Virus record (IMG/VR): IMGVR_UViG_3300007513_000984 | Span: 25,670 to 89,669 of that record | Reading direction: 5' to 3' (one strand) | From: a virus | DNA: 64,000 nt | In this document: one piece after another, positions 1 to 64,000 of the stretch | Numbering within the stretch: position 1 is the stretch's first letter | How the letters are laid out: each line of letters opens with the position of its first letter | Notes under the pieces: generated by a model | Databases searched by the model: none | Seen by the model: only the letters and a program-made list of their open reading frames with translations | What the model was told of the DNA's origin: nothing | Translations under genes and position numbers: made by a program

Positions 1-769
1 TACCAGCAGTTCCTGATAGTTTTGCGTATATGTTTATTTGGTTTCCAGCATAATCACCTGTTCCACCTTTTGTGTAAATTAGTTGATACGTGCCAGTTAA
101 ATTATTAAATCCATTGCCTGGAGTACCTACACTTGCTGAACTTTCAGTAAGAGAATGTGATAATTTAACTGTAGCAATTGCACTTAACATTGTTTGCCAG
201 TCAACACTTTGGGCATGTGCCGCATCAACGCCAGTTAATGTTGCGTCAAATCTAAGTTCTCCACCAGAATTAAAGAAGTGTCTGCGATTGTCTTCATCTG
301 TGAAGGTAACTTTCGCTTCATAAAATACCTGATTTGCACTAGTCCAAATAGGAGTACCAGGACTACCTGTTGGGTCAAAGTATTCTTTTGCTGAAGATAT
401 TAGATTTGCTGTTGCAGTCATGTATGATACATCACTGTTTAGTTTGTTTCCTACTATGTTTGCTATATCTGTAGTTATAGTAGGAAAAATTAAATCTAGG
501 TCGTGTTGGGGTGGCCAACTAGCATCTGAAGTGCTAGTCGGCGAATTTAATGTTGTTCCTTGATGTCTGCCTGCATAGAACATCGAGGTCAAAAGTTCAT
601 CCCACAATGGTGTTGTTACTCTATCTAGTGCCTTAGCAACAACGAGATGACTTTGACCGTATCCCGAATCGTTTGCACCAATACCGACTATATCATTGAT
701 ATCGTCTGCAAATGAGTTAAAATCTGCAACGTGTAATTTCCATCTATTTAGATAGTAACTCTGTGGCAT
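1..769 (-). CDS. Virion structural protein, partial (3' end outside window)
   Basis: The frame is open from ATG at 769 to the window edge (256 codons), so the C-terminus is missing. It begins MPQSYYLNRWKLHVADFNSF. Downstream it carries YGQSHLVVAKALD (near residue 37) and a FFNSGGELRFDATLTG segment. Both recur in the next gene (GGYNQSHTVAANP and FAAGGELRVSASHND), so the two are diverged tandem paralogues. The gap to the upstream gene's stop is 22 bp and contains GGGACG, a possible ribosome site. No enzyme motif is visible. Its place at the end of a run of baseplate genes suggests a tail or baseplate accessory protein, which is inference. Confidence 0.7.
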   Translation of the reverse strand, partial: MPQSYYLNRWKLHVADFNSFADDINDIVGIGANDSGYGQSHLVVAKALDRVTTPLWDELLTSMFYAGRHQGTTLNSPTSTSDASWPPQHDLDLIFPTITTDIANIVGNKLNSDVSYMTATANLISSAKEYFDPTGSPGTPIWTSANQVFYEAKVTFTDEDNRRHFFNSGGELRFDATLTGVDAAHAQSVDWQTMLSAIATVKLSHSLTESSASVGTPGNGFNNLTGTYQLIYTKGGTGDYAGNQINIYAKLSGTAG

Positions 770-791
770 TTACATCGTCCCATAACTTAGG

Positions 792-1703
792 TTACAGAGC
801 GTCAGTAACAGTAGCCGTTGGATTCGTTAAGTTAACTGAATCAGCCGGATTTGTTAATTTCTTCGATGCAATAGTAACTACTGAATCACCTGGTACATTA
901 TCTGCACCAGTCCATGACCATCCACCACCATAGCCAGAGCCACTGCCTGTACGGGCAACGTGAGCATCTGCTAAGTCAGTCTGTATATAAAGGTCACCAC
1001 CATCTGTTTTTGCTGAAACTTGTATATAGTTTGCACTATAGTCAGAATCATCTGCATATTCTTTCTTATGAACAACATAAGAAGTTGTGATATCACCATG
1101 CTTGTATCTTGTACGTGTATCAACTGAACTTGTATCTTCTGGTCTTACTGAGTAAGTGAATGTTCCCATTTCAGCCGCAAGTTGTTCCCAAGAAGTACCT
1201 TGTTGGTTTGAACTTGTGTCATTGTGTGATGCTGAAACTCTAAGTTCGCCACCTGCGGCAAACCAAGCATTCATATTATCTGCTGAACCGAATGCAAATT
1301 TAACAATTTGAGTTCTAGTTCCGTTCCAGTCTGATGCTGTTTCTTGTGTTTCGTTCTGTACGCTTGTGTCCCAGTCTGTGTAAGACCAAGGTGCGTCAAA
1401 ACGTGCAGTGATGGCTGAGTTGAACGCAACTGCAACTGCACCATAATGGTCCCAGTCGATTGTTGTGCCTGCATCTACTGCCGTAAATGTATTTGTAATG
1501 TTGTAGTAGTTTGCTATCTTTGCCGCCGCACTATGTAATGAATCATGATATGAATCATCAATAGTATCACCAGTTGCCGGATTTGCCGCCACAGTATGAG
1601 ATTGATTATAACCACCGTGGACACCAGTTCCATTTAAGATAGTATTCATTTGGTCACGCAAACTACTTAAGTCGTTGTATGTAATTGTTGAGCCTGAAGC
1701 CAT
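792..1703 (-). CDS. Virion structural protein, paralogue of the downstream gene
   Basis: This is a 303-residue protein with no enzymatic motif. It is rich in Ser, Thr, Asp and Ala, as in extracellular phage proteins. The segment HGGYNQSHTVAANP near residue 30 and AAGGELRVSASHNDTSS in the middle match the downstream partial gene, pointing to a tandem duplication. A glycine-rich stretch (SGSGYGGGWSW) lies near residue 255. The start is ATG at 1703 with GAGGAG about 7 nt upstream. It sits in a minus-strand late structural run. The exact role is not recognised. Confidence 0.75.
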   Translation of the reverse strand: MASGSTITYNDLSSLRDQMNTILNGTGVHGGYNQSHTVAANPATGDTIDDSYHDSLHSAAAKIANYYNITNTFTAVDAGTTIDWDHYGAVAVAFNSAITARFDAPWSYTDWDTSVQNETQETASDWNGTRTQIVKFAFGSADNMNAWFAAGGELRVSASHNDTSSNQQGTSWEQLAAEMGTFTYSVRPEDTSSVDTRTRYKHGDITTSYVVHKKEYADDSDYSANYIQVSAKTDGGDLYIQTDLADAHVARTGSGSGYGGGWSWTGADNVPGDSVVTIASKKLTNPADSVNLTNPTATVTDAL

Positions 1704-1722
1704 TGTTATACTCCTCTAAAAT

Positions 1723-2382
1723 TTAACTAATTTGTATTGTAACTGTATAGTCAATTACAATAGTTCTATTTGCCGCCAGTAACACGGGATGGAATGTTAC
1801 GTGTGTCAGCATTAAGGTTTTTGTTTTATCTAGGGCACCACTATCGGTAACCCCAGCCATGAGACCGATTTCATCAAAAGTAAATGCTTCGACCTGACTT
1901 GCAGATGCAGAACTATCACTTGATGGAATTGATTCTCCCACAGCCGTGGCGTAGTCTGCGTGTGTTAAATCCACACTGAACTTCACTTTGGATGTGTTAT
2001 TTGGTACTATTTCTCCAGCCCCCATGTCCTCACCTGGATAATACACGGTATTTGTAGTCAACTGTTCATATTTTGGTACGTACAGTGATGAATTACTAGC
2101 CGTTATGGCTAGTTGGTCATATGTTGGGTAAACTCTCGGAGACCGATACGAAAGTGTAGTAGTTGAGGTACTACCACCACTACCAAATTGCATCCAATTA
2201 ATCAATGGTGCATTTCCTGATGAGTTTACACTCGTTGGTTTGCCTGCCATGGCCGAAGCCATAACATATGCCATATTTCCTGGATGAATTGCGTTTTTCT
2301 TCTGTACAAGCACATCGCCACTCTCTCTATCATAGATTTTAAGTGTGCCAATTACTTGTGATTGTATTGTGTCATTAAACAT
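1723..2382 (-). CDS. Conserved small virion protein
   Basis: This is a 219-residue protein. The N-terminus resembles a beta-rich virion domain (QVIGTLKIYDRESGDVLVQK), followed by NAIHPGNMAYVMASAMAG and a Gly/Ser segment LINWMQFGSGGSTSTTT. The C-terminus ends in alternating hydrophobic strands (NRTIVIDYTVTIQIS). A late-promoter octamer lies 30 nt upstream at 2412-2419, so this gene and the two after it probably form one late transcription unit. I recognise the general type from marine T4-like phages but cannot assign a T4 gene number. Confidence 0.7.
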   Translation of the reverse strand: MFNDTIQSQVIGTLKIYDRESGDVLVQKKNAIHPGNMAYVMASAMAGKPTSVNSSGNAPLINWMQFGSGGSTSTTTLSYRSPRVYPTYDQLAITASNSSLYVPKYEQLTTNTVYYPGEDMGAGEIVPNNTSKVKFSVDLTHADYATAVGESIPSSDSSASASQVEAFTFDEIGLMAGVTDSGALDKTKTLMLTHVTFHPVLLAANRTIVIDYTVTIQIS

Positions 2383-2411
2383 GTTGTATCCGTCTCTTAG
2401 ATTGTTTCTTA

Positions 2412-2419
2412 TATTTATC
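2412..2419 (-). promoter_or_regulatory. Late promoter octamer
   Basis: Reads GATAAATA on the minus strand, 30 nt upstream of the start at 2382. It fits the recurrent late motif of this genome (T4 consensus TATAAATA). Confidence 0.65.
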
Positions 2420-2469
2420 TACTAATGTATTTATGCAAACAGTCATTTTAGATATACTATCACTCTATT

Positions 2470-5400
2470 TTACACTAAGTCCTGTAAAACCAATTGTAAA
2501 GGAGTTTCAAGTACATATACTAAGTCATTATTAGCAAATGAATGCCCTAGACCTGTATATAATACTCTGTTACTAATAGTAAGTGATGTACTTGCTTTCT
2601 TATTGTACATCATAAATTCTACATCAGAAGTCCCTGCCTTTTGTACTGCTATTAATTTTTTATTATTTTTAGAGGCAGTATCAAACAATGATGCGTTATT
2701 TACCTCTAAAGTTGTTCCATCAAATGATGATATTGTACCTGAAGATTTAACTCCAATATTGTAACCTCTACCATACATATCATACACATAAAATTCTGTT
2801 TTATCAACGGTCTCAGAGCCAATTCCACCAGTAATATCGCCTGTGTATGTCTGCAATCTTACTATCGATGTCTCTAATGCTTTTGAGTCTACTAAGCCAG
2901 TGTCAAATCCACCCTCTTCTGCTGTTGGTGTGAATCTATTTCGCAAGAACTGTCCCTGCTCATATTCTCCATCAGCAATATCATCAAATGAACTTGGCGT
3001 TGAAGTCGCATAATCACCACCGTCTAACGTAGAGTCTAAGTATCTACTGTTATTACCAAAGTCTAAAGTAAGAGCCAACTTCTCATCAATTGTAGTAGTT
3101 GCTGTCATTGAATCAGTTGTCGAGTTTATTCTTTTGATTTCTCTTATCTTCGCATGATATGGCTTTGCTTCTCTAACATACTCTAACACATCTTCTTCAC
3201 TATCTCTTTGATAAACGGTATATTGTTTCAACTCTCTGTTATGTAAATCTAAATCAAAATAACTTGTTTTGAATAACCATGAAGGATATGTTTTTTCTGT
3301 GTAAAGATATTTAATCATAGAAAAGAATATATCATTAATAAATGAAGTATTTGGATAATCTCTGATTAAATTCATCAACTCATGTACTTGAATTCCCACT
3401 GCATTATTATAATATGTTGTATATCCTGTCTCTGGTATTGTTGTCATATCGAAAGATACATTCAATGCACTCTTAGTTCTGTGAACTAATTGTAGTTTAC
3501 CCTCATGCTCAAAGTAATATTCATCATGTGTTGGTAGTTTTAATTTAAATGACTTTATACCATTTTCATATTGTTCAATCATATCGAACTCTCTAGTAGT
3601 TGATAGATACGAGAACGAATTAATCGTTTTATAACTGTCATCTATGTACCAATTACCTAGACTGAAAAGAATATCATCAGTATCTATGTATTGAGCATAC
3701 TTAGAATACGCAGTCTGTAACATTTTATTACTCATATTGGTGTTTATCACTGAAGCAAAGTTGTTATGAGTTTTTGAAGTATTAGTAAACCAATTGTTCT
3801 TTGTTCCTTCTACTGAGTAAACTCTTAACACATCTCCTACTACCATTGTGTGGTCTTTTTTAATCTTTAGATTATTGCCGTCAATACTTAGATAACTTGC
3901 TTTTACTGTTCCTGAGTTTGTAGTAACAACAATATTATCAGTTGTTAGTCCACTCATAAAGTTGTTTCCGTATTTGTCTGTTGGTGTCGCAATTGCAAAG
4001 TTAACATCAACTAAATGAGATGCTTCTAATTCAATAGCATAAGATTTCAGTATAGTAACGTTAGAAATAGAATTTGTCAAATCATCTAAGAATCTGTTAG
4101 GTATAACAGACTTTGAATCTTCTAGTAACATTTCCCAGTCTGAGTGTTCCTTGACCAGATGTGGTTTTTGTTGATACTCTAACGATGCACTCACAGTTTG
4201 ACTATTATATGTCTTCGCATTATTACTAATGACTATCCTTGATGTTGAAACTGGGAAGAATCTGTTCTTAGGTCCACCAGAACCAATCAACATTTTTAAT
4301 TCTGTTGTATCATCATCTTCTGCCCAATAGAAATAATCAGTAACAATTTTACCAGCATTATCATCATAGTACTTTTTAGTATTATATGTCAATATAGTCT
4401 CTGGTAATGTTCTAGATTTTGTCCACTTCTTCACAACTATAGTTGAACTTGGTACTATTCCGCCCCAATACTTTCTTACGTAATCAATATCTAAATTTCC
4501 ATTAGCATCACCATAATCGTTGTAACGATAGAAACGTGCTAAGTCTGTATCCCACCAAAGTTCATCAAGTCTTTCATCTAACCAAATATCATTACTTGTA
4601 GTTGTATCATATTTTGCTGGGTCTGTCCACATAATATAATCTAATTTAGACATGATAGTGCCAGGTAGTTTTAAATTAAGTGGGTCATATACTTGATGAA
4701 TTGTAGATTGTTCTCCATCTTGAATTATTAATCTCTTTGTTAAATCTGTATCTATAACTTTTGTCTGTTTAGCATGAATTGTAAATCCACCAACTGGGTC
4801 ATAGTTTAAAACTGCCCAACCAGATGAATCATATTCATCTATCCATAACTTACTTGCACTGTTTAGTCCTAGACTAGTATTGAATTCTGTAAGTGTAGCA
4901 CCGTTAACTCCGATTGTATGTCTCATTGATTTCCAAATCATTGCTTTGAAATTAGCACTTGATGTGACATTAGAATATATCAATGAGAGTCCTATCTTAG
5001 TCAACATTGCAGTAGAAGTTCCAGAGAATGTCATCTGTACACTATCGTTAGTGAATATCATTCTACCATCACTTGATACACCAACCTCAATATCAGATGC
5101 AGTATTGATTTGACTTGCAAACTCTAGTGCTGTTGGACTTGATGATTCTGTATTACTATATGTACCTGCTGTCATGCCCATATCGGCAAGAGGGTCACCA
5201 GAAAGATTACTTGTGACTATACTCTTTTCTGAACTTGTTATTTTTACTTTGTAGTCAGACTTGGTTGCGGCAACTGTTGAGCCCGAAAATACTTGAGTGT
5301 TTAAGTCAGATACTATTGTGTCTGTGGCATCAATTGCAACTGTAGTTGTTGCAAATCCTAGTCTGCTCATAGCACCCGATGTCACTTCAACTATATCTAA

Positions 5401-8400
5401 ATTATGATTTGTACTTGATATCTTAATTGTGCCTGTGACAACTTCAGCAGTAACACCTAAAATAGCCATTGCGTTTATCTGTTGAACAACACTTGTCTGT
5501 GTTGGATTAGAATTAGAAAGATAAGTTCCTGCTGTTATTCCTAATTCACTTAATGCTGTTCCAGAAATAATCATTTGACTTCCTGAACTTGCTATAGTCA
5601 TACGATTGTTTGTATCAACTGTAGCAGTAATATCAGTTATTGTAGTTAAGTCTGTTGCTAAGTTATCTAGTTTTGAATCTGTATATGAATTAGTAGTTGA
5701 AAGTCCTAAATCAATCAATGAACCACCTGTCATGGTTAGTTGCGGAACTGATGTTGTCAGAACCAATTGATTTGATGATTGTGATGCTACTACTTCACTT
5801 GTTCCTGTGTTAATCGCAATTATAATTGCGGCTAAATCATCTGCATTATTTAATGTAATTGTATCACCATTAATTGTTAGTGGCTTCGTAGATGTCATCA
5901 CTGGTGATGTAACTGTGCCTGTGACTGTTAAATCTGCAACTGTCTTTGTAGTACCATCGATAACAACAGTGTTTCCTGTCGTTAATGTTGAACTTCTTGT
6001 TGCTGTTGTAGTTTGTGATATACTATCAGTTGAACTATAATCAACAGTCAATGATGTACCGTCAATTGTTATTTCGTCACCTTGATTTGAACTAAATGCG
6101 CCTGTTGTTTTTGCAACAGTTCCAGAGAATGTGACTGTTGTGTTTGTGCCGTTTTCAACTAGACCAGCATCATTATAAACAACAAATCTTGCTTGTTCAC
6201 CTTCAGATATAATTGGGTTTACAACTGTTCCTAGTATTGTTATTCCAGTACTAGTAGTTCCAGACGGTGCGTAAGTAAACGTGTCACCATCGATTGAAAT
6301 CGAATCGCCACTAGAAAACACTGGATTACTTACTGAGCCTATTGCTTCAACACCAGAATCTGCATTAGTTGGTACAAATACACTGTTAGTAGTTGTTGAA
6401 TCTATCTCAATAATTAGAGGTTCAAAATCTTCTTCAAATACTAGATACTCATGTACTGTTGTTCCATTTACTGTTTTTGTTCCGTTAGCAGATAGAAGAT
6501 AATATCCACCTATTGTTGGACTTATCTCGTCAGCAGAGATTTTTAAATAAATTGGCTTATTAGTAAATTCATCAGCAATTGCATTTGCAGTTCCAACATA
6601 CAATTGATTGTCTGATGTTTCTCCTACATAACTTATTTCTGCTACTTCACTTAATCGTACAACATCCCAATCTCTATCTGTGTCTGCTTGTATCCAAGAA
6701 ATATCTCCCTCGTACAATGTGCTATCTGTTAGATTAACTAGTGAATCATGAGTCGAAGTGACATAGTTTACATCTGCTTCGTCCACATATCCTGTTGTTT
6801 TTAATGCTATGTTCTTTTTATCAGAAACTTCTAAAAGTTGTTTAGTTGGGTCTGCATAATCTATTAGATATGGGTCTTTAATCATATCAGATACCGTAAT
6901 ATCCTTTGTCATTGTAAACTTATTAGACTCGTGACCATAGTCACTTAGTTTAACTGCCCAAACATCAGCATGTGTGATATTCTTAAAGTTACTATTGTTA
7001 TTAACAATCTTGTCAATACTAGAGTTAGTTCCTTTATGAGATAAAAATCCTTTATAAAATTCTAATTGTGATTCTCTTTCAACACCATGATTTGTTAGAT
7101 ATGCTCTTGTAGTATATCCATAATGATTTGATTTTAACTTATTAATAACTGAAAGACCTTGGTCAACAAGAGTATCTCTATAATAACGTGTGTCTTCAAT
7201 CATTGTATCGAAGTTTGGTATTAATTGATTATCGTTAACGATGTAACCATCTACTGCCATAGTTCCATCCCAATCAATAGTTCTATTACAGTCTATTTGC
7301 ATTCTAAGATTTCTAGTATGTGTATGTGGGTCGTATATGATATCTCCATAACTGTCAGTTCTGTCAACGACAAATGCATGTTCAATATCTCTGATATCCA
7401 TTTTCATTCCGTAAATAGGAACAGTGCTTTTGAATATTAATTTAGAGCCGTCTGTACGAAAACTAAGTTCAGAATTTGGTATAAGTCTACCTGCTGAATC
7501 TATTACACGATAATAATTTTTAAATGTTTCAGTAGTCGCACTTGCAACACCATAGGTTGCATCGAAACTACCACCTGTTAATAGTGGAGTAAGAGTGATA
7601 AAATCACCAATCTCGTGTATTTCTGATTGCCATTCTAGGAACTTATATAATAGATTTTCCCAATCTATCACATCACCAAATTCACCAGAATCTGTGAATT
7701 CCCATCCTACTAATTTAAGATAATGTTGATAACCTAATATCAAGTGAGCAACATCGTCTACTGATTCTAAAATGTCACCGTAGTTATAATTCTTTACTGT
7801 GTCATCTACTAATTCTTTATATCCAACTGCCTGAACTTTATTAACTCTAGGCCATTCTGTTACTGACTTCCAATCTTTAATGTTATCATCAAATATTGAA
7901 GTAGATGTATGATTTGTAAGACAAACATACGGAGTATCATTCCACAATATATATGAATCCATTCTATAGTATTCACCAGGTTGCCACTGTTGTAGTGTAA
8001 GTTTGTCACCTGATGTTGAGAATGCTTTTTCTCCACTTGCTTTGTCCCATCCCATTGAATAGAATGTAGGATTAATCTCATCATATCCGTGTACTCTAAA
8101 ACCAAACTTATTGGTTTTGGGTTGTGATACTAATGTCCAGCCACTATAGTCAAAGAATGTTCCACTAGGAGGTGATTGCTCGTTTGTTGTTAATGATGAT
8201 ACTTTTCTTTTATAATATTTGCCATCATTCAAGTTCAGAACAATATCGCCCTTTATGTAAGTTGATATATCTGCAAAAGAATATGTTGGATGTTTAACGT
8301 CTAGTGATACTTTTTCTAATACAATAGCACTAAAGAATTCACTTCTATTTGGTACACCAGCATGAACAAACAAATCAAAGTTGTCTTCTGGCAGTTCAGT

Positions 8401-11385
8401 AAATCTACTATTTGATAATGAGTTGTTTTCTGTTTGTAATTTAAAGTTATTAACAAAGCCACCTAGTTTTGAACCCAACTTAAATGAATAATTGTCTTTG
8501 TCTGCGATTACTAAATCAGTATCAATGTCTTCATTTTTATTTGAGTATTCTATAATGTTTTTCATCTCAGTACGATAATCGTACATAACTTGAAATGGTT
8601 TTGTTAATAACATTAATATAAATTCAGCAAAAGCAAATTCACTACTTCTTGTCCATGCAAGTTCAACTGGAGAGTTATCTCCATATTCCCATACTTGGTC
8701 CATCAACGCAATCTCGGCCGAAGTTATTGAGTTACCGAAAAATAAAGAATTAGGAGTTTTTAAATTTCCTAAAGCATCAACTGGATTAGGAATAGTTAAT
8801 GATTCTTGATTTATAAGATTATCCCACCAATCTGATGACGTGTAACCTAATGTACCATATTTTGTATCGAAACCTGCAGGCTTTTGTGAATATTTTAGTA
8901 CTTTCCATGGCTCTTGTGTTGGTCTATCTGTGCCATACGTGTGTATTAATTGTCCTCTCCAATAACCACTTGTGTTCTCGTCTTTTGCTCTGTAATTCCA
9001 AGTCTTATAATCATTTGCATCAAAATCATCATTGTTTAGATTGTCAATGTTATTACGCATCATCCATTTCTTAAAGAACGGATACATAATATATTTCTTT
9101 TCGGCATTCGTATAATCACTGGAAGCACTATCGTATATTCCATAATTCATGCTATCAACTTTAGAACTTGTATTGTCTGTTAAATTATTAAATATTAAAG
9201 TTTCAAATGCAAGGAGTATATTGTCAACTCTTGTTCCATATGCTGGAATTAATGAGCCATCGTGGCCTCTAATAAAGTTTACTGAACTACTGTAATTCGC
9301 ATCTGTGATTGATTGTGGTTGATATGCTGGAGCAATATCCAACTTAGTTGCACTTGGTGGTATATAAGTTTCTTTTATGTTACTATAATGTCTAACAGTT
9401 ATTACATCACCTGTTGACCTCGCTGTTGTAAAGTTTATTTCTGTTGCACCAGAAGATAATGTATAATCTACATTTAATCTTTGAACAACATTGTCTAAAA
9501 TAACAGTTATGTCCTTATCATTTAATATTGAGTTAGTAAACGTTGGCATAACTTGTTCAGTTGCGCCATCAATAACAGAGACAGCAAGTGACTGATAGTG
9601 GGCATTTGCTTCACCAAAGTTCACCATATTACTGTCTCTAAAGATACTTACACTCTTATGTTTTCCAAGAGAAATAGTAGTAATTGCTTCTTCTAGTATC
9701 TCTAAATCTGTCTTGCTTTCACTTGAAGTTGAATCTATAATAGATTGAACTGTTGTGAGTAATTTATTTTTATAACCATTATATGCACCTGATAAGAATT
9801 CGGTTGCTTTAATTGGATTATAATCTTCTCGTGTTAATGCAAAGTATGCCTCTTTAATATCTATTGAGTTTCTAATAAGAACACTACCTTTATCAGCAAA
9901 TCTTAATTTAGCATCATTGGCATCACTTCCAACACTAGTCGTTCTATAATTGTTGGCCGCATTTGCACTTCCTGTTAAACCCGATACAGTTTCAATTATA
10001 CGAACACAGTGTTCATAAACAAGAGAATATGGCATTTCTGTATTATAATATGTTGTGTTATCTACATTATATTCTAATGATGGATTAAGTCTTTGAAACA
10101 CTGTTTGTCCATCAAAAACTACTGGAGTATCAGTACAGTAATCTACATATATGTTTCCAGAAACTGCTTCTGTTAATATGATTTTCTTTGTAGTAGTGTT
10201 GTATACATAATTTCCTATTTGCTTATCACCATCTACATATAAATCTATTCCGTTTGCGTTCTTTGGTGATTGAAGTAGTTCGATTTCTGAAATTGATATT
10301 TTATCACCTATTTCTTGTCTTAGATTTCGATAGTCAAATGTTGAAGTTATCATCAACTTTTTATAATCTGTATTATATTTGTATGCTGATGATTCATCTA
10401 AGTCAATATTAAATACAAATTCACTCTGGTAGTCGCCTGCTTTTAGTTTAGGTTTAAATCCTAATTCTGTGTCTGTTGTATAATTAGCACCAATTACGTA
10501 ATGAAATATGTTTATATCTTTTACATATGTGTTATCTGAATTGTATGATTTGAATGTTGGTATTTCTCCTTCTTTAGCCCATGCAGTACCAGTTCCAACA
10601 GGACCAGGTATTACTGCTGTAAATGTATCGCCAACTGCGTAAGTAGGCAATGGATTAATTGAATGGGTTCCTGCTATACTATTCCATTCGTTGTTCGTTG
10701 TTGTTCCGAGAGATGATATTATATATTCTGTACCAACTACAAATGCTCCTGCAGTTACATCTACACCAACTGCGACTGCCTTATCACTCAACTCAATATC
10801 TTTGTCGAATTCAATAATTGGTCTTAGTGCTTGTGATATTTTTGTAAAGTTTGAATCTGTAATTAGTGATTTGATATCATCATAATGATACCAAGAGTTA
10901 TTACTTCCCCACCATGAACCTACACCTTTGTCTATTGTGACATAATGTTTGTTGATTGAGCCAGTAATTGAAGCATCAAATCCAGGAGATACCCAATAGT
11001 ACATACTGAAGTTAACAAATTTGTCTAAGTCTATTGGTAGAGAAACAGTGTCTAAAGTACTTTTAAATAATCGTCTATGGTCATTTGTTAATGCACCTTT
11101 ATTATAAGTCGCATTCAGTAGGTCGTCATAGTATATGCTGTCAGTTGCATCTCTGTTTGTGAATGTTGGTTCTAAACCGTAATTATCTCTTGCATATGAT
11201 TCTGATGGAAAAGAAAGATATATATCACTAGTTTTGTATATTCCTTTTTCTTTTCTACCAACAAACGCTTTTGTTTTCTCCATCTCACCAGAAGAGAAGG
11301 CGCGGTCAAGTGTTGTGTCAAATATTGTTTCTAACTCGCTATTCTTCAGGTGCCCTGGTAAAAAGTCATAAATCTTCTTTGCCAT
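2470..11385 (-). CDS. Giant baseplate/tail structural protein (2971 aa)
   Basis: This 2971-residue protein follows gp6 with a one-base gap, in the place where T4 carries gp7, gp8 and gp10. The N-terminus (KKIYDFLPGHLKNSELETIF) and many YYWV/WYHYDD aromatic clusters mark the large structural protein of marine T4-likes. Roughly residues 1700-2150 hold tandem beta repeats of about 80-90 residues with a pattern like SELGITAGTY / ADMGMTAGTY and alternating INT..EVVAS..NQLVLT strands, resembling flagellin-hook IN repeats. The C-terminus carries EYVREAKPYHAKIREI. No catalytic motif is visible. A wedge or peripheral baseplate/fibre-anchor role is inference from position and size. Confidence 0.7.
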   Translation of the reverse strand: MAKKIYDFLPGHLKNSELETIFDTTLDRAFSSGEMEKTKAFVGRKEKGIYKTSDIYLSFPSESYARDNYGLEPTFTNRDATDSIYYDDLLNATYNKGALTNDHRRLFKSTLDTVSLPIDLDKFVNFSMYYWVSPGFDASITGSINKHYVTIDKGVGSWWGSNNSWYHYDDIKSLITDSNFTKISQALRPIIEFDKDIELSDKAVAVGVDVTAGAFVVGTEYIISSLGTTTNNEWNSIAGTHSINPLPTYAVGDTFTAVIPGPVGTGTAWAKEGEIPTFKSYNSDNTYVKDINIFHYVIGANYTTDTELGFKPKLKAGDYQSEFVFNIDLDESSAYKYNTDYKKLMITSTFDYRNLRQEIGDKISISEIELLQSPKNANGIDLYVDGDKQIGNYVYNTTTKKIILTEAVSGNIYVDYCTDTPVVFDGQTVFQRLNPSLEYNVDNTTYYNTEMPYSLVYEHCVRIIETVSGLTGSANAANNYRTTSVGSDANDAKLRFADKGSVLIRNSIDIKEAYFALTREDYNPIKATEFLSGAYNGYKNKLLTTVQSIIDSTSSESKTDLEILEEAITTISLGKHKSVSIFRDSNMVNFGEANAHYQSLAVSVIDGATEQVMPTFTNSILNDKDITVILDNVVQRLNVDYTLSSGATEINFTTARSTGDVITVRHYSNIKETYIPPSATKLDIAPAYQPQSITDANYSSSVNFIRGHDGSLIPAYGTRVDNILLAFETLIFNNLTDNTSSKVDSMNYGIYDSASSDYTNAEKKYIMYPFFKKWMMRNNIDNLNNDDFDANDYKTWNYRAKDENTSGYWRGQLIHTYGTDRPTQEPWKVLKYSQKPAGFDTKYGTLGYTSSDWWDNLINQESLTIPNPVDALGNLKTPNSLFFGNSITSAEIALMDQVWEYGDNSPVELAWTRSSEFAFAEFILMLLTKPFQVMYDYRTEMKNIIEYSNKNEDIDTDLVIADKDNYSFKLGSKLGGFVNNFKLQTENNSLSNSRFTELPEDNFDLFVHAGVPNRSEFFSAIVLEKVSLDVKHPTYSFADISTYIKGDIVLNLNDGKYYKRKVSSLTTNEQSPPSGTFFDYSGWTLVSQPKTNKFGFRVHGYDEINPTFYSMGWDKASGEKAFSTSGDKLTLQQWQPGEYYRMDSYILWNDTPYVCLTNHTSTSIFDDNIKDWKSVTEWPRVNKVQAVGYKELVDDTVKNYNYGDILESVDDVAHLILGYQHYLKLVGWEFTDSGEFGDVIDWENLLYKFLEWQSEIHEIGDFITLTPLLTGGSFDATYGVASATTETFKNYYRVIDSAGRLIPNSELSFRTDGSKLIFKSTVPIYGMKMDIRDIEHAFVVDRTDSYGDIIYDPHTHTRNLRMQIDCNRTIDWDGTMAVDGYIVNDNQLIPNFDTMIEDTRYYRDTLVDQGLSVINKLKSNHYGYTTRAYLTNHGVERESQLEFYKGFLSHKGTNSSIDKIVNNNSNFKNITHADVWAVKLSDYGHESNKFTMTKDITVSDMIKDPYLIDYADPTKQLLEVSDKKNIALKTTGYVDEADVNYVTSTHDSLVNLTDSTLYEGDISWIQADTDRDWDVVRLSEVAEISYVGETSDNQLYVGTANAIADEFTNKPIYLKISADEISPTIGGYYLLSANGTKTVNGTTVHEYLVFEEDFEPLIIEIDSTTTNSVFVPTNADSGVEAIGSVSNPVFSSGDSISIDGDTFTYAPSGTTSTGITILGTVVNPIISEGEQARFVVYNDAGLVENGTNTTVTFSGTVAKTTGAFSSNQGDEITIDGTSLTVDYSSTDSISQTTTATRSSTLTTGNTVVIDGTTKTVADLTVTGTVTSPVMTSTKPLTINGDTITLNNADDLAAIIIAINTGTSEVVASQSSNQLVLTTSVPQLTMTGGSLIDLGLSTTNSYTDSKLDNLATDLTTITDITATVDTNNRMTIASSGSQMIISGTALSELGITAGTYLSNSNPTQTSVVQQINAMAILGVTAEVVTGTIKISSTNHNLDIVEVTSGAMSRLGFATTTVAIDATDTIVSDLNTQVFSGSTVAATKSDYKVKITSSEKSIVTSNLSGDPLADMGMTAGTYSNTESSSPTALEFASQINTASDIEVGVSSDGRMIFTNDSVQMTFSGTSTAMLTKIGLSLIYSNVTSSANFKAMIWKSMRHTIGVNGATLTEFNTSLGLNSASKLWIDEYDSSGWAVLNYDPVGGFTIHAKQTKVIDTDLTKRLIIQDGEQSTIHQVYDPLNLKLPGTIMSKLDYIMWTDPAKYDTTTSNDIWLDERLDELWWDTDLARFYRYNDYGDANGNLDIDYVRKYWGGIVPSSTIVVKKWTKSRTLPETILTYNTKKYYDDNAGKIVTDYFYWAEDDDTTELKMLIGSGGPKNRFFPVSTSRIVISNNAKTYNSQTVSASLEYQQKPHLVKEHSDWEMLLEDSKSVIPNRFLDDLTNSISNVTILKSYAIELEASHLVDVNFAIATPTDKYGNNFMSGLTTDNIVVTTNSGTVKASYLSIDGNNLKIKKDHTMVVGDVLRVYSVEGTKNNWFTNTSKTHNNFASVINTNMSNKMLQTAYSKYAQYIDTDDILFSLGNWYIDDSYKTINSFSYLSTTREFDMIEQYENGIKSFKLKLPTHDEYYFEHEGKLQLVHRTKSALNVSFDMTTIPETGYTTYYNNAVGIQVHELMNLIRDYPNTSFINDIFFSMIKYLYTEKTYPSWLFKTSYFDLDLHNRELKQYTVYQRDSEEDVLEYVREAKPYHAKIREIKRINSTTDSMTATTTIDEKLALTLDFGNNSRYLDSTLDGGDYATSTPSSFDDIADGEYEQGQFLRNRFTPTAEEGGFDTGLVDSKALETSIVRLQTYTGDITGGIGSETVDKTEFYVYDMYGRGYNIGVKSSGTISSFDGTTLEVNNASLFDTASKNNKKLIAVQKAGTSDVEFMMYNKKASTSLTISNRVLYTGLGHSFANNDLVYVLETPLQLVLQDLV

Positions 11386-11386
11386 G

Positions 11387-14300
11387 TTATTCGCCCACTA
11401 ATTCAGATTGTGCCAATTGTGTAATTATTTTTACATCGTTTGATGTTGTCACTGCCATAAACACTTCGTTTAAGGCACATGAGATGCTTAATAAGTTTGT
11501 AAATTCATTTGAAGAATATTTTGGTGTAATTACTACACTTGAAATATAATCTCCTAGTTCTTTATGTAAGTATGCCGCAAGTTCTGAGAAGTAGAATGTA
11601 GCACCGAAGTCCCAGTTATCAATTGCAAAATATTCATTTACTTTTTTAGATACTTCTGTTTTTATTTCACTATCAGTATAACCTACACCTAATCTTTTAA
11701 TAACTTTAAATATTGCTTGATTCTCGTCTTCAGCATATGAACCGAACAAGTATTTAAACTCTACTGGAATATAAGCAACGTGGTCAGCGATGGCTGCCTT
11801 AGGCTCAATTGTGTCCATTATTTTTGATAATTCAAAGTTATTAGGAGCAACTGGCATAGAAGTTGTAAAGTTGTTTGCTATCCATTTTTCTACGTTTCTT
11901 ACGTAATCTGAAGTTAATACATACATGTCAACAATGTTACTTGTACTAGGGTCTATTCGTTTGTCTACATCTGCATAATGTTCCCATCTGAAACTTGCAA
12001 AGTTATCTTCAACGAAAGTTATTCCTTCTTTTACTGAGTAAGTAACTGTGTTATATACTATATCATCACCACCTGCACTTGTATATGTGAAACTTGAATT
12101 CCAAACACCACCTATACGTTTATACCATGTACTATTTGTTGAGTTAAACCACAATGTAGCAGTTGATGGTACTGATTCATCTGGGACTGTTGGTCCAGAA
12201 TCTTGTGCGGCCGCTATTGCAACCTTTGATGCTCTTTCGTATGTTATGTTATTTTCTATATAACTTTCTAATACAATCTTCTGACTAGCAGTAATATCCA
12301 GAATACTATATGGATGGTCATCAACATTTGATGCGAATAGTTTAACTTTTGTATTATCTTTATAACCAGCACCTGTCAAGTAATCATCATATACATATGA
12401 TGCCATAGACTTATATATTGCTGTTGTTGTATTTGTTTGTGTTGCTAAATCAAATGATGCTTTAACTCTCACTGAGTAATCTGCAATATCAGTTAATGTT
12501 GTCGGCGTACCAACAAACACGTCAATTAGGTCGCCAACTGAAATTGCATATGTCCAGAAAATAACTTTATATGTATTGCCTGAAGTATTTGTAACTGTAG
12601 TGTGGGCGGCATCAATAAATGCTCCAGTTTCCGTTCTAAGTAGTATATTACTAGTTGTAAGTGCAGTTGCACTTGTTATTGAGAATTCTCCATAAGCATA
12701 CTGTTTGAAATCTATGTCATCGTCAAGTGTGTTGATTTGGAATGTTGTTTGCCAAGGTAACACAAATGTATATTCTGATATTCCTGATGCATAAGTTACT
12801 ACCATATCATTTTGTTCTGCGGCATCAGAGTTGTCTCTAAAAACCCAATTGCTAGTTGCAGAAGCCGTGTTAAAATAATCTAAAGATATTTTTCCTTTAA
12901 AGCCAAAAGTAGTAAGGTCACTAGTACTGATAGTTGTAAAAGAACTGTCTGCGTTTGCTAAAGTTTTTATATCTCCAGGTTCACCTTCATAATTTATAGT
13001 AATATTTGTCAGAGAAGTATTAGTTTCTGAAGATGCTGTAACTGGACTGTCTAATCCTATAGTACTGGATAAGGACGTTATTGTTGACAAGTCATCAATT
13101 CTTAATTGAAGTTTGTCTATGCCGTCTCCTAAATCTGTAGCATCGCCAATAATTTTACCTGATGCTGACGTTGGCGCAATTATGTGTGATGCTAGTAATG
13201 GATATTCTAATCCATCTGGCGATATCAAAGAATGAGTATATGCTGTGCCTGAAACTCCAACTGCTGAATTTTCTGCAAACTCATATGATTCTCTTGCTCC
13301 AGTGTATTGAAACTCAGCATCAAATTCTGCACCAACTGTATTATATACTGATGAGTTCGTTACTGGTGCTTGTCCTACAGTAATTGCGTCACCTGTTGTG
13401 GTACCAAAACCAGAACTAGTTCCACCAGTTGTTAGATAGTTTAGATATATTGCATCTCTCGTTGATAAGTTAGTTTCATTATCAATTACGTCTGTGGTGT
13501 TACCATAGAAGAACTTGACTTGGTCTCTACTTTCAAATGCTATTTTTTTACCTGTGAATGTTGCTACATATTCTGATTCATTGTCTCTAATACCAGAACT
13601 GTAGTTAAACACTACATGGCATTCTGTTGGAGTTCCTGATATCGTATGTAATTGCCATTCCCATAAATTTGTTTCACCTGTTTTTATTGCATATTTTATT
13701 GTAAATGTTTCTTCACTAACACTATCGACTTTAGTTTTTATTGATGTTATTTCTGCTTCTGTAAATTTAGTTCTCAATCCTCTTACTACGTTTACAATAG
13801 TTCCATTTTCTTGGATTGCTTTGTTTAGTGTATAAGTAGTTCCTGAGACTTCCATAACTTTTGCCCATGTGGTTTTTCCTGATGCTGATAATAATTCAAA
13901 AATATCACCTTCATTTACAACGTTTGCAACTGTTGGTGCTAAAATCTTCATCTGATTACTAGTATCGTATGTATAGTTCCTTGCTAAAGGAACTAAAATA
14001 CTAACATCTCCTCTATATTTGTGAAAAAAGGAATTTAAAAAACTTGGATGTTTTATTGCTTTAGTAAGTTCGTTTCTTATAAAGTTATCACTGTTACCTT
14101 GTAATTTATTATAACTTAATGGAATCTTTATGGTTTCATCTTCGACAAATAATGAGCCGTCTGAACCAGTAACACTTAAGTTTGAGTGATGTCCGAGAAC
14201 ATCATCCATCTCATAAAAACGAGAGTTGCCTGCAAAAGAAGTATTTACCGATTTAACTTTTCTAACAATATTAGTTCCAAGAGATAATGGATATACGTTA

Positions 14301-15613
14301 TAATCTTGTGCATTGACCATTCTATCTTGTGAGTAGTAACTTCTTGGAGCAGTTCTGCGTATACTTCCGTAAGTTTCGCCAGAATAGTTCTCAGTGAAAT
14401 CTATAGTACTTGTTAGTGTTAAAGTTAATCTATATGTTCTGTTGTCACTTCCTGTATATGGAATTGTTATGACTTGATTTGTAATATCATTTGCGTTTAC
14501 AGTAAAGTTTTCATTGTCTACTGTTCTGTACCATGTTCTATATACACCAGTTGCGGCATTACCAAACACACCATCTGGATATTGTAGTTCAATTCCGTTG
14601 TTCTCTATTGAGTTGACACTTACAAGGTCTCCAGAGCCAGTTCGTAAAGCATTATAAATTGCAGTTTCACGTGTATCATTATCTACTTTTACTACACTTG
14701 AAGCGTAGTCTCTTTGTGAATCTAGTTTTTGTATCCATACATCAGAGTTTGATATATTAATATCTCTAATCGATTGTGTTCTGTTTGAGATTGTTGTAGT
14801 GTAATTTTCATCTTTAGAATTTAATACTCCAGCAACTGCAAAGACAAAGAAGCCTGTTCTGTCACTAGCAGAGCCCAGATTATCATTACGATTTATAATT
14901 GTAAAATTGTTGCTTAGATTTGGTTCATCTTCATAAATCGTTGAAGATGCCACATCAATCTTTACACGAACCGCTTCGAAGTCTCTAGTTTTTCCACCTA
15001 CATTAGGAGAAAATGGATAGTTTATATTTTTTGAATTTGCATCTTCGTTAATTTCATACAAAGAATGTTCTACATCTGCGATTGTTAATTTAGATGTAGG
15101 ATTTTGAATTTTGGTAGTTCCAGAGAAAGAAGAATTTAAGATACTGATAAAGTTTTCATACCAGTCTATATTGTTGCTGTCGTTCCAATTAATAACTTTT
15201 CCAGCAAGAGTGACTCCTTCATTGTCTAATACATCTTCGGTAGTTGTGACACTTGAAATCTTCATAAAGCCCTTTGCGTTAATTGGGCGTGTCTTATTAT
15301 ATCCTAAAGTTTTAGCCATCTGAAGAATACTTGCTCTACGTTCAGCAGTATCCATAAAGTTTTCTCTAGTGTTCATGTCTAGTCTAAATGCTAAACTGTG
15401 TCCTAGATATGCAACTAAATCTAAAATTGCAATGAATTCTGAACTTGCTATAAAGTCATTGAATTTGTCGGGATAGGTCTTTGATGTGTATTCTAGTAAG
15501 GCCGCTCTAATCGTATCAAAGTCATATGCCTTAAGACTAACGTTAGTGAAAGCAGTATAAACTGTTGTCCAACTCTCACTTGCGAATAAATTGTCTGTAC
15601 GTTCTTGGCTCAT
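11387..15613 (-). CDS. gp6: Baseplate wedge protein gp6, with large insertion
   Basis: gp6 forms the wedge dimers of the T4 baseplate. The N-terminus (SLKAYDFDTIRAALLEYTSK, then IAILDLVAYLGHSLAFRLDMN.REN) is the typical gp6 start. The last 300 residues (FELSKIMDTIEPKAAIADHV...YLFGSY...IDNWDFGATFYFSELAAYLH) match the conserved gp6 C-terminal part. At 1408 residues it is about twice the T4 protein. The excess lies in the middle and includes a module at about residues 896-1036 that is also found in the fibre protein at 42069-45914. The gene lies directly between gp25 (13-bp gap) and the giant gene, as expected for a wedge operon. Start is ATG at 15613. Confidence 0.92.
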   Translation of the reverse strand: MSQERTDNLFASESWTTVYTAFTNVSLKAYDFDTIRAALLEYTSKTYPDKFNDFIASSEFIAILDLVAYLGHSLAFRLDMNTRENFMDTAERRASILQMAKTLGYNKTRPINAKGFMKISSVTTTEDVLDNEGVTLAGKVINWNDSNNIDWYENFISILNSSFSGTTKIQNPTSKLTIADVEHSLYEINEDANSKNINYPFSPNVGGKTRDFEAVRVKIDVASSTIYEDEPNLSNNFTIINRNDNLGSASDRTGFFVFAVAGVLNSKDENYTTTISNRTQSIRDINISNSDVWIQKLDSQRDYASSVVKVDNDTRETAIYNALRTGSGDLVSVNSIENNGIELQYPDGVFGNAATGVYRTWYRTVDNENFTVNANDITNQVITIPYTGSDNRTYRLTLTLTSTIDFTENYSGETYGSIRRTAPRSYYSQDRMVNAQDYNVYPLSLGTNIVRKVKSVNTSFAGNSRFYEMDDVLGHHSNLSVTGSDGSLFVEDETIKIPLSYNKLQGNSDNFIRNELTKAIKHPSFLNSFFHKYRGDVSILVPLARNYTYDTSNQMKILAPTVANVVNEGDIFELLSASGKTTWAKVMEVSGTTYTLNKAIQENGTIVNVVRGLRTKFTEAEITSIKTKVDSVSEETFTIKYAIKTGETNLWEWQLHTISGTPTECHVVFNYSSGIRDNESEYVATFTGKKIAFESRDQVKFFYGNTTDVIDNETNLSTRDAIYLNYLTTGGTSSGFGTTTGDAITVGQAPVTNSSVYNTVGAEFDAEFQYTGARESYEFAENSAVGVSGTAYTHSLISPDGLEYPLLASHIIAPTSASGKIIGDATDLGDGIDKLQLRIDDLSTITSLSSTIGLDSPVTASSETNTSLTNITINYEGEPGDIKTLANADSSFTTISTSDLTTFGFKGKISLDYFNTASATSNWVFRDNSDAAEQNDMVVTYASGISEYTFVLPWQTTFQINTLDDDIDFKQYAYGEFSITSATALTTSNILLRTETGAFIDAAHTTVTNTSGNTYKVIFWTYAISVGDLIDVFVGTPTTLTDIADYSVRVKASFDLATQTNTTTAIYKSMASYVYDDYLTGAGYKDNTKVKLFASNVDDHPYSILDITASQKIVLESYIENNITYERASKVAIAAAQDSGPTVPDESVPSTATLWFNSTNSTWYKRIGGVWNSSFTYTSAGGDDIVYNTVTYSVKEGITFVEDNFASFRWEHYADVDKRIDPSTSNIVDMYVLTSDYVRNVEKWIANNFTTSMPVAPNNFELSKIMDTIEPKAAIADHVAYIPVEFKYLFGSYAEDENQAIFKVIKRLGVGYTDSEIKTEVSKKVNEYFAIDNWDFGATFYFSELAAYLHKELGDYISSVVITPKYSSNEFTNLLSISCALNEVFMAVTTSNDVKIITQLAQSELVGE

Positions 15614-15626
15614 AATATTCTCTCTG

Positions 15627-15983
15627 TTATTCTCTTGCTAAGTCTATACTCAACTCTATTGGCTCATTTGATGGCAATATTTTAAGTCGTAACATAGCAT
15701 TTACTGTGTGGTCCGAGTCAGTAATGTCTACGCTAACAAAACTACATCTCGGGTCATCATTTATAATGTCTGTTAAATCTTCTTCAATCAACTCAGTTGT
15801 TTCTTCAGTTAGCGGCTCAAACATCATATCGTGAATAATTGACCCATAAGTAGGCAACATCACTCGTTCGCCTTTTCGGGTCATGATATGATTCATAAGG
15901 TCCTCAATCACCAAGTCCTTATCATGCAACTCGTGATTTATCGCATTTGTATTTTTGGTACTAAAACCTGTGAATAGTGGCAT
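15627..15983 (-). CDS. gp25: Baseplate wedge protein gp25
   Basis: This 118-residue member of the GPW/gp25 family has a length close to T4 gp25 (132). The family signature RKGERVMLPTYGSIIHDMMFEPL lies near residues 36-58, followed by the acidic helix TEETTELIEEDLTDII and a final beta hairpin. gp25 joins gp6 and gp53 in the wedge core and starts sheath polymerisation in T4. It leads the run gp25-gp6-giant and has two late octamers in tandem just upstream. Confidence 0.93.
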   Translation of the reverse strand: MPLFTGFSTKNTNAINHELHDKDLVIEDLMNHIMTRKGERVMLPTYGSIIHDMMFEPLTEETTELIEEDLTDIINDDPRCSFVSVDITDSDHTVNAMLRLKILPSNEPIELSIDLARE

Positions 15984-16004
15984 AACTTTATTTTCTCTGT
16001 AGTT

Positions 16005-16024
16005 TATTTATAAATGTATTTATC
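16005..16024 (-). promoter_or_regulatory. Tandem late promoter octamers for gp25
   Basis: Two matches on the minus strand: TATAAATA at 16012-16005 (the T4 consensus) and GATAAATA at 16024-16017. They lie 22 and 34 nt upstream of gp25. Either or both may be used. Confidence 0.65.
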
Positions 16025-16049
16025 TCCTCTTAATATTCGTAGTTTTAGA

Positions 16050-16078
16050 TTGACAAATGGATGCAATTCTGTTATTAT
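16050..16078 (+). promoter_or_regulatory. Sigma70-type promoter of clpP
   Basis: TTGACA at 16050-16055, a 17-bp spacer, TATTAT at 16073-16078, with TGT just before the -10 (extended -10). The clpP start codon is 44 nt downstream of the -10. This gives the plus-strand insert its own early-type promoter inside minus-strand late genes. Confidence 0.75.
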
Positions 16079-16121
16079 AGTACTAAATAATACTATTAAT
16101 TATACTAAAGGATAATAATTT

Positions 16122-16712
16122 ATGCCAAATCTAGTACCAATGGTCGTAGACCAATCAACTAATGGAGAACGTAGTTACGATATTTTCTCTCGTTTATTAA
16201 AAGAAAGAGTCTTATTTTTGACTAATGATATCAATGACTATCAGGCAGACTTAATCTGTGCCCAGTTATTATTCTTAGAAGCAGAAAACCAAGACAAAGA
16301 TATACATTTTTACATCAATTCACCGGGTGGTGCAGTGACCTCTGGCATGGCAATTTACGATACAATGCAGTTTATTAAGTGTCCGGTAGCAACTACTGTG
16401 ATGGGTCAAGCATGTTCAATGGGTTCATTACTTGCTCAGGCTGGTGCTAAAGGAAAACGACATGTATTGCCAAACAGTCGCACTATGATACATCAACCAA
16501 GTGGTGGTGCAGGTGGACAAGCAACAGATATGAAGATTCAAGTTGATGAGATTATGAAAATGAAGAAAAGATTAACTCAAATCTATGTAACTCATAATAC
16601 TGCTGGAAAGAAATTCGATGAATTGACTGCGGCGATGGAACGTGATAATTACTTGGATGCTGAAGAAACAGTAGCATTTGGTCTAGCAGATAAAGTTATA
16701 TCAAGTCGTTAA
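16122..16712 (+). CDS. clpP: ClpP-family serine protease
   Basis: This 196-residue protein is the proteolytic chamber subunit of the Clp system and works in the cytoplasm with a host AAA+ unfoldase. The catalytic triad is visible: Ser99 in GQACSMGS, His124 in TMIHQPSGG and Asp175 in MERDNYLDA. The FYINSPGG strand near residue 65 and the length match bacterial ClpP (about 195-207 without propeptide), so it looks active. It is the only plus-strand gene among minus-strand baseplate genes and has its own promoter at 16050-16078. Its 3' end overlaps the next minus gene tail to tail by 4 bp. Marine T4-likes often carry host-derived clpP. A role in remodelling host proteins is inference. Confidence 0.93.
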
Positions 16713-17341
16713 AATCCCGGAACAAAACTAAACAATTTAGCAGTTTTTATTTTTTGACTTGCTAGTGTTTCGTTTACTTTTCCGTTCTCTTTTATATTCT
16801 TTTGAATTTCGTCTGTTATTGAGTACCAGTCTTGTGCATTTATAAGTGCAACAATCGAACTATTTTCTATAGTGTCAATCCCCTCATTAAAGAAATGATA
16901 CAATAATGCATCATAATGTGGTTGTGAAATTTTTACTTTAACGAATCTCTCTAATACATTACCAATATTTCTTAATTGTTTCTCTAAGATAAAATCTGCC
17001 ATTCCTTTTGTTATCTTATTGGTTGTGATATCTATTCTTGTAGACGAAACAGTAATATAACCATAATTTATCTCAGTATCAGATATTTTATAATTATATC
17101 CAACTATGTTATCTTTAACTGTGAGTGTGGGTTTATTATCTAATATAATTGCATCTTTGCTCATTGACGAGAATGTCAAATCTTTTATATCTACCATGTC
17201 TACTTTTACATGCGATAGTATATATGTAGGATTACCATTCGTATGATATCCTGTTCCCAAAAATGTACCATTCTCAGTTATAACATGCAATGGTAACTGA
17301 ATGTAATTTAGTAATGAACCTTTTCGTTTATCATATATCAT
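16709..17341 (-). CDS. GH24 lysozyme-fold protein, probably catalytically degenerate
   Basis: This 210-residue protein's C-terminal 110 residues follow the order of a phage (GH24) lysozyme. INYGYITVS sits where TIGYGHT normally is, then [14 protein letters not shown], then [20 protein letters not shown] (normally L.QNQFDALVSFAFNVG), then a final [10 protein letters not shown] in place of the RRR.AE...F tail. I see no clear catalytic Glu upstream of the YGY segment, so activity is doubtful. The N-terminal 80 residues are beta-rich and look like a small virion domain. The neighbour upstream is gp5, which in T4 carries a GH24 lysozyme domain but here lacks one. This gene may be the separated, decayed counterpart. 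Confidence 0.6.
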
Positions 17342-17353
17342 AGTCTAATATTC

Positions 17354-18637
17354 CTATCGATGTGGATTTCCAGAAGAACTTCTGGGCATCCCTGCTCTTG
17401 CTAAGCCGTTATCACTAGCAGAATCTATTGCAAATTGGCTTGTTGATAATTTTTTAGAATGAGGTCTAACAAAAGGTTCGTGTGTTGGCATTTCAGATAC
17501 AATAGTATCTTTAACTATTGTACATGCTAAATCTTGCATATCTGGATGTTCTGTAACTAGAATAAGTTCTGATTCTGGTGCAGTTGGACCATTCAAGTGC
17601 AATTTACCACCAGTTGTTACAATACCATTAACTCCAACATTCACATTAAGAGTTGATTCAGTCTGTAACATTGTATTGCCTTTACTTCGTAAATGTATTT
17701 CTTTATCTGAATTAACTTTAGTATTTCCTTCGATGCTCTTAATATTGACGTTTTCTTTTGCTTCAAGATTTATATTTTTATCGGCTCGAACATTGAAGTC
17801 TTTCTCGGTTCTCATATTTAACGAGCCTTCTGCATATACCATAACTTCGCCACTTGCCCCAATCTCTACCCATCCAGAACCAGAACTGTTAACAACGTAA
17901 ATAAAATCATTTCCGCCATCTAATATAACTCCAGCACCCGAAGAAGTTACTATTCTTATTTGCTCAGGATGAATTGTTCCATCTTCACCGACACTTCCAT
18001 CATCTATAGAAAAAGAAGACCCACCTGATGATTTAATTCCCATAACTTTAGAATGCTGTGTTCTGTCATATGCGGCATCTCTACGAGGAGTTGTAGTTGT
18101 TGTTCCTCTTAGAGTATCACTAAATGTTCCTTGGTCAGCAATTATCTTATTTGTTGGACTGTTTGGTAATGTTTCGGCATCCAGTTCTACATCGTGTTGG
18201 TCTTCTGGTGATTTCATTGTTGGTGTGTCAGCAAAAAGACCTTCACCCAAGCCACTTCCATCAACTTTACCTTTTCCAGAAGCACCACCACTAACTATGT
18301 CAACTATATCGGTTGATGTTGCGAACCAAAATCCCTCTGTTAAGTTACCATTATCAGCGAAGAACACAAGAATTGTAGTGCCTGTTTTGTCTGGAACATT
18401 AAACAATGCACCTGTTTGTGCATGTCTAAAATATCTTGGCTCGTCTGGACTATCTCCTAGTGCAGGAACATATGCGGCTATAATGCCTTGTCCTGTAGGG
18501 TCAATAAATTTCTCACCAAGTGAGTTTTCCGTAATAACAACAGCCTTGTATACTCCATTTCCTAGATGGCCAAGAACTTTTGATGAGTTCTTCTCTTTGT
18601 TAAGTGCATTTACTAATGAATTTCCTCTACCTGACAT
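17354..18637 (-). CDS. gp5: Baseplate central spike gp5
   Basis: This 427-residue protein forms the trimeric needle at the tail tip. The N-terminal OB-fold domain is visible (GVYKAVVITENSLGEKFIDPTG, ...GTTILVFFADNGNLTEGFWF). The C-terminal half is the beta-helix repeat region (GSLNMRTEKDFNVRADKNIN, LEAKENVNIKSIEGNTKVNS), with the alternating short-strand pattern of T4 gp5C. No lysozyme domain lies between them, unlike T4. Start ATG at 18637 has GGAGAAA upstream. It is followed after 12 bp by the lysozyme-fold gene and preceded by the hub-like 1562-residue gene. Confidence 0.88.
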   Translation of the reverse strand: MSGRGNSLVNALNKEKNSSKVLGHLGNGVYKAVVITENSLGEKFIDPTGQGIIAAYVPALGDSPDEPRYFRHAQTGALFNVPDKTGTTILVFFADNGNLTEGFWFATSTDIVDIVSGGASGKGKVDGSGLGEGLFADTPTMKSPEDQHDVELDAETLPNSPTNKIIADQGTFSDTLRGTTTTTPRRDAAYDRTQHSKVMGIKSSGGSSFSIDDGSVGEDGTIHPEQIRIVTSSGAGVILDGGNDFIYVVNSSGSGWVEIGASGEVMVYAEGSLNMRTEKDFNVRADKNINLEAKENVNIKSIEGNTKVNSDKEIHLRSKGNTMLQTESTLNVNVGVNGIVTTGGKLHLNGPTAPESELILVTEHPDMQDLACTIVKDTIVSEMPTHEPFVRPHSKKLSTSQFAIDSASDNGLARAGMPRSSSGNPHR

Positions 18638-18651
18638 ATTTTTCTCCTTTA

Positions 18652-21600
18652 TTACTTGTCGATATAAAATTTATCACCTGTTAATGTTAACATAAGCGAC
18701 CCATCATTATCTTTAGGAAGTTTACCATCTATAAGTTGGCTCTTTTGTCCTGATATGATATCTGGAAATAAATCTGCAACTTTTCCCATTAAAACATTAT
18801 AGTCTTTTGCATATGATGGATTTATATCATTGTATGTAGTCGTATGTATGCCAAAATATGCACTAGGATTACTAATTGTTTGTGAGACTCCATTTGCATC
18901 AGTGTATGTAATTGGTCCAATGTTACTAAAGTCTTTAACTTGAATATTCTGTCCCAAATCGTCAGTCACAGTAGTCATGTCTCCATAATCACTACTAACT
19001 AATATTTGGTATATCTTTTTAGCCTCTCTATATTGGTCAACCTTATCAGGATTCTGCATTGCATATCGCCAACCAACACCTCCTACATAATCCTTGGAAA
19101 ATCTTGAGTTTGTTAAACTTCCCGGTAATATAATATCCGCAGTGTTAATGTCTGTTTTCACCAAGATTGGTGCTTGGTCGACCTCAATTTGGTCAACTGG
19201 ATTTTTTATTGGAATATAAGTTGTATCTCCATTAGAATCTACCATAGTTGCCACATTAGTCATATTTTCTGCTGGTAGAGTAAGGTCCTTTATTGCCATC
19301 TGTAATTCAAGTTCTTCTAGATTTTTAATTTCTACATCTCGATGTGTACTATCAAAATAATATCCATCTAGATTTGTGTTGGATAGAGTTGCGTCTGCTG
19401 ATAAGGTCGCTAATTCATGTTGAAGTTTACCAACATGTACAGCCGAAGTCAAGTCACTACGATGACTTCCATCTGTTGCTGATGAATTGATAGCATTGAT
19501 ATCGTTAACTAAACCAGTGGCTTTTTGATACTCGTCATCAGTAAGTCCATCTAACATTACAGAAGAATTAATTTTGTCCGCTAACGCATTTTTTATTAAA
19601 ACCTTATCTGTAACATTAAGAACTAATTCTTTAATATCTAACTGATTATTAAGCATTTCATTTGCATTATCTGTCCATAGATATTGTTCCGCAAGTAATT
19701 CGGGTATTAATCCAGCACCATGCTGGTCTCTTAATGAGCCGGCAAATATAATCTCATCAAGTTCATCAACTTTAGAATTTATTGCACTTACTTCATCATC
19801 AGTTAGAGTACCTTCTTTAATTCCTGTACATTCTAGTCTTCTTGTATCTGGATTAAATTTTTCTTTAGGACAAGACTCGTCTGTTATTTCATTAACTTTT
19901 TCTTTAAACCAATAAGTATTTTTCCAATCGTTGTTTGAATTTGGATATCTTATTTGGTCGTCATATGCTTTTTTCTCATCCCACGTTTTAGCATCTGTAT
20001 TAATATTTACATCTTCTGTTTCTTCGACATTAAGTAGCGATTCGCCAGACAAAATAGCATTGTCTAGACTTGCTCCCAATGGTAGAGAACTAAAATGATA
20101 CGTTGGTGTTCTTTCGTTTGTATAATCTCTGATTATTCGTTCTATATCTTCTGGGTCATGTCCTGTAATGTTAAGAGGAATTCCAGCAGTATGTTGCAAC
20201 ATTGCAACTTCATATTGACTTACGACTGCCCCACCGGCTATTGCATTATTAATCGCATTGTTCATTGTCGTTGCTGTTGATAACTTTCCTATATCATCCG
20301 TGGTTAGTCCAAACGGTGCTAATATATCATTCTTAGAATTTTCTAATTGGTCACAAACACTTTGATTTCCGCCTTCGCATTGTTTTTTTATCCCTTTAAC
20401 TTTTTCCATATAATGCGCCGCCTCTGCTTGTCTAATAATTCCATCGTTAGTGTAGTTAATTACTGGAGGATTTCCTGCAACCATATTGGTGGTATTGGTT
20501 TTAATACTCTCTGTTTTGTTATCTAACTTTTCATTTTCTTTTTCAATTTGCGCCGCTCTCATTTCTCCTAATGATTTTATGATATAATCTTTAATCTTCA
20601 CTATTACCGGTTCGCCACTGTGCAACCCAATATGTTCGTTAATTATTTTGTTCGTTTCTACGATTTCTATAGGACCGGTTGCTTCTGAATCAATGATAGG
20701 CTCTCCGTCGTGTATATTAGGATAGTTCCTATCATCTACTTCATGCACTTTAACTTTGGTAGTCTCAGATGGAAAATGTTCTGCTTCAGGAACTTTTACC
20801 AGATGTAATGACTGTTGAAACACACCGTTGCTAAAAGTACTTGTTATTGTGGTGACTATGTATAAACTAAAAACCATAGTTCTAGTCATCATGTTTTCAT
20901 TTTCGTCAACACCCTTTGCTATTCCAGATTTCAGTATTAGATGTGGGAACCCATTTATGTTAGTTACCTCATGAAACTCTTTCGAGGAACCGTTATTACC
21001 AAAAATCTTTTTCTTGCTTTGTGGTGGCGAGTTTCCTTCTAACCAAAAAGGGTCACCCTTAATAGTCATGTCTGCTTTGTTCATACTCAGTCTTCCACCT
21101 TTTGCTTCGTAATATTTCTCTCTTGCCATTGTAATATGTGCCTTATCTTCGGATGTTGTGCTAGAGGTCAAAGTTACTTGGCTTTTATTAGTGACATTAT
21201 CAGCAGTATTTCCAACTAATCTTCTAAATGTAATTGGATTGCTTGCCTGTGATGCAAGTATAGTTTCGAAATCTCCATTAGATAGTTTACTAATGAAGTC
21301 TCTATCTAGATTTTCTGCAAGTATCAAGTTTTTTCCATTAGATATAACTGTCTTCATCTTAATATTCTCAAATACTGCTTGTCCTGCCTGGCTAAGTCCT
21401 GATTCAATCTTGTTATTGATTTTCGTAGCCATTATATCATTAAGTTGGTCTGTATATTCACTTCTGCTCTCATTGAATGCAGTATCGCTTTTTTTCTGTT
21501 TTTCAGCCAACTCTGCAATCGTATCTTTCAGGCTTTCTCTATCCTTCAGCCTTGCTCCATAATTAATCTCTTTCTTCACGTCACTAAATGGGTCGGCTGC

Positions 21601-23340
21601 CTCTGCCTCTAGTCTGGCATTCTTTGCATCTCTTTCACGATTTATAACAGCCCTAGGATGTTGTGATAATTTTTTAGATTTTGTTACAACTACATCATCA
21701 ATTGGGTCACCAATATATTTTAGAAGTTGGTCCAACGTCATATTTTCAACTTTTTGAGCCTCAAATCTATTCCCTTTACCAATAGCATTGATGATATCAA
21801 GCCTTAATGATTCTTCTGCATTTTTAAGGTTAGCAATAGCACTCTTACTATTATTTGAGTCTCTTTGAAATATCTCATGGTCATCTTTAAGTTCTTTCCC
21901 AACAGCATCCATCATTTTCTTTTCTTCTTCATTTAGATTTAAGCCTTCCAATCCTCCTTTTTTGAAATATTCATAGGCATACAAATCTTCTGGTTCTGAG
22001 TATATTTTTGTTAACTCAGCATCTAGTGAGATATTAAAATCTAATATTTGGTCATTATTTCCAGTGAATAGATAATCATATTTTTTATTTACATGTCCAG
22101 TATCAAATATTCCTTGGACTATATCCTTTGCGTTTCTCATCTTGTTGAATTTATCTGCCATGTTATGATACACTAGTTTCTTTTCATAGTCTATATAAAA
22201 TAAAACATCATATGCTTGTGTTCCTTTTACTGGATTATATCCTCCAATTTTCATAGCCAAATGTGGAGTAATTTTAGGAAGTTTTGACATACTTGGCTTA
22301 TTTTCTCTTGCTTCTTTTTTAAGACCCTCAGAATGAAAACATATTTCTTCTAATATCGTGTAGATATGACTACCGGCCACATTGCCCCCTACATGTCTAC
22401 CTGCTTCGAATTTTGTATTTATTTTTGCCTTATCTGTATCTGCTTTTTCAAGGTTTGCTACTCTTGATTCTATAGTTCCAACACTAGTTTTCTTATCATC
22501 CTTGGTTTTGGTGGTTTTAATATAATAAAGTCCTTCACCTTTCATACTACCTGCAGTTAATCCATCTTTTTTCATCTGTTCAGAAAATTCATAACTATAT
22601 GTGTGTTTCATTTCTGATTTAAGCATTGTATTTTTATCACCAATCTGTTTGTTTAATGCCGTAAAGAAGTTGTTTAAAGTATCCTCTAGAGTATCACCAA
22701 TGGGATATTCAAAGGGATGCTCAATGAGTGAAACATCACTATCCATTACAACTTTATCAGCAGGTACTTGACCACTAAGTACTGTAGTTGTTCCTCTTGC
22801 GTCTGAAGTGGTGTTTAATTGTTGATAGTCTATAAGTTTAAATGGTATAACTTTTGTTTGGTTGATTTTTGTTTCTACGCCATCTGCATTATGACCTACG
22901 AAATTGATTTTAATAAAATACTCAGCATTACCAATTCCAGTAAATCCACATAGTGCAACTACGTTTTGCAAACTATCTGATAGACTTGTGTTTCCAACTT
23001 GTGTTACAGTGAAATTTACTCTGTATGCCGTTCCAGCAATCTTGCTGTAATCGCCATTGCCCACACCTACAGAATCTACTGTTAAGTCAGTTATATTGAA
23101 CTCAGTGGTAACTCCAGTTTTTGCTATTGTTATATAGTTGTCACTATCTCCTGGCCAAGCATTTGTAATAATGTCACTCATGTCAAAGGCTTCACCTAAA
23201 GAGAATTTTCTCGTTGCTTCACGGTCACATACAAACCACTCTAAGGTGTAGGTGTAGGAATCAAATACATCAAGGGGGTTTTCAATGAATGTGTGACTAT
23301 CTACGAGGTCTTTTAGGTAAGTCGTTGCAGTATTATCCAT
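18652..23340 (-). CDS. Large hub-like baseplate protein (1562 aa)
   Basis: This 1562-residue protein lies between gp53 and gp5. The N-terminus ENPLDVFDSYTYTLEWFVCD resembles the start of hub-type virion proteins of marine myoviruses. Near residues 815-850 is a segment ending FSNGVFQQSLHLVKVPEAE, which resembles the hub (gp27/gpD-type) pattern of a strand followed by NG.F.Q.L...R. Long helical, charged segments occupy about residues 450-650 and 950-1350. The position next to the spike suggests that it contains the hub that holds gp5. This is inference, and a structure comparison would be needed. No enzyme motif is seen. Confidence 0.6.
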   Translation of the reverse strand: MDNTATTYLKDLVDSHTFIENPLDVFDSYTYTLEWFVCDREATRKFSLGEAFDMSDIITNAWPGDSDNYITIAKTGVTTEFNITDLTVDSVGVGNGDYSKIAGTAYRVNFTVTQVGNTSLSDSLQNVVALCGFTGIGNAEYFIKINFVGHNADGVETKINQTKVIPFKLIDYQQLNTTSDARGTTTVLSGQVPADKVVMDSDVSLIEHPFEYPIGDTLEDTLNNFFTALNKQIGDKNTMLKSEMKHTYSYEFSEQMKKDGLTAGSMKGEGLYYIKTTKTKDDKKTSVGTIESRVANLEKADTDKAKINTKFEAGRHVGGNVAGSHIYTILEEICFHSEGLKKEARENKPSMSKLPKITPHLAMKIGGYNPVKGTQAYDVLFYIDYEKKLVYHNMADKFNKMRNAKDIVQGIFDTGHVNKKYDYLFTGNNDQILDFNISLDAELTKIYSEPEDLYAYEYFKKGGLEGLNLNEEEKKMMDAVGKELKDDHEIFQRDSNNSKSAIANLKNAEESLRLDIINAIGKGNRFEAQKVENMTLDQLLKYIGDPIDDVVVTKSKKLSQHPRAVINRERDAKNARLEAEAADPFSDVKKEINYGARLKDRESLKDTIAELAEKQKKSDTAFNESRSEYTDQLNDIMATKINNKIESGLSQAGQAVFENIKMKTVISNGKNLILAENLDRDFISKLSNGDFETILASQASNPITFRRLVGNTADNVTNKSQVTLTSSTTSEDKAHITMAREKYYEAKGGRLSMNKADMTIKGDPFWLEGNSPPQSKKKIFGNNGSSKEFHEVTNINGFPHLILKSGIAKGVDENENMMTRTMVFSLYIVTTITSTFSNGVFQQSLHLVKVPEAEHFPSETTKVKVHEVDDRNYPNIHDGEPIIDSEATGPIEIVETNKIINEHIGLHSGEPVIVKIKDYIIKSLGEMRAAQIEKENEKLDNKTESIKTNTTNMVAGNPPVINYTNDGIIRQAEAAHYMEKVKGIKKQCEGGNQSVCDQLENSKNDILAPFGLTTDDIGKLSTATTMNNAINNAIAGGAVVSQYEVAMLQHTAGIPLNITGHDPEDIERIIRDYTNERTPTYHFSSLPLGASLDNAILSGESLLNVEETEDVNINTDAKTWDEKKAYDDQIRYPNSNNDWKNTYWFKEKVNEITDESCPKEKFNPDTRRLECTGIKEGTLTDDEVSAINSKVDELDEIIFAGSLRDQHGAGLIPELLAEQYLWTDNANEMLNNQLDIKELVLNVTDKVLIKNALADKINSSVMLDGLTDDEYQKATGLVNDINAINSSATDGSHRSDLTSAVHVGKLQHELATLSADATLSNTNLDGYYFDSTHRDVEIKNLEELELQMAIKDLTLPAENMTNVATMVDSNGDTTYIPIKNPVDQIEVDQAPILVKTDINTADIILPGSLTNSRFSKDYVGGVGWRYAMQNPDKVDQYREAKKIYQILVSSDYGDMTTVTDDLGQNIQVKDFSNIGPITYTDANGVSQTISNPSAYFGIHTTTYNDINPSYAKDYNVLMGKVADLFPDIISGQKSQLIDGKLPKDNDGSLMLTLTGDKFYIDK

Positions 23341-23344
23341 TGTT

Positions 23345-23635
23345 TTACGCCATGTTACTAATATTATCTTTGCTTGGAATTTTTATTATTTTTCCTGCAG
23401 AAAAATCTCTAATAGGGTCAATTATAATGTCTGGATTTCTAGTAGCAAATACCCACCAATACTTTGCAGTATCATACATCTCATAACTGCACAAGTCTGG
23501 ACGTTCGTCAAATTCTTGAGGTATAGTGTAACTTTCATCGTATGGGTCTCTATAGATAAACCTCTTTTTCATTATATCTAGTACAGTATCGTCTATGATT
23601 GCTGTTCTATTCCATGGTGATTCTTCTTTATACAT
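23345..23635 (-). CDS. gp53: Baseplate wedge protein gp53
   Basis: This 96-residue protein carries the gp53 signature YEMYDTAKYWWVFATRNP, then DPIRDFSAGKIIKIPS, at the C-terminal half. The N-terminus KRFIYRDPYDES also fits. It is about half of T4 gp53 (196), as in other marine T4-likes. gp53 joins wedges to each other around the hub. It lies 4 bp before the hub-like gene and 14 bp after the gp48-like gene, in one late operon. Confidence 0.85.
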   Translation of the reverse strand: MYKEESPWNRTAIIDDTVLDIMKKRFIYRDPYDESYTIPQEFDERPDLCSYEMYDTAKYWWVFATRNPDIIIDPIRDFSAGKIIKIPSKDNISNMA

Positions 23636-23649
23636 ATCTTTAGTCCTTT

Positions 23650-24366
23650 TTATACATAACCTTTATTCTTTAAGTTACCCTTAAGATAATCTTTAACACT
23701 AAAGTGTTCTCTTATACTCTTAGGTGAGTGTGTGACTTGTAATGTCAGTACAAACATATTCGTAACTGGTACTCTTATTATTTTTAATTTCTTCAGAAAT
23801 TGTCCTCTTTCATCTTTAGGATTAAACCAAAATGGTGTCGGGTCTGGTATTTCTAGATAATCTATATCTGAATCTAGGTTCCAAGTAAAGTCACGAATAA
23901 CACAAGGTACATCTTCATATATTCCGTGTGCGTTAAATCGCAATATCGGTGGTGGCATACCAGGATTATCGTCTTTCAACCAGGACATTTTCATTGTACT
24001 TCTAATCCACACTGATGCTCTGTATACATATTCGGCTTCTGCAATATCTCTCACAATCATTGGTGCGGTTATGTTGATTTCCATATTTGTATGGCTCTCA
24101 AAGGCACGTTGTTGAAAGTTACTATGAGTCATGACATACTCTCCATAGTTTGCACTATTGATTATAGAAGTAGTGGGCGTATACGGAAAATTAAGTCTTG
24201 TTTTTCTCAACTTCTTCTTTGCTTCTTGAGTAGTATATCTACCTTGGGGACCTTCATAATCTTCGAACTTGTCTAGACGTTCTTCTGCATACGGTAAGAT
24301 ATTGTCGAATCTACCACTAGGGTCTTCTAAGTATACTGGTTGTTTTGTATAATATGGACTTGCCAT
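23650..24366 (-). CDS. gp48: Baseplate tail-tube protein, gp48-like
   Basis: This 238-residue protein. The segment NITAPMIVRDIAEAEYVYRA, the nearby MKMSW, then PPPILRFNAHGIYEDVPCVIRDF and DSDIDYLEIP match the tube-cap/initiator type of marine T4-likes. T4 gp48 and gp54 sit on top of the hub and start tube assembly. I choose gp48 over gp54 from the PPP.LRF segment, but the two share a fold. First gene of the minus-strand baseplate operon, with a late octamer 29 nt upstream. Confidence 0.65.
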   Translation of the reverse strand: MASPYYTKQPVYLEDPSGRFDNILPYAEERLDKFEDYEGPQGRYTTQEAKKKLRKTRLNFPYTPTTSIINSANYGEYVMTHSNFQQRAFESHTNMEINITAPMIVRDIAEAEYVYRASVWIRSTMKMSWLKDDNPGMPPPILRFNAHGIYEDVPCVIRDFTWNLDSDIDYLEIPDPTPFWFNPKDERGQFLKKLKIIRVPVTNMFVLTLQVTHSPKSIREHFSVKDYLKGNLKNKGYV

Positions 24367-24394
24367 GTCTTTTACTCCTAAATCATTATAACAG

Positions 24395-24402
24395 TATTTA
24401 TC
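24395..24402 (-). promoter_or_regulatory. Late promoter octamer
   Basis: GATAAATA on the minus strand, 29 nt upstream of the gp48-like start. It lies back to back with the early promoter of gp55. Confidence 0.65.
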
Positions 24403-24463
24403 GTTGTATTATATGCGAAGTTTCTGGTCCAGTAACTTTTTACTATATATAGTGTTTATATGC

Positions 24464-24493
24464 TTGACAACCGTCAAGTTTTTATGTTATAAT
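24464..24493 (+). promoter_or_regulatory. Sigma70-type promoter of the gp55 cassette
   Basis: TTGACA at 24464-24469, an 18-bp spacer, TATAAT at 24488-24493, with TGT before the -10. The -35 is one arm of the inverted repeat CTTGAC-aacc-GTCAAG, followed by a T run. That is terminator-like or operator-like. Start codon is 25 nt downstream. Confidence 0.85.
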
Positions 24494-24518
24494 TGTTGTA
24501 AGATTAGGAGAATAAACT

Positions 24519-25388
24519 ATGGCAAGACGACAAAACTACTTAAATAACAAGGATATGTTGAAACAGATACATATCTCTAAGTCAAACTATTGTTGGTTTG
24601 AAGATAGAGATAAACATCACCAGCATGATATGATACTGTATTCAACTAACGAAATCCCTGATGCGGTAGAACAAGCAAGACAAAATAAAGCAAAACGTTT
24701 ACAGAAATTGGCTTGGGATGCTAATGAGGATAGAAAGAAGAAACAGGTAGATTTTGAAGTTGACCCTGCTTCTTTCACGGAAGACGAGATTATATTTCGT
24801 GTAATGGGATTCGACCACATACCCGATGAACCAGGTCGTAAAGCAAACCCAAAGACACCAGCAGACCATAAGGTAAAATTACCATTTCCTGCATTCAAAC
24901 ACTATACTTATGCAGACGAGAAAATCAATGAAGTGGGGATTTCACATTACAACAAAGAGAAAGAATTTGATTTAAGTGCTGGTAAAATCACAGCCGTATT
25001 GGCAACGATGTATATCAAACTAGTAGAAAGATACTCTCAGAGGTCAAACTGGCGAGGATACACATATATTGATGAAATGAGAGGACAAGCATTGCTCCAA
25101 TTAGCACAAATTGGACTACAATTTAACGAAGACAAGAGTGATAATCCATTTGCTTACTACACAACGGTAGTAAACAATTCGTTCACTCGTGTACTTAATA
25201 TAGAAAAGAAAAATCAAGGCATTCGTGATGACTTGCTGGAAAAAGCAGGCCAGGCACCAAGTTGGACAAGACAACTTGCACACGAAATGAAATCTCAGGA
25301 GCGTTGGCAGAAAGTCGTAAAAACAAAAATTACAGACGATGCTATTCCAACAGAAACCATTAAAGAGATTTATGCCGACAATGACTAA
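24519..25388 (+). CDS. gp55: Late-transcription sigma factor gp55
   Basis: This 289-residue protein recruits host RNA polymerase to late promoters. The core RGYTYIDEMRGQALLQLAQI at about residues 187-206 followed by SDNPFAYYTTVVNNSFTRVL and EKKNQGIRDDLL is the sigma region 2 of T4-type gp55. An N-terminal extension (NNKDMLKQIHISK) and the VMGFDHIP segment are typical of marine T4-likes and make it longer than T4 gp55 (185). It is the first gene after a near-consensus early promoter, with AGGAG 8 nt before the start. It overlaps gp47 by 8 bp. It is the likely reader of the ATAAATA octamers in this window. Confidence 0.9.
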   Translation: MARRQNYLNNKDMLKQIHISKSNYCWFEDRDKHHQHDMILYSTNEIPDAVEQARQNKAKRLQKLAWDANEDRKKKQVDFEVDPASFTEDEIIFRVMGFDHIPDEPGRKANPKTPADHKVKLPFPAFKHYTYADEKINEVGISHYNKEKEFDLSAGKITAVLATMYIKLVERYSQRSNWRGYTYIDEMRGQALLQLAQIGLQFNEDKSDNPFAYYTTVVNNSFTRVLNIEKKNQGIRDDLLEKAGQAPSWTRQLAHEMKSQERWQKVVKTKITDDAIPTETIKEIYADND

Positions 25389-26400
25389 TAACCTATTTAA
25401 GAAAGCCGCTTGTTTTACAGATATCCATTGGGGTATGAAGAACAACGCAAAACAACATAATGAGGATTGTTTAGATTTCATTGATTGGTTTATCGAGGAC
25501 GCAAAGAAAAGAGATTGTGAAACTTGTATATTCTTAGGCGATTGGCACCACAACAGGTCAAGTCTAAACATATCAACGATGAAATATAGTCTTGCTGGTC
25601 TACGTAGACTAAGCAAAGCATTCAATAAAGTTTATGTCATCTTGGGCAATCACGACCTATTCTACCGTGAAACACGTGATGTGAATTCTATGGAATTCAT
25701 TGACGACCTTCCTAATGTGGTCTTAGTCAGAGATACACTAGTCGAGGGTAATGTTGGTATTGTTCCATGGTTAGTCGGTGACGAATGGAAGAAAATTCCC
25801 AGATTAGAATCAAAATACATCTTTGCTCATTTAGAGTTACCTACATTTCAACTCAATGCAATGATAGAAATGCCAGACACCGGTGGGTTAAAAGGCAATA
25901 TGTTCAAGAATCAAGATTATGTATTCACTGGACACTTTCATAAACGTCAAGTAAAAGATAACGTAATTTATATTGGTAATGCGTTTCCTCACAACTTCTC
26001 AGACAACTGGGATGATGATAGAGGATGGATGTACTTAGAGTGGGATAAAGAACCAGAGTTCTTCACTTGGAAAGATGCACCAAAGTACAGAACAATAGCA
26101 CTATCAACGTTATTAGATGCACCAGATGAATATCTATTACCTAAAACAAATGTAAAGATAACACTAGATATTGATATTTCTTACGAAGAAGCAAATTTTA
26201 TTAAGGATACATTTGTAGAAACATACAAGTTACGAGATGTAACATTAGTACCACTCAAAAGCAATGAACACGAAAACGATACTGGTGCTGAAATACATTT
26301 TGAAACAATAGATGAAATTGTCGTTTCGCAGTTAGCATCATTAGATGATAATGGTAGTTTTGACAAAAATGTACTTATTGAGATTTATAATAATTTATGA
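25381..26400 (+). CDS. gp47: Recombination nuclease subunit gp47 (SbcD/Mre11-like)
   Basis: This 339-residue calcineurin-type phosphoesterase works with gp46 in resecting DNA ends for recombination-dependent replication. The motifs are visible in order: DIHWG near residue 13, GDWHH, LGNHD and GHFHKRQ, which give the two-metal site. Upstream in-frame starts exist, but ATG at 25381 gives the family's normal N-terminus (LFKKAACFTDIHWG) and an 8-bp overlap with gp55, so I take it. It overlaps the next gene by 4 bp (ATGA), so translation is probably coupled. T4 gp47 is 339 residues, the same length. Confidence 0.93.
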   Translation: MTNNLFKKAACFTDIHWGMKNNAKQHNEDCLDFIDWFIEDAKKRDCETCIFLGDWHHNRSSLNISTMKYSLAGLRRLSKAFNKVYVILGNHDLFYRETRDVNSMEFIDDLPNVVLVRDTLVEGNVGIVPWLVGDEWKKIPRLESKYIFAHLELPTFQLNAMIEMPDTGGLKGNMFKNQDYVFTGHFHKRQVKDNVIYIGNAFPHNFSDNWDDDRGWMYLEWDKEPEFFTWKDAPKYRTIALSTLLDAPDEYLLPKTNVKITLDIDISYEEANFIKDTFVETYKLRDVTLVPLKSNEHENDTGAEIHFETIDEIVVSQLASLDDNGSFDKNVLIEIYNNL

Positions 26401-26993
26401 AGAAGATACTAATTACAGGAAGTCGTAAGTACGGCTTGTGTGAGGCTATGTGCAATCTGTTTGACACAATGCCTGACATCGAGTACGAAACTGCAAGTAG
26501 AAGTAATGGCTATCAGTTAGATACCAACGATGGACAACACAAATTAGCAGAGTATTATATCAATGAAAACTTTGATGTCTTTATAAACAACTCTGCAATA
26601 TGGAAATTCCAGCAAGTTATGATTGCTGAGAGCATTTTTAATGCAATGGAATTAGCAGAAAGAAAGGGACATATTATAAACATAGGGTCAACTGCTGACA
26701 CTGGAGTAAAGGGAAGAAGTTGGAGATATCCAACAGAAAAGAAAGCACTCAAAGCCTATAATAGAGATTTGACTTATAAAGCAATGGGTGGTAGTAATAT
26801 AAAAACAACACTAATTTCGCCAGGAAGTTTAACAACATCAAGTGTGATGAAGAAACATCCTGACAGAAAACTGATTGATGTCGAATACATTGCAGAGTTA
26901 GTAGTATGGGCAATCAATCAACCAGAGTATATCAATGTCAACGAATTGTCGATTGACCCGATACAACATGGAACATACGCAAGAGAGGTATAA
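26397..26993 (+). CDS. Short-chain dehydrogenase/reductase-like protein
   Basis: This 198-residue Rossmann-fold protein. The N-terminus KKILITGSRKYGL fits the TGxxxGx nucleotide motif. FINNSA is the NNAG-type strand. INIGST with YPTEKKALKAYNRDL gives the catalytic Ser and the YxxxK pair, and ISPGSLTT is the PG loop. So the active site looks complete for an NAD(P)-dependent oxidoreductase, although it is shorter than the usual 240-250 residues. The substrate is unknown. It is inserted between gp47 and gp46 with a 4-bp overlap on one side and a 2-bp gap on the other, splitting a pair that is usually close. Probably an acquired metabolic gene. Confidence 0.8.
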   Translation: MKKILITGSRKYGLCEAMCNLFDTMPDIEYETASRSNGYQLDTNDGQHKLAEYYINENFDVFINNSAIWKFQQVMIAESIFNAMELAERKGHIINIGSTADTGVKGRSWRYPTEKKALKAYNRDLTYKAMGGSNIKTTLISPGSLTTSSVMKKHPDRKLIDVEYIAELVVWAINQPEYINVNELSIDPIQHGTYAREV

Positions 26994-26995
26994 GT

Positions 26996-28777
26996 TTGCT
27001 AATAATTAAGAATATAACAATAAGAAATTTTATGAGTGTGGGCAACGTAACCCAGGCTGTAACATTAAACCAAAATGAACTAACTTTAGTTTTGGGTAAT
27101 AATGTTGATTTAGGTAGTGATGGTGCAAGAAACGGAACTGGTAAGACCACTTTAATCAATGCGTTATCGTACGGTTTATATGGCAAAGCACTTACAAATA
27201 TTAAACAGAACAATCTAATCAACAAAACCAATGGTAAAGGTATGATGGTTACTGTTGATTTCACATACAACGGAAATGAATATAGAATTGAACGTGGTCG
27301 TTCTCCTAATGTATTTCATTTTATGCGTGATGGTATGGAACTCGGTGATAATAACGTAGAGAATGCAGGTCAAGGAGAGATGCGATTGACTCAAGTTGAA
27401 GTTGAGAGCATTATTGGTCTTTCTCATGCAATGTTCAAACATATTATTGCATTGAATACTTATACCGAGCCGTTCCTGGCATTACGTGCTGGTGACCAAC
27501 GTGAACTTATCGAAGAACTTCTAGGAATTACAGAACTCTCTCGTAAAGCAGAAGCACTCAAAGAGATTTCAAAGAACACAAGAGAGCAAATAAAAGAAGA
27601 AGAATACTCACTCAAAGGCAAAGAAGATACGAATGCTCGTATTCTTAAAAGCATCAAAGACATTGAACGTAGACAGAAAGTTTGGACAAATAAACAAACA
27701 ACAGATTTAGTAACATTACAAACCGAACTATCTTCATTAACACATTTAGATATAGAATCTGAACTAAAGAACCATGCTTTGTTAGTTACATATAATGAAA
27801 ATATGACGGCAAAATCTACAGCAACTTCTTGGATTGATAGCATCGAGTCTGACAACTCAAAACAAAATAAACTAATAGAAAGATTAGATAACGAAATAAA
27901 ATTAATTGAAGAACACAAATGTCATGCTTGTGGTCAAGAAATTCATGATGAGAAACAAGGCGAGATACTGACAAATAAAAATACACTGAGGAAGGAAGCA
28001 GTAGACCAACTTACCGTAAATCAAACTTCATGGACTGAACACAATACTTTAATCGAGGGTATCGGAGATATTGGCGAGAAACCTGTTACTTTCTATCAGA
28101 CATTATCTGATGCTTACGAACATCAAACTTCTGTAGAGAAATTAGCAGAACAAATAGAACTAAACAAGAACACTGAGGACCCATACGCAGAACAAATAGC
28201 AGATATGCGTGATAGTGCCTTAGAAGAAGTAGACTATGGACACATGAATTCATTGGTTTCTTTGCAGGAACACCAAGAATTCTTATTAAAATTACTAACT
28301 AACAAAGACAGTTTTATACGTAAAAAGATTATAGACCAGAATTTAAGTTATTTAAATCAACGTCTAGCAAGGTACTTAGACCGACTAGGATTACCACATG
28401 ATGTTGTATTCCAAAGCGATTTAACAGTAGAAATCACTGAAATGGGTCGTGATTTAGACTTTGATAACTTATCTAGAGGTGAAAGGAATCGACTTATACT
28501 AGGTTTAAGTTGGAGTTTCCGTGACATATTTGAGTCATTATACAGCACAATTAACGTGTTATTTGTTGATGAATTGATAGATAGCGGATTAGACACCAAT
28601 GGTGTTGAGTCCTCACTTGCTGTTCTTAAGAAGATGGCAAGAGATGGAAATAGAAGTGTGTATTTGATATCACACAAAGACGAATTGCAAGGGCGTGTAC
28701 AAAGCGTTCTAAATGTAATAAAAGAGAATGGTTTTACAAGTTTTTCTCATGAAGAGGAAACTACCACTACAATATAG
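26996..28777 (+). CDS. gp46: Recombination ATPase subunit gp46 (SbcC/Rad50-like)
   Basis: This 593-residue SMC-like ATPase is the partner of gp47. Walker A GARNGTGKT at residues 43-51, Zn hook CHAC near 307-310 between two coiled-coil arms, signature NLSRGERNRL near 490, and Walker B VLFVDELIDSGLD near 520 are all present. The start is the unusual codon TTG at 26996. It is supported by GAGAGG about 7 nt upstream and by the need for the first beta strand (LIIKNITIRNFMSVG), since the first ATG lies inside that motif. T4 gp46 is 560 residues. Confidence 0.93.
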   Translation: MLIIKNITIRNFMSVGNVTQAVTLNQNELTLVLGNNVDLGSDGARNGTGKTTLINALSYGLYGKALTNIKQNNLINKTNGKGMMVTVDFTYNGNEYRIERGRSPNVFHFMRDGMELGDNNVENAGQGEMRLTQVEVESIIGLSHAMFKHIIALNTYTEPFLALRAGDQRELIEELLGITELSRKAEALKEISKNTREQIKEEEYSLKGKEDTNARILKSIKDIERRQKVWTNKQTTDLVTLQTELSSLTHLDIESELKNHALLVTYNENMTAKSTATSWIDSIESDNSKQNKLIERLDNEIKLIEEHKCHACGQEIHDEKQGEILTNKNTLRKEAVDQLTVNQTSWTEHNTLIEGIGDIGEKPVTFYQTLSDAYEHQTSVEKLAEQIELNKNTEDPYAEQIADMRDSALEEVDYGHMNSLVSLQEHQEFLLKLLTNKDSFIRKKIIDQNLSYLNQRLARYLDRLGLPHDVVFQSDLTVEITEMGRDLDFDNLSRGERNRLILGLSWSFRDIFESLYSTINVLFVDELIDSGLDTNGVESSLAVLKKMARDGNRSVYLISHKDELQGRVQSVLNVIKENGFTSFSHEEETTTTI

Positions 28778-28786
28778 GAGAAATAT

Positions 28787-28963
28787 ATGAGTACAAATGC
28801 AGAAATTATGGAAGCAGTTGAAACTTACCAGGCAGAAAATGCTAAGTTTGAAGAAAAGGGTGTAAAAGCCTCAGCCGCTCGTGCCAGAAAGGCATTAGGT
28901 AATCTTGGCAAACTTACAAAGGTACGTAGAAAAGAAATCCAAGAAAAAAAGAATAATATGTAA
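28787..28963 (+). CDS. Small basic protein, histone H1/Hc1-like tail motif
   Basis: This 58-residue protein has a good ribosome site (AGGAG, 7 nt before ATG). It is highly charged, with a helical N-terminal part (AEIMEAVETYQAENAKFEEK) and a basic part with KASAARARKALGNLGKL, a pattern like the Ala/Lys/Arg-rich histone H1-like proteins. It follows gp46 by 9 bp, so it is the last gene of the early cassette. A DNA- or RNA-binding role is inferred from composition and place. Confidence 0.8.
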   Translation: MSTNAEIMEAVETYQAENAKFEEKGVKASAARARKALGNLGKLTKVRRKEIQEKKNNM

Positions 28964-28981
28964 AAAAAATACTAAAACCAC

Positions 28982-29010
28982 TTGACTTTGATGGTCCAGT
29001 ATGTTAGTAT
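28982..29010 (+). promoter_or_regulatory. Sigma70-type promoter for a short RNA
   Basis: TTGACT at 28982-28987, a 17-bp spacer, TAGTAT at 29005-29010, with TGT before the -10. The same TGTTAGTAT -10 is used by the promoter at 30435-30463. No reading frame follows before the terminator at 29111. Confidence 0.65.
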
Positions 29011-29016
29011 TATATA

Positions 29017-29147
29017 ATCAACGGAAGCCTATGTCTCCTCTAAACCTCTCTCATCGACACTGGCCTCTAGTTGATACTCTATCAGAACGATAGAGGAGTT
29101 CGACAAAAGGCCCGGTACCAGAAATGGTATCGGGTTTTTTCTTTTTT
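29017..29147 (+). ncRNA. Candidate small RNA of about 130 nt
   Basis: A promoter at 28982-29010 and a strong intrinsic terminator at 29111-29147 enclose a stretch without a plausible reading frame. Inside, CTCTATC and GATAGAG (about 29079-29097) pair as a hairpin. GGCCT near 29064 can pair with AGGCC near 29108 to close a larger structure. It does not fold as a tRNA: the hairpin loop has no U33-anticodon pattern and no T-arm is seen. The function is unknown. Confidence 0.55.
29111..29147 (+). terminator. Intrinsic terminator
   Basis: CCCGGTACC pairs with GGTATCGGG (one G-U) around the loop AGAAAT, followed by TTTTTTCTTTTTT. Confidence 0.85.
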
Positions 29148-29148
29148 G

Positions 29149-29156
29149 TCTAAATA
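29149..29156 (+). promoter_or_regulatory. Weak late promoter octamer
   Basis: TCTAAATA directly after the terminator, 30 nt upstream of the small membrane protein start at 29187. It is a one-mismatch form of the late motif. Confidence 0.35.
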
Positions 29157-29186
29157 CATCAACGTATCTTTATGAGAGAAATCCCA

Positions 29187-29438
29187 ATGACTAGTAAAAA
29201 CTATGAAAATTTGAAATGGTTTGCGACATTTATGTTTGTTCTTGCTGGAGTATTGATATCTCTGAATATAGAACAATCTAAATGGGCTTTTCCATTATTC
29301 GCAACAGGACATATGACTGTGCTGTTCGTATTTTTAAGATTAAAGGATAAGCCAATGATTTTTCAGAATAGTTTCTTCTTGGCTATTGATTTCTTAGGAA
29401 TATATCAGTGGTTATTGGCGCCTATATTTTTTGTTTAA
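29187..29438 (+). CDS. Small membrane protein, about three transmembrane segments
   Basis: This 83-residue protein has three hydrophobic stretches: WFATFMFVLAGVLISL, WAFPLFATGHMTVLFVFL and FFLAIDFLGIYQWLLAPIFFV. I choose ATG at 29187 over the in-frame ATG at 29172 because GAGAG lies about 8 nt before it, while the earlier ATG has no ribosome site. The family is not recognised. It overlaps the convergent endonuclease gene by 17 bp at the 3' end. Confidence 0.65.
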   Translation: MTSKNYENLKWFATFMFVLAGVLISLNIEQSKWAFPLFATGHMTVLFVFLRLKDKPMIFQNSFFLAIDFLGIYQWLLAPIFFV

Positions 29439-29859
29439 GGCTTTTTAGATACTCAGTAAGAATTTTTGAACTTCCCACTCGTACATTGATAATACCATTA
29501 TAGTATTCATCTGTTTCTAAGACTCTTCGGTCAAATTGTTCTTTTGCTTCTAGGTAACTCATTGCACCACGACTAGGACAGTAGTGGAGTATTTCACGTG
29601 TAAATTTATCTTGGCCTAATTTTTTTACATCGGCATTTAAATAGTCAGAAGAACCCCAATAAGTTCTCCAATCACTTTCTTTATATCCACGTCTTTTGTT
29701 CTTTCTGCCTTTAAGAGGTGGTTTTGTTGTTTTAAATCGTGATAACTTCTTACCAATGTACTTACGATTATCTACAAGATTTGTAATTATATACACAAAT
29801 CCCTCAACATTCTCAGGTAATTCATCTACAACTTTATTTTTATATGTCCATTCACTCAT
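29422..29859 (-). CDS. GIY-YIG homing endonuclease-like protein
   Basis: This 145-residue protein. GFVYIITNLVDNRKYIGKK at about residues 21-39 is the GIY-YIG motif. The later YWGSSDYLNADVKKLG with FTREIL and the Glu in SYLEAKEQFD fit the remaining catalytic motifs, including the metal-binding Glu. It resembles the free-standing Seg-type endonucleases of T4-like phages. It has no large C-terminal DNA-binding extension. It sits downstream of a late octamer (29944-29951) and two hairpins, and beyond those a long structured RNA candidate, all on the minus strand. The flanking genes are not interrupted, so it is free-standing, not clearly intron-borne. Confidence 0.85.
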   Translation of the reverse strand: MSEWTYKNKVVDELPENVEGFVYIITNLVDNRKYIGKKLSRFKTTKPPLKGRKNKRRGYKESDWRTYWGSSDYLNADVKKLGQDKFTREILHYCPSRGAMSYLEAKEQFDRRVLETDEYYNGIINVRVGSSKILTEYLKSLKQKI

Positions 29860-29875
29860 GGTGTTCTCATTCTAA

Positions 29876-29924
29876 TAGGTCTAAAGACCTAATATCTTCG
29901 GAAATCTTCGATTTCCTCGATATT
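29876..29924 (-). promoter_or_regulatory. Two leader hairpins before the endonuclease
   Basis: In the minus direction, AATATC and GATATT enclose GGAAATC/GATTTCC (7 bp, three-base loop) at 29891-29924. Next comes TAGGTC-ttta-GACCTA at 29876-29891. Both lie between the late octamer and the start at 29859 and may control translation, as RNA hairpins do for T4 homing endonucleases. Confidence 0.5.
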
Positions 29925-29943
29925 TCTTTTTTCAATTCAATAT

Positions 29944-29951
29944 TATTTATC
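29944..29951 (-). promoter_or_regulatory. Late promoter octamer of the endonuclease
   Basis: GATAAATA on the minus strand, 85 nt upstream of the GIY-YIG start. Confidence 0.55.
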
Positions 29952-29964
29952 CGCTTGTCAGTTC

Positions 29965-30428
29965 GGAAGACACAATTGCCCATCCGACTGGGCAACTGCT
30001 GAGATACTTGTCAAGTTCATCAGACTCTATGTCTAAGTTAGCCACTAGCAATGGCGAGGTCGGTTGGCGATTCCCTCGTAACTTAGTATTGCGTCTTTCG
30101 ACCCAACGGCACTTTGAATAATCCACATAGAATAAAATATCATCAAAGTTGGTAGTGTTTTTAACCTACCTGCGGTTTGTACATTTCTGTACGGTAAATA
30201 CTAGTCATTCAATACCTTTAGAGTATTGAATGTTTTGATACAAACAATTTTGTGGTTAACGAGAAGCAGTGTCGGAGTTCACCCAACTTATCCGAACGTA
30301 TGTAAAATATACGCCCTCAATCCCGAGTCGGCATCCCGACTAACAGTTCCACTATGTAATGCCGTATTAGTTCTTTATTAGTTCTTTGGGGATTTGTATT
30401 AGATTTGAATCGATTTATATTAGTTATG
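29965..30428 (-). ncRNA. Candidate long structured RNA (about 460 nt)
   Basis: This is a gene-free stretch with a near-consensus promoter on the minus strand (30435-30463) and many well-formed hairpins. Examples: 30206-30232 (10 bp, CATTCAATAC/GTATTGAATG); AGTCGG/CCGACT near 30326-30341; CGTAT/ATACG near 30296-30312; GTAC/GTAC near 30179-30192; GGTAG/CTACC near 30151-30170; CTAAGTTA/TAACTTAG closing a branched domain near 30033-30086; and TTGCCCA/TGGGCAA at 29976-29995. GTTTGTA and TACAAAC close a multibranch domain near 30174-30245. No reading frame of note is present. No tRNA, tmRNA or group I core was recognised. No intrinsic terminator is clear, so the 3' end is a guess. Confidence 0.6.
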
Positions 30429-30434
30429 TTGAAC

Positions 30435-30463
30435 ATACTAACACAAAGGAAAAGGGATGTCAA
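30435..30463 (-). promoter_or_regulatory. Sigma70-type promoter of the long structured RNA
   Basis: Minus strand TTGACA at 30463-30458, a 17-bp spacer, TAGTAT at 30440-30435 with TGT before it. The -35 sits in the loop of the hairpin AAAAGGG/CCCTTTT (30450-30470), which could end gp26 transcription. Confidence 0.75.
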
Positions 30464-30490
30464 CCCTTTTTGTAACTTTTTTGTATTTTT

Positions 30491-30724
30491 TTATAAAATA
30501 GGTACGCCAGCCTTCTTACTCATCTCAAAATTCTCAGAAACTATATCATTTAGATACGTTATATGATTAATAGGCATATCATGGAGTTCAGATATACTGA
30601 CGCCACCACGCATATACCAAGTTAGTTTATACAAGGATTTGTGTAGAGATTCAAGTGATTTCTTATAAGACTCTTGTTTCTCTATTACTTCAGTGTCGCT
30701 GGCAGTCTTTAACCAGCCGAGGAA
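30491..30724 (-). CDS. -1 frame extension of gp26 (frameshift product, about 77 codons)
   Basis: This frame continues gp26 after a -1 slip and would give a 355-residue product: 278 residues of gp26, then FLGWLKTASDTEVIEKQESY and on to a stop at 30491. An ATG exists in this frame at 30772, but it lies inside gp26 and has no spaced ribosome site, so an independent gene is less likely. The extension is helical and charged. This layout, a short product and a -1 extended product close to a tape-measure gene, is the one used by tail-assembly chaperones such as lambda G/GT. The frame is seen directly; its use is inferred. Confidence 0.65.
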   Translation of the reverse strand, partial: FLGWLKTASDTEVIEKQESYKKSLESLHKSLYKLTWYMRGGVSISELHDMPINHITYLNDIVSENFEMSKKAGVPIL

Positions 30725-30730
30725 AAATTT
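30698..30730 (-). promoter_or_regulatory. Programmed -1 frameshift signal
   Basis: The slippery heptamer A AAT TTT (30730-30724) is in the correct zero-frame register (GTA AAT TTT). Six nt later GCTGG (30717-30713) pairs with CCAGC (30702-30698) around a 10-nt loop. Heptamer, spacing and stem are all in place. Confidence 0.65.
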
Positions 30731-31557
30731 ACAGGATTTAGTTGGAAAGTAACTTTCTCCTTGCTTTTGCATGCCTCACAAGCAAATTCAAACGTTGATA
30801 TGTCTTGTAAATTTGGAGATGCAACACTTACCGCCTTGTTTACATCGTTTACGACCTTACTTGGAACATTTTCCATAAATTCTTCAATCATTGTATTGTC
30901 AGTAACAACTTGGTCAGGTGTTTCAATTCTGTCGATAGAACTTATTAATAGGTCTATGTTCTGTTTTGATACTTTTCTGAAACTGAGAGCAAATTGTTTT
31001 GCCATAGCAATTTCATCGCTATCATCACTTTCTCCTGTTTCTTTGATTTTGTTTAATATGCGAGATTGTTCAACTTCCATTAGAGCCAGTGTTGTTAGAC
31101 TGTCTAATTTTGGCGGAGTTATAAATATTTTTAAATCTTCATGTTCAATTGGAGGAATTTCAGTTATTTCTGGAAACTTTTCAAGAATATGATTGATATC
31201 TATATTGTAATCTGCCTTTTCTTTACACTCAGAGCAAGTGTGGGTATGTTGAACGTTTTTGCCATACGTTGCATATTTGATTGCTAGATATATCATTTCT
31301 GCATCAACATTGCATAAATTCCTTGGATTTGGAATCACCGGAACACAACTTTTGATGAGATTTATGAGTGCCTCGCCGTTAAGTAGTTCATCGGGATTCT
31401 GCATTGATATTTCATCAATAGCAGTCATCGGAAGTATAGGTAACTCGTCCAATACAGTTTTTTCTATTTCTGGATTAAATCTGCCACCGGTTGGAATTTG
31501 TACATATATTCCCGGTTTACGGAAATATTTTGATAATGGGTTCTCATTGGTGTTCAT
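30709..31557 (-). CDS. gp26: Baseplate hub/tail assembly protein gp26-like
   Basis: This 282-residue protein. The N-terminus NPLSKYFRKPGIYVQIPTGG and the segment ELPILPMTAIDEISMQNPDELLNG are typical of the gp26-like protein of marine T4-likes. Two CxxC pairs, CSECKEKA near residue 120 and CEACKSKEKV near 262, form a zinc-ribbon-like arrangement. In T4 gp26 is needed for hub assembly. The reading frame ends four codons after a slippery site that would join it to a -1 frame extension. It is divergent from the tape-measure-like gene, with a late octamer at 31624-31631. Confidence 0.82.
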   Translation of the reverse strand: MNTNENPLSKYFRKPGIYVQIPTGGRFNPEIEKTVLDELPILPMTAIDEISMQNPDELLNGEALINLIKSCVPVIPNPRNLCNVDAEMIYLAIKYATYGKNVQHTHTCSECKEKADYNIDINHILEKFPEITEIPPIEHEDLKIFITPPKLDSLTTLALMEVEQSRILNKIKETGESDDSDEIAMAKQFALSFRKVSKQNIDLLISSIDRIETPDQVVTDNTMIEEFMENVPSKVVNDVNKAVSVASPNLQDISTFEFACEACKSKEKVTFQLNPVNFSSAG

Positions 31558-31570
31558 TGTTTGTCCTTTT

Positions 31571-31578
31571 GATAAATA
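31571..31578 (+). promoter_or_regulatory. Late promoter octamer
   Basis: GATAAATA, 100 nt upstream of the tape-measure-like gene. It overlaps the 5' leader of the divergent gp26. Confidence 0.6.
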
Positions 31579-31623
31579 CAGTATAATAAGTTAATAATTA
31601 AGTATAGACATAACTATCATAAT

Positions 31624-31631
31624 TATTTATC
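31624..31631 (-). promoter_or_regulatory. Late promoter octamer of gp26
   Basis: GATAAATA on the minus strand, 67 nt upstream of gp26. Together with 31571 it forms facing late promoters whose transcripts overlap by about 50 nt. Confidence 0.6.
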
Positions 31632-31678
31632 TTTGAGAATAACTACGTAGTTTTATAACACAATTTAGAGGGTTTTCA

Positions 31679-33709
31679 ATGGCAGACGAACAAGATGTTT
31701 TTATTACCGGTATAAGCGGCAGTCTTCAGCAATGGTCTACTGAGGCTACAGCAACGAAAATTGCAGGAACATTAAGACAAATTTCAACACAAAACACGTC
31801 AATACTCAATTTACTCAATGCAGTAAAGGGTGGCGAACAGTTATCTGCAAAAGAACTTGCCGCAATTAAGGCTGAACTTCGTACAAATAATAGGACTGAA
31901 AGCACAAGTGCAAAATCAGAATCAACTGCACGTGGTCAAACTCAAACTTACAGACAAAAGTTCCTTGGTGGATTACAAAGCATGGCAATGAGCGATAAAG
32001 AAGTCGCTGACCAACTGCTTAAAAATCAAAAACAACACACTATACATACTAAAAAAATAGAAAATCTTTTGGCAGCCGGAATGTCTAGAGATGAAGCAGA
32101 AAAAGCCGTAGACGGCGAAGAGAAAAAAGCAAACTGGAAGAAAATGTCTGCTGTAGCCGCCACCGCTCTGGCGAGTATTGGCGCAGTAAAAGAAGCATCT
32201 CAAGTTGGATTTGAACAAAGATTTGATATGGCATCAGAATTACGTCAAACAGGTTTGATGGATGGAATAGGTGGCATGAATGAGGGATTCATCTCAATAG
32301 CAAAAACAATTAGTAGTACTGGATTTACCTTTGGTATGGCGGCAGAAATGACTAAAGATTTTGCAAAAACTGTTGGTATAGTGGGAGTAAAGAGTACTTT
32401 AGATTTTGTTGACAGCATGGCCAGAGGTCCAGAGGGATTAATGGATAGATTTGCTTTAGAATTTGGTCAAGTAGTTGGTATATCTGGAGAATATCTAGAC
32501 TCGTTACGACTTTCAGGACAACTTCGAGGTAGGTCAGATGCAGATTTAGCCAGAGGAATGGAAAGTTTCATGTCTAACGTACAGGCAACTTCAAATGTAT
32601 TAAAAGTTTCAATGGAAGAAGCGGCAACGATATTGAAGAACAGTCTTAGTGACGTTGAAAAAGGTATGTTATTAACTCTTCCAAAAGCAATGCAAGATTC
32701 ACTGAGGGGGGCGATGTCTTTTGCAGGTGGTATGAATAATCCGATAGGAGATTTATTAGCGGCAAGAATGGGAGCAGGTTCTGAATCGATGTTCCAACAG
32801 ACTGCAATATTTCAGCAAATGTCGGGAAATGCATTAGGACAACAACTAATACAATTTGTTAATGAAGCCGCTGGACAGTTTACCCAAGGCGGAGATGCAC
32901 AGTTTCAAAGTTTCATGGCAAATAATTTGCCTGGTGTTGTTCAAGGTTATATGGAACAATATGGGCAAGGCTCTTCAAGAAGTCTCGCATTTGCTAATGA
33001 TGGTGAAATCTTACAATTATTGGCACAGATAAATCCTATGGCACAAAATATGGCAGAAGTCGCTCAAGGAATCAGTGGCGGCACTCGTGAAGACAAAGCA
33101 GTGGTAAACTTTAGAGACGAATTGATACAAGCACTAGCACGAGGCGAAGGTGCGATGAACTCTGTTATGGAAGGATATATTACAAATTTAGAAGCATTAA
33201 CTGAATCTAATCGAGTAACATCCATTGTTCATGCAGATACTATCGTTGCCAATGCAAATTTGATAGACGGTGCCAATAATATGGCTATAACGGTGGAGAG
33301 GGCTGGCAACATTTGGTCTAGAGGAGTATATCAATTCGGTACCATAATGGCCAATATGTTACCTGGCAACAACGAAAACGTAGATTTCATGTCTATTGCT
33401 GGTTACACTGAAAGAGTTGACGGAAGTCTAGTGGCAGACCGAAGCGTTCATAGGTCTTTTGCGAAAGATAGTTTAAATTTAGCAGAATCTTTATATGAGC
33501 AGAAAGATAAAGGAACATTAACGAAAGATTTCCTTCAAAAGGCAACTGCTGACTATGAAATGTTAGCCAAACAATTATTAGGTACCACGAAGACCGAGTC
33601 TTGGTCTCCATGGGGTAAGAATGCTGAAGAACAAAATGCGGCACTTCAAGCAACAATGAACAAGACAATGGCAACATTAAACGCTTTACTCGCCGAGTTT
33701 AAACAATAG
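31679..33709 (+). CDS. Tape-measure-like / baseplate hub protein
   Basis: This 676-residue protein is mostly helical, Ala/Gln/Met-rich. It has a charged coiled first part (LSAKELAAIKAELRTNNRTE, KKIENLLAAG) and a hydrophobic segment, MSAVAATALASIGAVKEA, near residues 160-178. The middle carries repeated Met/Gly/Ala helices (MNEGFISIAKTI, FGMAAEMTKDF). This is the composition of tail tape-measure proteins and of gp29-like hub proteins. The divergent gp26 with its frameshift supports this, because tail chaperones and tape measures are paired. No catalytic motif. Start ATG at 31679 has a weak ribosome site (AGAGGG). Identity as gp29 is not proven. Confidence 0.6.
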   Translation: MADEQDVFITGISGSLQQWSTEATATKIAGTLRQISTQNTSILNLLNAVKGGEQLSAKELAAIKAELRTNNRTESTSAKSESTARGQTQTYRQKFLGGLQSMAMSDKEVADQLLKNQKQHTIHTKKIENLLAAGMSRDEAEKAVDGEEKKANWKKMSAVAATALASIGAVKEASQVGFEQRFDMASELRQTGLMDGIGGMNEGFISIAKTISSTGFTFGMAAEMTKDFAKTVGIVGVKSTLDFVDSMARGPEGLMDRFALEFGQVVGISGEYLDSLRLSGQLRGRSDADLARGMESFMSNVQATSNVLKVSMEEAATILKNSLSDVEKGMLLTLPKAMQDSLRGAMSFAGGMNNPIGDLLAARMGAGSESMFQQTAIFQQMSGNALGQQLIQFVNEAAGQFTQGGDAQFQSFMANNLPGVVQGYMEQYGQGSSRSLAFANDGEILQLLAQINPMAQNMAEVAQGISGGTREDKAVVNFRDELIQALARGEGAMNSVMEGYITNLEALTESNRVTSIVHADTIVANANLIDGANNMAITVERAGNIWSRGVYQFGTIMANMLPGNNENVDFMSIAGYTERVDGSLVADRSVHRSFAKDSLNLAESLYEQKDKGTLTKDFLQKATADYEMLAKQLLGTTKTESWSPWGKNAEEQNAALQATMNKTMATLNALLAEFKQ

Positions 33710-33719
33710 TAGGATAGGG

Positions 33720-33753
33720 TTGACAATGAACATGGGATATGTTAATATAAATA
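33720..33753 (+). promoter_or_regulatory. Dual promoter before portal gene
   Basis: TTGACA at 33720-33725, a 17-bp spacer, TGT then TAATAT at 33743-33748. It overlaps the late octamer TATAAATA at 33746-33753. The portal start is 16 nt after the octamer. Confidence 0.6.
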
Positions 33754-33769
33754 GAATTAGGATAAAATT

Positions 33770-35473
33770 ATGACTTGGAAAAAGTACTTTAAAACATATG
33801 ATGGTGTTCCACGCCCATCTGTAGATTCTGGACCTGCATCAAACAATGCATCCAGTTCAAAATATAGCAGTTGGCTACCAGAAGTCTATATGGGACAACC
33901 CAATAGAGCCCAAAGATATGGTCAATATGACCAAATGGACATGGATTCAGAGGTTAATGCGGCGTTAGATACTATCGCAGAATTTTCTACCTTGTTTAGT
34001 GAAACTACTAAACTACCATTTAACATTCAATACAATGATGACCCATCGTTTACTGAGAACGAAGTTCTTCAGAAATCACTACGTCAATGGTGTTCAATGA
34101 ATAAAATGAACCAACGTATTTTTAGAATTTTTAGAAATACAGTCAAATATGGTGACCAATTATTCGTTAGAGACCCAGAAACATATAAACTATATTGGGT
34201 AAATCCAGCAAAAGTTGAAAAAGTTGTTGTAAATGAAGGTAAAGGTAAGAAAATTGAAGCCTATTATATCAAAGATTTAGACATCAATATGCAAAGTCTT
34301 AACATCACAGCAGACACAGTTAAATTAGCACAGACAGGCCATCAAAAGATGGGTATTCCAAGTTCTACTGCTGGTATGCAACAAAGTTATTCTTCTGGTG
34401 CTCCAGAAGGTTCACGTTTCGCACATGATGTTACTACAACGGCGATTGATGCCAAGCATGTTATTCATGTATCTTTAAGTGAAGGTATAGACCAATACTG
34501 GCCATTTGGTACAAGTATGCTCGAACCTGTATTTAAAGTATATAAACAAAAAGAATTATTAGAAGACTCAATTATTATCTATCGTGTACAACGTGCGCCA
34601 GAACGTAGAGTATTTTACATTGATGTTGGTGATATGCCAACTCATAAAGCACGTCAACACTTAGAACGTATTAAGAATGAAATTCATCAACGAAGAATTC
34701 CATCTAAAACAGGTGGTGGTGCTAACGTTGTTGATAGTGCGTACAATCCACTATCAATTATGGAAGATTATTTCTTTGCTCAAACAGCCGAAGGTCGTGG
34801 TTCTAAAGTTGAAACACTGCCAGGTGGTGAAAACTTAGGTGAAATTGATGACTTGAAGTTCTTTAATGATAAACTATTAAGAGGTTTGCGTGTCCCACCA
34901 AGTTACTTGGGTGGTATGGATGCAAACGGTTCTGCATTTAACGATGGCAGAACTGGTACTGCAATGATACAAGAGTTTAGATTTACAAAATATTGTGAAA
35001 GACTACAACAACTTATTGTTGAAGAATTAGATAAAGAATTCAAGATGTTCTTAAAACATCGTGGTGTTTTAATTGAAAGCAGTTCTTTCGACTTATCATT
35101 TAATGTTGTTCAGAACTTCGGTAAGTATCGTCAAGCAGAAGTAGACCAAGTAGCAATGAACGTCTTTACGAGTGTAGAAGCGGCTGATTATATCAGTAAA
35201 CGTTTTGCAATGAAACGTTTCTTAGGATTATCTGAAGAAGAAATCTTAGAAAATGAAGCGATGTGGAAAGAAGAACGTAATGTTGATAATCCACTTCAAG
35301 GAAGCGAAGATGGACTTAAAGGTGTTGGAGCATCTCCAGGACCAACAGGTGGCGATTTTGATGGAGGCGATTTTGATGCAGATGACTTAGAAGAACCAGA
35401 TGAAGAAGGTTCTGTTATTTCTGGTGCCGAAAATGCCGAAGCAGAAACCGAAACAGAAGACGAGAACGCATAA
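33770..35473 (+). CDS. gp20: Portal protein gp20
   Basis: This 567-residue protein forms the dodecameric DNA gate of the head. Conserved segments include EVNAALDTIAEFSTLF, then TVKYGDQLF, DSIIIYRVQRAPERRVFYID, and the LPGGENLGEIDDLKFFNDKL segment followed by PPSYLGG, all typical of T4-like gp20. The length is close to T4 (524), with an acidic C-terminal tail (GDFDGGDFDADDLEEPDEEG). It heads the head cassette gp20, small linker, core protein, gp21, gp22, gp23 in the T4 order. Confidence 0.96.
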   Translation: MTWKKYFKTYDGVPRPSVDSGPASNNASSSKYSSWLPEVYMGQPNRAQRYGQYDQMDMDSEVNAALDTIAEFSTLFSETTKLPFNIQYNDDPSFTENEVLQKSLRQWCSMNKMNQRIFRIFRNTVKYGDQLFVRDPETYKLYWVNPAKVEKVVVNEGKGKKIEAYYIKDLDINMQSLNITADTVKLAQTGHQKMGIPSSTAGMQQSYSSGAPEGSRFAHDVTTTAIDAKHVIHVSLSEGIDQYWPFGTSMLEPVFKVYKQKELLEDSIIIYRVQRAPERRVFYIDVGDMPTHKARQHLERIKNEIHQRRIPSKTGGGANVVDSAYNPLSIMEDYFFAQTAEGRGSKVETLPGGENLGEIDDLKFFNDKLLRGLRVPPSYLGGMDANGSAFNDGRTGTAMIQEFRFTKYCERLQQLIVEELDKEFKMFLKHRGVLIESSSFDLSFNVVQNFGKYRQAEVDQVAMNVFTSVEAADYISKRFAMKRFLGLSEEEILENEAMWKEERNVDNPLQGSEDGLKGVGASPGPTGGDFDGGDFDADDLEEPDEEGSVISGAENAEAETETEDENA

Positions 35474-35476
35474 ATA
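35469..35476 (+). promoter_or_regulatory. Possible late octamer
   Basis: CATAAATA overlapping the gp20 stop, 5 nt before the next start. It may be chance. Confidence 0.3.
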
Positions 35477-35481
35477 CTATT

Positions 35482-35715
35482 ATGAAATACGTAGACATAA
35501 ATGAAAATTATAATCCTGAAGATGATGATTTCACGGCTATCGATTTAGAAGATACTCGTCAAACTCGATTGACTCTTGCCCATCTTTCTAAACTAAGAAA
35601 GATTAGAGAATATAGAAAGTTTCAGAAAGCATCAGAAGATGCACAGGTCAAAAAACAATATGGACCTAAAGAGGGCTCATCATCAGGTGGTGGTGGCGGA
35701 GAATTAGAGTTATAA
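35482..35715 (+). CDS. Small conserved head-cassette protein
   Basis: This 77-residue protein between gp20 and the prohead core gene. The central part DTRQTRLTLAHLSKLRKIRE is a basic helix kept in the equivalent protein of marine T4-likes. The C-terminus is Ser/Gly-rich (GSSSGGGGGELEL). T4 carries prohead core genes 67 and 68 here. A core or structural role is inferred from place only. Confidence 0.7.
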   Translation: MKYVDINENYNPEDDDFTAIDLEDTRQTRLTLAHLSKLRKIREYRKFQKASEDAQVKKQYGPKEGSSSGGGGGELEL

Positions 35716-35964
35716 TACTACAAATTTCATTATATTAAGTATAGTTTTAAAAGATACAAAAACTAACTAAATATCTTATATTCGGCGAAAAAACCGAAAA
35801 AACTACTCATTTTACCGTATATTTCCTATATACGACCATAATCCCTATAAATACTTGTGTATGAAACCATCTTTTGCTACAATCCGTAGTATTAGATTGT
35901 TCGTTTCTATAACCCTGCCGCAATTGTAGTGGCTATGAAGAAAATATTATTAAGGAGACTTATA
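35716..35964 (+). promoter_or_regulatory. Leader of the prohead core gene
   Basis: This 249-nt gap holds a hairpin CGTATAT/ATATACG at 35814-35832, the late octamer TATAAATA at 35846-35853, and a long-range pair CTACAAT (about 35877) with ATTGTAG (about 35923). The second pair could form in the 5' leader. No gene was seen. Confidence 0.5.
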
Positions 35965-36819
35965 ATGTCAAGAAGTACACTAGAACAAGTGCTAGAATTG
36001 TTAATCAACGAGGAAACTGCTAAAGCCGAGTCGCTTTTACATGACTTTGTTGTTGAACAAGCACGACAAATCCATGAGGATTCTCTTAACGAAAGCGACA
36101 GCGTTGTAGAAGAAGAACTTGATGAGATTGATGAAACAGAAGAAGTCGAATCTTTAGAAGATGATGTTCAAGAAGATTCTGACGAGATTGAAAAAGAAGA
36201 AATCTTTGATGACGAAGATGACGTTTCTGACGAAGAGGCTATTGATGACTTAGAAATGAGTGATGAAGAAGCACCTGCTGAAGAAATTGAAGATAGAGTT
36301 GAAGATTTAGAATCAGCATTATCTGACCTAGAAGCAGAATTTGAAAAAATTATGTCTGGCGAAGAAGACGATGCTACAGATGAAGATGAAGAAGGCGAAG
36401 AAGGCGATGAAGGTGATGAAGCACCAATCGACTTAGAGTTGGAAACTAAAGAAGAAGTTGCTCCTGAAGTTTCTGAAACTGAAGAACCAGTTGAAGAAGC
36501 AAAAGAAACAGTCGAAGAGGTTGTTGAAGAAGCAGATGATTCTGAAGAGGAAGTAAAAGAGACTTCATCTGAAGATTTAGACGAAGAATCAGAAGAAAAA
36601 TTGGAAGAGTATACAATCAAAGCAACTGCTAAGCCTGGCGCAGATGGTGATAAAGATTCACCAGTTGCAAAAGACGGTGGCGCTGACGAAAAAGATGCAA
36701 AACCAGTTGGACAAGTAGATGGTAACACATCTGGTGGTTCAGCAAAAGCAGAAGATATGAAAACGGGTAATGTTAACACAGTTGGTAATAAGAAAGCACC
36801 AGCACCTAGCAAAGCCTAA
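35965..36819 (+). CDS. Acidic prohead core protein (gp68/gp67-like position)
   Basis: This 284-residue protein. The N-terminus STLEQVLELLINEETAKAES, then HDFVVEQARQIHED, is a helical domain seen in the core proteins of marine T4-likes. The rest is extremely Glu/Asp-rich and then Lys/Gly-rich, as expected for a disordered scaffold. Start ATG at 35965 is chosen because AAGGAGAC precedes it. An upstream in-frame ATG at 35929 lacks such a site and adds unlike residues. It lies 25 bp before gp21, the protease that would cleave it. Confidence 0.72.
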   Translation: MSRSTLEQVLELLINEETAKAESLLHDFVVEQARQIHEDSLNESDSVVEEELDEIDETEEVESLEDDVQEDSDEIEKEEIFDDEDDVSDEEAIDDLEMSDEEAPAEEIEDRVEDLESALSDLEAEFEKIMSGEEDDATDEDEEGEEGDEGDEAPIDLELETKEEVAPEVSETEEPVEEAKETVEEVVEEADDSEEEVKETSSEDLDEESEEKLEEYTIKATAKPGADGDKDSPVAKDGGADEKDAKPVGQVDGNTSGGSAKAEDMKTGNVNTVGNKKAPAPSKA

Positions 36820-36844
36820 GTAACAACTCTTTTTGGAGAAACCA

Positions 36845-37474
36845 ATGACCGTTCTTATTGAAAGATTATCACATAATCAAGCAAATGTAAAATCACGTAT
36901 CGTTGAAAGCGATGATGGTAGCAAGAGTATGTTCATGGAAGGCATTTTCGTCCAAGGTGACGTTAAGAATGCTAACGAACGAGTATACCCGGTGAGTGAA
37001 ATCAAAAGAGCCGTGGAATCAGTCCAAGCGAAAATCAAGGAAGGATTTCCAGTTCTAGGCGAGTGCGACCACCCACCTGAATTGACAGTAAACGTTGACC
37101 GTGTTTCACATATAATTGAAAACATGTGGATGGATGGTCCGAATGGCTTTGGTAAACTCAAAATTGTTCCTACGCCAATGGGTAACATTATCAGAACACT
37201 AATCGAGTCGGGTGCCACTTTAGGTGTCTCATCTCGTGGTTCTGGTGAAGTTGACCACGCTGGTAAAGTGAGTAATTATGAGATTATTACAGTCGATATT
37301 GTGGCACAGCCAAGTGCCCCGGAAGCATATCCAAAAGCAATATACGAAGGATTAATGAACATGCAAGGTGGATATGATACATGGAAACTTGCACAAAATG
37401 TTCAAAACGACAAATACGCACAAAAATATTTGTCAAAAGAAATAGTTAAGTTCATTAGAGAACTTAAACTTTAA
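36845..37474 (+). CDS. gp21: Prohead maturation protease gp21
   Basis: This 209-residue protease matures the head. His in GECDHPPE near residue 76 and Ser in LGVSSRGSGEVD near residue 131 are the catalytic pair of the gp21 family, and QPSAPEAYP follows as in T4-likes. The frame extends 12 bp further up to a TTG, but ATG at 36845 has TTGGAG 6 nt before it and is the better start. T4 gp21 is 212 residues. Confidence 0.95.
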   Translation: MTVLIERLSHNQANVKSRIVESDDGSKSMFMEGIFVQGDVKNANERVYPVSEIKRAVESVQAKIKEGFPVLGECDHPPELTVNVDRVSHIIENMWMDGPNGFGKLKIVPTPMGNIIRTLIESGATLGVSSRGSGEVDHAGKVSNYEIITVDIVAQPSAPEAYPKAIYEGLMNMQGGYDTWKLAQNVQNDKYAQKYLSKEIVKFIRELKL

Positions 37475-37493
37475 TAAAGAAGGAGAAGTAACA

Positions 37494-38618
37494 ATGGCAA
37501 AAAATGAAATCCTTGCTGGGCTACTTGAGTCAGATGTTTTAAGTGAAGAAGTTTCACAACAAATATCAGAGGCTTGGGAAGCACAAATAAATGAAGCAAG
37601 AGAGGAGATAACAGCCGAGTTGCGTGAGGAGTTCGCACAGAAGTTTGAACACGACAAATCAGTTATTGTAGAAGCAATGGATAACATGCTTAATACTGCA
37701 ATCAAAACTGAAATGGATGAGTTCAAAGCAGACCGTGAGGCTTTAATCGCAGAACGTGTTGCATATAAGAAAGCAATTTCTGAACATGCAAAACTTCTTG
37801 AAAGATTCATTACTTCTCAACTAGCAAAAGAAGTTAAGGAACTGAGAGCCGACCGTGCAAAAGTTAACGAACATTTAGACAGAACTAAAGAGTTTGTTGT
37901 TAAACAACTTTCACGTGAACTAGCAGAATTCCATAACGATAAACGTGATTTAGTAGAAACTAAAGTACGTATGGTAACCGAAGGTAAAGAGATTCTTAAT
38001 AAAACTAAGGATTCATTTATCAAACGTTCAGCAGAATTGGTTGAAAAGACAATCAATAAGGCTTTACGTTCTGAATTGGGTGTTCTTAAAGATGACATTC
38101 AATCGGCTAAAGAAAACGAGTTTGGCCGTAAAATTTTTGAAACATTCGCAGGCGAATTCATGACTTCACAATTGAGTGAAGGAACTGAAGTTGCTAAGAT
38201 TACTAAGAAATTAGAAGATTCGGCTACTAAGATTGCGAAGTTGGAAGAAACTATTACTGCAAAAGAAGAAGCCATTACAAGCGCCGAAACTGCACAGAAA
38301 GTACTAGAAGACAGAATGGACCGTAAAGAGGTCATGGAAGGTCTTTTAGCACCTCTAGGCAAAGAAAAGCGTGATGTTATGGTTGATTTACTTGAAACAG
38401 TAAAAACAACTAATTTAAAGACTGCATTTAAGAAATATTTACCTGCAGTTTTGAATGAGGGCGTCTCTAAGGAGACAAAACAATCGTTAAATGAAGGCAA
38501 AGTAACAGAACACACTGGTGACAGAGGTGAAGAACAGATGGTTAGTTCAACACCAGAGTCTCAGAGTAGCGATGCCAATAACATAATCCAGTTAAAGAAA
38601 TTGGCTGGACTTAAATAA
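37494..38618 (+). CDS. gp22: Prohead scaffold protein gp22
   Basis: This 374-residue helical protein is the main core scaffold. It is rich in Glu, Lys and Ala with long coiled segments. The N-terminus (ILAGLLESDVLSEEVSQQIS) and the late segment EGLLAPLGKEKRDVMVDLLE near residue 282 resemble gp22 of T4-likes. It lies between gp21 and gp23 in the T4 order, with a good AAGGAG site. Confidence 0.9.
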   Translation: MAKNEILAGLLESDVLSEEVSQQISEAWEAQINEAREEITAELREEFAQKFEHDKSVIVEAMDNMLNTAIKTEMDEFKADREALIAERVAYKKAISEHAKLLERFITSQLAKEVKELRADRAKVNEHLDRTKEFVVKQLSRELAEFHNDKRDLVETKVRMVTEGKEILNKTKDSFIKRSAELVEKTINKALRSELGVLKDDIQSAKENEFGRKIFETFAGEFMTSQLSEGTEVAKITKKLEDSATKIAKLEETITAKEEAITSAETAQKVLEDRMDRKEVMEGLLAPLGKEKRDVMVDLLETVKTTNLKTAFKKYLPAVLNEGVSKETKQSLNEGKVTEHTGDRGEEQMVSSTPESQSSDANNIIQLKKLAGLK

Positions 38619-38639
38619 AACCAAAACAAGGAGAGAAAG

Positions 38640-39794
38640 ATGGAAAATCTTTTCGAAGGAAAAAATTGGGACACTACTCGTGAAACACTTCTAGACGGTT
38701 TAGAAGGTAACAAACGTGACGTAATGTCATCAGTTTTAGAAAATACAAAACAAGCACTTACAGAAAGTGCTACAGCAGGTGCATCACAGTCTGGTAATAT
38801 TGCTACTTTAAACAAAGTAATTTTACCAATAATTAGACGTGTTATGCCTACTGTAATAGCAAACGAAATCATCGGCGTACAGCCAATGACTGGTCCAGTT
38901 GGACAAATTCACACATTGCGTGTACGTTATGCTGAAACTGTTGGTTCAACAACTGCAGGTTCAGAAGCATTATCACCTTTTGATATTGCTACATCATATT
39001 CTGGCGACGGAACAAACGCTCCGGCGGCTACTTCGTCATTAGAAGGTGATGCTGGTAACAAAATGTCAATTCAAGTTCTTAAGCAAACAGTTGAAGCGAA
39101 AACTCGTAAACTGTCTGCACGTTGGACTTTTGAAGCGGCACAAGATGCCAATGCAATGCACGGCTTAGATGTTGAAGCAGAAATTATGGCGGCTCTAGCA
39201 ATGGAAATCACTGCTGAAATCGACCAAGAAATCTTAACATCATTAGGCAACCTTGCTACAGGTTCTGCAACATATGACCAGAGTGCTGTAACAGGTACTC
39301 CAACATTTGTTGGTGACGAACATGCGGCTCTTGCAACAATGATGAACAGAGAAGCAAACCTAGTTGCTCAACGTACTCGTAGAGGCGCGGCTAACTGGGC
39401 AGTTGTTTCACCTGCGGCACTTACAGTGCTACAGTCTGCAACTACATCAGCATTTGCACGTACTACTGAAGGTACTTTCGAAGCACCTACAAACACTAAG
39501 TTTGTTGGTACTTTAAACGGCACAATGAGAATTTATGTTAACACATATGCCTCAGATGCTACACCAGTACTTTTAGGTTATAAAGGTCAAGGCGAAATTG
39601 ACGCGGCGGCATTCTATTGCCCATACGTTCCACTAATGTCTTCAGGCGTTGTGGTTGACCCAGGCACTTTTGAGCCAGTAGTTTCATTCATGACTCGTTA
39701 TGGTTATGTTGAATTAAACAACACTGCATCATCACTTGGTAATGCGGCTGACTACGTTTCAAAAATTGCAATGTCAAACCTTTCATTCGTATAA
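38640..39794 (+). CDS. gp23: Major capsid protein gp23
   Basis: This 384-residue protein contains the gp23 hallmark LPIIRRVMPTVIANEIIGVQ, then PMTGPVGQIHTLRVRYA near residues 60-100. The middle has KLSARWTFEAAQDANAMHGL and EITAEIDQEI. It is shorter than T4 gp23 (521), so the T4 insertion domain and part of the N-terminal prosequence are reduced or absent. AAGGAGAG precedes the ATG, and a strong terminator follows. Confidence 0.96.
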   Translation: MENLFEGKNWDTTRETLLDGLEGNKRDVMSSVLENTKQALTESATAGASQSGNIATLNKVILPIIRRVMPTVIANEIIGVQPMTGPVGQIHTLRVRYAETVGSTTAGSEALSPFDIATSYSGDGTNAPAATSSLEGDAGNKMSIQVLKQTVEAKTRKLSARWTFEAAQDANAMHGLDVEAEIMAALAMEITAEIDQEILTSLGNLATGSATYDQSAVTGTPTFVGDEHAALATMMNREANLVAQRTRRGAANWAVVSPAALTVLQSATTSAFARTTEGTFEAPTNTKFVGTLNGTMRIYVNTYASDATPVLLGYKGQGEIDAAAFYCPYVPLMSSGVVVDPGTFEPVVSFMTRYGYVELNNTASSLGNAADYVSKIAMSNLSFV

Positions 39795-39816
39795 TATTTT
39801 TATACAACTTGAATAT

Positions 39817-39842
39817 AAAAGGCTCCTTCGGGAGCCTTTTTT
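39817..39842 (+). terminator. Intrinsic terminator after gp23
   Basis: AAAAGGCTCC-TTCG-GGAGCCTTTTTT, a UUCG tetraloop with a 10-bp stem and T run. Confidence 0.93.
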
Positions 39843-39867
39843 ATTGCCTGCTTCCAAACGTTGATAA

Positions 39868-39875
39868 GATAAATA
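39868..39875 (+). promoter_or_regulatory. Late promoter octamer
   Basis: GATAAATA, 30 nt upstream of the fibre gene at 39905, directly after the gp23 terminator. Confidence 0.65.
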
Positions 39876-39904
39876 CAATAAACGTATAAATTTGGAATAA
39901 TATA

Positions 39905-40729
39905 ATGGCAGAACGAATATCCTTTGGCGATACTTTAATACTTACAGGCGAAAAATTACTTATAGATAATGATACTAACGATGGTATAATTAAATCTAAG
40001 AATGGAATAGTTAGGATTGACGGAAATCTTACGGTATCAGGAACTACAACTACCGTAAATTCGGAAACTGTAACAATAGCAGATAATATAATAGTTCTCA
40101 ATTCAAACGAGACCGGTTCTCCATTTGAGGATGGTGGTATTGAAATTGAAAGAGGCACATCATCAAACAAATCATTAACGTGGAACGAAACAGATGATAA
40201 ATGGACAGTAGGTTCAGAATCTTTTGTTGCTGGAACATTTGAGGGCGCCGTAACAGGTGATGTAACAGGCACAGTTTCTAGTTTGGCTAATCACGATACT
40301 GATTCTTTGTCAGAAGGTTCAAGGTTATATTATACAGATATTAGAAGTAGAGGCGCAATAAGTGTTAGTGGAGATTTATCATATGATAGTGCAACTGGTA
40401 TAATTAGTTCTCCTGGTTTAATGCCTCTTACGTTGATTAAAACGTTAACGACAAATTATACACCAGTTACTGCTGACCATGGATATTACATAAGAATAGA
40501 TTCAACTAGTAATGTTGGAATTACTTTAGTAAGTGATAGTACAGAAAATATTCCAATAGGCACTACAATGATTATTGGTAATTTAAATACAGGTGTAGTT
40601 TCAATTTCTGGTGGGGCAGGAGCAATAGTAATTTCGCCAACAGGTTATGCAATTTCCATACAATATGGTAAAGTCACAGTTATGAAAACTGCGGCGAATA
40701 CTTGGGAAATTAATGGAGACTTAATTTAA
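39905..40729 (+). CDS. Short tail-fibre/adhesin protein
   Basis: This 274-residue protein. The first 120 residues (MAERISFGDTLILTGEKLLI, NLTVSGTTTTVNSETVTIAD, IEIERGTSSNKSLTWNE) are paralogous to the N-terminus of the 1281-residue protein at 42069. The shared block probably attaches fibres to the virion or forms a trimeric beta stalk. The C-terminal part (TLTTNYTPVTADHGYYIRID, INGDLI end) is a beta domain of the type found at fibre tips. First gene of the fibre cluster. Confidence 0.75.
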   Translation: MAERISFGDTLILTGEKLLIDNDTNDGIIKSKNGIVRIDGNLTVSGTTTTVNSETVTIADNIIVLNSNETGSPFEDGGIEIERGTSSNKSLTWNETDDKWTVGSESFVAGTFEGAVTGDVTGTVSSLANHDTDSLSEGSRLYYTDIRSRGAISVSGDLSYDSATGIISSPGLMPLTLIKTLTTNYTPVTADHGYYIRIDSTSNVGITLVSDSTENIPIGTTMIIGNLNTGVVSISGGAGAIVISPTGYAISIQYGKVTVMKTAANTWEINGDLI

Positions 40730-40739
40730 GGAGAAAAAC

Positions 40740-41300
40740 ATGAATATAAACAATACACAATATTTGGCACATCTTATGGATTCTCATGTGGCTATGAGAC
40801 CAGATGGCGGGTCATCAAGAGCCGTATTTGCTTCTACTTCTTACGATTGGAAAATTATAATATATGGTGGTACAATGCCAACGGCTTCTGCGTTTGATTC
40901 AGGATGGTCCACATTATATAGACCTCATATGTATCAAGGCTCAACAACAAAAACTGCAGGTTCGGAAGTATTAGTAACATATGACGAGGGATTTAGTAAA
41001 TCTGGAAATACAGTTACTATAGCATCTAGTACACCTTCATCAACATATCATAAAGATGGAACAGCAACCTGGGCAGCCATGTGTCCAAACTTTACCGAGC
41101 AAAATTACGGAAATACATATTCAAGTTCTGAGGGAAGTGGCATTGGAAATCCATGGTGGTCAGGCAATCCTATTTCGCCAATAGCGATGTTGGTTGATGT
41201 CTCAGAACCGAGCGGTTCAGGAATAGTACAATTAGTAAGCACAACAGTTTCTGGTTCCGCCCCCACTTTTTACACTTGTGCATATACATTAGGAGTATAA
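40740..41300 (+). CDS. Virion-associated protein of unknown fold
   Basis: This 186-residue protein is rich in Ser, Thr, Gly, Trp and Tyr (YDWKIIIYGGTMPTASAF, GSGIGNPWWSGNPISPIAML). No motif is recognised. It has AGGAG 7 nt upstream and lies 10 bp after the previous fibre gene, so it is co-transcribed. A receptor-facing or decoration role is inference from composition and context. Confidence 0.6.
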   Translation: MNINNTQYLAHLMDSHVAMRPDGGSSRAVFASTSYDWKIIIYGGTMPTASAFDSGWSTLYRPHMYQGSTTKTAGSEVLVTYDEGFSKSGNTVTIASSTPSSTYHKDGTATWAAMCPNFTEQNYGNTYSSSEGSGIGNPWWSGNPISPIAMLVDVSEPSGSGIVQLVSTTVSGSAPTFYTCAYTLGV

Positions 41301-41302
41301 TA

Positions 41303-41737
41303 ATGGCAGTTTTAAGATTATCAACACAATACAAAAGAATGTGGGCAAATTCATTCGGTACAATAACGACAGCAAACCAGGAGGAAATGGGAAATTGGTG
41401 TTTTCACAATGTAAATGGAACACTTGGAGCATCTACAGATGTTACTATATATAGCGGCACCATCAATGATGTAGGCAATAGTACAGTGTTATTAACAGCA
41501 CAAACAACTCAATCTAGGGTCGAACTAGACGGAAGTGACCATATTATAGTATATGGCTGCCCATCAACTGCCGCAACGGCATCGGGTACTGCTTCGTGGT
41601 TTGCATTAGGCGACTGGGCATACGGAACAATAGGAACAGATTCAAGTTCTGACTTAGTGATTGGTACACTTTCGATAACCTCTGGTCAAGAATATACTAT
41701 TGATAATATAAAGTTTAACTTTACAAATGCTATATAG
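41303..41737 (+). CDS. Virion-associated protein of unknown fold
   Basis: This 144-residue protein. ATG at 41303 has TAGGAG 8 nt before it. An upstream in-frame start overlaps the previous gene and is less likely. It is beta-rich (HNVNGTLGASTDVTIYSGTI, LSITSGQEYTIDNIKFNFTN). No family recognised. It overlaps the next small gene by 11 bp. Confidence 0.6.
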   Translation: MAVLRLSTQYKRMWANSFGTITTANQEEMGNWCFHNVNGTLGASTDVTIYSGTINDVGNSTVLLTAQTTQSRVELDGSDHIIVYGCPSTAATASGTASWFALGDWAYGTIGTDSSSDLVIGTLSITSGQEYTIDNIKFNFTNAI

Positions 41738-42008
41738 TTTTGCAGGATTAATTAAGACTTTAGTGGACTACTACTCTTTTGAGGGTAATGAGACTTCAGA
41801 GATGCCTGCTATTACTATAACTTCGATAGATAATTCATTTAGTGGCACATCTACTACTGAACTACCAACAATTACTATAACTGGAATAGATAATTCATTT
41901 AGTGGTGCATCTACTACTGAGATGCCTATTATTACTATAACTTCGATAGATAATTCATTTAGTGGCACATCTACTGTCGAACTGCCTACTATTACTATCG
42001 CCGCTTAA
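41727..42008 (+). CDS. Small repeat protein, 20-residue repeats
   Basis: This 93-residue protein is made mainly of a 20-residue unit (ITITSIDNSFSGTSTTELPT) present three times plus a partial first copy. The repeats are matched at DNA level (60 bp). The N-terminus LYSFAGLIKTLVDYYSFEG is more hydrophobic. The regular beta-type repeat would suit a short spike. The start overlaps the previous gene and has a weak ribosome site, so translation may be coupled. Confidence 0.55.
   Translation: MLYSFAGLIKTLVDYYSFEGNETSEMPAITITSIDNSFSGTSTTELPTITITGIDNSFSGASTTEMPIITITSIDNSFSGTSTVELPTITIAA
41811..41990 (+). repeat. Three tandem 60-bp coding repeats
   Basis: Units at 41811-41870, 41871-41930 and 41931-41990 share the core GATAATTCATTTAGTGG. 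Differences are mostly at silent or conservative positions. Confidence 0.9.
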
Positions 42009-42022
42009 TTCCAAACCCATAA

Positions 42023-42030
42023 GATAAATA
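42023..42030 (+). promoter_or_regulatory. Late promoter octamer
   Basis: GATAAATA, 39 nt upstream of the 1281-residue fibre gene. Confidence 0.65.
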
Positions 42031-42068
42031 CATATAATATAACTTATTAGTGTTTTTGGAACAATATA

Positions 42069-45000
42069 ATGGCAGAACAAATCAAATTTGGTGATAGACT
42101 ATTCCTCACAGGTGAAAAATTAGTACTAGATAATGGTGCAAGTGCAGGCATTATCATGTCTGAAAGCGGCACAATCGAGATTGAAGGCAATCTTATAGTA
42201 ACTGGTGATACAACAACAGTTAATTCACTTCAAACTAGTTTTGCTGACCCTAAACTTCTAATTAATGGTGACCTTACAGGAGCACCAACTGAAGATGTTG
42301 GTATCGAAATTGGTCGTGGCACTTCAGCAAACAAATTCTTAACATGGAATGAAACTTCAGATAAATGGACAGTTGGTTCTGAGAGTTTTGTAGCAGGCAC
42401 ATTTGAAGGCAATCTAACAGGAGATGTTACAGGTGATATTACATCATCTGGTTCTACATTTTCTGGTATAGATATTAATGGTGGAACAATTGATGGTACT
42501 CCAATTGGTGGAACTACTCCTGCGGCTGGTAATTTTACTCTTATAACTGGTGACGGAACAGGACTTACTAATATTTTTACGAATTATGATACTGACGATT
42601 TAGCAGAGGGTTCAACAAATTTATTCTTTACAAATGAACGTGTAGATGACAGAGTTGATGCATTATTTACATCAGCATACGGAATAACTGGAACTTATAA
42701 TGATGCAGGTGATGAATTTACTTTAGCATTTGACCCAATCAATGCAGGCTCAGCCATCGCAGTATTAGATACAACAGATACAACTCAAGCAAAATTTAGA
42801 ACAATACGTGAAGGTCAAGTAGCATCAGGTGGACATGGAGACTTAACAGTTGCTTTGTCTGGTGATGAAATTGTAATTGATACAACTATTCCAATAAATC
42901 ATGTAGCATATAACTCTTATACTGGTAACGGTACTATTAGTGTCTATACATTGCCATACTCAGTATCACAAGATTGGCAAGTCTTAGTTTATATTGATGG
43001 TGAAGTTCAACATCCAGTAACAAACTATGCAATATCTGGCTCAACATTAACATTAACATCTTCGTTGGGTAACGGTGCAGTGATGAATGTTATAAGGATG
43101 GCAACAAATTCTGTATCAAGTACTATAACAGATGCAACCACATTGGGTGGAAATCTTCCAGCACACTTTTTAGATTGGGCACAGACTACAGGAACGCCAA
43201 CTACATTAGCCGGTTATGGAATAACAGATGGTTATGCAAATAGTGATGTTGACTCTCATTTAAATCAATCAAATCCAACATCAGGATATGTTCTTTCTTG
43301 GAATGGTTCAGATTATACATGGATTGATAACGCTGGTTACACAGATTCAGATTTTGACACAAGATTTGCAACTAAATCAACAACAAACTTATCAGAAGGT
43401 ACAAACTTATACTATACAGATGCTCGTTCAAGAGCGGCAATTAGTGTTTCAGGTGACTTATCTTATAACTCATCAACTGGTGTTATTTCATCAAGTGGAC
43501 TTGCTTCTTCAACAACAGATGATTTAACAGAAGGCTCAACGAATTTATATTACACAACTGCTAGAGCAAATACAGATTTCGATACAAGATTAGCAACAAA
43601 AGACACAGATGATTTAACAGAAGGTTCATTAAGTTTATATTATACAGATGCAAGGGTACGAGCAGTTTCACTAGAGCATATTGTAGAAGACACAACACCT
43701 CAGTTAGGTGGAACCTTAGATTTAAATACATTTGACCTTACTACAACTGACCCTACAGTTTCATTAACAACAACATTAACACCAACTACGGCACAAGGAA
43801 CAGTAGCGGCGACAACAGACACAAATTTATCTAATGTAACTATTGCTTTTACAGATGATAATGCCAACGTTGCAAATGCCACGAGTGCTTATACAACTCT
43901 TACTAGTACACAAATAACTAATTTAGGATTTAAAGGCGAAATATCATTAACTTACTTTGGTGCGGCCGCTCCTACTAGTAATTTTGTTTGGAGAGACGTA
44001 TCTGATAGTGCAGAACAAAACGATATGATTTCTGTTTATTCTCCACCTTCAGATGAATACACATTTACATTACCACATGAAACAGGATTTCAAATAGATT
44101 CAACTGATGCGGATATTTACTTCAAGCAATATGCTTATGGAGAAATGACAGTAACGACTACAAGTCCACTTACTGGTAGTAATATTCAACTTAGAGATGC
44201 TAATGGATTTTATATTGATAAAGACCACGTAACAGTTACTAATATTTCTGGCAATGATTATAAGATTGTTTTTTGGACACACGATGTTAGTGCGGGAGAT
44301 GTTATTGATGTAGTTAGTCCATCGGCACAAACAGCAATTTTTGAATGGGGTACTGAATCATTTTCTGAACCTGGTTTTGCCTTAACTTCTGAGGGTTTCT
44401 CAGTAACATCATCTACTAATGATATTTTTGCATTGGGTGATTTAGAGATTACAACAGGTAGTACAACAGGAGAAGTTGTAGGTTGGGCAGTTTATGACCA
44501 TCCTACTAATAATGCAATAATTTCTGGATTAACAACAGTTACGATAGACGGAACTGGATATCAAACGGCATTAACAACCACTGAAGTTCCAATTTTAATG
44601 ACAGGTAATGCAGGCACTTCAAACGAACTTAGTATAGCAGTTGGTGGTCCACTGACTACAGTTGCAGATGCAAGACTTTGGTTAATAGATAGTTCTGGAG
44701 ATTTAATTTATAAATTCCCAGCGGCAGATGGAACAGCAAATCAAGTAATGAAGACTGATGGTGCAGGCGACATTTCTTGGGCAACACAAAATACAGATGA
44801 TGTTACAGAAGGTTCAACAAATCTATATTACACAGATGCTAGAGCAGATGCAAGGGCACAATTAAAAATTGATGCTTTAGTTGGTGGAGCATCAGCGGCC
44901 TTCGATACATTAGTAGAAATTGAAAACGCAATGGCTACTGATACTGAATTGACCAATGCAATTGCGGCACTAAATCACGATAGTCTTTCTGGTTTTGTAG

Positions 45001-45914
45001 CAAACGAACACATTGACTGGACATCAGCATCAGCAGGTACTATTCATGCTAGTAATTATACAGATACAAATACAGACACGACTTATACAGCAGGTACAAA
45101 TGTAACTATAAGTGGTTCTAACGTTATATCTGCAACAGATACTAATACAACATATGTCGATTCAGATTGGAATCATGACAATTTAACTGGCTTTGTTGCA
45201 AATGAACACATAGATTGGACTTCAGCCTCAGCAGGCACTATTCATGCTAGTAATTACACAAACACTGGAGATACAACATACACAGCAAGTGGAACTGGAC
45301 TTACTCTTGTTGGAACAGTATTCAGTAATACTGCTCCAGACCAAACAGTATCATTAACAGGAACAGGTGCTACTACTGTTACAGGAACATATCCTAACTT
45401 TACTATTGATAGTACAAATACGACTACAAGTATTACAGGTGATATAATTCCAGCAACAGATAATACATATGATTTAGGAAGTTCTGCTAAGAAGTATGCT
45501 AACATATATGGTCATTCAGTTCACGCAACATATGCCGATTTGGCAGAACGATACGCAACTGACGTTCCTTATGAATCTGGAACAGTTGTAATATTGGGTG
45601 GAGAGGCAGAGATAACAGTAACGTCAGAAGCAAGAGATGTTGCAGTTGCTGGTGTAATCTCAACAAACCCAGCAGTAAAATTAAATGCAGATGCCGGTAA
45701 TTCAGAAACACATCCTTATGTAGCATTAAGAGGAAGAGTTCCATGTAAGATGATTGGTCCAGTATCTAAAGGTGACCTAATCGTAACAGCAGACAATGAG
45801 CCGGGTTATGCTCAAAGTATAGGCAAAGAGAACGCAGGTCGTTCAGTCTTTGCAAAATCAATAGAAACAGACTTAACAGAAGGTAAAAGATTAATAGAGG
45901 TAGTTATTCTATAA
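42069..45914 (+). CDS. Tail fibre protein with C-terminal self-processing-like domain
   Basis: This 1281-residue mosaic protein. Residues 1-130 match the short fibre at 39905. Next come repeated stalk motifs such as DLTEGSTNLYYTDARARA. Residues about 612-752 hold the module shared with gp6 (LGFKG.ISL.YF, RD.SD.AEQNDM, FKQYAYGE). The last 130 residues (YADLAERYATDVPYESGTVV, VAGVISTNPAVKLN, VALRGRVPCKMIGPVSKGDL) match the end of the protein at 46187 and resemble the chaperone-like peptidase G2 domain at the end of some phage appendage proteins. It is probably a host-recognition fibre. Self-cleavage is not shown. Confidence 0.78.
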   Translation: MAEQIKFGDRLFLTGEKLVLDNGASAGIIMSESGTIEIEGNLIVTGDTTTVNSLQTSFADPKLLINGDLTGAPTEDVGIEIGRGTSANKFLTWNETSDKWTVGSESFVAGTFEGNLTGDVTGDITSSGSTFSGIDINGGTIDGTPIGGTTPAAGNFTLITGDGTGLTNIFTNYDTDDLAEGSTNLFFTNERVDDRVDALFTSAYGITGTYNDAGDEFTLAFDPINAGSAIAVLDTTDTTQAKFRTIREGQVASGGHGDLTVALSGDEIVIDTTIPINHVAYNSYTGNGTISVYTLPYSVSQDWQVLVYIDGEVQHPVTNYAISGSTLTLTSSLGNGAVMNVIRMATNSVSSTITDATTLGGNLPAHFLDWAQTTGTPTTLAGYGITDGYANSDVDSHLNQSNPTSGYVLSWNGSDYTWIDNAGYTDSDFDTRFATKSTTNLSEGTNLYYTDARSRAAISVSGDLSYNSSTGVISSSGLASSTTDDLTEGSTNLYYTTARANTDFDTRLATKDTDDLTEGSLSLYYTDARVRAVSLEHIVEDTTPQLGGTLDLNTFDLTTTDPTVSLTTTLTPTTAQGTVAATTDTNLSNVTIAFTDDNANVANATSAYTTLTSTQITNLGFKGEISLTYFGAAAPTSNFVWRDVSDSAEQNDMISVYSPPSDEYTFTLPHETGFQIDSTDADIYFKQYAYGEMTVTTTSPLTGSNIQLRDANGFYIDKDHVTVTNISGNDYKIVFWTHDVSAGDVIDVVSPSAQTAIFEWGTESFSEPGFALTSEGFSVTSSTNDIFALGDLEITTGSTTGEVVGWAVYDHPTNNAIISGLTTVTIDGTGYQTALTTTEVPILMTGNAGTSNELSIAVGGPLTTVADARLWLIDSSGDLIYKFPAADGTANQVMKTDGAGDISWATQNTDDVTEGSTNLYYTDARADARAQLKIDALVGGASAAFDTLVEIENAMATDTELTNAIAALNHDSLSGFVANEHIDWTSASAGTIHASNYTDTNTDTTYTAGTNVTISGSNVISATDTNTTYVDSDWNHDNLTGFVANEHIDWTSASAGTIHASNYTNTGDTTYTASGTGLTLVGTVFSNTAPDQTVSLTGTGATTVTGTYPNFTIDSTNTTTSITGDIIPATDNTYDLGSSAKKYANIYGHSVHATYADLAERYATDVPYESGTVVILGGEAEITVTSEARDVAVAGVISTNPAVKLNADAGNSETHPYVALRGRVPCKMIGPVSKGDLIVTADNEPGYAQSIGKENAGRSVFAKSIETDLTEGKRLIEVVIL

Positions 45915-46186
45915 TTAACTCAGTTTATAATAAAATTAACTGTAAGTATTGCTTTTCCACTTATTTCGATAAATACTCTTGTAACAGGAAGATAAAGGGT
46001 CCTGTTGCAATTCCCACGTAGAAGATGAAATTTTTTATCTTATACTAGGCTAACCTTTGTCTTAGTCGGAGGATGTTTTAAAGTGAGAAGTAAAGATATA
46101 TTCTAGCAACATTCTTATTAACACAATATGGAATGGTAACATTCTTAAATATTTTATAAAATATAAATAAACGGGAGAAAACGAAA
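45915..46186 (+). promoter_or_regulatory. Long structured late leader of the 810-residue fibre gene
   Basis: This 272-nt gap contains the late octamer GATAAATA at 45968-45975. Starting 6 nt after it is a 9-bp hairpin GTAACAGGA/TCCTGTTGC at 45981-46008, and a weaker AAGAT/ATCTT hairpin lies near 46023-46042. A second octamer TATAAATA at 46162-46169 lies 18 nt before the start codon. No reading frame was seen. Confidence 0.6.
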
Positions 46187-48619
46187 ATGGCAGCATATGC
46201 AATTCAATTCCGACGTGGTACAACTACTGAACACAACTCCTTTACTGGTTTAGCCGGTGAGGTTACAGTTGACACAGATAAAAATACAGTTGTTGTCCAT
46301 AACGGTTCAACAGCAGGTGGATACGCCTTGGCACTTGAAGGTGCCGCAGTATCAACGACAACAGGTACGTTCACAAGCAACGTAACAGTTGGCGGAACAT
46401 TGGCAGTTACTGGTGGTAACTTGACAATGACTGGGCACATTTTGCCTAGTGCAAACGTAACTTATGATTTAGGCTCATCAAGTATGATGTGGAAAGACAT
46501 CTACGTTGGTCCTGGCTCATTATATGTTAATGGTAAAAAAGTTATCGAAGATGACTCTGGCGCAATTAACATTACTACAGACAACAACGAAGACCTTAAA
46601 TTAACTACTACTGGTACTGGTACGTTAAAATTCATTTCAGGTAATGGTATTAACTTTACTGGTGAATTAGGTGCAGTATCTGGTGATTTACAAATCGGTG
46701 ACCATATCGATATGAATTCATCATTAATTAAAGAACTAGCAACTCCAGTTTCTGGCACAGATGCGGCGAATAAAACTTACGTTGATACAACGTCAGCAAG
46801 TGCGGTAACAGGTGGTGCAAACGCAGGTTCTTTTACTACAGTAACAACAACAGGTAACGCTACTATTGGTGGCAACTTGACAGTTTCTGGTACAACTACG
46901 TACATTGCAACTGAGGCTATAACATTAGCAGATAATCTATTCATAATCAATTCAAACGCAACTGGTTCTCCTACAGAGAATGGTGGTTTTGAAGTTGAGC
47001 GTGGTGATTCTCTAAACGTTCAGTTCTTATGGAACGAAACAGATGACAGATGGACAGTAGGCGCACAGAATTTTCATTCAGGTGCAAACATTACTGCTTC
47101 TACATTAACTGGTGATTTAACTGGTGATGTAACTGGTGACTTAACTGGTGATGTAACTGGTGATGTAACTGGTAACTTAACTGGTAACGTAACTGGTAAC
47201 ACTTCAGGTAGTGCAGGTACTGTAACAAGTATTGCGGCTCATCTTAAAGATGAAGACGATATGGCTTCAGATAGTGCTACTCACGTTCCTTCACAACAAT
47301 CAGTTAAAAAATATGTTGATGATTCAATATTAACGAAAGATAATACTGACGAAATTACTGAAGGTTCAACTAATCTTTATCATACAACTGCAAGAGCAAG
47401 AGCGGCAATTTCTGCTTCTGGTTCTTTAAGTTATAACTCAACATCTGGTGTTATGTCATTCACAATGAATGATGAAACAGTTCAGGATATTGTTGGTGCA
47501 ATGATTACAGGTAACACTGAAACAGGTGTTGCAGTAACTTATGATGATGCAGATGGTACTTTAGACTTTGTTGTAGCAAGTCAAACTGACGAAAACTTTA
47601 CAACAGCAGACCATGCCAAATTAGATGGTATCGAAGCAAGTGCGACAGCAGACCAAACTGATGCAGAAATCAGAACGGCAGTTGGAGCGGCTTCAGACTC
47701 AAACATCTTCACTGATGCTGACCATAGCAAATTAGATGCTATCGAGGCTACAGCAGATGTTACAGATGCTACTAACGTAGCGGCGGCTGGTGCAGTTATG
47801 GAATCTGATGCAACAACGGCAGCAATGACGTTTGTTAAAGATGAAGATAACATGGCTTCAGACAGTGCTACTCATTTAGCAACACAACAATCTATCAAGG
47901 CTTATGCAGATGCAGGTGATGCCTCAACATTATCATCAGCACAATCATATGCAGATACGGCAGAAGCAGATGCGAAAACTTATGCAGACGCGGCCGTAGC
48001 GGCAATCGTTGACTCGGCTCCAGGTACATTAGATACTTTGAACGAATTAGCGGCGGCTCTAGGTGATGATGCCAACTATGCGACAACTACTACAGCGGCA
48101 ATAGCAACTAAGTTGCCATTAGCAGGTGGTACAATGACGGGTGACATCGCAATGGGTGGTAATGATATCACTGGTGGCGGTGACGCAACATTTACTAACT
48201 TCAACGGTACGGCGACATATGCAAAATATGCCGACCTTGCTGAGAGATATGCGGCAGACGCCATATATGAAGAAGGTACAGTAATGACATTTGGTGGTGA
48301 AGCAGAAGTAACTTCTGCTCAAGGTTATGGTTCAACAGCAATTGCAGGCGTAGTTTCTACTAAGCCAGCGGTAGCAATGAACTCAGAAGCCGGTTCATCA
48401 GAAACTCATCCATATATTGCTCTACAAGGACGTGTTCCATGTAAAGTAACAGGCACAGTTTCTAAAGGTGACATTCTAGTTGCATCTGAAGTTTCAGGTA
48501 CAGCAACTAAGTGGTTAGAAGATTCAGTAGACCCTCGTATGACAGCATACGTTGGTATTGCTATTGAAGATAAGACTACTGATGGCGAAGGCTATGTTGA
48601 AGTTAAAGTAGGTAAGTAA
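46187..48619 (+). CDS. Tail fibre protein with C-terminal self-processing-like domain
   Basis: This 810-residue protein. The N-terminus AAYAIQFRRGTTTEHNSFTG is the typical fibre start of marine T4-likes. The stalk module NLTVSGTTTYIATEAITLAD near residues 228-270 is shared with four other genes here. TGDLTGDVTG repeats follow near 305-340, then paired KDEDDMASDSATHV.SQQS.K segments. The final 130 residues match the end of the 42069 protein. Start has GGGAG and an octamer nearby. Probably a distal fibre or adhesin. Confidence 0.78.
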   Translation: MAAYAIQFRRGTTTEHNSFTGLAGEVTVDTDKNTVVVHNGSTAGGYALALEGAAVSTTTGTFTSNVTVGGTLAVTGGNLTMTGHILPSANVTYDLGSSSMMWKDIYVGPGSLYVNGKKVIEDDSGAINITTDNNEDLKLTTTGTGTLKFISGNGINFTGELGAVSGDLQIGDHIDMNSSLIKELATPVSGTDAANKTYVDTTSASAVTGGANAGSFTTVTTTGNATIGGNLTVSGTTTYIATEAITLADNLFIINSNATGSPTENGGFEVERGDSLNVQFLWNETDDRWTVGAQNFHSGANITASTLTGDLTGDVTGDLTGDVTGDVTGNLTGNVTGNTSGSAGTVTSIAAHLKDEDDMASDSATHVPSQQSVKKYVDDSILTKDNTDEITEGSTNLYHTTARARAAISASGSLSYNSTSGVMSFTMNDETVQDIVGAMITGNTETGVAVTYDDADGTLDFVVASQTDENFTTADHAKLDGIEASATADQTDAEIRTAVGAASDSNIFTDADHSKLDAIEATADVTDATNVAAAGAVMESDATTAAMTFVKDEDNMASDSATHLATQQSIKAYADAGDASTLSSAQSYADTAEADAKTYADAAVAAIVDSAPGTLDTLNELAAALGDDANYATTTTAAIATKLPLAGGTMTGDIAMGGNDITGGGDATFTNFNGTATYAKYADLAERYAADAIYEEGTVMTFGGEAEVTSAQGYGSTAIAGVVSTKPAVAMNSEAGSSETHPYIALQGRVPCKVTGTVSKGDILVASEVSGTATKWLEDSVDPRMTAYVGIAIEDKTTDGEGYVEVKVGK
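47100..47210 (+). repeat. Short coding repeats (TGDVTG/TGDLTG)
   Basis: Tandem copies of a 12-nt unit ACTGGTGATGTA and its silent variants. The same unit recurs at 57650-58520 and near 42415. Confidence 0.8.
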
Positions 48620-48655
48620 TAATTAATTAATACTTTTTACTAAGATTTTAAAATG

Positions 48656-48684
48656 AAAAAGGGAACCGAAAGGTTCCCTTTTTT
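48656..48684. terminator. Bidirectional intrinsic terminator
   Basis: AAAAAGGGAACC-GAAA-GGTTCCCTTTTTT. It has T runs in both directions, so it can end the fibre transcript (plus) and the RNA candidate (minus). Confidence 0.9.
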
Positions 48685-48905
48685 AATACAAGCAAAATAG
48701 GTGGGACTATGGATTTACCCACAAGTGAGGACGCAGATACCATTCTGAAACCTCAACAACCTAACCCCGCCAGTGACTGCGATGTGACTCCCTCTGTTTT
48801 CCAGATAAAGCCTGGGTACCACCCCTGGTTAGTCAAGTTCGACTCTCTGGTGAAAGCCTCTTCCTTGCACTATTAACAAAAGTTAATTAGACTTTTGCTA
48901 CTTAT
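48661..48905 (-). ncRNA. Candidate structured RNA (about 245 nt)
   Basis: The gap between the fibre gene and the next minus gene has a minus-strand promoter (48912-48940) at one end and a bidirectional terminator at the other. The interior is richer in G+C than the surroundings and has hairpins: GTGGG/CCCAC at 48701-48722; AGTC/GACT near 48832-48844; and CCAG/CTGG pairs around 48800-48828 with GGG/CCC. No reading frame or tRNA was recognised. Confidence 0.55.
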
Positions 48906-48911
48906 AATTTA

Positions 48912-48940
48912 ATAATAGCACAGGTTCGAACCAGTGTCAA
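48912..48940 (-). promoter_or_regulatory. Sigma70-type promoter with palindromic spacer
   Basis: Minus strand TTGACA at 48940-48935, a 17-bp spacer, TATTAT at 48917-48912, with TGC before the -10. The spacer holds the perfect palindrome GGTTCGAACC, a possible operator. Confidence 0.75.
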
Positions 48941-48963
48941 CCACTTTTTTTAATTATTTTTAA

Positions 48964-49665
48964 TTATTTGAAGATTTTTTTGATAGTTGTACAGAAAGTG
49001 TTGGTCCCCTTAGGGTCCAAGGGTAATGAGTTCTCGTTAATCCACTCAGGAAACTTCTCAAACAGTGTTTTCCACTGAATCATTTCATTATATAGGTCTA
49101 CTATCTTCTTTAGATGTTCAGTAGTATTAGGATAATTGTGTTCTCTTTTTAGTTTATTGACTCTTTGTTTACATTCATCTAAGTCTGATAAATCTCGGTC
49201 AATTGCGTCAATTATATGTTCAAAAGATTCTATATCTTTGAATTTGTTAATTAGGAACTGATGATGTTTGTTCTTGGGTTTGCCATCATACAGAAACATA
49301 ATCTCTTGTAAATCATAATACAATGCCTTTACTGGATTGATACTTTCTCTGTATCTTTTCATTATTTCATCAATAGCAAATTCTGAACTTTCGGTAGATA
49401 AGTTTTCGAGTACACTTATAGCCAGTATATTAATACGTTGACTACTTGCTGATAATGCCTTCGTTGAATCTTCTTTAACTTTCGCAATGACAATATCCAC
49501 AAGACGAGCCTCGGTATCATCTAAATCTCTTTTTAGATACTCTACATGGCCAGGGCTTGAATGAACGATTGTTCTTCTTAGGCTATCCGTAACTCTTTCA
49601 CCTTTAAGAACTTGTTTACAGTCACGGATGAATCGTTGTCTTTCTAAATTGATAATATGATTCAC
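48964..49665 (-). CDS. Conserved hypothetical helical protein
   Basis: This 233-residue protein, almost all helix, with charged coiled segments (DIESFEHIIDAIDRDLSDLD, KQRVNKLKREHNYP). The N-terminus HIINLERQRFIRDCKQVLKG and SSPGHVEYLKRDLDDTEARL show no known motif. GAGGAGAC precedes the start, and a weak late octamer lies at 49696-49703. It is the last gene before the RNA candidate. Function not recognised. Confidence 0.65.
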   Translation of the reverse strand: MNHIINLERQRFIRDCKQVLKGERVTDSLRRTIVHSSPGHVEYLKRDLDDTEARLVDIVIAKVKEDSTKALSASSQRINILAISVLENLSTESSEFAIDEIMKRYRESINPVKALYYDLQEIMFLYDGKPKNKHHQFLINKFKDIESFEHIIDAIDRDLSDLDECKQRVNKLKREHNYPNTTEHLKKIVDLYNEMIQWKTLFEKFPEWINENSLPLDPKGTNTFCTTIKKIFK

Positions 49666-49695
49666 TATGTCTCCTCAAAACTTCTCTTACAGTGA

Positions 49696-49703
49696 TATTT
49701 AGG
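49696..49703 (-). promoter_or_regulatory. Weak late octamer
   Basis: CCTAAATA on the minus strand, 31 nt upstream of the 233-residue gene. Confidence 0.35.
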
Positions 49704-49718
49704 ATGATTTGACTAGTC

Positions 49719-50156
49719 TCAAAGTGACGATATAATTTCTTTAATGATTTTTAATTTTTTCTTTCTGAATAAGGTACGTCTTGTACCGGGATGTAATGGT
49801 TTGGGCACATAGTTAGTTTCAACCCATGCATATCCGCCTGATTCGTGATTTGTTTTTGGTATGAATTCTTTTTTAACTAATATAACAAAAGAGTAATAAC
49901 TGAATTCGCCATTCCTTGTATGATATTGGTCTAATGGATATATCTTAATGACATCTTTTTCAACACTTATATCTAATTCTTCTGTTATTTCTCGTAGTAA
50001 GGTTTGTGCTATGTTTTCTTTATCTTCAACTTTCCCACCAAAGAATCCCCAATTTCTTGGAAATGAACCATCTAATGCTCTCTGTTGAAGAAGTATTCTA
50101 TTTGTGTCTTTTGCGACTATACAACCGCCTGCCGCTCTAATTCTTGAAACTTTCAT
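49719..50156 (-). CDS. Nudix hydrolase
   Basis: This 145-residue protein. GKVEDKENIAQTLLREITEE at about residues 39-58, followed by LDI, is a complete Nudix box (GX5EX7REUXEEXXU), so it should hydrolyse a nucleoside diphosphate-linked substrate. The N-terminus AAGGCIVAKDTNRILLQQRA is the usual first strands. The substrate (damaged dNTP, ADP-ribose, RNA cap or other) cannot be told. It begins at the last base of gp15 (TAATG overlap), so it is expressed with the neck operon, which is unusual for a metabolic enzyme. Confidence 0.9.
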   Translation of the reverse strand: MKVSRIRAAGGCIVAKDTNRILLQQRALDGSFPRNWGFFGGKVEDKENIAQTLLREITEELDISVEKDVIKIYPLDQYHTRNGEFSYYSFVILVKKEFIPKTNHESGGYAWVETNYVPKPLHPGTRRTLFRKKKLKIIKEIISSL

Positions 50157-51535
50157 TATGGGGTCACTACTAATTCTAATCTCCAGTATCCACCATCATA
50201 TATTCCTTGATAAGTGTCCGTCCATTCTCCCTTTTCAAATTTAAATTGTTGAGAAGAATATGTATTTGTTACGTATTCACGTGTTTCGTTAGCACTGGCA
50301 TCAAAACTTTTTACCCATGCTGTTCCGTTATATTCTAAAATGTCACCAGTATCAATTTCAATTCCCCAAACACTAGTGGCTTTAGCAGAATCTAAAGTTA
50401 GATATCTTTGTCCTGATGCTTCAACTGGAATACCATTAAATCCTGGTTTTGCTGTAGAGGCATTAATAATTCTATCTACAGAAGTTACCGTGTTTGTTGG
50501 TAGAGTTGCTGGGTCTATTGTAAACTGTAATGCATTATCTACACCAGTAACAGTTGATAATGTACCGATAACATCGGCATTAAGGTCTTCTACTTCTCCA
50601 TGATATTTTAATCGAAGTCTTGATACTCCATCGTCTAATGTGCCATAATCTTTAAGAACAGTTGCCCATGCTATGTTATCATCATAGTTTCCATTTGCAT
50701 ATGGACTACACCATACATCACTACCATTTTCATAAACTCGTAAAGCATAATTGTGTGGTGTTACAATGACACTTGATTGTGCCTTTAAGTCGGCAAAGAA
50801 TTCAAATGCATCTGGGTCATAATCAATTGTATCTAAATCTGTATATGTATAGATGTTGTTGATAATATTTCTAACTACATTCTGTCTTGTTACTTGTGCT
50901 GGTGGATTAATCCATACAGGAATCTGAAAAATCATTGTTGCGATATCAATTTGGTCTTCAACACCTGCTGGTATTCCTCTACTTGTCCATTGTAGGTCAG
51001 TCATTTCTACTACTGTAATAGTAGTCCAGTCTACAGGATTATCGTTGTGTTGTATTTCTAATGCTGGATTGAATAATACTAGCATTTGCTCAAGCAATTG
51101 AAGTTTTTGGTCTGTATTAGAAGTCCAAACATCAACTTGCATGTTCAATAAGTAAGGAACTGGCATTAATCGTTTTACACTATATTTGTTACCAGGCTCG
51201 TTAGTATAAGCATTTGTAGTAGAATCAAATGCCCTTTCATTAACACTTACAGCATCATTGAAAAATGGCTCTTGTAGTCTTTGTCTATCTGGTTGTAAAC
51301 TTTGTACATGGGCCGCAATAAATGGCGCAGAGTTTACTACGTTCTCAGAGTTTCCTTTGAGAATAGTTGCCGCCATTCTTGATACATCTCCGTATCTTGC
51401 TGGAACTCTGATATAATAATCAGTTGTCCCATCATCCATTTTGCTTCCAGTTTTAACTGTGAATCCACTAAACATTCTAATAAATTGTAGAATGTATCTT
51501 CGAATCTGATTGTCATAGAAATGAGTTTGTGCCAT
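50156..51535 (-). CDS. gp15: Tail sheath stabilizer gp15
   Basis: This 459-residue protein caps the tail in T4. The N-terminus HFYDNQIRRYILQFIRMFSG with YYIRVPARYGDVSRMAATIL aligns with T4 gp15 (FYNSSFRRY...FIRVPITY). MQVDVWTSNTDQKLQLLEQM, then LFNPALEI, aligns with T4 YELSIFTRYEDDMFQIVEQI. It is longer than T4 gp15 (272) because of a C-terminal beta-rich extension with LEYNGTAWVKSFDASANETR, such as fibre-type domains have. It follows gp14 by one base. Confidence 0.85.
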   Translation of the reverse strand: MAQTHFYDNQIRRYILQFIRMFSGFTVKTGSKMDDGTTDYYIRVPARYGDVSRMAATILKGNSENVVNSAPFIAAHVQSLQPDRQRLQEPFFNDAVSVNERAFDSTTNAYTNEPGNKYSVKRLMPVPYLLNMQVDVWTSNTDQKLQLLEQMLVLFNPALEIQHNDNPVDWTTITVVEMTDLQWTSRGIPAGVEDQIDIATMIFQIPVWINPPAQVTRQNVVRNIINNIYTYTDLDTIDYDPDAFEFFADLKAQSSVIVTPHNYALRVYENGSDVWCSPYANGNYDDNIAWATVLKDYGTLDDGVSRLRLKYHGEVEDLNADVIGTLSTVTGVDNALQFTIDPATLPTNTVTSVDRIINASTAKPGFNGIPVEASGQRYLTLDSAKATSVWGIEIDTGDILEYNGTAWVKSFDASANETREYVTNTYSSQQFKFEKGEWTDTYQGIYDGGYWRLELVVTP

Positions 51536-51536
51536 A

Positions 51537-52544
51537 TTAGTCTACCTTTGGTCTTACTGCTTTTGACAGATTTACTTTTGATGTGATAATAGTACCATCA
51601 TCTAGTTTTACTGTGCCTGCATTATTAATAAATTGATTATGTAGTGCGTGTCCAACTTCCCATGCTCCATCATCATCGTTAATTCTGTACCATTTATTCT
51701 CTCTATATTGAAATAATCTTGATGGAGTATAATCCGTTCTTAAGAAATATGAATCATCAGATGGAGAATCTGGGAATTTCTTTCCAGAGTCTACTGTTGC
51801 ATAATCTACATCATCTGGATGATTACCTGGTGTTGCATACATTAAATTGTTTGTTCTGTAGTCCCAATATTTTCCAGGAACATTATCGGCTGCCTCTTGT
51901 ACGACAGCATCAGTGATTTGTAATTCTTTATTGTAAGTAGATAGAACATTTTTCAAGTCAGCGGCATCTTCACCAGTACCAAGAATATCTTTGTATTCTT
52001 GTGTATCTTGTAATTGTTTACAACGAACTCGCCAAATATGTGGCCACCAACCAGCATCAAAACCCTCAGCACTTCTTGTTGCTTCTTGTACAACCCAATA
52101 TTGGTTGACAGCATCCGGGTCTTTACCATCGTTTCCTTCTAACATCATGTCTTCACGCATGTGAGGAAGTTCTATTACATCACCAGTCATTATTTTACGA
52201 CCTAGTAAATTTACCATTTCGTTTAAATGGAGAGTAAACACTTGTTGGTCATTACCTAGAAACATTCCGAATTGTGATAATTCGAAATCTTGGTCAGATA
52301 CAGTATATACGCCTCGTAAGTCGTACAAATCTTTCTCGTATTTTCTATCTCTGTTCTCTAAAAAGAGTAAATCTTGTATTGCAGGTGACGCCGGGTCATA
52401 GTCTGCGGCAGTTTTATCTTGTGAACCGATATACTTATGAATTAGCAAAGATGTCCCGCCATGGTCAAAGTGTGCTTTCACTTGTTTGTCGATAAATTTA
52501 TAATCGTTACCTTTTTTAGAATTCCATAGGCTAAGTCTTGCCAT
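51537..52544 (-). CDS. gp14: Neck protein gp14
   Basis: This 335-residue protein. ARLSLWNSKKGNDYKFIDKQ followed by DPASPAIQDLLFLENRDRKY, QFGMFLGNDQQVFTLHLNEM, GDVIELPH and HIWRVRCKQLQDTQEYKDIL match the gp14 neck protein of marine T4-likes. With gp13 it closes the filled head. A late octamer lies 34 nt upstream. It is divergent from the oxygenase gene. Confidence 0.9.
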   Translation of the reverse strand: MARLSLWNSKKGNDYKFIDKQVKAHFDHGGTSLLIHKYIGSQDKTAADYDPASPAIQDLLFLENRDRKYEKDLYDLRGVYTVSDQDFELSQFGMFLGNDQQVFTLHLNEMVNLLGRKIMTGDVIELPHMREDMMLEGNDGKDPDAVNQYWVVQEATRSAEGFDAGWWPHIWRVRCKQLQDTQEYKDILGTGEDAADLKNVLSTYNKELQITDAVVQEAADNVPGKYWDYRTNNLMYATPGNHPDDVDYATVDSGKKFPDSPSDDSYFLRTDYTPSRLFQYRENKWYRINDDDGAWEVGHALHNQFINNAGTVKLDDGTIITSKVNLSKAVRPKVD

Positions 52545-52577
52545 AATAAATGTTCTCCATAATTTGACTTCTATGTG

Positions 52578-52585
52578 TATTTATC
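52578..52585 (-). promoter_or_regulatory. Late promoter octamer of gp14
   Basis: GATAAATA on the minus strand, 34 nt upstream of gp14. Confidence 0.65.
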
Positions 52586-52613
52586 TTATAATATAACAAT
52601 ATAATTTTTAATT

Positions 52614-52621
52614 TATAAATA
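52614..52621 (+). promoter_or_regulatory. Late promoter octamer
   Basis: TATAAATA, 24 nt upstream of the oxygenase gene, back to back with the gp14 octamer. Confidence 0.6.
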
Positions 52622-52644
52622 AACATTTAGGAAGGTACGAAACG

Positions 52645-53367
52645 ATGAATTTAGATGATAACACTGGATATGTCTCAATAAAAGAACTTATTCCATCATT
52701 TGTTGTACAACAGTTTAAACTATGGGCGATGAACCCTGCTAATATACATCGTGGTAACGCTGTAAATGGGGTATACTACGCAAAACACAGAAAAGGTAGG
52801 GAATATAACGTCTGTTGGAGTAAAGAGCCTCCTCGTGAAATGTGGCAACCCATAGTAGATAGACTGAGTACATACATTAATGCAATGTTTAAGGGCAAAG
52901 AATGGGATATTCATATTGTCGATACGATTACGACAAGACCTGGAAGTGCCAAGATTAGGGCACATATTGATACTCCTTATAGATTTGAAGATTTTGCTCG
53001 TACATCGAATGATGAATTATTTGGTGTACAGATTATTATTCCATTAGACCCATTTACATTACAGAATGGTGCTACTTGTATTTTGCCTGGTTCACATAAA
53101 AGTAGATTTTATTATAAAGATATAGAAGATAATCAGGAAGAATATAATAATTTATTAACGACACAAGGTTTTCAATTTGTTTCAAATCCTGGTGATGCGT
53201 TAATATATAATTCGAGAACATTGCATAGTACGATGCCGAATAACAGTAATGAATTTAGAAGTGCAATACTCATTAACGCACTTGATGTAAACATAATAAA
53301 AAGAATTAGAGAAGTAGATATGAATACGAAAACAGCAAGATTTGATAATAAAACACACAAAACTTGA
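52645..53367 (+). CDS. 2OG-Fe(II) oxygenase (phytanoyl-CoA dioxygenase-like)
   Basis: This 240-residue protein. The iron ligands are visible as HIDTP near residue 112 (His-x-Asp) and the distal His in TLHSTMPN near 193. Arg of FRSAILINAL is in the place of the 2-oxoglutarate-binding residue. LDPFTLQNGATCILPGSHKS is the typical PhyH core. So the active site looks complete. The substrate is unknown; marine T4-likes carry several such genes. It lies between neck genes gp14 and gp13 and appears to have a late promoter. Its stop overlaps the -35 of the next promoter. Confidence 0.85.
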   Translation: MNLDDNTGYVSIKELIPSFVVQQFKLWAMNPANIHRGNAVNGVYYAKHRKGREYNVCWSKEPPREMWQPIVDRLSTYINAMFKGKEWDIHIVDTITTRPGSAKIRAHIDTPYRFEDFARTSNDELFGVQIIIPLDPFTLQNGATCILPGSHKSRFYYKDIEDNQEEYNNLLTTQGFQFVSNPGDALIYNSRTLHSTMPNNSNEFRSAILINALDVNIIKRIREVDMNTKTARFDNKTHKT

Positions 53368-53392
53368 CAAAATTAAAGGGTTAGAATATAAT
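53364..53392 (+). promoter_or_regulatory. Consensus sigma70-type promoter
   Basis: TTGACA at 53364-53369, a 17-bp spacer, TATAAT at 53387-53392: a perfect match. It lies 37 nt before the GTG start at 53430. Confidence 0.85.
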
Positions 53393-53429
53393 ATCTATCT
53401 ATATTGATATATAAAAAGATGAGAGACTA

Positions 53430-54716
53430 GTGACAACAGCAATGATAAGACGAAAAAAGAAATCAACGAAAGGAAGATATTCTGATGAGGCATTTACAGG
53501 TTCTGAACCAGACTGGACGGATTCGGATAAATGGTCAGCGGAACGTTATTATAGAGAACGTTCACGTACTTCTCAATATTATAGTTATTATTATAAAACA
53601 AAAGATTTTATTTCATGGGTTGCAGATTGGATGTTATCTAATGGATATACCAAAGAAGATGTCACATCATATAAAGCGGCACCAGAGTGGCGAACGAGAG
53701 CAACATTAGGTGGCTCTGTAAGAGCATTATCAAGAGGAATGCCAGAGAATCATAAAGGAATTCCAGAATATTTTAAAACAATGAGTGGTATTATGAATCC
53801 TGAAAAAGGATTAAGAGATGTAAGTGAAGAGGTTAGGAATGATATAAATGAAATCATTGAAATTGGTAAAAAAATTAAAATAGAAAAAGAAGAAGAACAA
53901 AAAACTAAAGTTAAGAAAAAAAGACTTTCTATCCAAGAACTTTTAGAAAAGAAGTCAATAGAGATGGCATGGGATATTGATGATTTTGTTTATGATTATG
54001 ACGGTTCAAAAGAAATGTTGGCTAAATTCAATCCTCAAAAATTGTTATTAGTTGTTGGTGCAAAACCAAATCATGCTAAAGTTATATCAAAATTATATGA
54101 ACCAATGTTTAATGAATTTGATGAACTTCTTAATCCACCAGACATTAAAAAGATGAGTGACCACGAAAAAGATATGCATGGACAACTCAAAGAAGGTTAT
54201 TCTCATATGTCTAAGTCTGAAATAAAAAATCATTACAAGATGTTTAAGATGATAGGAGATGCATGTGAGAACATTATATTAAAAGGAAAAGCAACAAGAA
54301 AACCACGTAAGAAAAAATTAATAAGCAAAGAGAAACAAATCAAAAATTTCAAATATTTAGACCATCACGCAGACACAAAATCAATTAGTGTTCATCCAAC
54401 TGAATTAATAGGGGCAAACGGCGCCGTTGTATATAATTCTAAGACAAGAAAATTAGGAATATATCATGCACGAAATATTGACCCTATGGGATTAAAAAGA
54501 GAGGGCTCAGGATTAAGTGTTAAAGGAACAACTATTAAAGGATTTAGTGAAGAAAAAAGTGTATGTAAGACACTTAGAAAGCCACTTGACCAGTTAGCAG
54601 TCTTCAAAAAGGGTGCAAAACGTACAATAATCAAAGAATTTGATGCTATTAACAGTGTTGAGATTAAAATGAATGGAAGATGCAATGTCCATTGTTTGAT
54701 TATAAAAGTTTTTTGA
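53430..54716 (+). CDS. Conserved protein of unknown function, basic, early-type promoter
   Basis: This 428-residue protein starts with GTG at 53430 (GAGAG 4 nt before). An ATG at 53442 has no ribosome site. The N-terminus is basic (MIRRKKKSTKGRYS). The middle is helical and Lys/Glu-rich (KKIKIEKEEEQKTKVKKKRL). The C-terminal 110 residues (AVVYNSKTRKLGIYHA, SVKGTTIKGFSEEKSVCKTL, RKPLDQLAVFKK) are a domain I recognise from hypothetical proteins of marine T4-likes. Its promoter is the best in the window, so it may act early. Nucleic-acid binding is only a guess from charge. Confidence 0.75.
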   Translation: MTTAMIRRKKKSTKGRYSDEAFTGSEPDWTDSDKWSAERYYRERSRTSQYYSYYYKTKDFISWVADWMLSNGYTKEDVTSYKAAPEWRTRATLGGSVRALSRGMPENHKGIPEYFKTMSGIMNPEKGLRDVSEEVRNDINEIIEIGKKIKIEKEEEQKTKVKKKRLSIQELLEKKSIEMAWDIDDFVYDYDGSKEMLAKFNPQKLLLVVGAKPNHAKVISKLYEPMFNEFDELLNPPDIKKMSDHEKDMHGQLKEGYSHMSKSEIKNHYKMFKMIGDACENIILKGKATRKPRKKKLISKEKQIKNFKYLDHHADTKSISVHPTELIGANGAVVYNSKTRKLGIYHARNIDPMGLKREGSGLSVKGTTIKGFSEEKSVCKTLRKPLDQLAVFKKGAKRTIIKEFDAINSVEIKMNGRCNVHCLIIKVF

Positions 54717-54722
54717 TAAATA
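54715..54722 (+). promoter_or_regulatory. Late promoter octamer of gp13
   Basis: GATAAATA overlapping the preceding stop codon, 43 nt upstream of gp13. Confidence 0.65.
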
Positions 54723-54764
54723 CTGTTATAAGTAGTTTACTATAAACGTATTTGAGGGTCCAGA

Positions 54765-55517
54765 ATGGCAAAACAACGCAATAAGATAAAAAACGATGTA
54801 ATTAAACAGATTAGACTGTTACTTGGTGACGGTATGGTCGATATCGAATTAGACCCAGAACACTATGACCTTTCTATTGATATTGCATTAGATAAGATAA
54901 GACAACGTTCAGAGAACGCAGTACAAGAAGATTTTTATTCTATTGAACTAAAGAAAGAAGTAGAAGAATATACTCTTCCTACAGAAATAACAGAAGTTAA
55001 AAAGATACATCATCGTTCTTTTGGACATGGTATATCCTCTGGTGTTGATATGGACCCATTTGAATTAGCATATGCGAATTCATATTTCTTTATGAACAAT
55101 CACGTTGGTGGTATATCAACATACGAATTATTCTCTCAGTACCGTGAAACTCTAAACAGAGTTGCGGCAACTGATATTCAATATATTTGGAATCCAACCA
55201 CTCATAAATTAAAACTCTTAAGAAAAATGAGAGCAGATGAGATGGTTCTTCTTCATGTTTACTTAGAACGTTCGGCAGACCAATTACTAACAGACCCATA
55301 TTTAAAATCATGGATGAGAGATTACTCAACTGCTTATTGCAAGAAGATGATTGGTGAGGCACGTTCTAAATTTGCTACACTTCCTGGCGCACAAGGTGGA
55401 GTTTCATTAAATGGTGATGCCTTAAAAGCAGATGCAATGGCAGATATAGAGAAATTAGAAACTGAATTGAAACTATATATCGATGGTTCAGCACCCCTTG
55501 GTGTTATGATTGGCTAA
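54765..55517 (+). CDS. gp13: Neck protein gp13
   Basis: This 250-residue protein. IELDPEHYDLSIDIALDKIR, then SYFFMN, ATDIQYIWNPTTHKL and WMRDYSTAYCKKMIGEARSK, FATLPGAQGGVSLNGDALKA near the end match gp13 of marine T4-likes. It joins gp14 at the head-tail connector. It stands apart from gp14/gp15, which run on the other strand. Confidence 0.9.
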   Translation: MAKQRNKIKNDVIKQIRLLLGDGMVDIELDPEHYDLSIDIALDKIRQRSENAVQEDFYSIELKKEVEEYTLPTEITEVKKIHHRSFGHGISSGVDMDPFELAYANSYFFMNNHVGGISTYELFSQYRETLNRVAATDIQYIWNPTTHKLKLLRKMRADEMVLLHVYLERSADQLLTDPYLKSWMRDYSTAYCKKMIGEARSKFATLPGAQGGVSLNGDALKADAMADIEKLETELKLYIDGSAPLGVMIG

Positions 55518-55565
55518 TAAAATAGTTAATTTCGTTAACAACCATCTTAATTTACCCCTTTATTT

Positions 55566-55597
55566 GATAAATAAGAGTGTAGGGTAAAGAAACCCTA
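55566..55597 (+). promoter_or_regulatory. Late octamer with 5'-terminal hairpin
   Basis: GATAAATA at 55566-55573, then the hairpin TAGGGT-aaagaa-ACCCTA at 55580-55597. It heads the 90-nt leader of the small gene at 55663. Confidence 0.6.
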
Positions 55598-55662
55598 ACA
55601 GAAAAAGCAAAGAGATATTATCTCGGAGTTTAAAATAATAACATTTCTTAAGGAGAAATAAA

Positions 55663-55920
55663 ATGGCAGCAATAGCAAAAGCAGGTAACGGATTAGGTTC
55701 GATTACTACAGTTTTAGTTTCAGATGCTTCAGTAGCCGACCAAGCGGCTTTAGATGCAGTTTCGGCGGCATTACAAAACGCAGGTCACACAGTTGCAGGT
55801 ATTGATGGCGCCCACGGTGGCACAATGCACTTCGCAGTTCAAGGTGGACCAGATGCTTCAGGTTACTCAGCAACAGTTATGGGTCAGGCTCTTTCAGCAG
55901 TTTGTACTTTTAACAACTAA
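55663..55920 (+). CDS. Small virion-associated protein
   Basis: This 85-residue protein is Ala/Gly/Val-rich (ASVADQAALDAVSAALQNAG, HFAVQGGPDASGYSATVMGQ). It has no charged helices typical of regulators. It has AAGGAG 8 nt upstream, its own late promoter with a leader hairpin and its own terminator, so it seems to be a highly expressed single-gene late unit. A decoration or tail accessory protein is plausible but not shown. Confidence 0.65.
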   Translation: MAAIAKAGNGLGSITTVLVSDASVADQAALDAVSAALQNAGHTVAGIDGAHGGTMHFAVQGGPDASGYSATVMGQALSAVCTFNN

Positions 55921-55942
55921 GAAGTTTAATAATATTTAAGTG

Positions 55943-55970
55943 AAAAAGCCCTCTTATGAGGGCTTTTTTT
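55943..55970 (+). terminator. Intrinsic terminator
   Basis: AAAAAGCCCTC-TTAT-GAGGGCTTTTTTT, an 11-bp stem with T run. Confidence 0.92.
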
Positions 55971-56000
55971 ATGTATAAACATAACTTTTCCCCCTTTTTT

Positions 56001-56221
56001 CATAAATACAAATGTAAGTGATAAAGAAAAACACTTACGATACTTGAGATATCTTCCGAGTATTCAAATGCATGAGTCTATTCCGTGCAGTGCCTTGAGA
56101 ATCCTTCCGAGGTATAAAAAATATAAAAAACTAAAATATGAAAATAAACATTTTTGTGTTTGTTATTCCGTGTATGATATATGGAATAATTAATTTAAAT
56201 GGCTTATTATAGGAGATAATA
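56001..56221 (+). promoter_or_regulatory. Late octamer and structured 210-nt leader
   Basis: CATAAATA at 56001-56008 is followed after 5 nt by the hairpin GTAAGTG/CACTTAC (56014-56038). Two similar hairpins then follow: ATACTTG/CGAGTAT at 56040-56063 with loop AGATATCTTC, and CCTTG/CGAGG at 56093-56112 with loop AGAATCCTTC. The loops share 8 of 10 bases. AGGAGA lies before the start at 56222. Confidence 0.6.
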
Positions 56222-59200
56222 ATGGCTAATATAAAAAACTTTGGTATCCGTGGTATTGGTGCTGACGTTCAGTTTGGTAAGTCGGGTGGCCGAGTCGTAT
56301 ACGATTCAGGTAACTCACTTTTCAAAGTAACGACAGACGGTACAACGTTGGGCAAACTTAGTGTTGCAACTCCAACTTCGGATAACCATGTAGCAAACAA
56401 GAGTTATGTTGACTCAGTTGCTTCAGGATTGGATGTAAAAGATTCAGTTCGTGCGGCTTCTACAGGTAACGTAACCCTAACGGCTCCAGGTGCATCAATT
56501 GACGGTGTTACACTGGCGGCTAACGACAGAGTTCTATTGAAAAATCAGAGTTCTGGCGATGAAAACGGTATCTACGTATGGACAGCACTTGACGCCACTA
56601 TGGCTCGTGCTTCTGATATGGATGGTACTGATGAGTTTGTTGGCGCTTTTTTCTTTGTTGAAGAAGGTACTATAAACTCAGACCAAGGTTTCGTATGTTC
56701 AACTAACGGTACAATCGTTGTTGATACTACGTCTATCGCTTTTACACAGTTCACAGGTACTGGACAACTTACAGCAGGTAGTGGTTTATCTAAATCAGGT
56801 AACACAATGTCTGTCAATGTTGACGATACTTATGTAAGAATTGTTGGCGATGACCTTACTCTTAAAGGTACAGGTACAACAGGTGAAGTACTTCGTTCAG
56901 ATGGTTCAAGCGGCGTTGCCTATGGCGCGGTTGACTTAACTAACTCGAATGCAGTTACTGGCGCACTAGGACTAGTAAATGGTGGTCTAGGTGTTGACGC
57001 TTCAAGTGGTGGTGGTAAAACTACTGCTCGTTCAAACTTAGGTTTGGGCTCGATGGCGGTTCAGGATTCAACTGGTGTTACAATCACTGGCGGTTCAATT
57101 GACATCTCTAGTGGTACTTTAACTCTAGCAAACGACCAAATCTCTGGTGACAAAGTTTCTGGCGGTACAATTGATGGTGCTAACCTTTCAGGTGGCGTTT
57201 CAAAAACTATCTCTGCTTACGATGTTACTATTGGTGCTGGTAAGACGTTAGACGTTGACGGCGTTGTTGATATTGATGCTTCAAGTGGTAACATTGATAA
57301 TGTTGCTATTGGTGGTACAACTTCAGCGGCTGGTACGTTTACAACTATGACATCTGGTTCAGTTGACATTAATGGTGGTGCTATTGACGGCGTTACTATT
57401 GGTGGTGCTGTTGCAGGTGCTATTACAGGTACTAACATATCTGCTTCAGGTACTCTGAAGACAAACACACTAGACAACTATTCTGGTACTGACATTGCAG
57501 TTTCGGCTCCAATGAATATTACTGGTAATGTTGGTGTAACTGGTTCAGTTACGGCTACAACATCAATGATTACAGACACAATTGCAGAAAGAACTGGCGC
57601 GGCTGGTGTTACTGCTGATGGTGTTTTACTTAAAGATGGTAATGTAACCGCTACTTTAACTGGTAATGTAACTGGTGATGTAACTGGTGACCTAACAGGT
57701 AATTCTGCTGGTGTTCATACAGGTGCAGTAACTGGTAATGTAACTGGTAATACTGCTGGTACACATACTGGTTCGGTTAATGTTTCAGGTGATACTTTAA
57801 CACTTGCGGCTGACCAAATCTCTGGTGATAAAGTTCACGGTGGTACAATTTCTAACTTTGCTTCAACTGGTATTGATGATAACGCAGACCAAACAGTCCT
57901 AACTTTAGGTGCTGATGAGTCGGCTCAATTTGCTGGTGCGGTAACAGTTGCTGGTAACCTAACAGTTGAAGGTACTTTAACTTCAATTGAAACTACTAAC
58001 ACTGCTATTACTGATAACACGATTGTTTTAAACAGTGGTGAATCAGGTGCGGCTGTTACAGCAGGTACATCAGGTATTGAAATTGACCGTGGTAGTTCAG
58101 ACAACGCTACTGTTCTTTGGAACGATACTGGCGATTTGTTTGAAATGAAAGTTGGCACAGCATATGCAAACTTTAAAGCAAACGGCATAACTGGTGATTT
58201 AACTGGTGACGTAACTGGTGATTTAACTGGTGACGTAACAGGTGATGTAACTGGTGATGTAACTGGTGACTTAACTGGTAATAGTGCTGGTGTTCACACA
58301 GGTAATGTAACTGGTAACTTAACTGGTAACAGTGCAGGTGTTCATACTGGTAATGTAACTGGTAACTTAACTGGTAACAGTGCAGGTGTTCACACAGGCG
58401 CAGTAACTGGTGATGTAACTGGTGATTTAACAGGTGATGTAACTGGTGATTTAACTGGTGACTCTGCTGGTACTCATACTGGCGCAGTTGTTGGTAACGT
58501 AACTGGTAACATAACTTCAACAGGTAGTTCAGCATTTTCATCTATTGATGTAAATGGTGGTGCTATTGATGGTACTACAATCGGTGCTAACACATCGGCT
58601 GCCGGTACTTTCTCAACAATGACAACAGCAAGTGCGGCTATAACAGGTGGTACTGCGTCATTGACAACAGCCACAGCAACTAATCTAAACTCGGGTAACG
58701 CTACTATAACAGGTGGTGCTATTTCTGGTGCGACAGTTGATATGACTGGCAAAACATTGACATTAGACAATGATGCAATTTCAGGTGATAAGATTCACGC
58801 AGGTACTATTTCAGGTGCTTCATTAGCCGGTTCTGCCGACACAATGAGTGGCTATGATATTACTGTTGGCGCTGGTCGTACAATAGATGTATCTTCGGGT
58901 ACTCTAACATTAGCGGCAAACCAGATTTCTGGTAACTCTGTTGATGGTGGTACAATCTCTACATTTGCTTCAACTGGTATTGATGACAATGCTACAGCAA
59001 CTAAGTTAACACTTACAGACTCGGCGGCAACATTTGGTGTTGCTGGTGACTTTGGTGCTAACGACCTAGATGCAGGTGCTTCGACACTTGCTTCTCTATC
59101 AGTAACTGGAAACGCTTCAGTAACTGGTAACCTTACAGTTTCAGGTTCTGTGACAACTACTTTATCTGAGACAGTGAACATTGAAGATAACATTATCGTT

Positions 59201-60640
59201 CTTAACTCGAACCATACTGGCGCGGCTACTGTTGATGCTGGTATTTCGATTGAACGTGGTGCTTCTGACGATGCTCACATTATGTGGAACGAAACAACTA
59301 ACAAATTTAACCTACTTGAAGGTTCAGCGGCTGCTGACCTTGTAATTGGTGACCTAACTGTTAGTGAAATCGCTCTTACAAACGAACTTCCATTAACAAT
59401 GGGTGGTACTCATACTGATACTTCAGGTTATGCGGCTAACTCAATTATGTTAATGAGTGGTTCTGCAGGCGTTTCTGAACTTGCAAAAGGCGGAAACTCA
59501 ACTGTACTTAAAGTTGCTTCAAATGGTTCTCTTGGTTATGCTAAAGTCGATTTGACTGCTGACATAACTGGCACTCTTCCTATAGCGAATGGTGGTACAG
59601 GAATCACATCAGCAGGTTCTGATAATAAAGTTATGATGTCAGACGGTTCTGCATTAGGTATGGAATATGTACAACACGTACGTAATTCATCTGGTGTAGT
59701 TGCGTTAGACGGCTCTGGCGTATCTTCAGGTTCTGGTGAATACATTGCGTTGACAAACGCAACTGGTAAAGTAACACTAACTGCCAAAAATGCGGCTGGT
59801 TCTGGTGCTGTAGATATGTATCTACAAGGTCAAGCCGGCGGTGACGTATTTATTGTTGGTCAATCAGGCGAAGCCTTAATTCAAGGTGAAGACGATGCTG
59901 ACTTAACAGTAGGTGGTGGTGATGCTTCTGGTGGCGCGGCTGGTGACTTAATCCTTAAAGGTGGTAACGGTACAGGCGGTAACGCCTCTGGTGCAGTTAT
60001 CGTTAAAGGTGGTAACGGCGGCTCAGCAGACGGAAACGTACAGATTAAAGGTGCAGATGACACAGCAATCGCTACTTTTGTAGAGACTGCAAGTGGAACT
60101 GACTCTTTGACTGTAACTAACGGTATTGGCGGTGTAGAACTAGCAATGGCTGGTGGTACAAACATCAATATGAATCTTGCTCCTAAAGGGTCTGGTCTAG
60201 TACTAGCACCTTCAGGTTATGATATGTCAGGTGGTGCGGACCACGCACTAGCATCTAAAGGATATGTTGACACGAAAGCGTCAGAATCAGGTTCTTCAGG
60301 TACAAGACGTGTATCATTCTCAGCAAATGGTTCATCTTCATTTACAATTGGCACAATGGCTAACATTGCAGGCAAGTCTTACTACGTAAAACGTGTTACT
60401 GCTAAAGTTACTACTGCGTTTGTTGGATGTGATGAGTTAGTTGTCGGCGACGGCACAAATACTCTAATGGCTACAACTGAAGCAGACCTTTCTGAGGTTG
60501 GTTTATATATTGTAGACTTAGGTTTTGAAAACGCAACAACAGGTGGTGCAACTATTACTGGAACACTTCAGAATGGCGGCGCATCTGCTTCACCAACAGT
60601 TGGTGCTGTGATTGTTACAGCAGAATACAAGCAAATCTAA
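56222..60640 (+). CDS. Long tail fibre/adhesin protein (1472 aa)
   Basis: This 1472-residue protein. After a short N-terminal head, NKSYVDSVASGLDVKDSVRA near residue 60 starts a domain common to phage fibres (DRVLLKNQSSGDENGIYVWT). Residues about 480-765 hold dozens of TGDVTG/TGNLTGNSAGVHTG repeats. Two stalk modules of the NLTV.GT...DNIIVLNS...IERG.S.....WN type flank the repeats. The C-terminal 110 residues (GTRRVSFSANGSSSFTIGTM, VGCDELVVGDG) form a beta domain that could be the receptor-binding tip. It is a single-gene late unit with a structured leader and a terminator. Confidence 0.8.
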   Translation: MANIKNFGIRGIGADVQFGKSGGRVVYDSGNSLFKVTTDGTTLGKLSVATPTSDNHVANKSYVDSVASGLDVKDSVRAASTGNVTLTAPGASIDGVTLAANDRVLLKNQSSGDENGIYVWTALDATMARASDMDGTDEFVGAFFFVEEGTINSDQGFVCSTNGTIVVDTTSIAFTQFTGTGQLTAGSGLSKSGNTMSVNVDDTYVRIVGDDLTLKGTGTTGEVLRSDGSSGVAYGAVDLTNSNAVTGALGLVNGGLGVDASSGGGKTTARSNLGLGSMAVQDSTGVTITGGSIDISSGTLTLANDQISGDKVSGGTIDGANLSGGVSKTISAYDVTIGAGKTLDVDGVVDIDASSGNIDNVAIGGTTSAAGTFTTMTSGSVDINGGAIDGVTIGGAVAGAITGTNISASGTLKTNTLDNYSGTDIAVSAPMNITGNVGVTGSVTATTSMITDTIAERTGAAGVTADGVLLKDGNVTATLTGNVTGDVTGDLTGNSAGVHTGAVTGNVTGNTAGTHTGSVNVSGDTLTLAADQISGDKVHGGTISNFASTGIDDNADQTVLTLGADESAQFAGAVTVAGNLTVEGTLTSIETTNTAITDNTIVLNSGESGAAVTAGTSGIEIDRGSSDNATVLWNDTGDLFEMKVGTAYANFKANGITGDLTGDVTGDLTGDVTGDVTGDVTGDLTGNSAGVHTGNVTGNLTGNSAGVHTGNVTGNLTGNSAGVHTGAVTGDVTGDLTGDVTGDLTGDSAGTHTGAVVGNVTGNITSTGSSAFSSIDVNGGAIDGTTIGANTSAAGTFSTMTTASAAITGGTASLTTATATNLNSGNATITGGAISGATVDMTGKTLTLDNDAISGDKIHAGTISGASLAGSADTMSGYDITVGAGRTIDVSSGTLTLAANQISGNSVDGGTISTFASTGIDDNATATKLTLTDSAATFGVAGDFGANDLDAGASTLASLSVTGNASVTGNLTVSGSVTTTLSETVNIEDNIIVLNSNHTGAATVDAGISIERGASDDAHIMWNETTNKFNLLEGSAAADLVIGDLTVSEIALTNELPLTMGGTHTDTSGYAANSIMLMSGSAGVSELAKGGNSTVLKVASNGSLGYAKVDLTADITGTLPIANGGTGITSAGSDNKVMMSDGSALGMEYVQHVRNSSGVVALDGSGVSSGSGEYIALTNATGKVTLTAKNAAGSGAVDMYLQGQAGGDVFIVGQSGEALIQGEDDADLTVGGGDASGGAAGDLILKGGNGTGGNASGAVIVKGGNGGSADGNVQIKGADDTAIATFVETASGTDSLTVTNGIGGVELAMAGGTNINMNLAPKGSGLVLAPSGYDMSGGADHALASKGYVDTKASESGSSGTRRVSFSANGSSSFTIGTMANIAGKSYYVKRVTAKVTTAFVGCDELVVGDGTNTLMATTEADLSEVGLYIVDLGFENATTGGATITGTLQNGGASASPTVGAVIVTAEYKQI
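57650..58520 (+). repeat. Coding repeats of fibre stalk
   Basis: Two clusters (57652-57765 and 58188-58510) of 12-nt units GGTGATGTAACT and GGTAACTTAACT, with longer 60-nt blocks containing AGTGCAGGTGTTCA. The repeats encode TGDVTG and TGNSAGVHTG. Confidence 0.88.
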
Positions 60641-60684
60641 TTTGTAAGTAATCTGTAATAACTGTTACCATCAAGGTGATATTT

Positions 60685-60713
60685 AAAGGGGAACTTCGTG
60701 TTCCCCTTTTTTT
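60685..60713 (+). terminator. Intrinsic terminator
   Basis: AAAGGGGAAC-ttcgt-GTTCCCCTTTTTTT after the long fibre gene. Confidence 0.92.
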
Positions 60714-60755
60714 ATGTCTATAGCCAATTCGTTTTTTAGTAATATTCGCATTTAA

Positions 60756-60763
60756 GATAAATA
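60756..60763 (+). promoter_or_regulatory. Late promoter octamer
   Basis: GATAAATA, 75 nt upstream of the structural gene at 60839. Confidence 0.65.
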
Positions 60764-60838
60764 CATACAGAACTAAAATCTTTAACGACAGACTTAATTT
60801 ATTAGGACTGACATTAAAACGAACGTTGAGGAACGAAA

Positions 60839-61696
60839 ATGGCTGTAACAATTAATGCAAAAGGGACTAGTGTTCCCTACTTTAAAATTGGTAAACAAGG
60901 AACGACCTTCTATCAAGGAGACTCAGACCCGAGTAATACATATACAATAAACACAAATGACATTTGGTTTGATACATCAAATGGCACAGTAAAGTTTAGG
61001 GTCTCAAATGCTTGGTCTGGAATTACAACAGCCTCAGATTTAACTGTAACTGGCGACTTAACAGTTCAAGGTACTACAACAACAGTAAACTCAACAGAGA
61101 TACAAGTTCAAAACACTCTAAAGTTTGAAGGTTCTACTTCAAATGATTTCGAAACAACTTTAACAGTTGCCGACCCAACCGCAGACAGAACAGTCACAAT
61201 ACAAAATGCAACACATACTTTAGTTGGTAGAGATACAACAGATACATTAACTAATAAATCAATTGATTTAGATTCTAATACAATTTCAGGCTCACTTGCA
61301 GAATTTAATACTGCCATGCAAGGTGATAGTTTTGTTTCTTTAACAGGAACAGAAACACTTACAAATAAAACCTTAACTAGTCCTGTATTAAATGGAACAC
61401 AGATGACTACTACTGGTGCTATTGTGATACCAACAGGTACAACAGCACAAAGACCAGGCACAGCAGTTGTTGGCATGTTGCGTTTTAATACTGATGTAGA
61501 TTATTTTGAAGGATATAATGGTGCATCTTGGGTTAGACTTGGACACACATTAGCAACTGGTGATTCACATAACTTTGGTGCTATTTCAGAAACTTCAGAT
61601 GTGGCTAGCATTAATTATGGTGCTATTACAGATACAGATACAGACAATTACACATACGATAGAGGTTTAATAACTGATTCCGATATAGTATCATAG
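60839..61696 (+). CDS. Fibre-type structural protein
   Basis: This 285-residue protein. The N-terminus VTINAKGTSVPYFKIGKQGT, NDIWFDTSNGTVKFRVSNAW is a small beta domain. DLTVQGTTTTVNSTEIQVQN is the stalk module shared with the other fibre genes. DTTDTLTNKSIDLDSNTISG and TGTETLTNKTLTSPVLNGT are further fibre repeats common in marine phages. The C-terminus SISETSDVASINYGAITDTD-like segment is Asp/Thr-rich. It ends at a TAGTG overlap with the next gene. Confidence 0.72.
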   Translation: MAVTINAKGTSVPYFKIGKQGTTFYQGDSDPSNTYTINTNDIWFDTSNGTVKFRVSNAWSGITTASDLTVTGDLTVQGTTTTVNSTEIQVQNTLKFEGSTSNDFETTLTVADPTADRTVTIQNATHTLVGRDTTDTLTNKSIDLDSNTISGSLAEFNTAMQGDSFVSLTGTETLTNKTLTSPVLNGTQMTTTGAIVIPTGTTAQRPGTAVVGMLRFNTDVDYFEGYNGASWVRLGHTLATGDSHNFGAISETSDVASINYGAITDTDTDNYTYDRGLITDSDIVS

Positions 61697-61884
61697 TGGC
61701 TTTTCATCCACTAAACACTAAAAGCCCTTGTCAAAGTATTTGTAAATACAACAAATACAACTTCTGTATCGGATGCAAACGTCATATGACTGAGATTTTT
61801 GATTGGCTTGATTATACTGACGATATGAAAGATGCTATTCTAAGAGATTTAAAAACCAGAAATATAAACTCAGAAAAAGGTTGA
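61696..61884 (+). CDS. DUF1289-like small cysteine protein
   Basis: This 62-residue protein starts with GTG at the last base of the preceding stop (TAGTG). SPCQSICKYNKYNFCIGCKR followed by HMTEIFDWLDYTDDMKDAIL matches the DUF1289 pattern (PC...C......C.GC.R...EI..W), with four Cys that probably bind metal. This family is mostly proteobacterial, which suggests transfer from such a host. Function is unknown. The gene lacks its own ribosome site and seems translationally coupled. Confidence 0.75.
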   Translation: MAFHPLNTKSPCQSICKYNKYNFCIGCKRHMTEIFDWLDYTDDMKDAILRDLKTRNINSEKG

Positions 61885-61910
61885 CAAACAGTCAATTTTT
61901 GTGGTATAAT
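61881..61910 (+). promoter_or_regulatory. Sigma70-type promoter of the kinase gene
   Basis: TTGACA at 61881-61886, an 18-bp spacer, TATAAT at 61905-61910. The -35 is one arm of TTGAC-aaaca-GTCAA, followed by a T run, as for the gp55 promoter. Confidence 0.82.
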
Positions 61911-61938
61911 AATTATATCACACATGAGAAGAAATCAA

Positions 61939-62559
61939 ATGATAATAGGTATTACTGGTTTAATAGGCTCAGGCAAAGGTACAGTTGCCGATATTCTAGT
62001 TGAAGAACACAATTACATTAAGTTAAGTTTTGCAGACAAACTCAAAGACGGAGTTGCAACTGTATTTGGTTGGGAACGTTCTATGCTTGAAGGTGACTCA
62101 GTAGAGAGCAGAGAATGGCGTGAAACTGTTGACGAGTTTTGGACTAATGAAACAGGTAGAGAAATAACACCTAGACTTGTATTACAAGAGTTCGGTACAG
62201 ACTGTATGAGAAATGGTTTCTATGACGGAGTATGGGTCAGTCTTGTTAAACAAGAAATACTTAATCATGCTCAAACAAAATACATCATTCCTGATGTACG
62301 ATTCAAAAATGAAATAAAAGTTATCAAAGAACTTGGTGGTGAAATTTGGAATATCAGACGAGGTGAACTACCAGAATGGTGGGGAACTGCGATACTCGAT
62401 AATCAAACTAATTCTACACTTATGAAAGATAATCATCCTGAAGTTCATCAAAGCGAATGGAAATGGATTAGTACTAATGATACCTTTGATAAAATACTTT
62501 ATAATGATGATAGCATCAAGGCTTTATATAGTAAAGTTTCGGCTGAGTTGTCTACGTAG
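61939..62559 (+). CDS. Deoxynucleoside monophosphate kinase (T4 gp1-like)
   Basis: This 206-residue kinase would convert dNMPs to dNDPs for phage DNA synthesis. IIGITGLIGSGKGTVADIL at the N-terminus is the P-loop (GLIGSGKGT). KLSFADKLKDGVATVFGW, LVLQEFGTDCMR and YIIPDVRFKNEI are typical of the phage dNMP kinase family. ATG at 61939 is chosen over ATG at 61924 because GAGAAG lies about 8 nt before it and the family starts right before the P-loop strand. The early-type promoter fits a nucleotide metabolism role. The stretch is followed by late sheath gp18. Confidence 0.85.
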   Translation: MIIGITGLIGSGKGTVADILVEEHNYIKLSFADKLKDGVATVFGWERSMLEGDSVESREWRETVDEFWTNETGREITPRLVLQEFGTDCMRNGFYDGVWVSLVKQEILNHAQTKYIIPDVRFKNEIKVIKELGGEIWNIRRGELPEWWGTAILDNQTNSTLMKDNHPEVHQSEWKWISTNDTFDKILYNDDSIKALYSKVSAELST

Positions 62560-62593
62560 TTAACCCCTAAAACAGTGTTTTTTCGTGATTTTG

Positions 62594-62601
62594 ACTAAAT
62601 A
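62594..62601 (+). promoter_or_regulatory. Late octamer variant before gp18
   Basis: ACTAAATA, 53 nt upstream of gp18. It departs from the main motif at positions 1-3. Confidence 0.45.
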
Positions 62602-62654
62602 CATGTAACGAAATATATTTAAATTAGTAACAAAATTAAACAAGGAGAAATACT

Positions 62655-64000
62655 ATGGCTACATTAGTATCACCAGGGGTTGCAGTAACAGTCAGTGACG
62701 AATCACAATACGCCGCGGCTACTCAAGGTACATTACCATTATTAGTTATTGCTACGGCAAGTAACAAGTCAGATGCGTCTGGCAGTGCAACTGCTTCTGG
62801 AACAATTCCAGCGAATGCAGGTGTTGCCTATCTCGTATCATCACAGAGAGAGTTAGTCGAAACATTCGGCGAACCAAAATTTTATGAAGTTGGCGGTTCA
62901 GTTGTCCAGGGTTCTGAGACAAGTGAATATGGACTACTAGCGGCATATCAATATCTAGGAGTTTCAAATAACGCTTACGTTATTCGTGCAGATGTTGACT
63001 TGTCAGAACTAGAAGCATCTTCAACAGAACCAGCAGGCGTTATCACAAACGGTACATACTGGCATGATACTTCGAAATCAAAATTCGGATTATTCACATG
63101 GTCAGGAACAGCGTGGGTGGCAAATGCACTTTCAGTTCTAGAGGACACTCCAGGAACAGGAAACGTAGAGGCAATCTCAGGCGGTTTTGCGGCACCTTCA
63201 AACACACACGGCTCAACAGGAGACTTCGCAGTTGTAACATCTACTGCTAAAGTTTCATATTATGAAAAAGTTGCAAGTGCATGGATATTATGCGGTGACA
63301 CAGGTTCATCAGATTTCCAATTTTCACAATTTGCTCCAACTACACAAAAAGGTGGTGGTGCCCTAGCGGCAGGCGATGCTTATGTTCGTCTAGCAACTGC
63401 AGGTAGTGGTTTAGATGTATCTTTATCATCTTACAACTCTACTTCAGGCTTATTCACAAACGTTGAAGCACCAATTTCTACAACAGATGATTTAGCACAG
63501 GCAGCCAACAATGACCTAGGCGATGTTTATACTAGATATAACACAGCGGCTAACGGTTTTGGTTTCTGGGAACTAAGACGCCACACAGGTGCAACTACTA
63601 CAGTTATTACCTCAGGTGCAGTTCCAAGTACATCAAGTATTACTGCTGATTTCACAGTTGAGGGTACACAGTTTACTCCTTCAGGTATCACTTTAGATGC
63701 ATTAATTACATCTTTACAAGCAAGTGCGGCCTTGAATACAGCAAACGTTAGTATCGAAAAAATTGGTACAAACAAAATTCGTTTCACTAAGACAGACGGT
63801 TTAGAATTAAACATCGTTTTCGCTTCAGGTAAAGCGGCAGTTGGTTTCACAGATGACGATAACGTTGTATCAGTTTGGGAAGCATTATCTTACCAAGCAA
63901 GTGAAACACAAATTACAGGTACAATCGCAGAAGGAACATATTGGTTCAATGCAAGTTTAAACATTGAAGTAATGAAGAATGTTAACAACGGCGGTAACAT
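62655..64000 (+). CDS. gp18: Tail sheath protein gp18, partial (3' end outside window)
   Basis: The frame is open from ATG at 62655 (AAGGAG 8 nt before) to the window edge, 448 codons. ATLVSPGVAVTVSDESQYAA is the typical gp18 start, and LVSSQRELVETFGEPKFYEV with AAYQYLGVSNNAYVIRADVD is the conserved N-terminal sheath segment. gp18 forms the contractile sheath. In T4 the tube gene gp19 and gp20 follow; here the portal lies 29 kb upstream, so gene order is rearranged relative to T4. Confidence 0.93.
   Translation, partial: MATLVSPGVAVTVSDESQYAAATQGTLPLLVIATASNKSDASGSATASGTIPANAGVAYLVSSQRELVETFGEPKFYEVGGSVVQGSETSEYGLLAAYQYLGVSNNAYVIRADVDLSELEASSTEPAGVITNGTYWHDTSKSKFGLFTWSGTAWVANALSVLEDTPGTGNVEAISGGFAAPSNTHGSTGDFAVVTSTAKVSYYEKVASAWILCGDTGSSDFQFSQFAPTTQKGGGALAAGDAYVRLATAGSGLDVSLSSYNSTSGLFTNVEAPISTTDDLAQAANNDLGDVYTRYNTAANGFGFWELRRHTGATTTVITSGAVPSTSSITADFTVEGTQFTPSGITLDALITSLQASAALNTANVSIEKIGTNKIRFTKTDGLELNIVFASGKAAVGFTDDDNVVSVWEALSYQASETQITGTIAEGTYWFNASLNIEVMKNVNNGGN

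Follow-up and report, generated by a model that had tools for sequence, protein, structure and literature searches.

Gene 26 (gp26) of the viral DNA analyzed here, a stretch of 64,000 nucleotides that we refer to as the window, very probably encodes a tail assembly chaperone that is made in two forms from one gene through a –1 frameshift, as in the G/GT system of phage lambda; judged from its sequence, we put the probability of this reading at about 0.88. Most ribosomes would end at the zero-frame TAA and so yield a short form of 282 aa. We infer both the slippage and its minority rate: a smaller share of ribosomes would slip back by one base with AAT and TTT in the P and A sites, the slipped tRNAs re-pairing with AAA and TTT, and a hairpin located 6 nt downstream probably aids this step. 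The slipped ribosomes would complete a long form of 355 aa with a C-terminal domain predicted to be mostly helical. By analogy with lambda gpG/gpGT, the short and long forms would both form a coat around the tape measure protein, with the long form recruiting tail tube subunits, and both chaperone forms would depart before the virion is completed. The observations that carry this reading are that the signal is conserved, that the –1 frame is open and under selection, that the extension has homologs across phages, and that no independent start of the extension is conserved. The features are listed in Table 1.

Table 1. Position and proposed identity of the features at the gp26 locus (window coordinates)
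Feature	Position	Strand	Description and basis
gp26	30709..31557	–	Zero-frame product of 282 aa, probably the short tail assembly chaperone (TAC-N); PF12322, phrog_150, 25 complete close homologs
Slippery heptamer A AAT TTT	30724..30730	–	In frame; invariant in 25/25 close loci
Zero-frame stop TAA	30709..30711	–	Four codons 3′ of the heptamer
–1 frame extension	30491..30726	–	77 codons counted from first base 30724, plus stop; probable TAC-NC C-terminal domain; dN/dS, homology to jumbo-phage tails
Candidate stimulatory hairpin, GCTGG/CCAGC plus a U-G pair	30698..30717	–	6 nt 3′ of the heptamer; conserved in the clade
Divergent neighbor	31679..33709	+	676 aa; may be a tape measure or another virion protein; the CBB gene at the same position is abundant in virions

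The product of the zero frame matches the gp26 families PF12322 (E=1.3e-16) and phrog_150 (E=1.8e-19), and the gene ends in GTA AAT TTT TCC TCG GCT GGT TAA, with the 6-nt spacer TCCTCG separating the heptamer from the hairpin. In the –1 frame, 77 codons are open from TTC (first base 30724) to TAA (30493-30491), and joining them to the first 278 residues gives the fusion of 355 aa. Re-reading the minus strand and its frames thus bore out a preliminary description of this DNA as to the coordinates (30730-30724) and X XXY YYZ form of the heptamer, the stop four codons past it (30711-30709), the open –1 frame and the length of the fusion. Motifs of the type H_HH.U_UU.Y, including A_AA.U_UU.U, are among the most efficient in E. 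coli (Sharma et al., PMC4066793). A usable in-frame heptamer within the final 60 nt occurs in just one of the 55 window ORFs of at least 100 aa, namely gp26, which also has the long –1 extension. A chance origin of the signal was rejected, given that only 1 of these 55 ORFs fits and that the signal is universal in relatives. Stop-codon readthrough was rejected because the extension is outside the zero frame, and a +1 shift was rejected for the window clade, where the +1 frame closes within 58 nt beyond the stop. We also considered a second gp26 copy, as in the two-gene arrangement of T4; the whole 89.7-kb record, which may be a fragment, holds a single gp26 match.

Conservation at the site was assessed among close relatives collected by scanning viral contigs (IMG/VR) with gp26, which gave 26 loci, 25 of them complete at the site, that are 70-100% identical and represent 14 haplotypes. 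The 13-nt sequence GTAAATTTTTCCT is unchanged in the window and in all 25 complete loci. Nowhere in the region examined is conservation higher than in the 36 nt from its start, which lies two bases 5′ of the heptamer (30 of 36 columns; mean 18.6). The extension measures 77 codons in every one of the 25 loci and evolves as protein: with the 14 haplotypes compared, dN/dS of the extension comes to 0.17 when it is read in the –1 frame and to 1.2 and 2.3 when it is read in the other two, and that of gp26 itself is 0.20. Two loci (L033 and L034) carry a change of CTC to CTA that is silent in the –1 frame and creates a zero-frame stop one codon after the heptamer. Sequencing error was rejected because the 14 haplotypes, drawn from many metagenomes, agree. 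Two points that the preliminary description proposed to check, conservation of the heptamer and purifying selection on the extension, came out in favor of its claim, the former also in distant phages, where 98 of 98 loci have either T TTT TTC or T TTT TTT at the site.

The candidate hairpin has its arms at 30717-30713 (GCTGG) and 30702-30698 (CCAGC). The stem and the 6-nt spacer had been described correctly; a sixth pair, U-G, on the inner side of the five Watson-Crick pairs leaves a loop of 8 nt in place of 10. It is locally stable (–10.4 kcal/mol, z –3.3 over 26 nt), whereas over 64 nt the region is not unusual (z –0.7), and although the hairpin is conserved across the window clade, no two-sided covariation was found in it there. 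Several of the jumbo phages examined are missing a clear downstream stem. Many cyanophage loci have one (median z –2.8 against plain shuffles), and in 39 of 52 cyanophage loci a purine-rich stretch lies 7-18 nt upstream of the site; this stretch may be incidental, as it also codes for conserved residues.

Searching with gp26 by tblastn returned 78 phage records, mostly of jumbo phages akin to PA5oct, Atu_ph07, Phosso, 121Q, CBB and RaK2, and the cyanophage matches were weaker than those of the jumbo phages. When portal proteins are compared, PA5oct, Atu_ph07 and Phosso come nearest among cultured phages (51-53% identical). The preliminary description had pointed to marine T4-likes for comparison; the nearest relatives in culture are jumbo phages and not typical members of that group. 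In all 17 named jumbo phage and cyanophage loci examined, the final 40 nt of gp26 hold an in-frame T TTT TTC, replaced by T TTT TTT in XacN1 and RAS14, and the –1 tails of these loci are 60-80 aa long. Contig scans with the gp26 of S-PM2 and of Phosso gave 81 loci, one of which (L069) is S-PM2 itself, and every one of the 81 has T TTT TTC followed by a tail that is 59-77 aa long; a scan with the Vibrio 2.275.O query found nothing. Overall, the signal is kept in more than 120 related sequences (25 close and 98 distant). The base before TTT TTC is T in 67/67 loci, through eight codons for seven amino acids. As these loci are related, naive probabilities for this pattern come out too small, but the pattern is not one that the protein requires.

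None of the phage records examined annotates a joined, frameshifted gene: the tail is given as a separate small gene or is omitted. For 13 of the named loci, the start of the small downstream gene given in the record was compared with gp26, and in each it lies in the –1 frame. The tail is unannotated, though open and homologous, in PA5oct (L003, 3865-4087) and RaK2 (L042, 2850-3213). In Listeria phage LIS04 (OQ999172; L040, about 2125-2450), the gp26-family gene, which sits between the tail tube and tape measure genes, ends in GAG TTT TTT AGT. There the –1 frame is not the open one; instead, the +1 (or –2) frame continues for 217 nt beyond the stop with a translation resembling a chaperone tail, and this lineage may therefore use a different shift. 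The gp26-like gene of an uncultured 595-kb phage (LR756511, locus L047) has a long N-terminal addition and, at its end near 2708, a short –1 tail that is rich in F and in charged residues.

Comparison of profiles relates the tails of the window clade to those of jumbo phages (E=3e-9, with Phosso and Atu_ph07 left out); by eye, the Phosso and Atu_ph07 tails, too, share WYMRGG and the PIL end. The same kind of comparison gave no significant direct match between window tails and cyanophage tails. The FF motif of family gp26 ends is present in the fused protein, and phrog_150 spans both gp26 and the tail of S-PM2. T4 gp26 is homologous to window gp26 (profile E=3e-8) but differs in ending with neither slip site nor extension. 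The fusion can also be aligned with T4 gp51 (E=1e-5), the end of which resembles the tail of cyanophage P-HM1, MTFYQTNFSLVQHHKYSLTDIENMMPWER; in T4 the long form appears to be a separate gene, 51, instead of a frameshift product. Structure prediction gave models of low confidence (pLDDT 59 for gp26 and 68 for the extension, the latter mostly helical), from which no useful fold match was obtained, and PDB sequence searches found no matches.

The extension might instead be a small gene in its own right, with translation either beginning at a start within it or resuming by re-initiation once gp26 has terminated, which would make a frameshift unneeded. Public records do give a small downstream CDS in many relatives, some of them at the gp26 stop (Phosso, 121Q, BF), and an ATG near the gp26 stop in some jumbo phages would allow a separate product there too. 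In some close haplotypes a TTG overlaps the zero-frame stop, and in the window the –1 frame has an ATG at 30772, 5′ of the slip site (93-aa ORF). The preliminary description, which saw no well-placed start in this frame, is to be amended on this point, although the ATG is indeed poorly placed, with a GAGG only one base ahead of it, and is missing in most relatives. In most close haplotypes the –1 frame is closed by a stop a few codons 5′ of the slip site and offers no ATG, GTG or TTG over the first 60 nt of the extension, and many of them have none from that upstream stop through these 60 nt; PA5oct and RaK2 are likewise without such a start, and the starts annotated in relatives sit at differing positions. 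Across the close clade, we found no conserved start or ribosome site belonging to the extension, a feature that the preliminary description had said would tell against its claim. A separate gene would also leave unexplained both the invariant heptamer and the T that precedes TTT TTC in 67/67 loci, and we regard it as very unlikely. Even less credence is due to a frame change made in transcription, by slippage of RNA polymerase on the A/T run. The site is an A3T5 run, with T6 to T7 in relatives, but five or six T in a row are few for a polymerase to slip on, and tandem tRNA slippage is a better fit for the AAA that is invariant in the window clade, for the heptamer's fixed phase and for the stem that follows it.

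A different objection accepts the frameshift and takes gp26 and its long form to be structural baseplate hub proteins, not chaperones of the tape measure. Family names and the T4 annotation do label gp26 a baseplate hub protein, and the identity of the neighboring gene as a tape measure is not proven. The CBB virion proteome includes 29 peptides of CBB_251, the adjoining gene, but its protein list has neither CBB_250 (gp26) nor CBB_249 (the tail); absence from a list is weak evidence, and it fits, weakly, with chaperones that leave before maturation (PMC5259590). The place of the LIS04 gene between tail tube and tape measure also speaks against a hub role, and according to papers citing it, a 2022 study makes these genes chaperones (PMC10885494, PMC12846349). 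We consider a structural role improbable. The protein encoded by the window neighbor matched no family in profile searches or in the PDB sequence search. Part of the corresponding CBB gene has a weak match to a tape measure family (phrog_1535, E=0.003), the RaK2 annotation is in line with the same role, and a tape measure is a plausible identity for the window neighbor. On the other side of gp26, just downstream, a 145-aa protein (29422-29859, minus strand) matches a PHROG labeled NAD synthetase as well as several homing endonuclease families, and that label disagrees with the endonuclease matches.

Frameshifted chaperones have precedents both near and far. In their 2022 abstract, Vladimirov and colleagues reportedly describe frameshifting as conserved across several T4-like groups, with genes 26 and 51 serving in T4 itself. 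As cited by later papers, Vladimirov, Gautam and Davidson (2022, Virology 566:9-15) proposed a chaperone frameshift for T4-like phages, with poly-T slippery sites in TAC-N and, in some of these phages, with one gene for the short form and another for the long form (PMC10885494, PMC12846349). The chaperones so described share with the window a gp26-family TAC-N and a –1 extension as TAC-NC, and they differ, as far as the citing papers convey, in that the window lineage has A AAT TTT and a hairpin in place of T TTT TTC. Lambda gpG and gpGT, which likewise are a short form and a long form made by a –1 frameshift, are both absent from finished virions (PMC5009743). The likeness to lambda is one of layout: gp26 is longer and has CxxC pairs, and the gene order differs. 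A 2016 review still gave T4 as an exception to the G/GT type of layout (PMC5009743). The chaperone of Pseudomonas phage Adele and the Vandenendeviridae, a different phage family, is similar in that TAC-N ends in a poly-T site beyond which the –1 frame is conserved, and this part is commonly given in annotations as a separate gene or as intergenic; there the motif is GTTTTT (PMC12846349). The lambda analogy drawn for gp26 in the preliminary description is very probably right and yet less new than it implied, having been published for T4-like phages in 2022; what is new here is the lineage, the A AAT TTT motif and the hairpin.

We lean towards a broader reading, in which the gp26 annotated as a baseplate hub would be a frameshifted chaperone throughout the jumbo relatives of T4, the cyanophages and the window lineage, and the last of these would have rebuilt its slip signal, exchanging T TTT TTC for A AAT TTT and a hairpin, with the two-protein output kept. 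The broad sample supports gp26 as one half of a two-form frameshift chaperone in most of the T4-like groups examined, with T4 an exception. The long form is absent from every record examined, its second part having been split off as a hypothetical gene or left unannotated. The conserved site predicts exact junction peptides, and the way in which T4-like phages start and measure their tails is therefore directly testable in cultured relatives.
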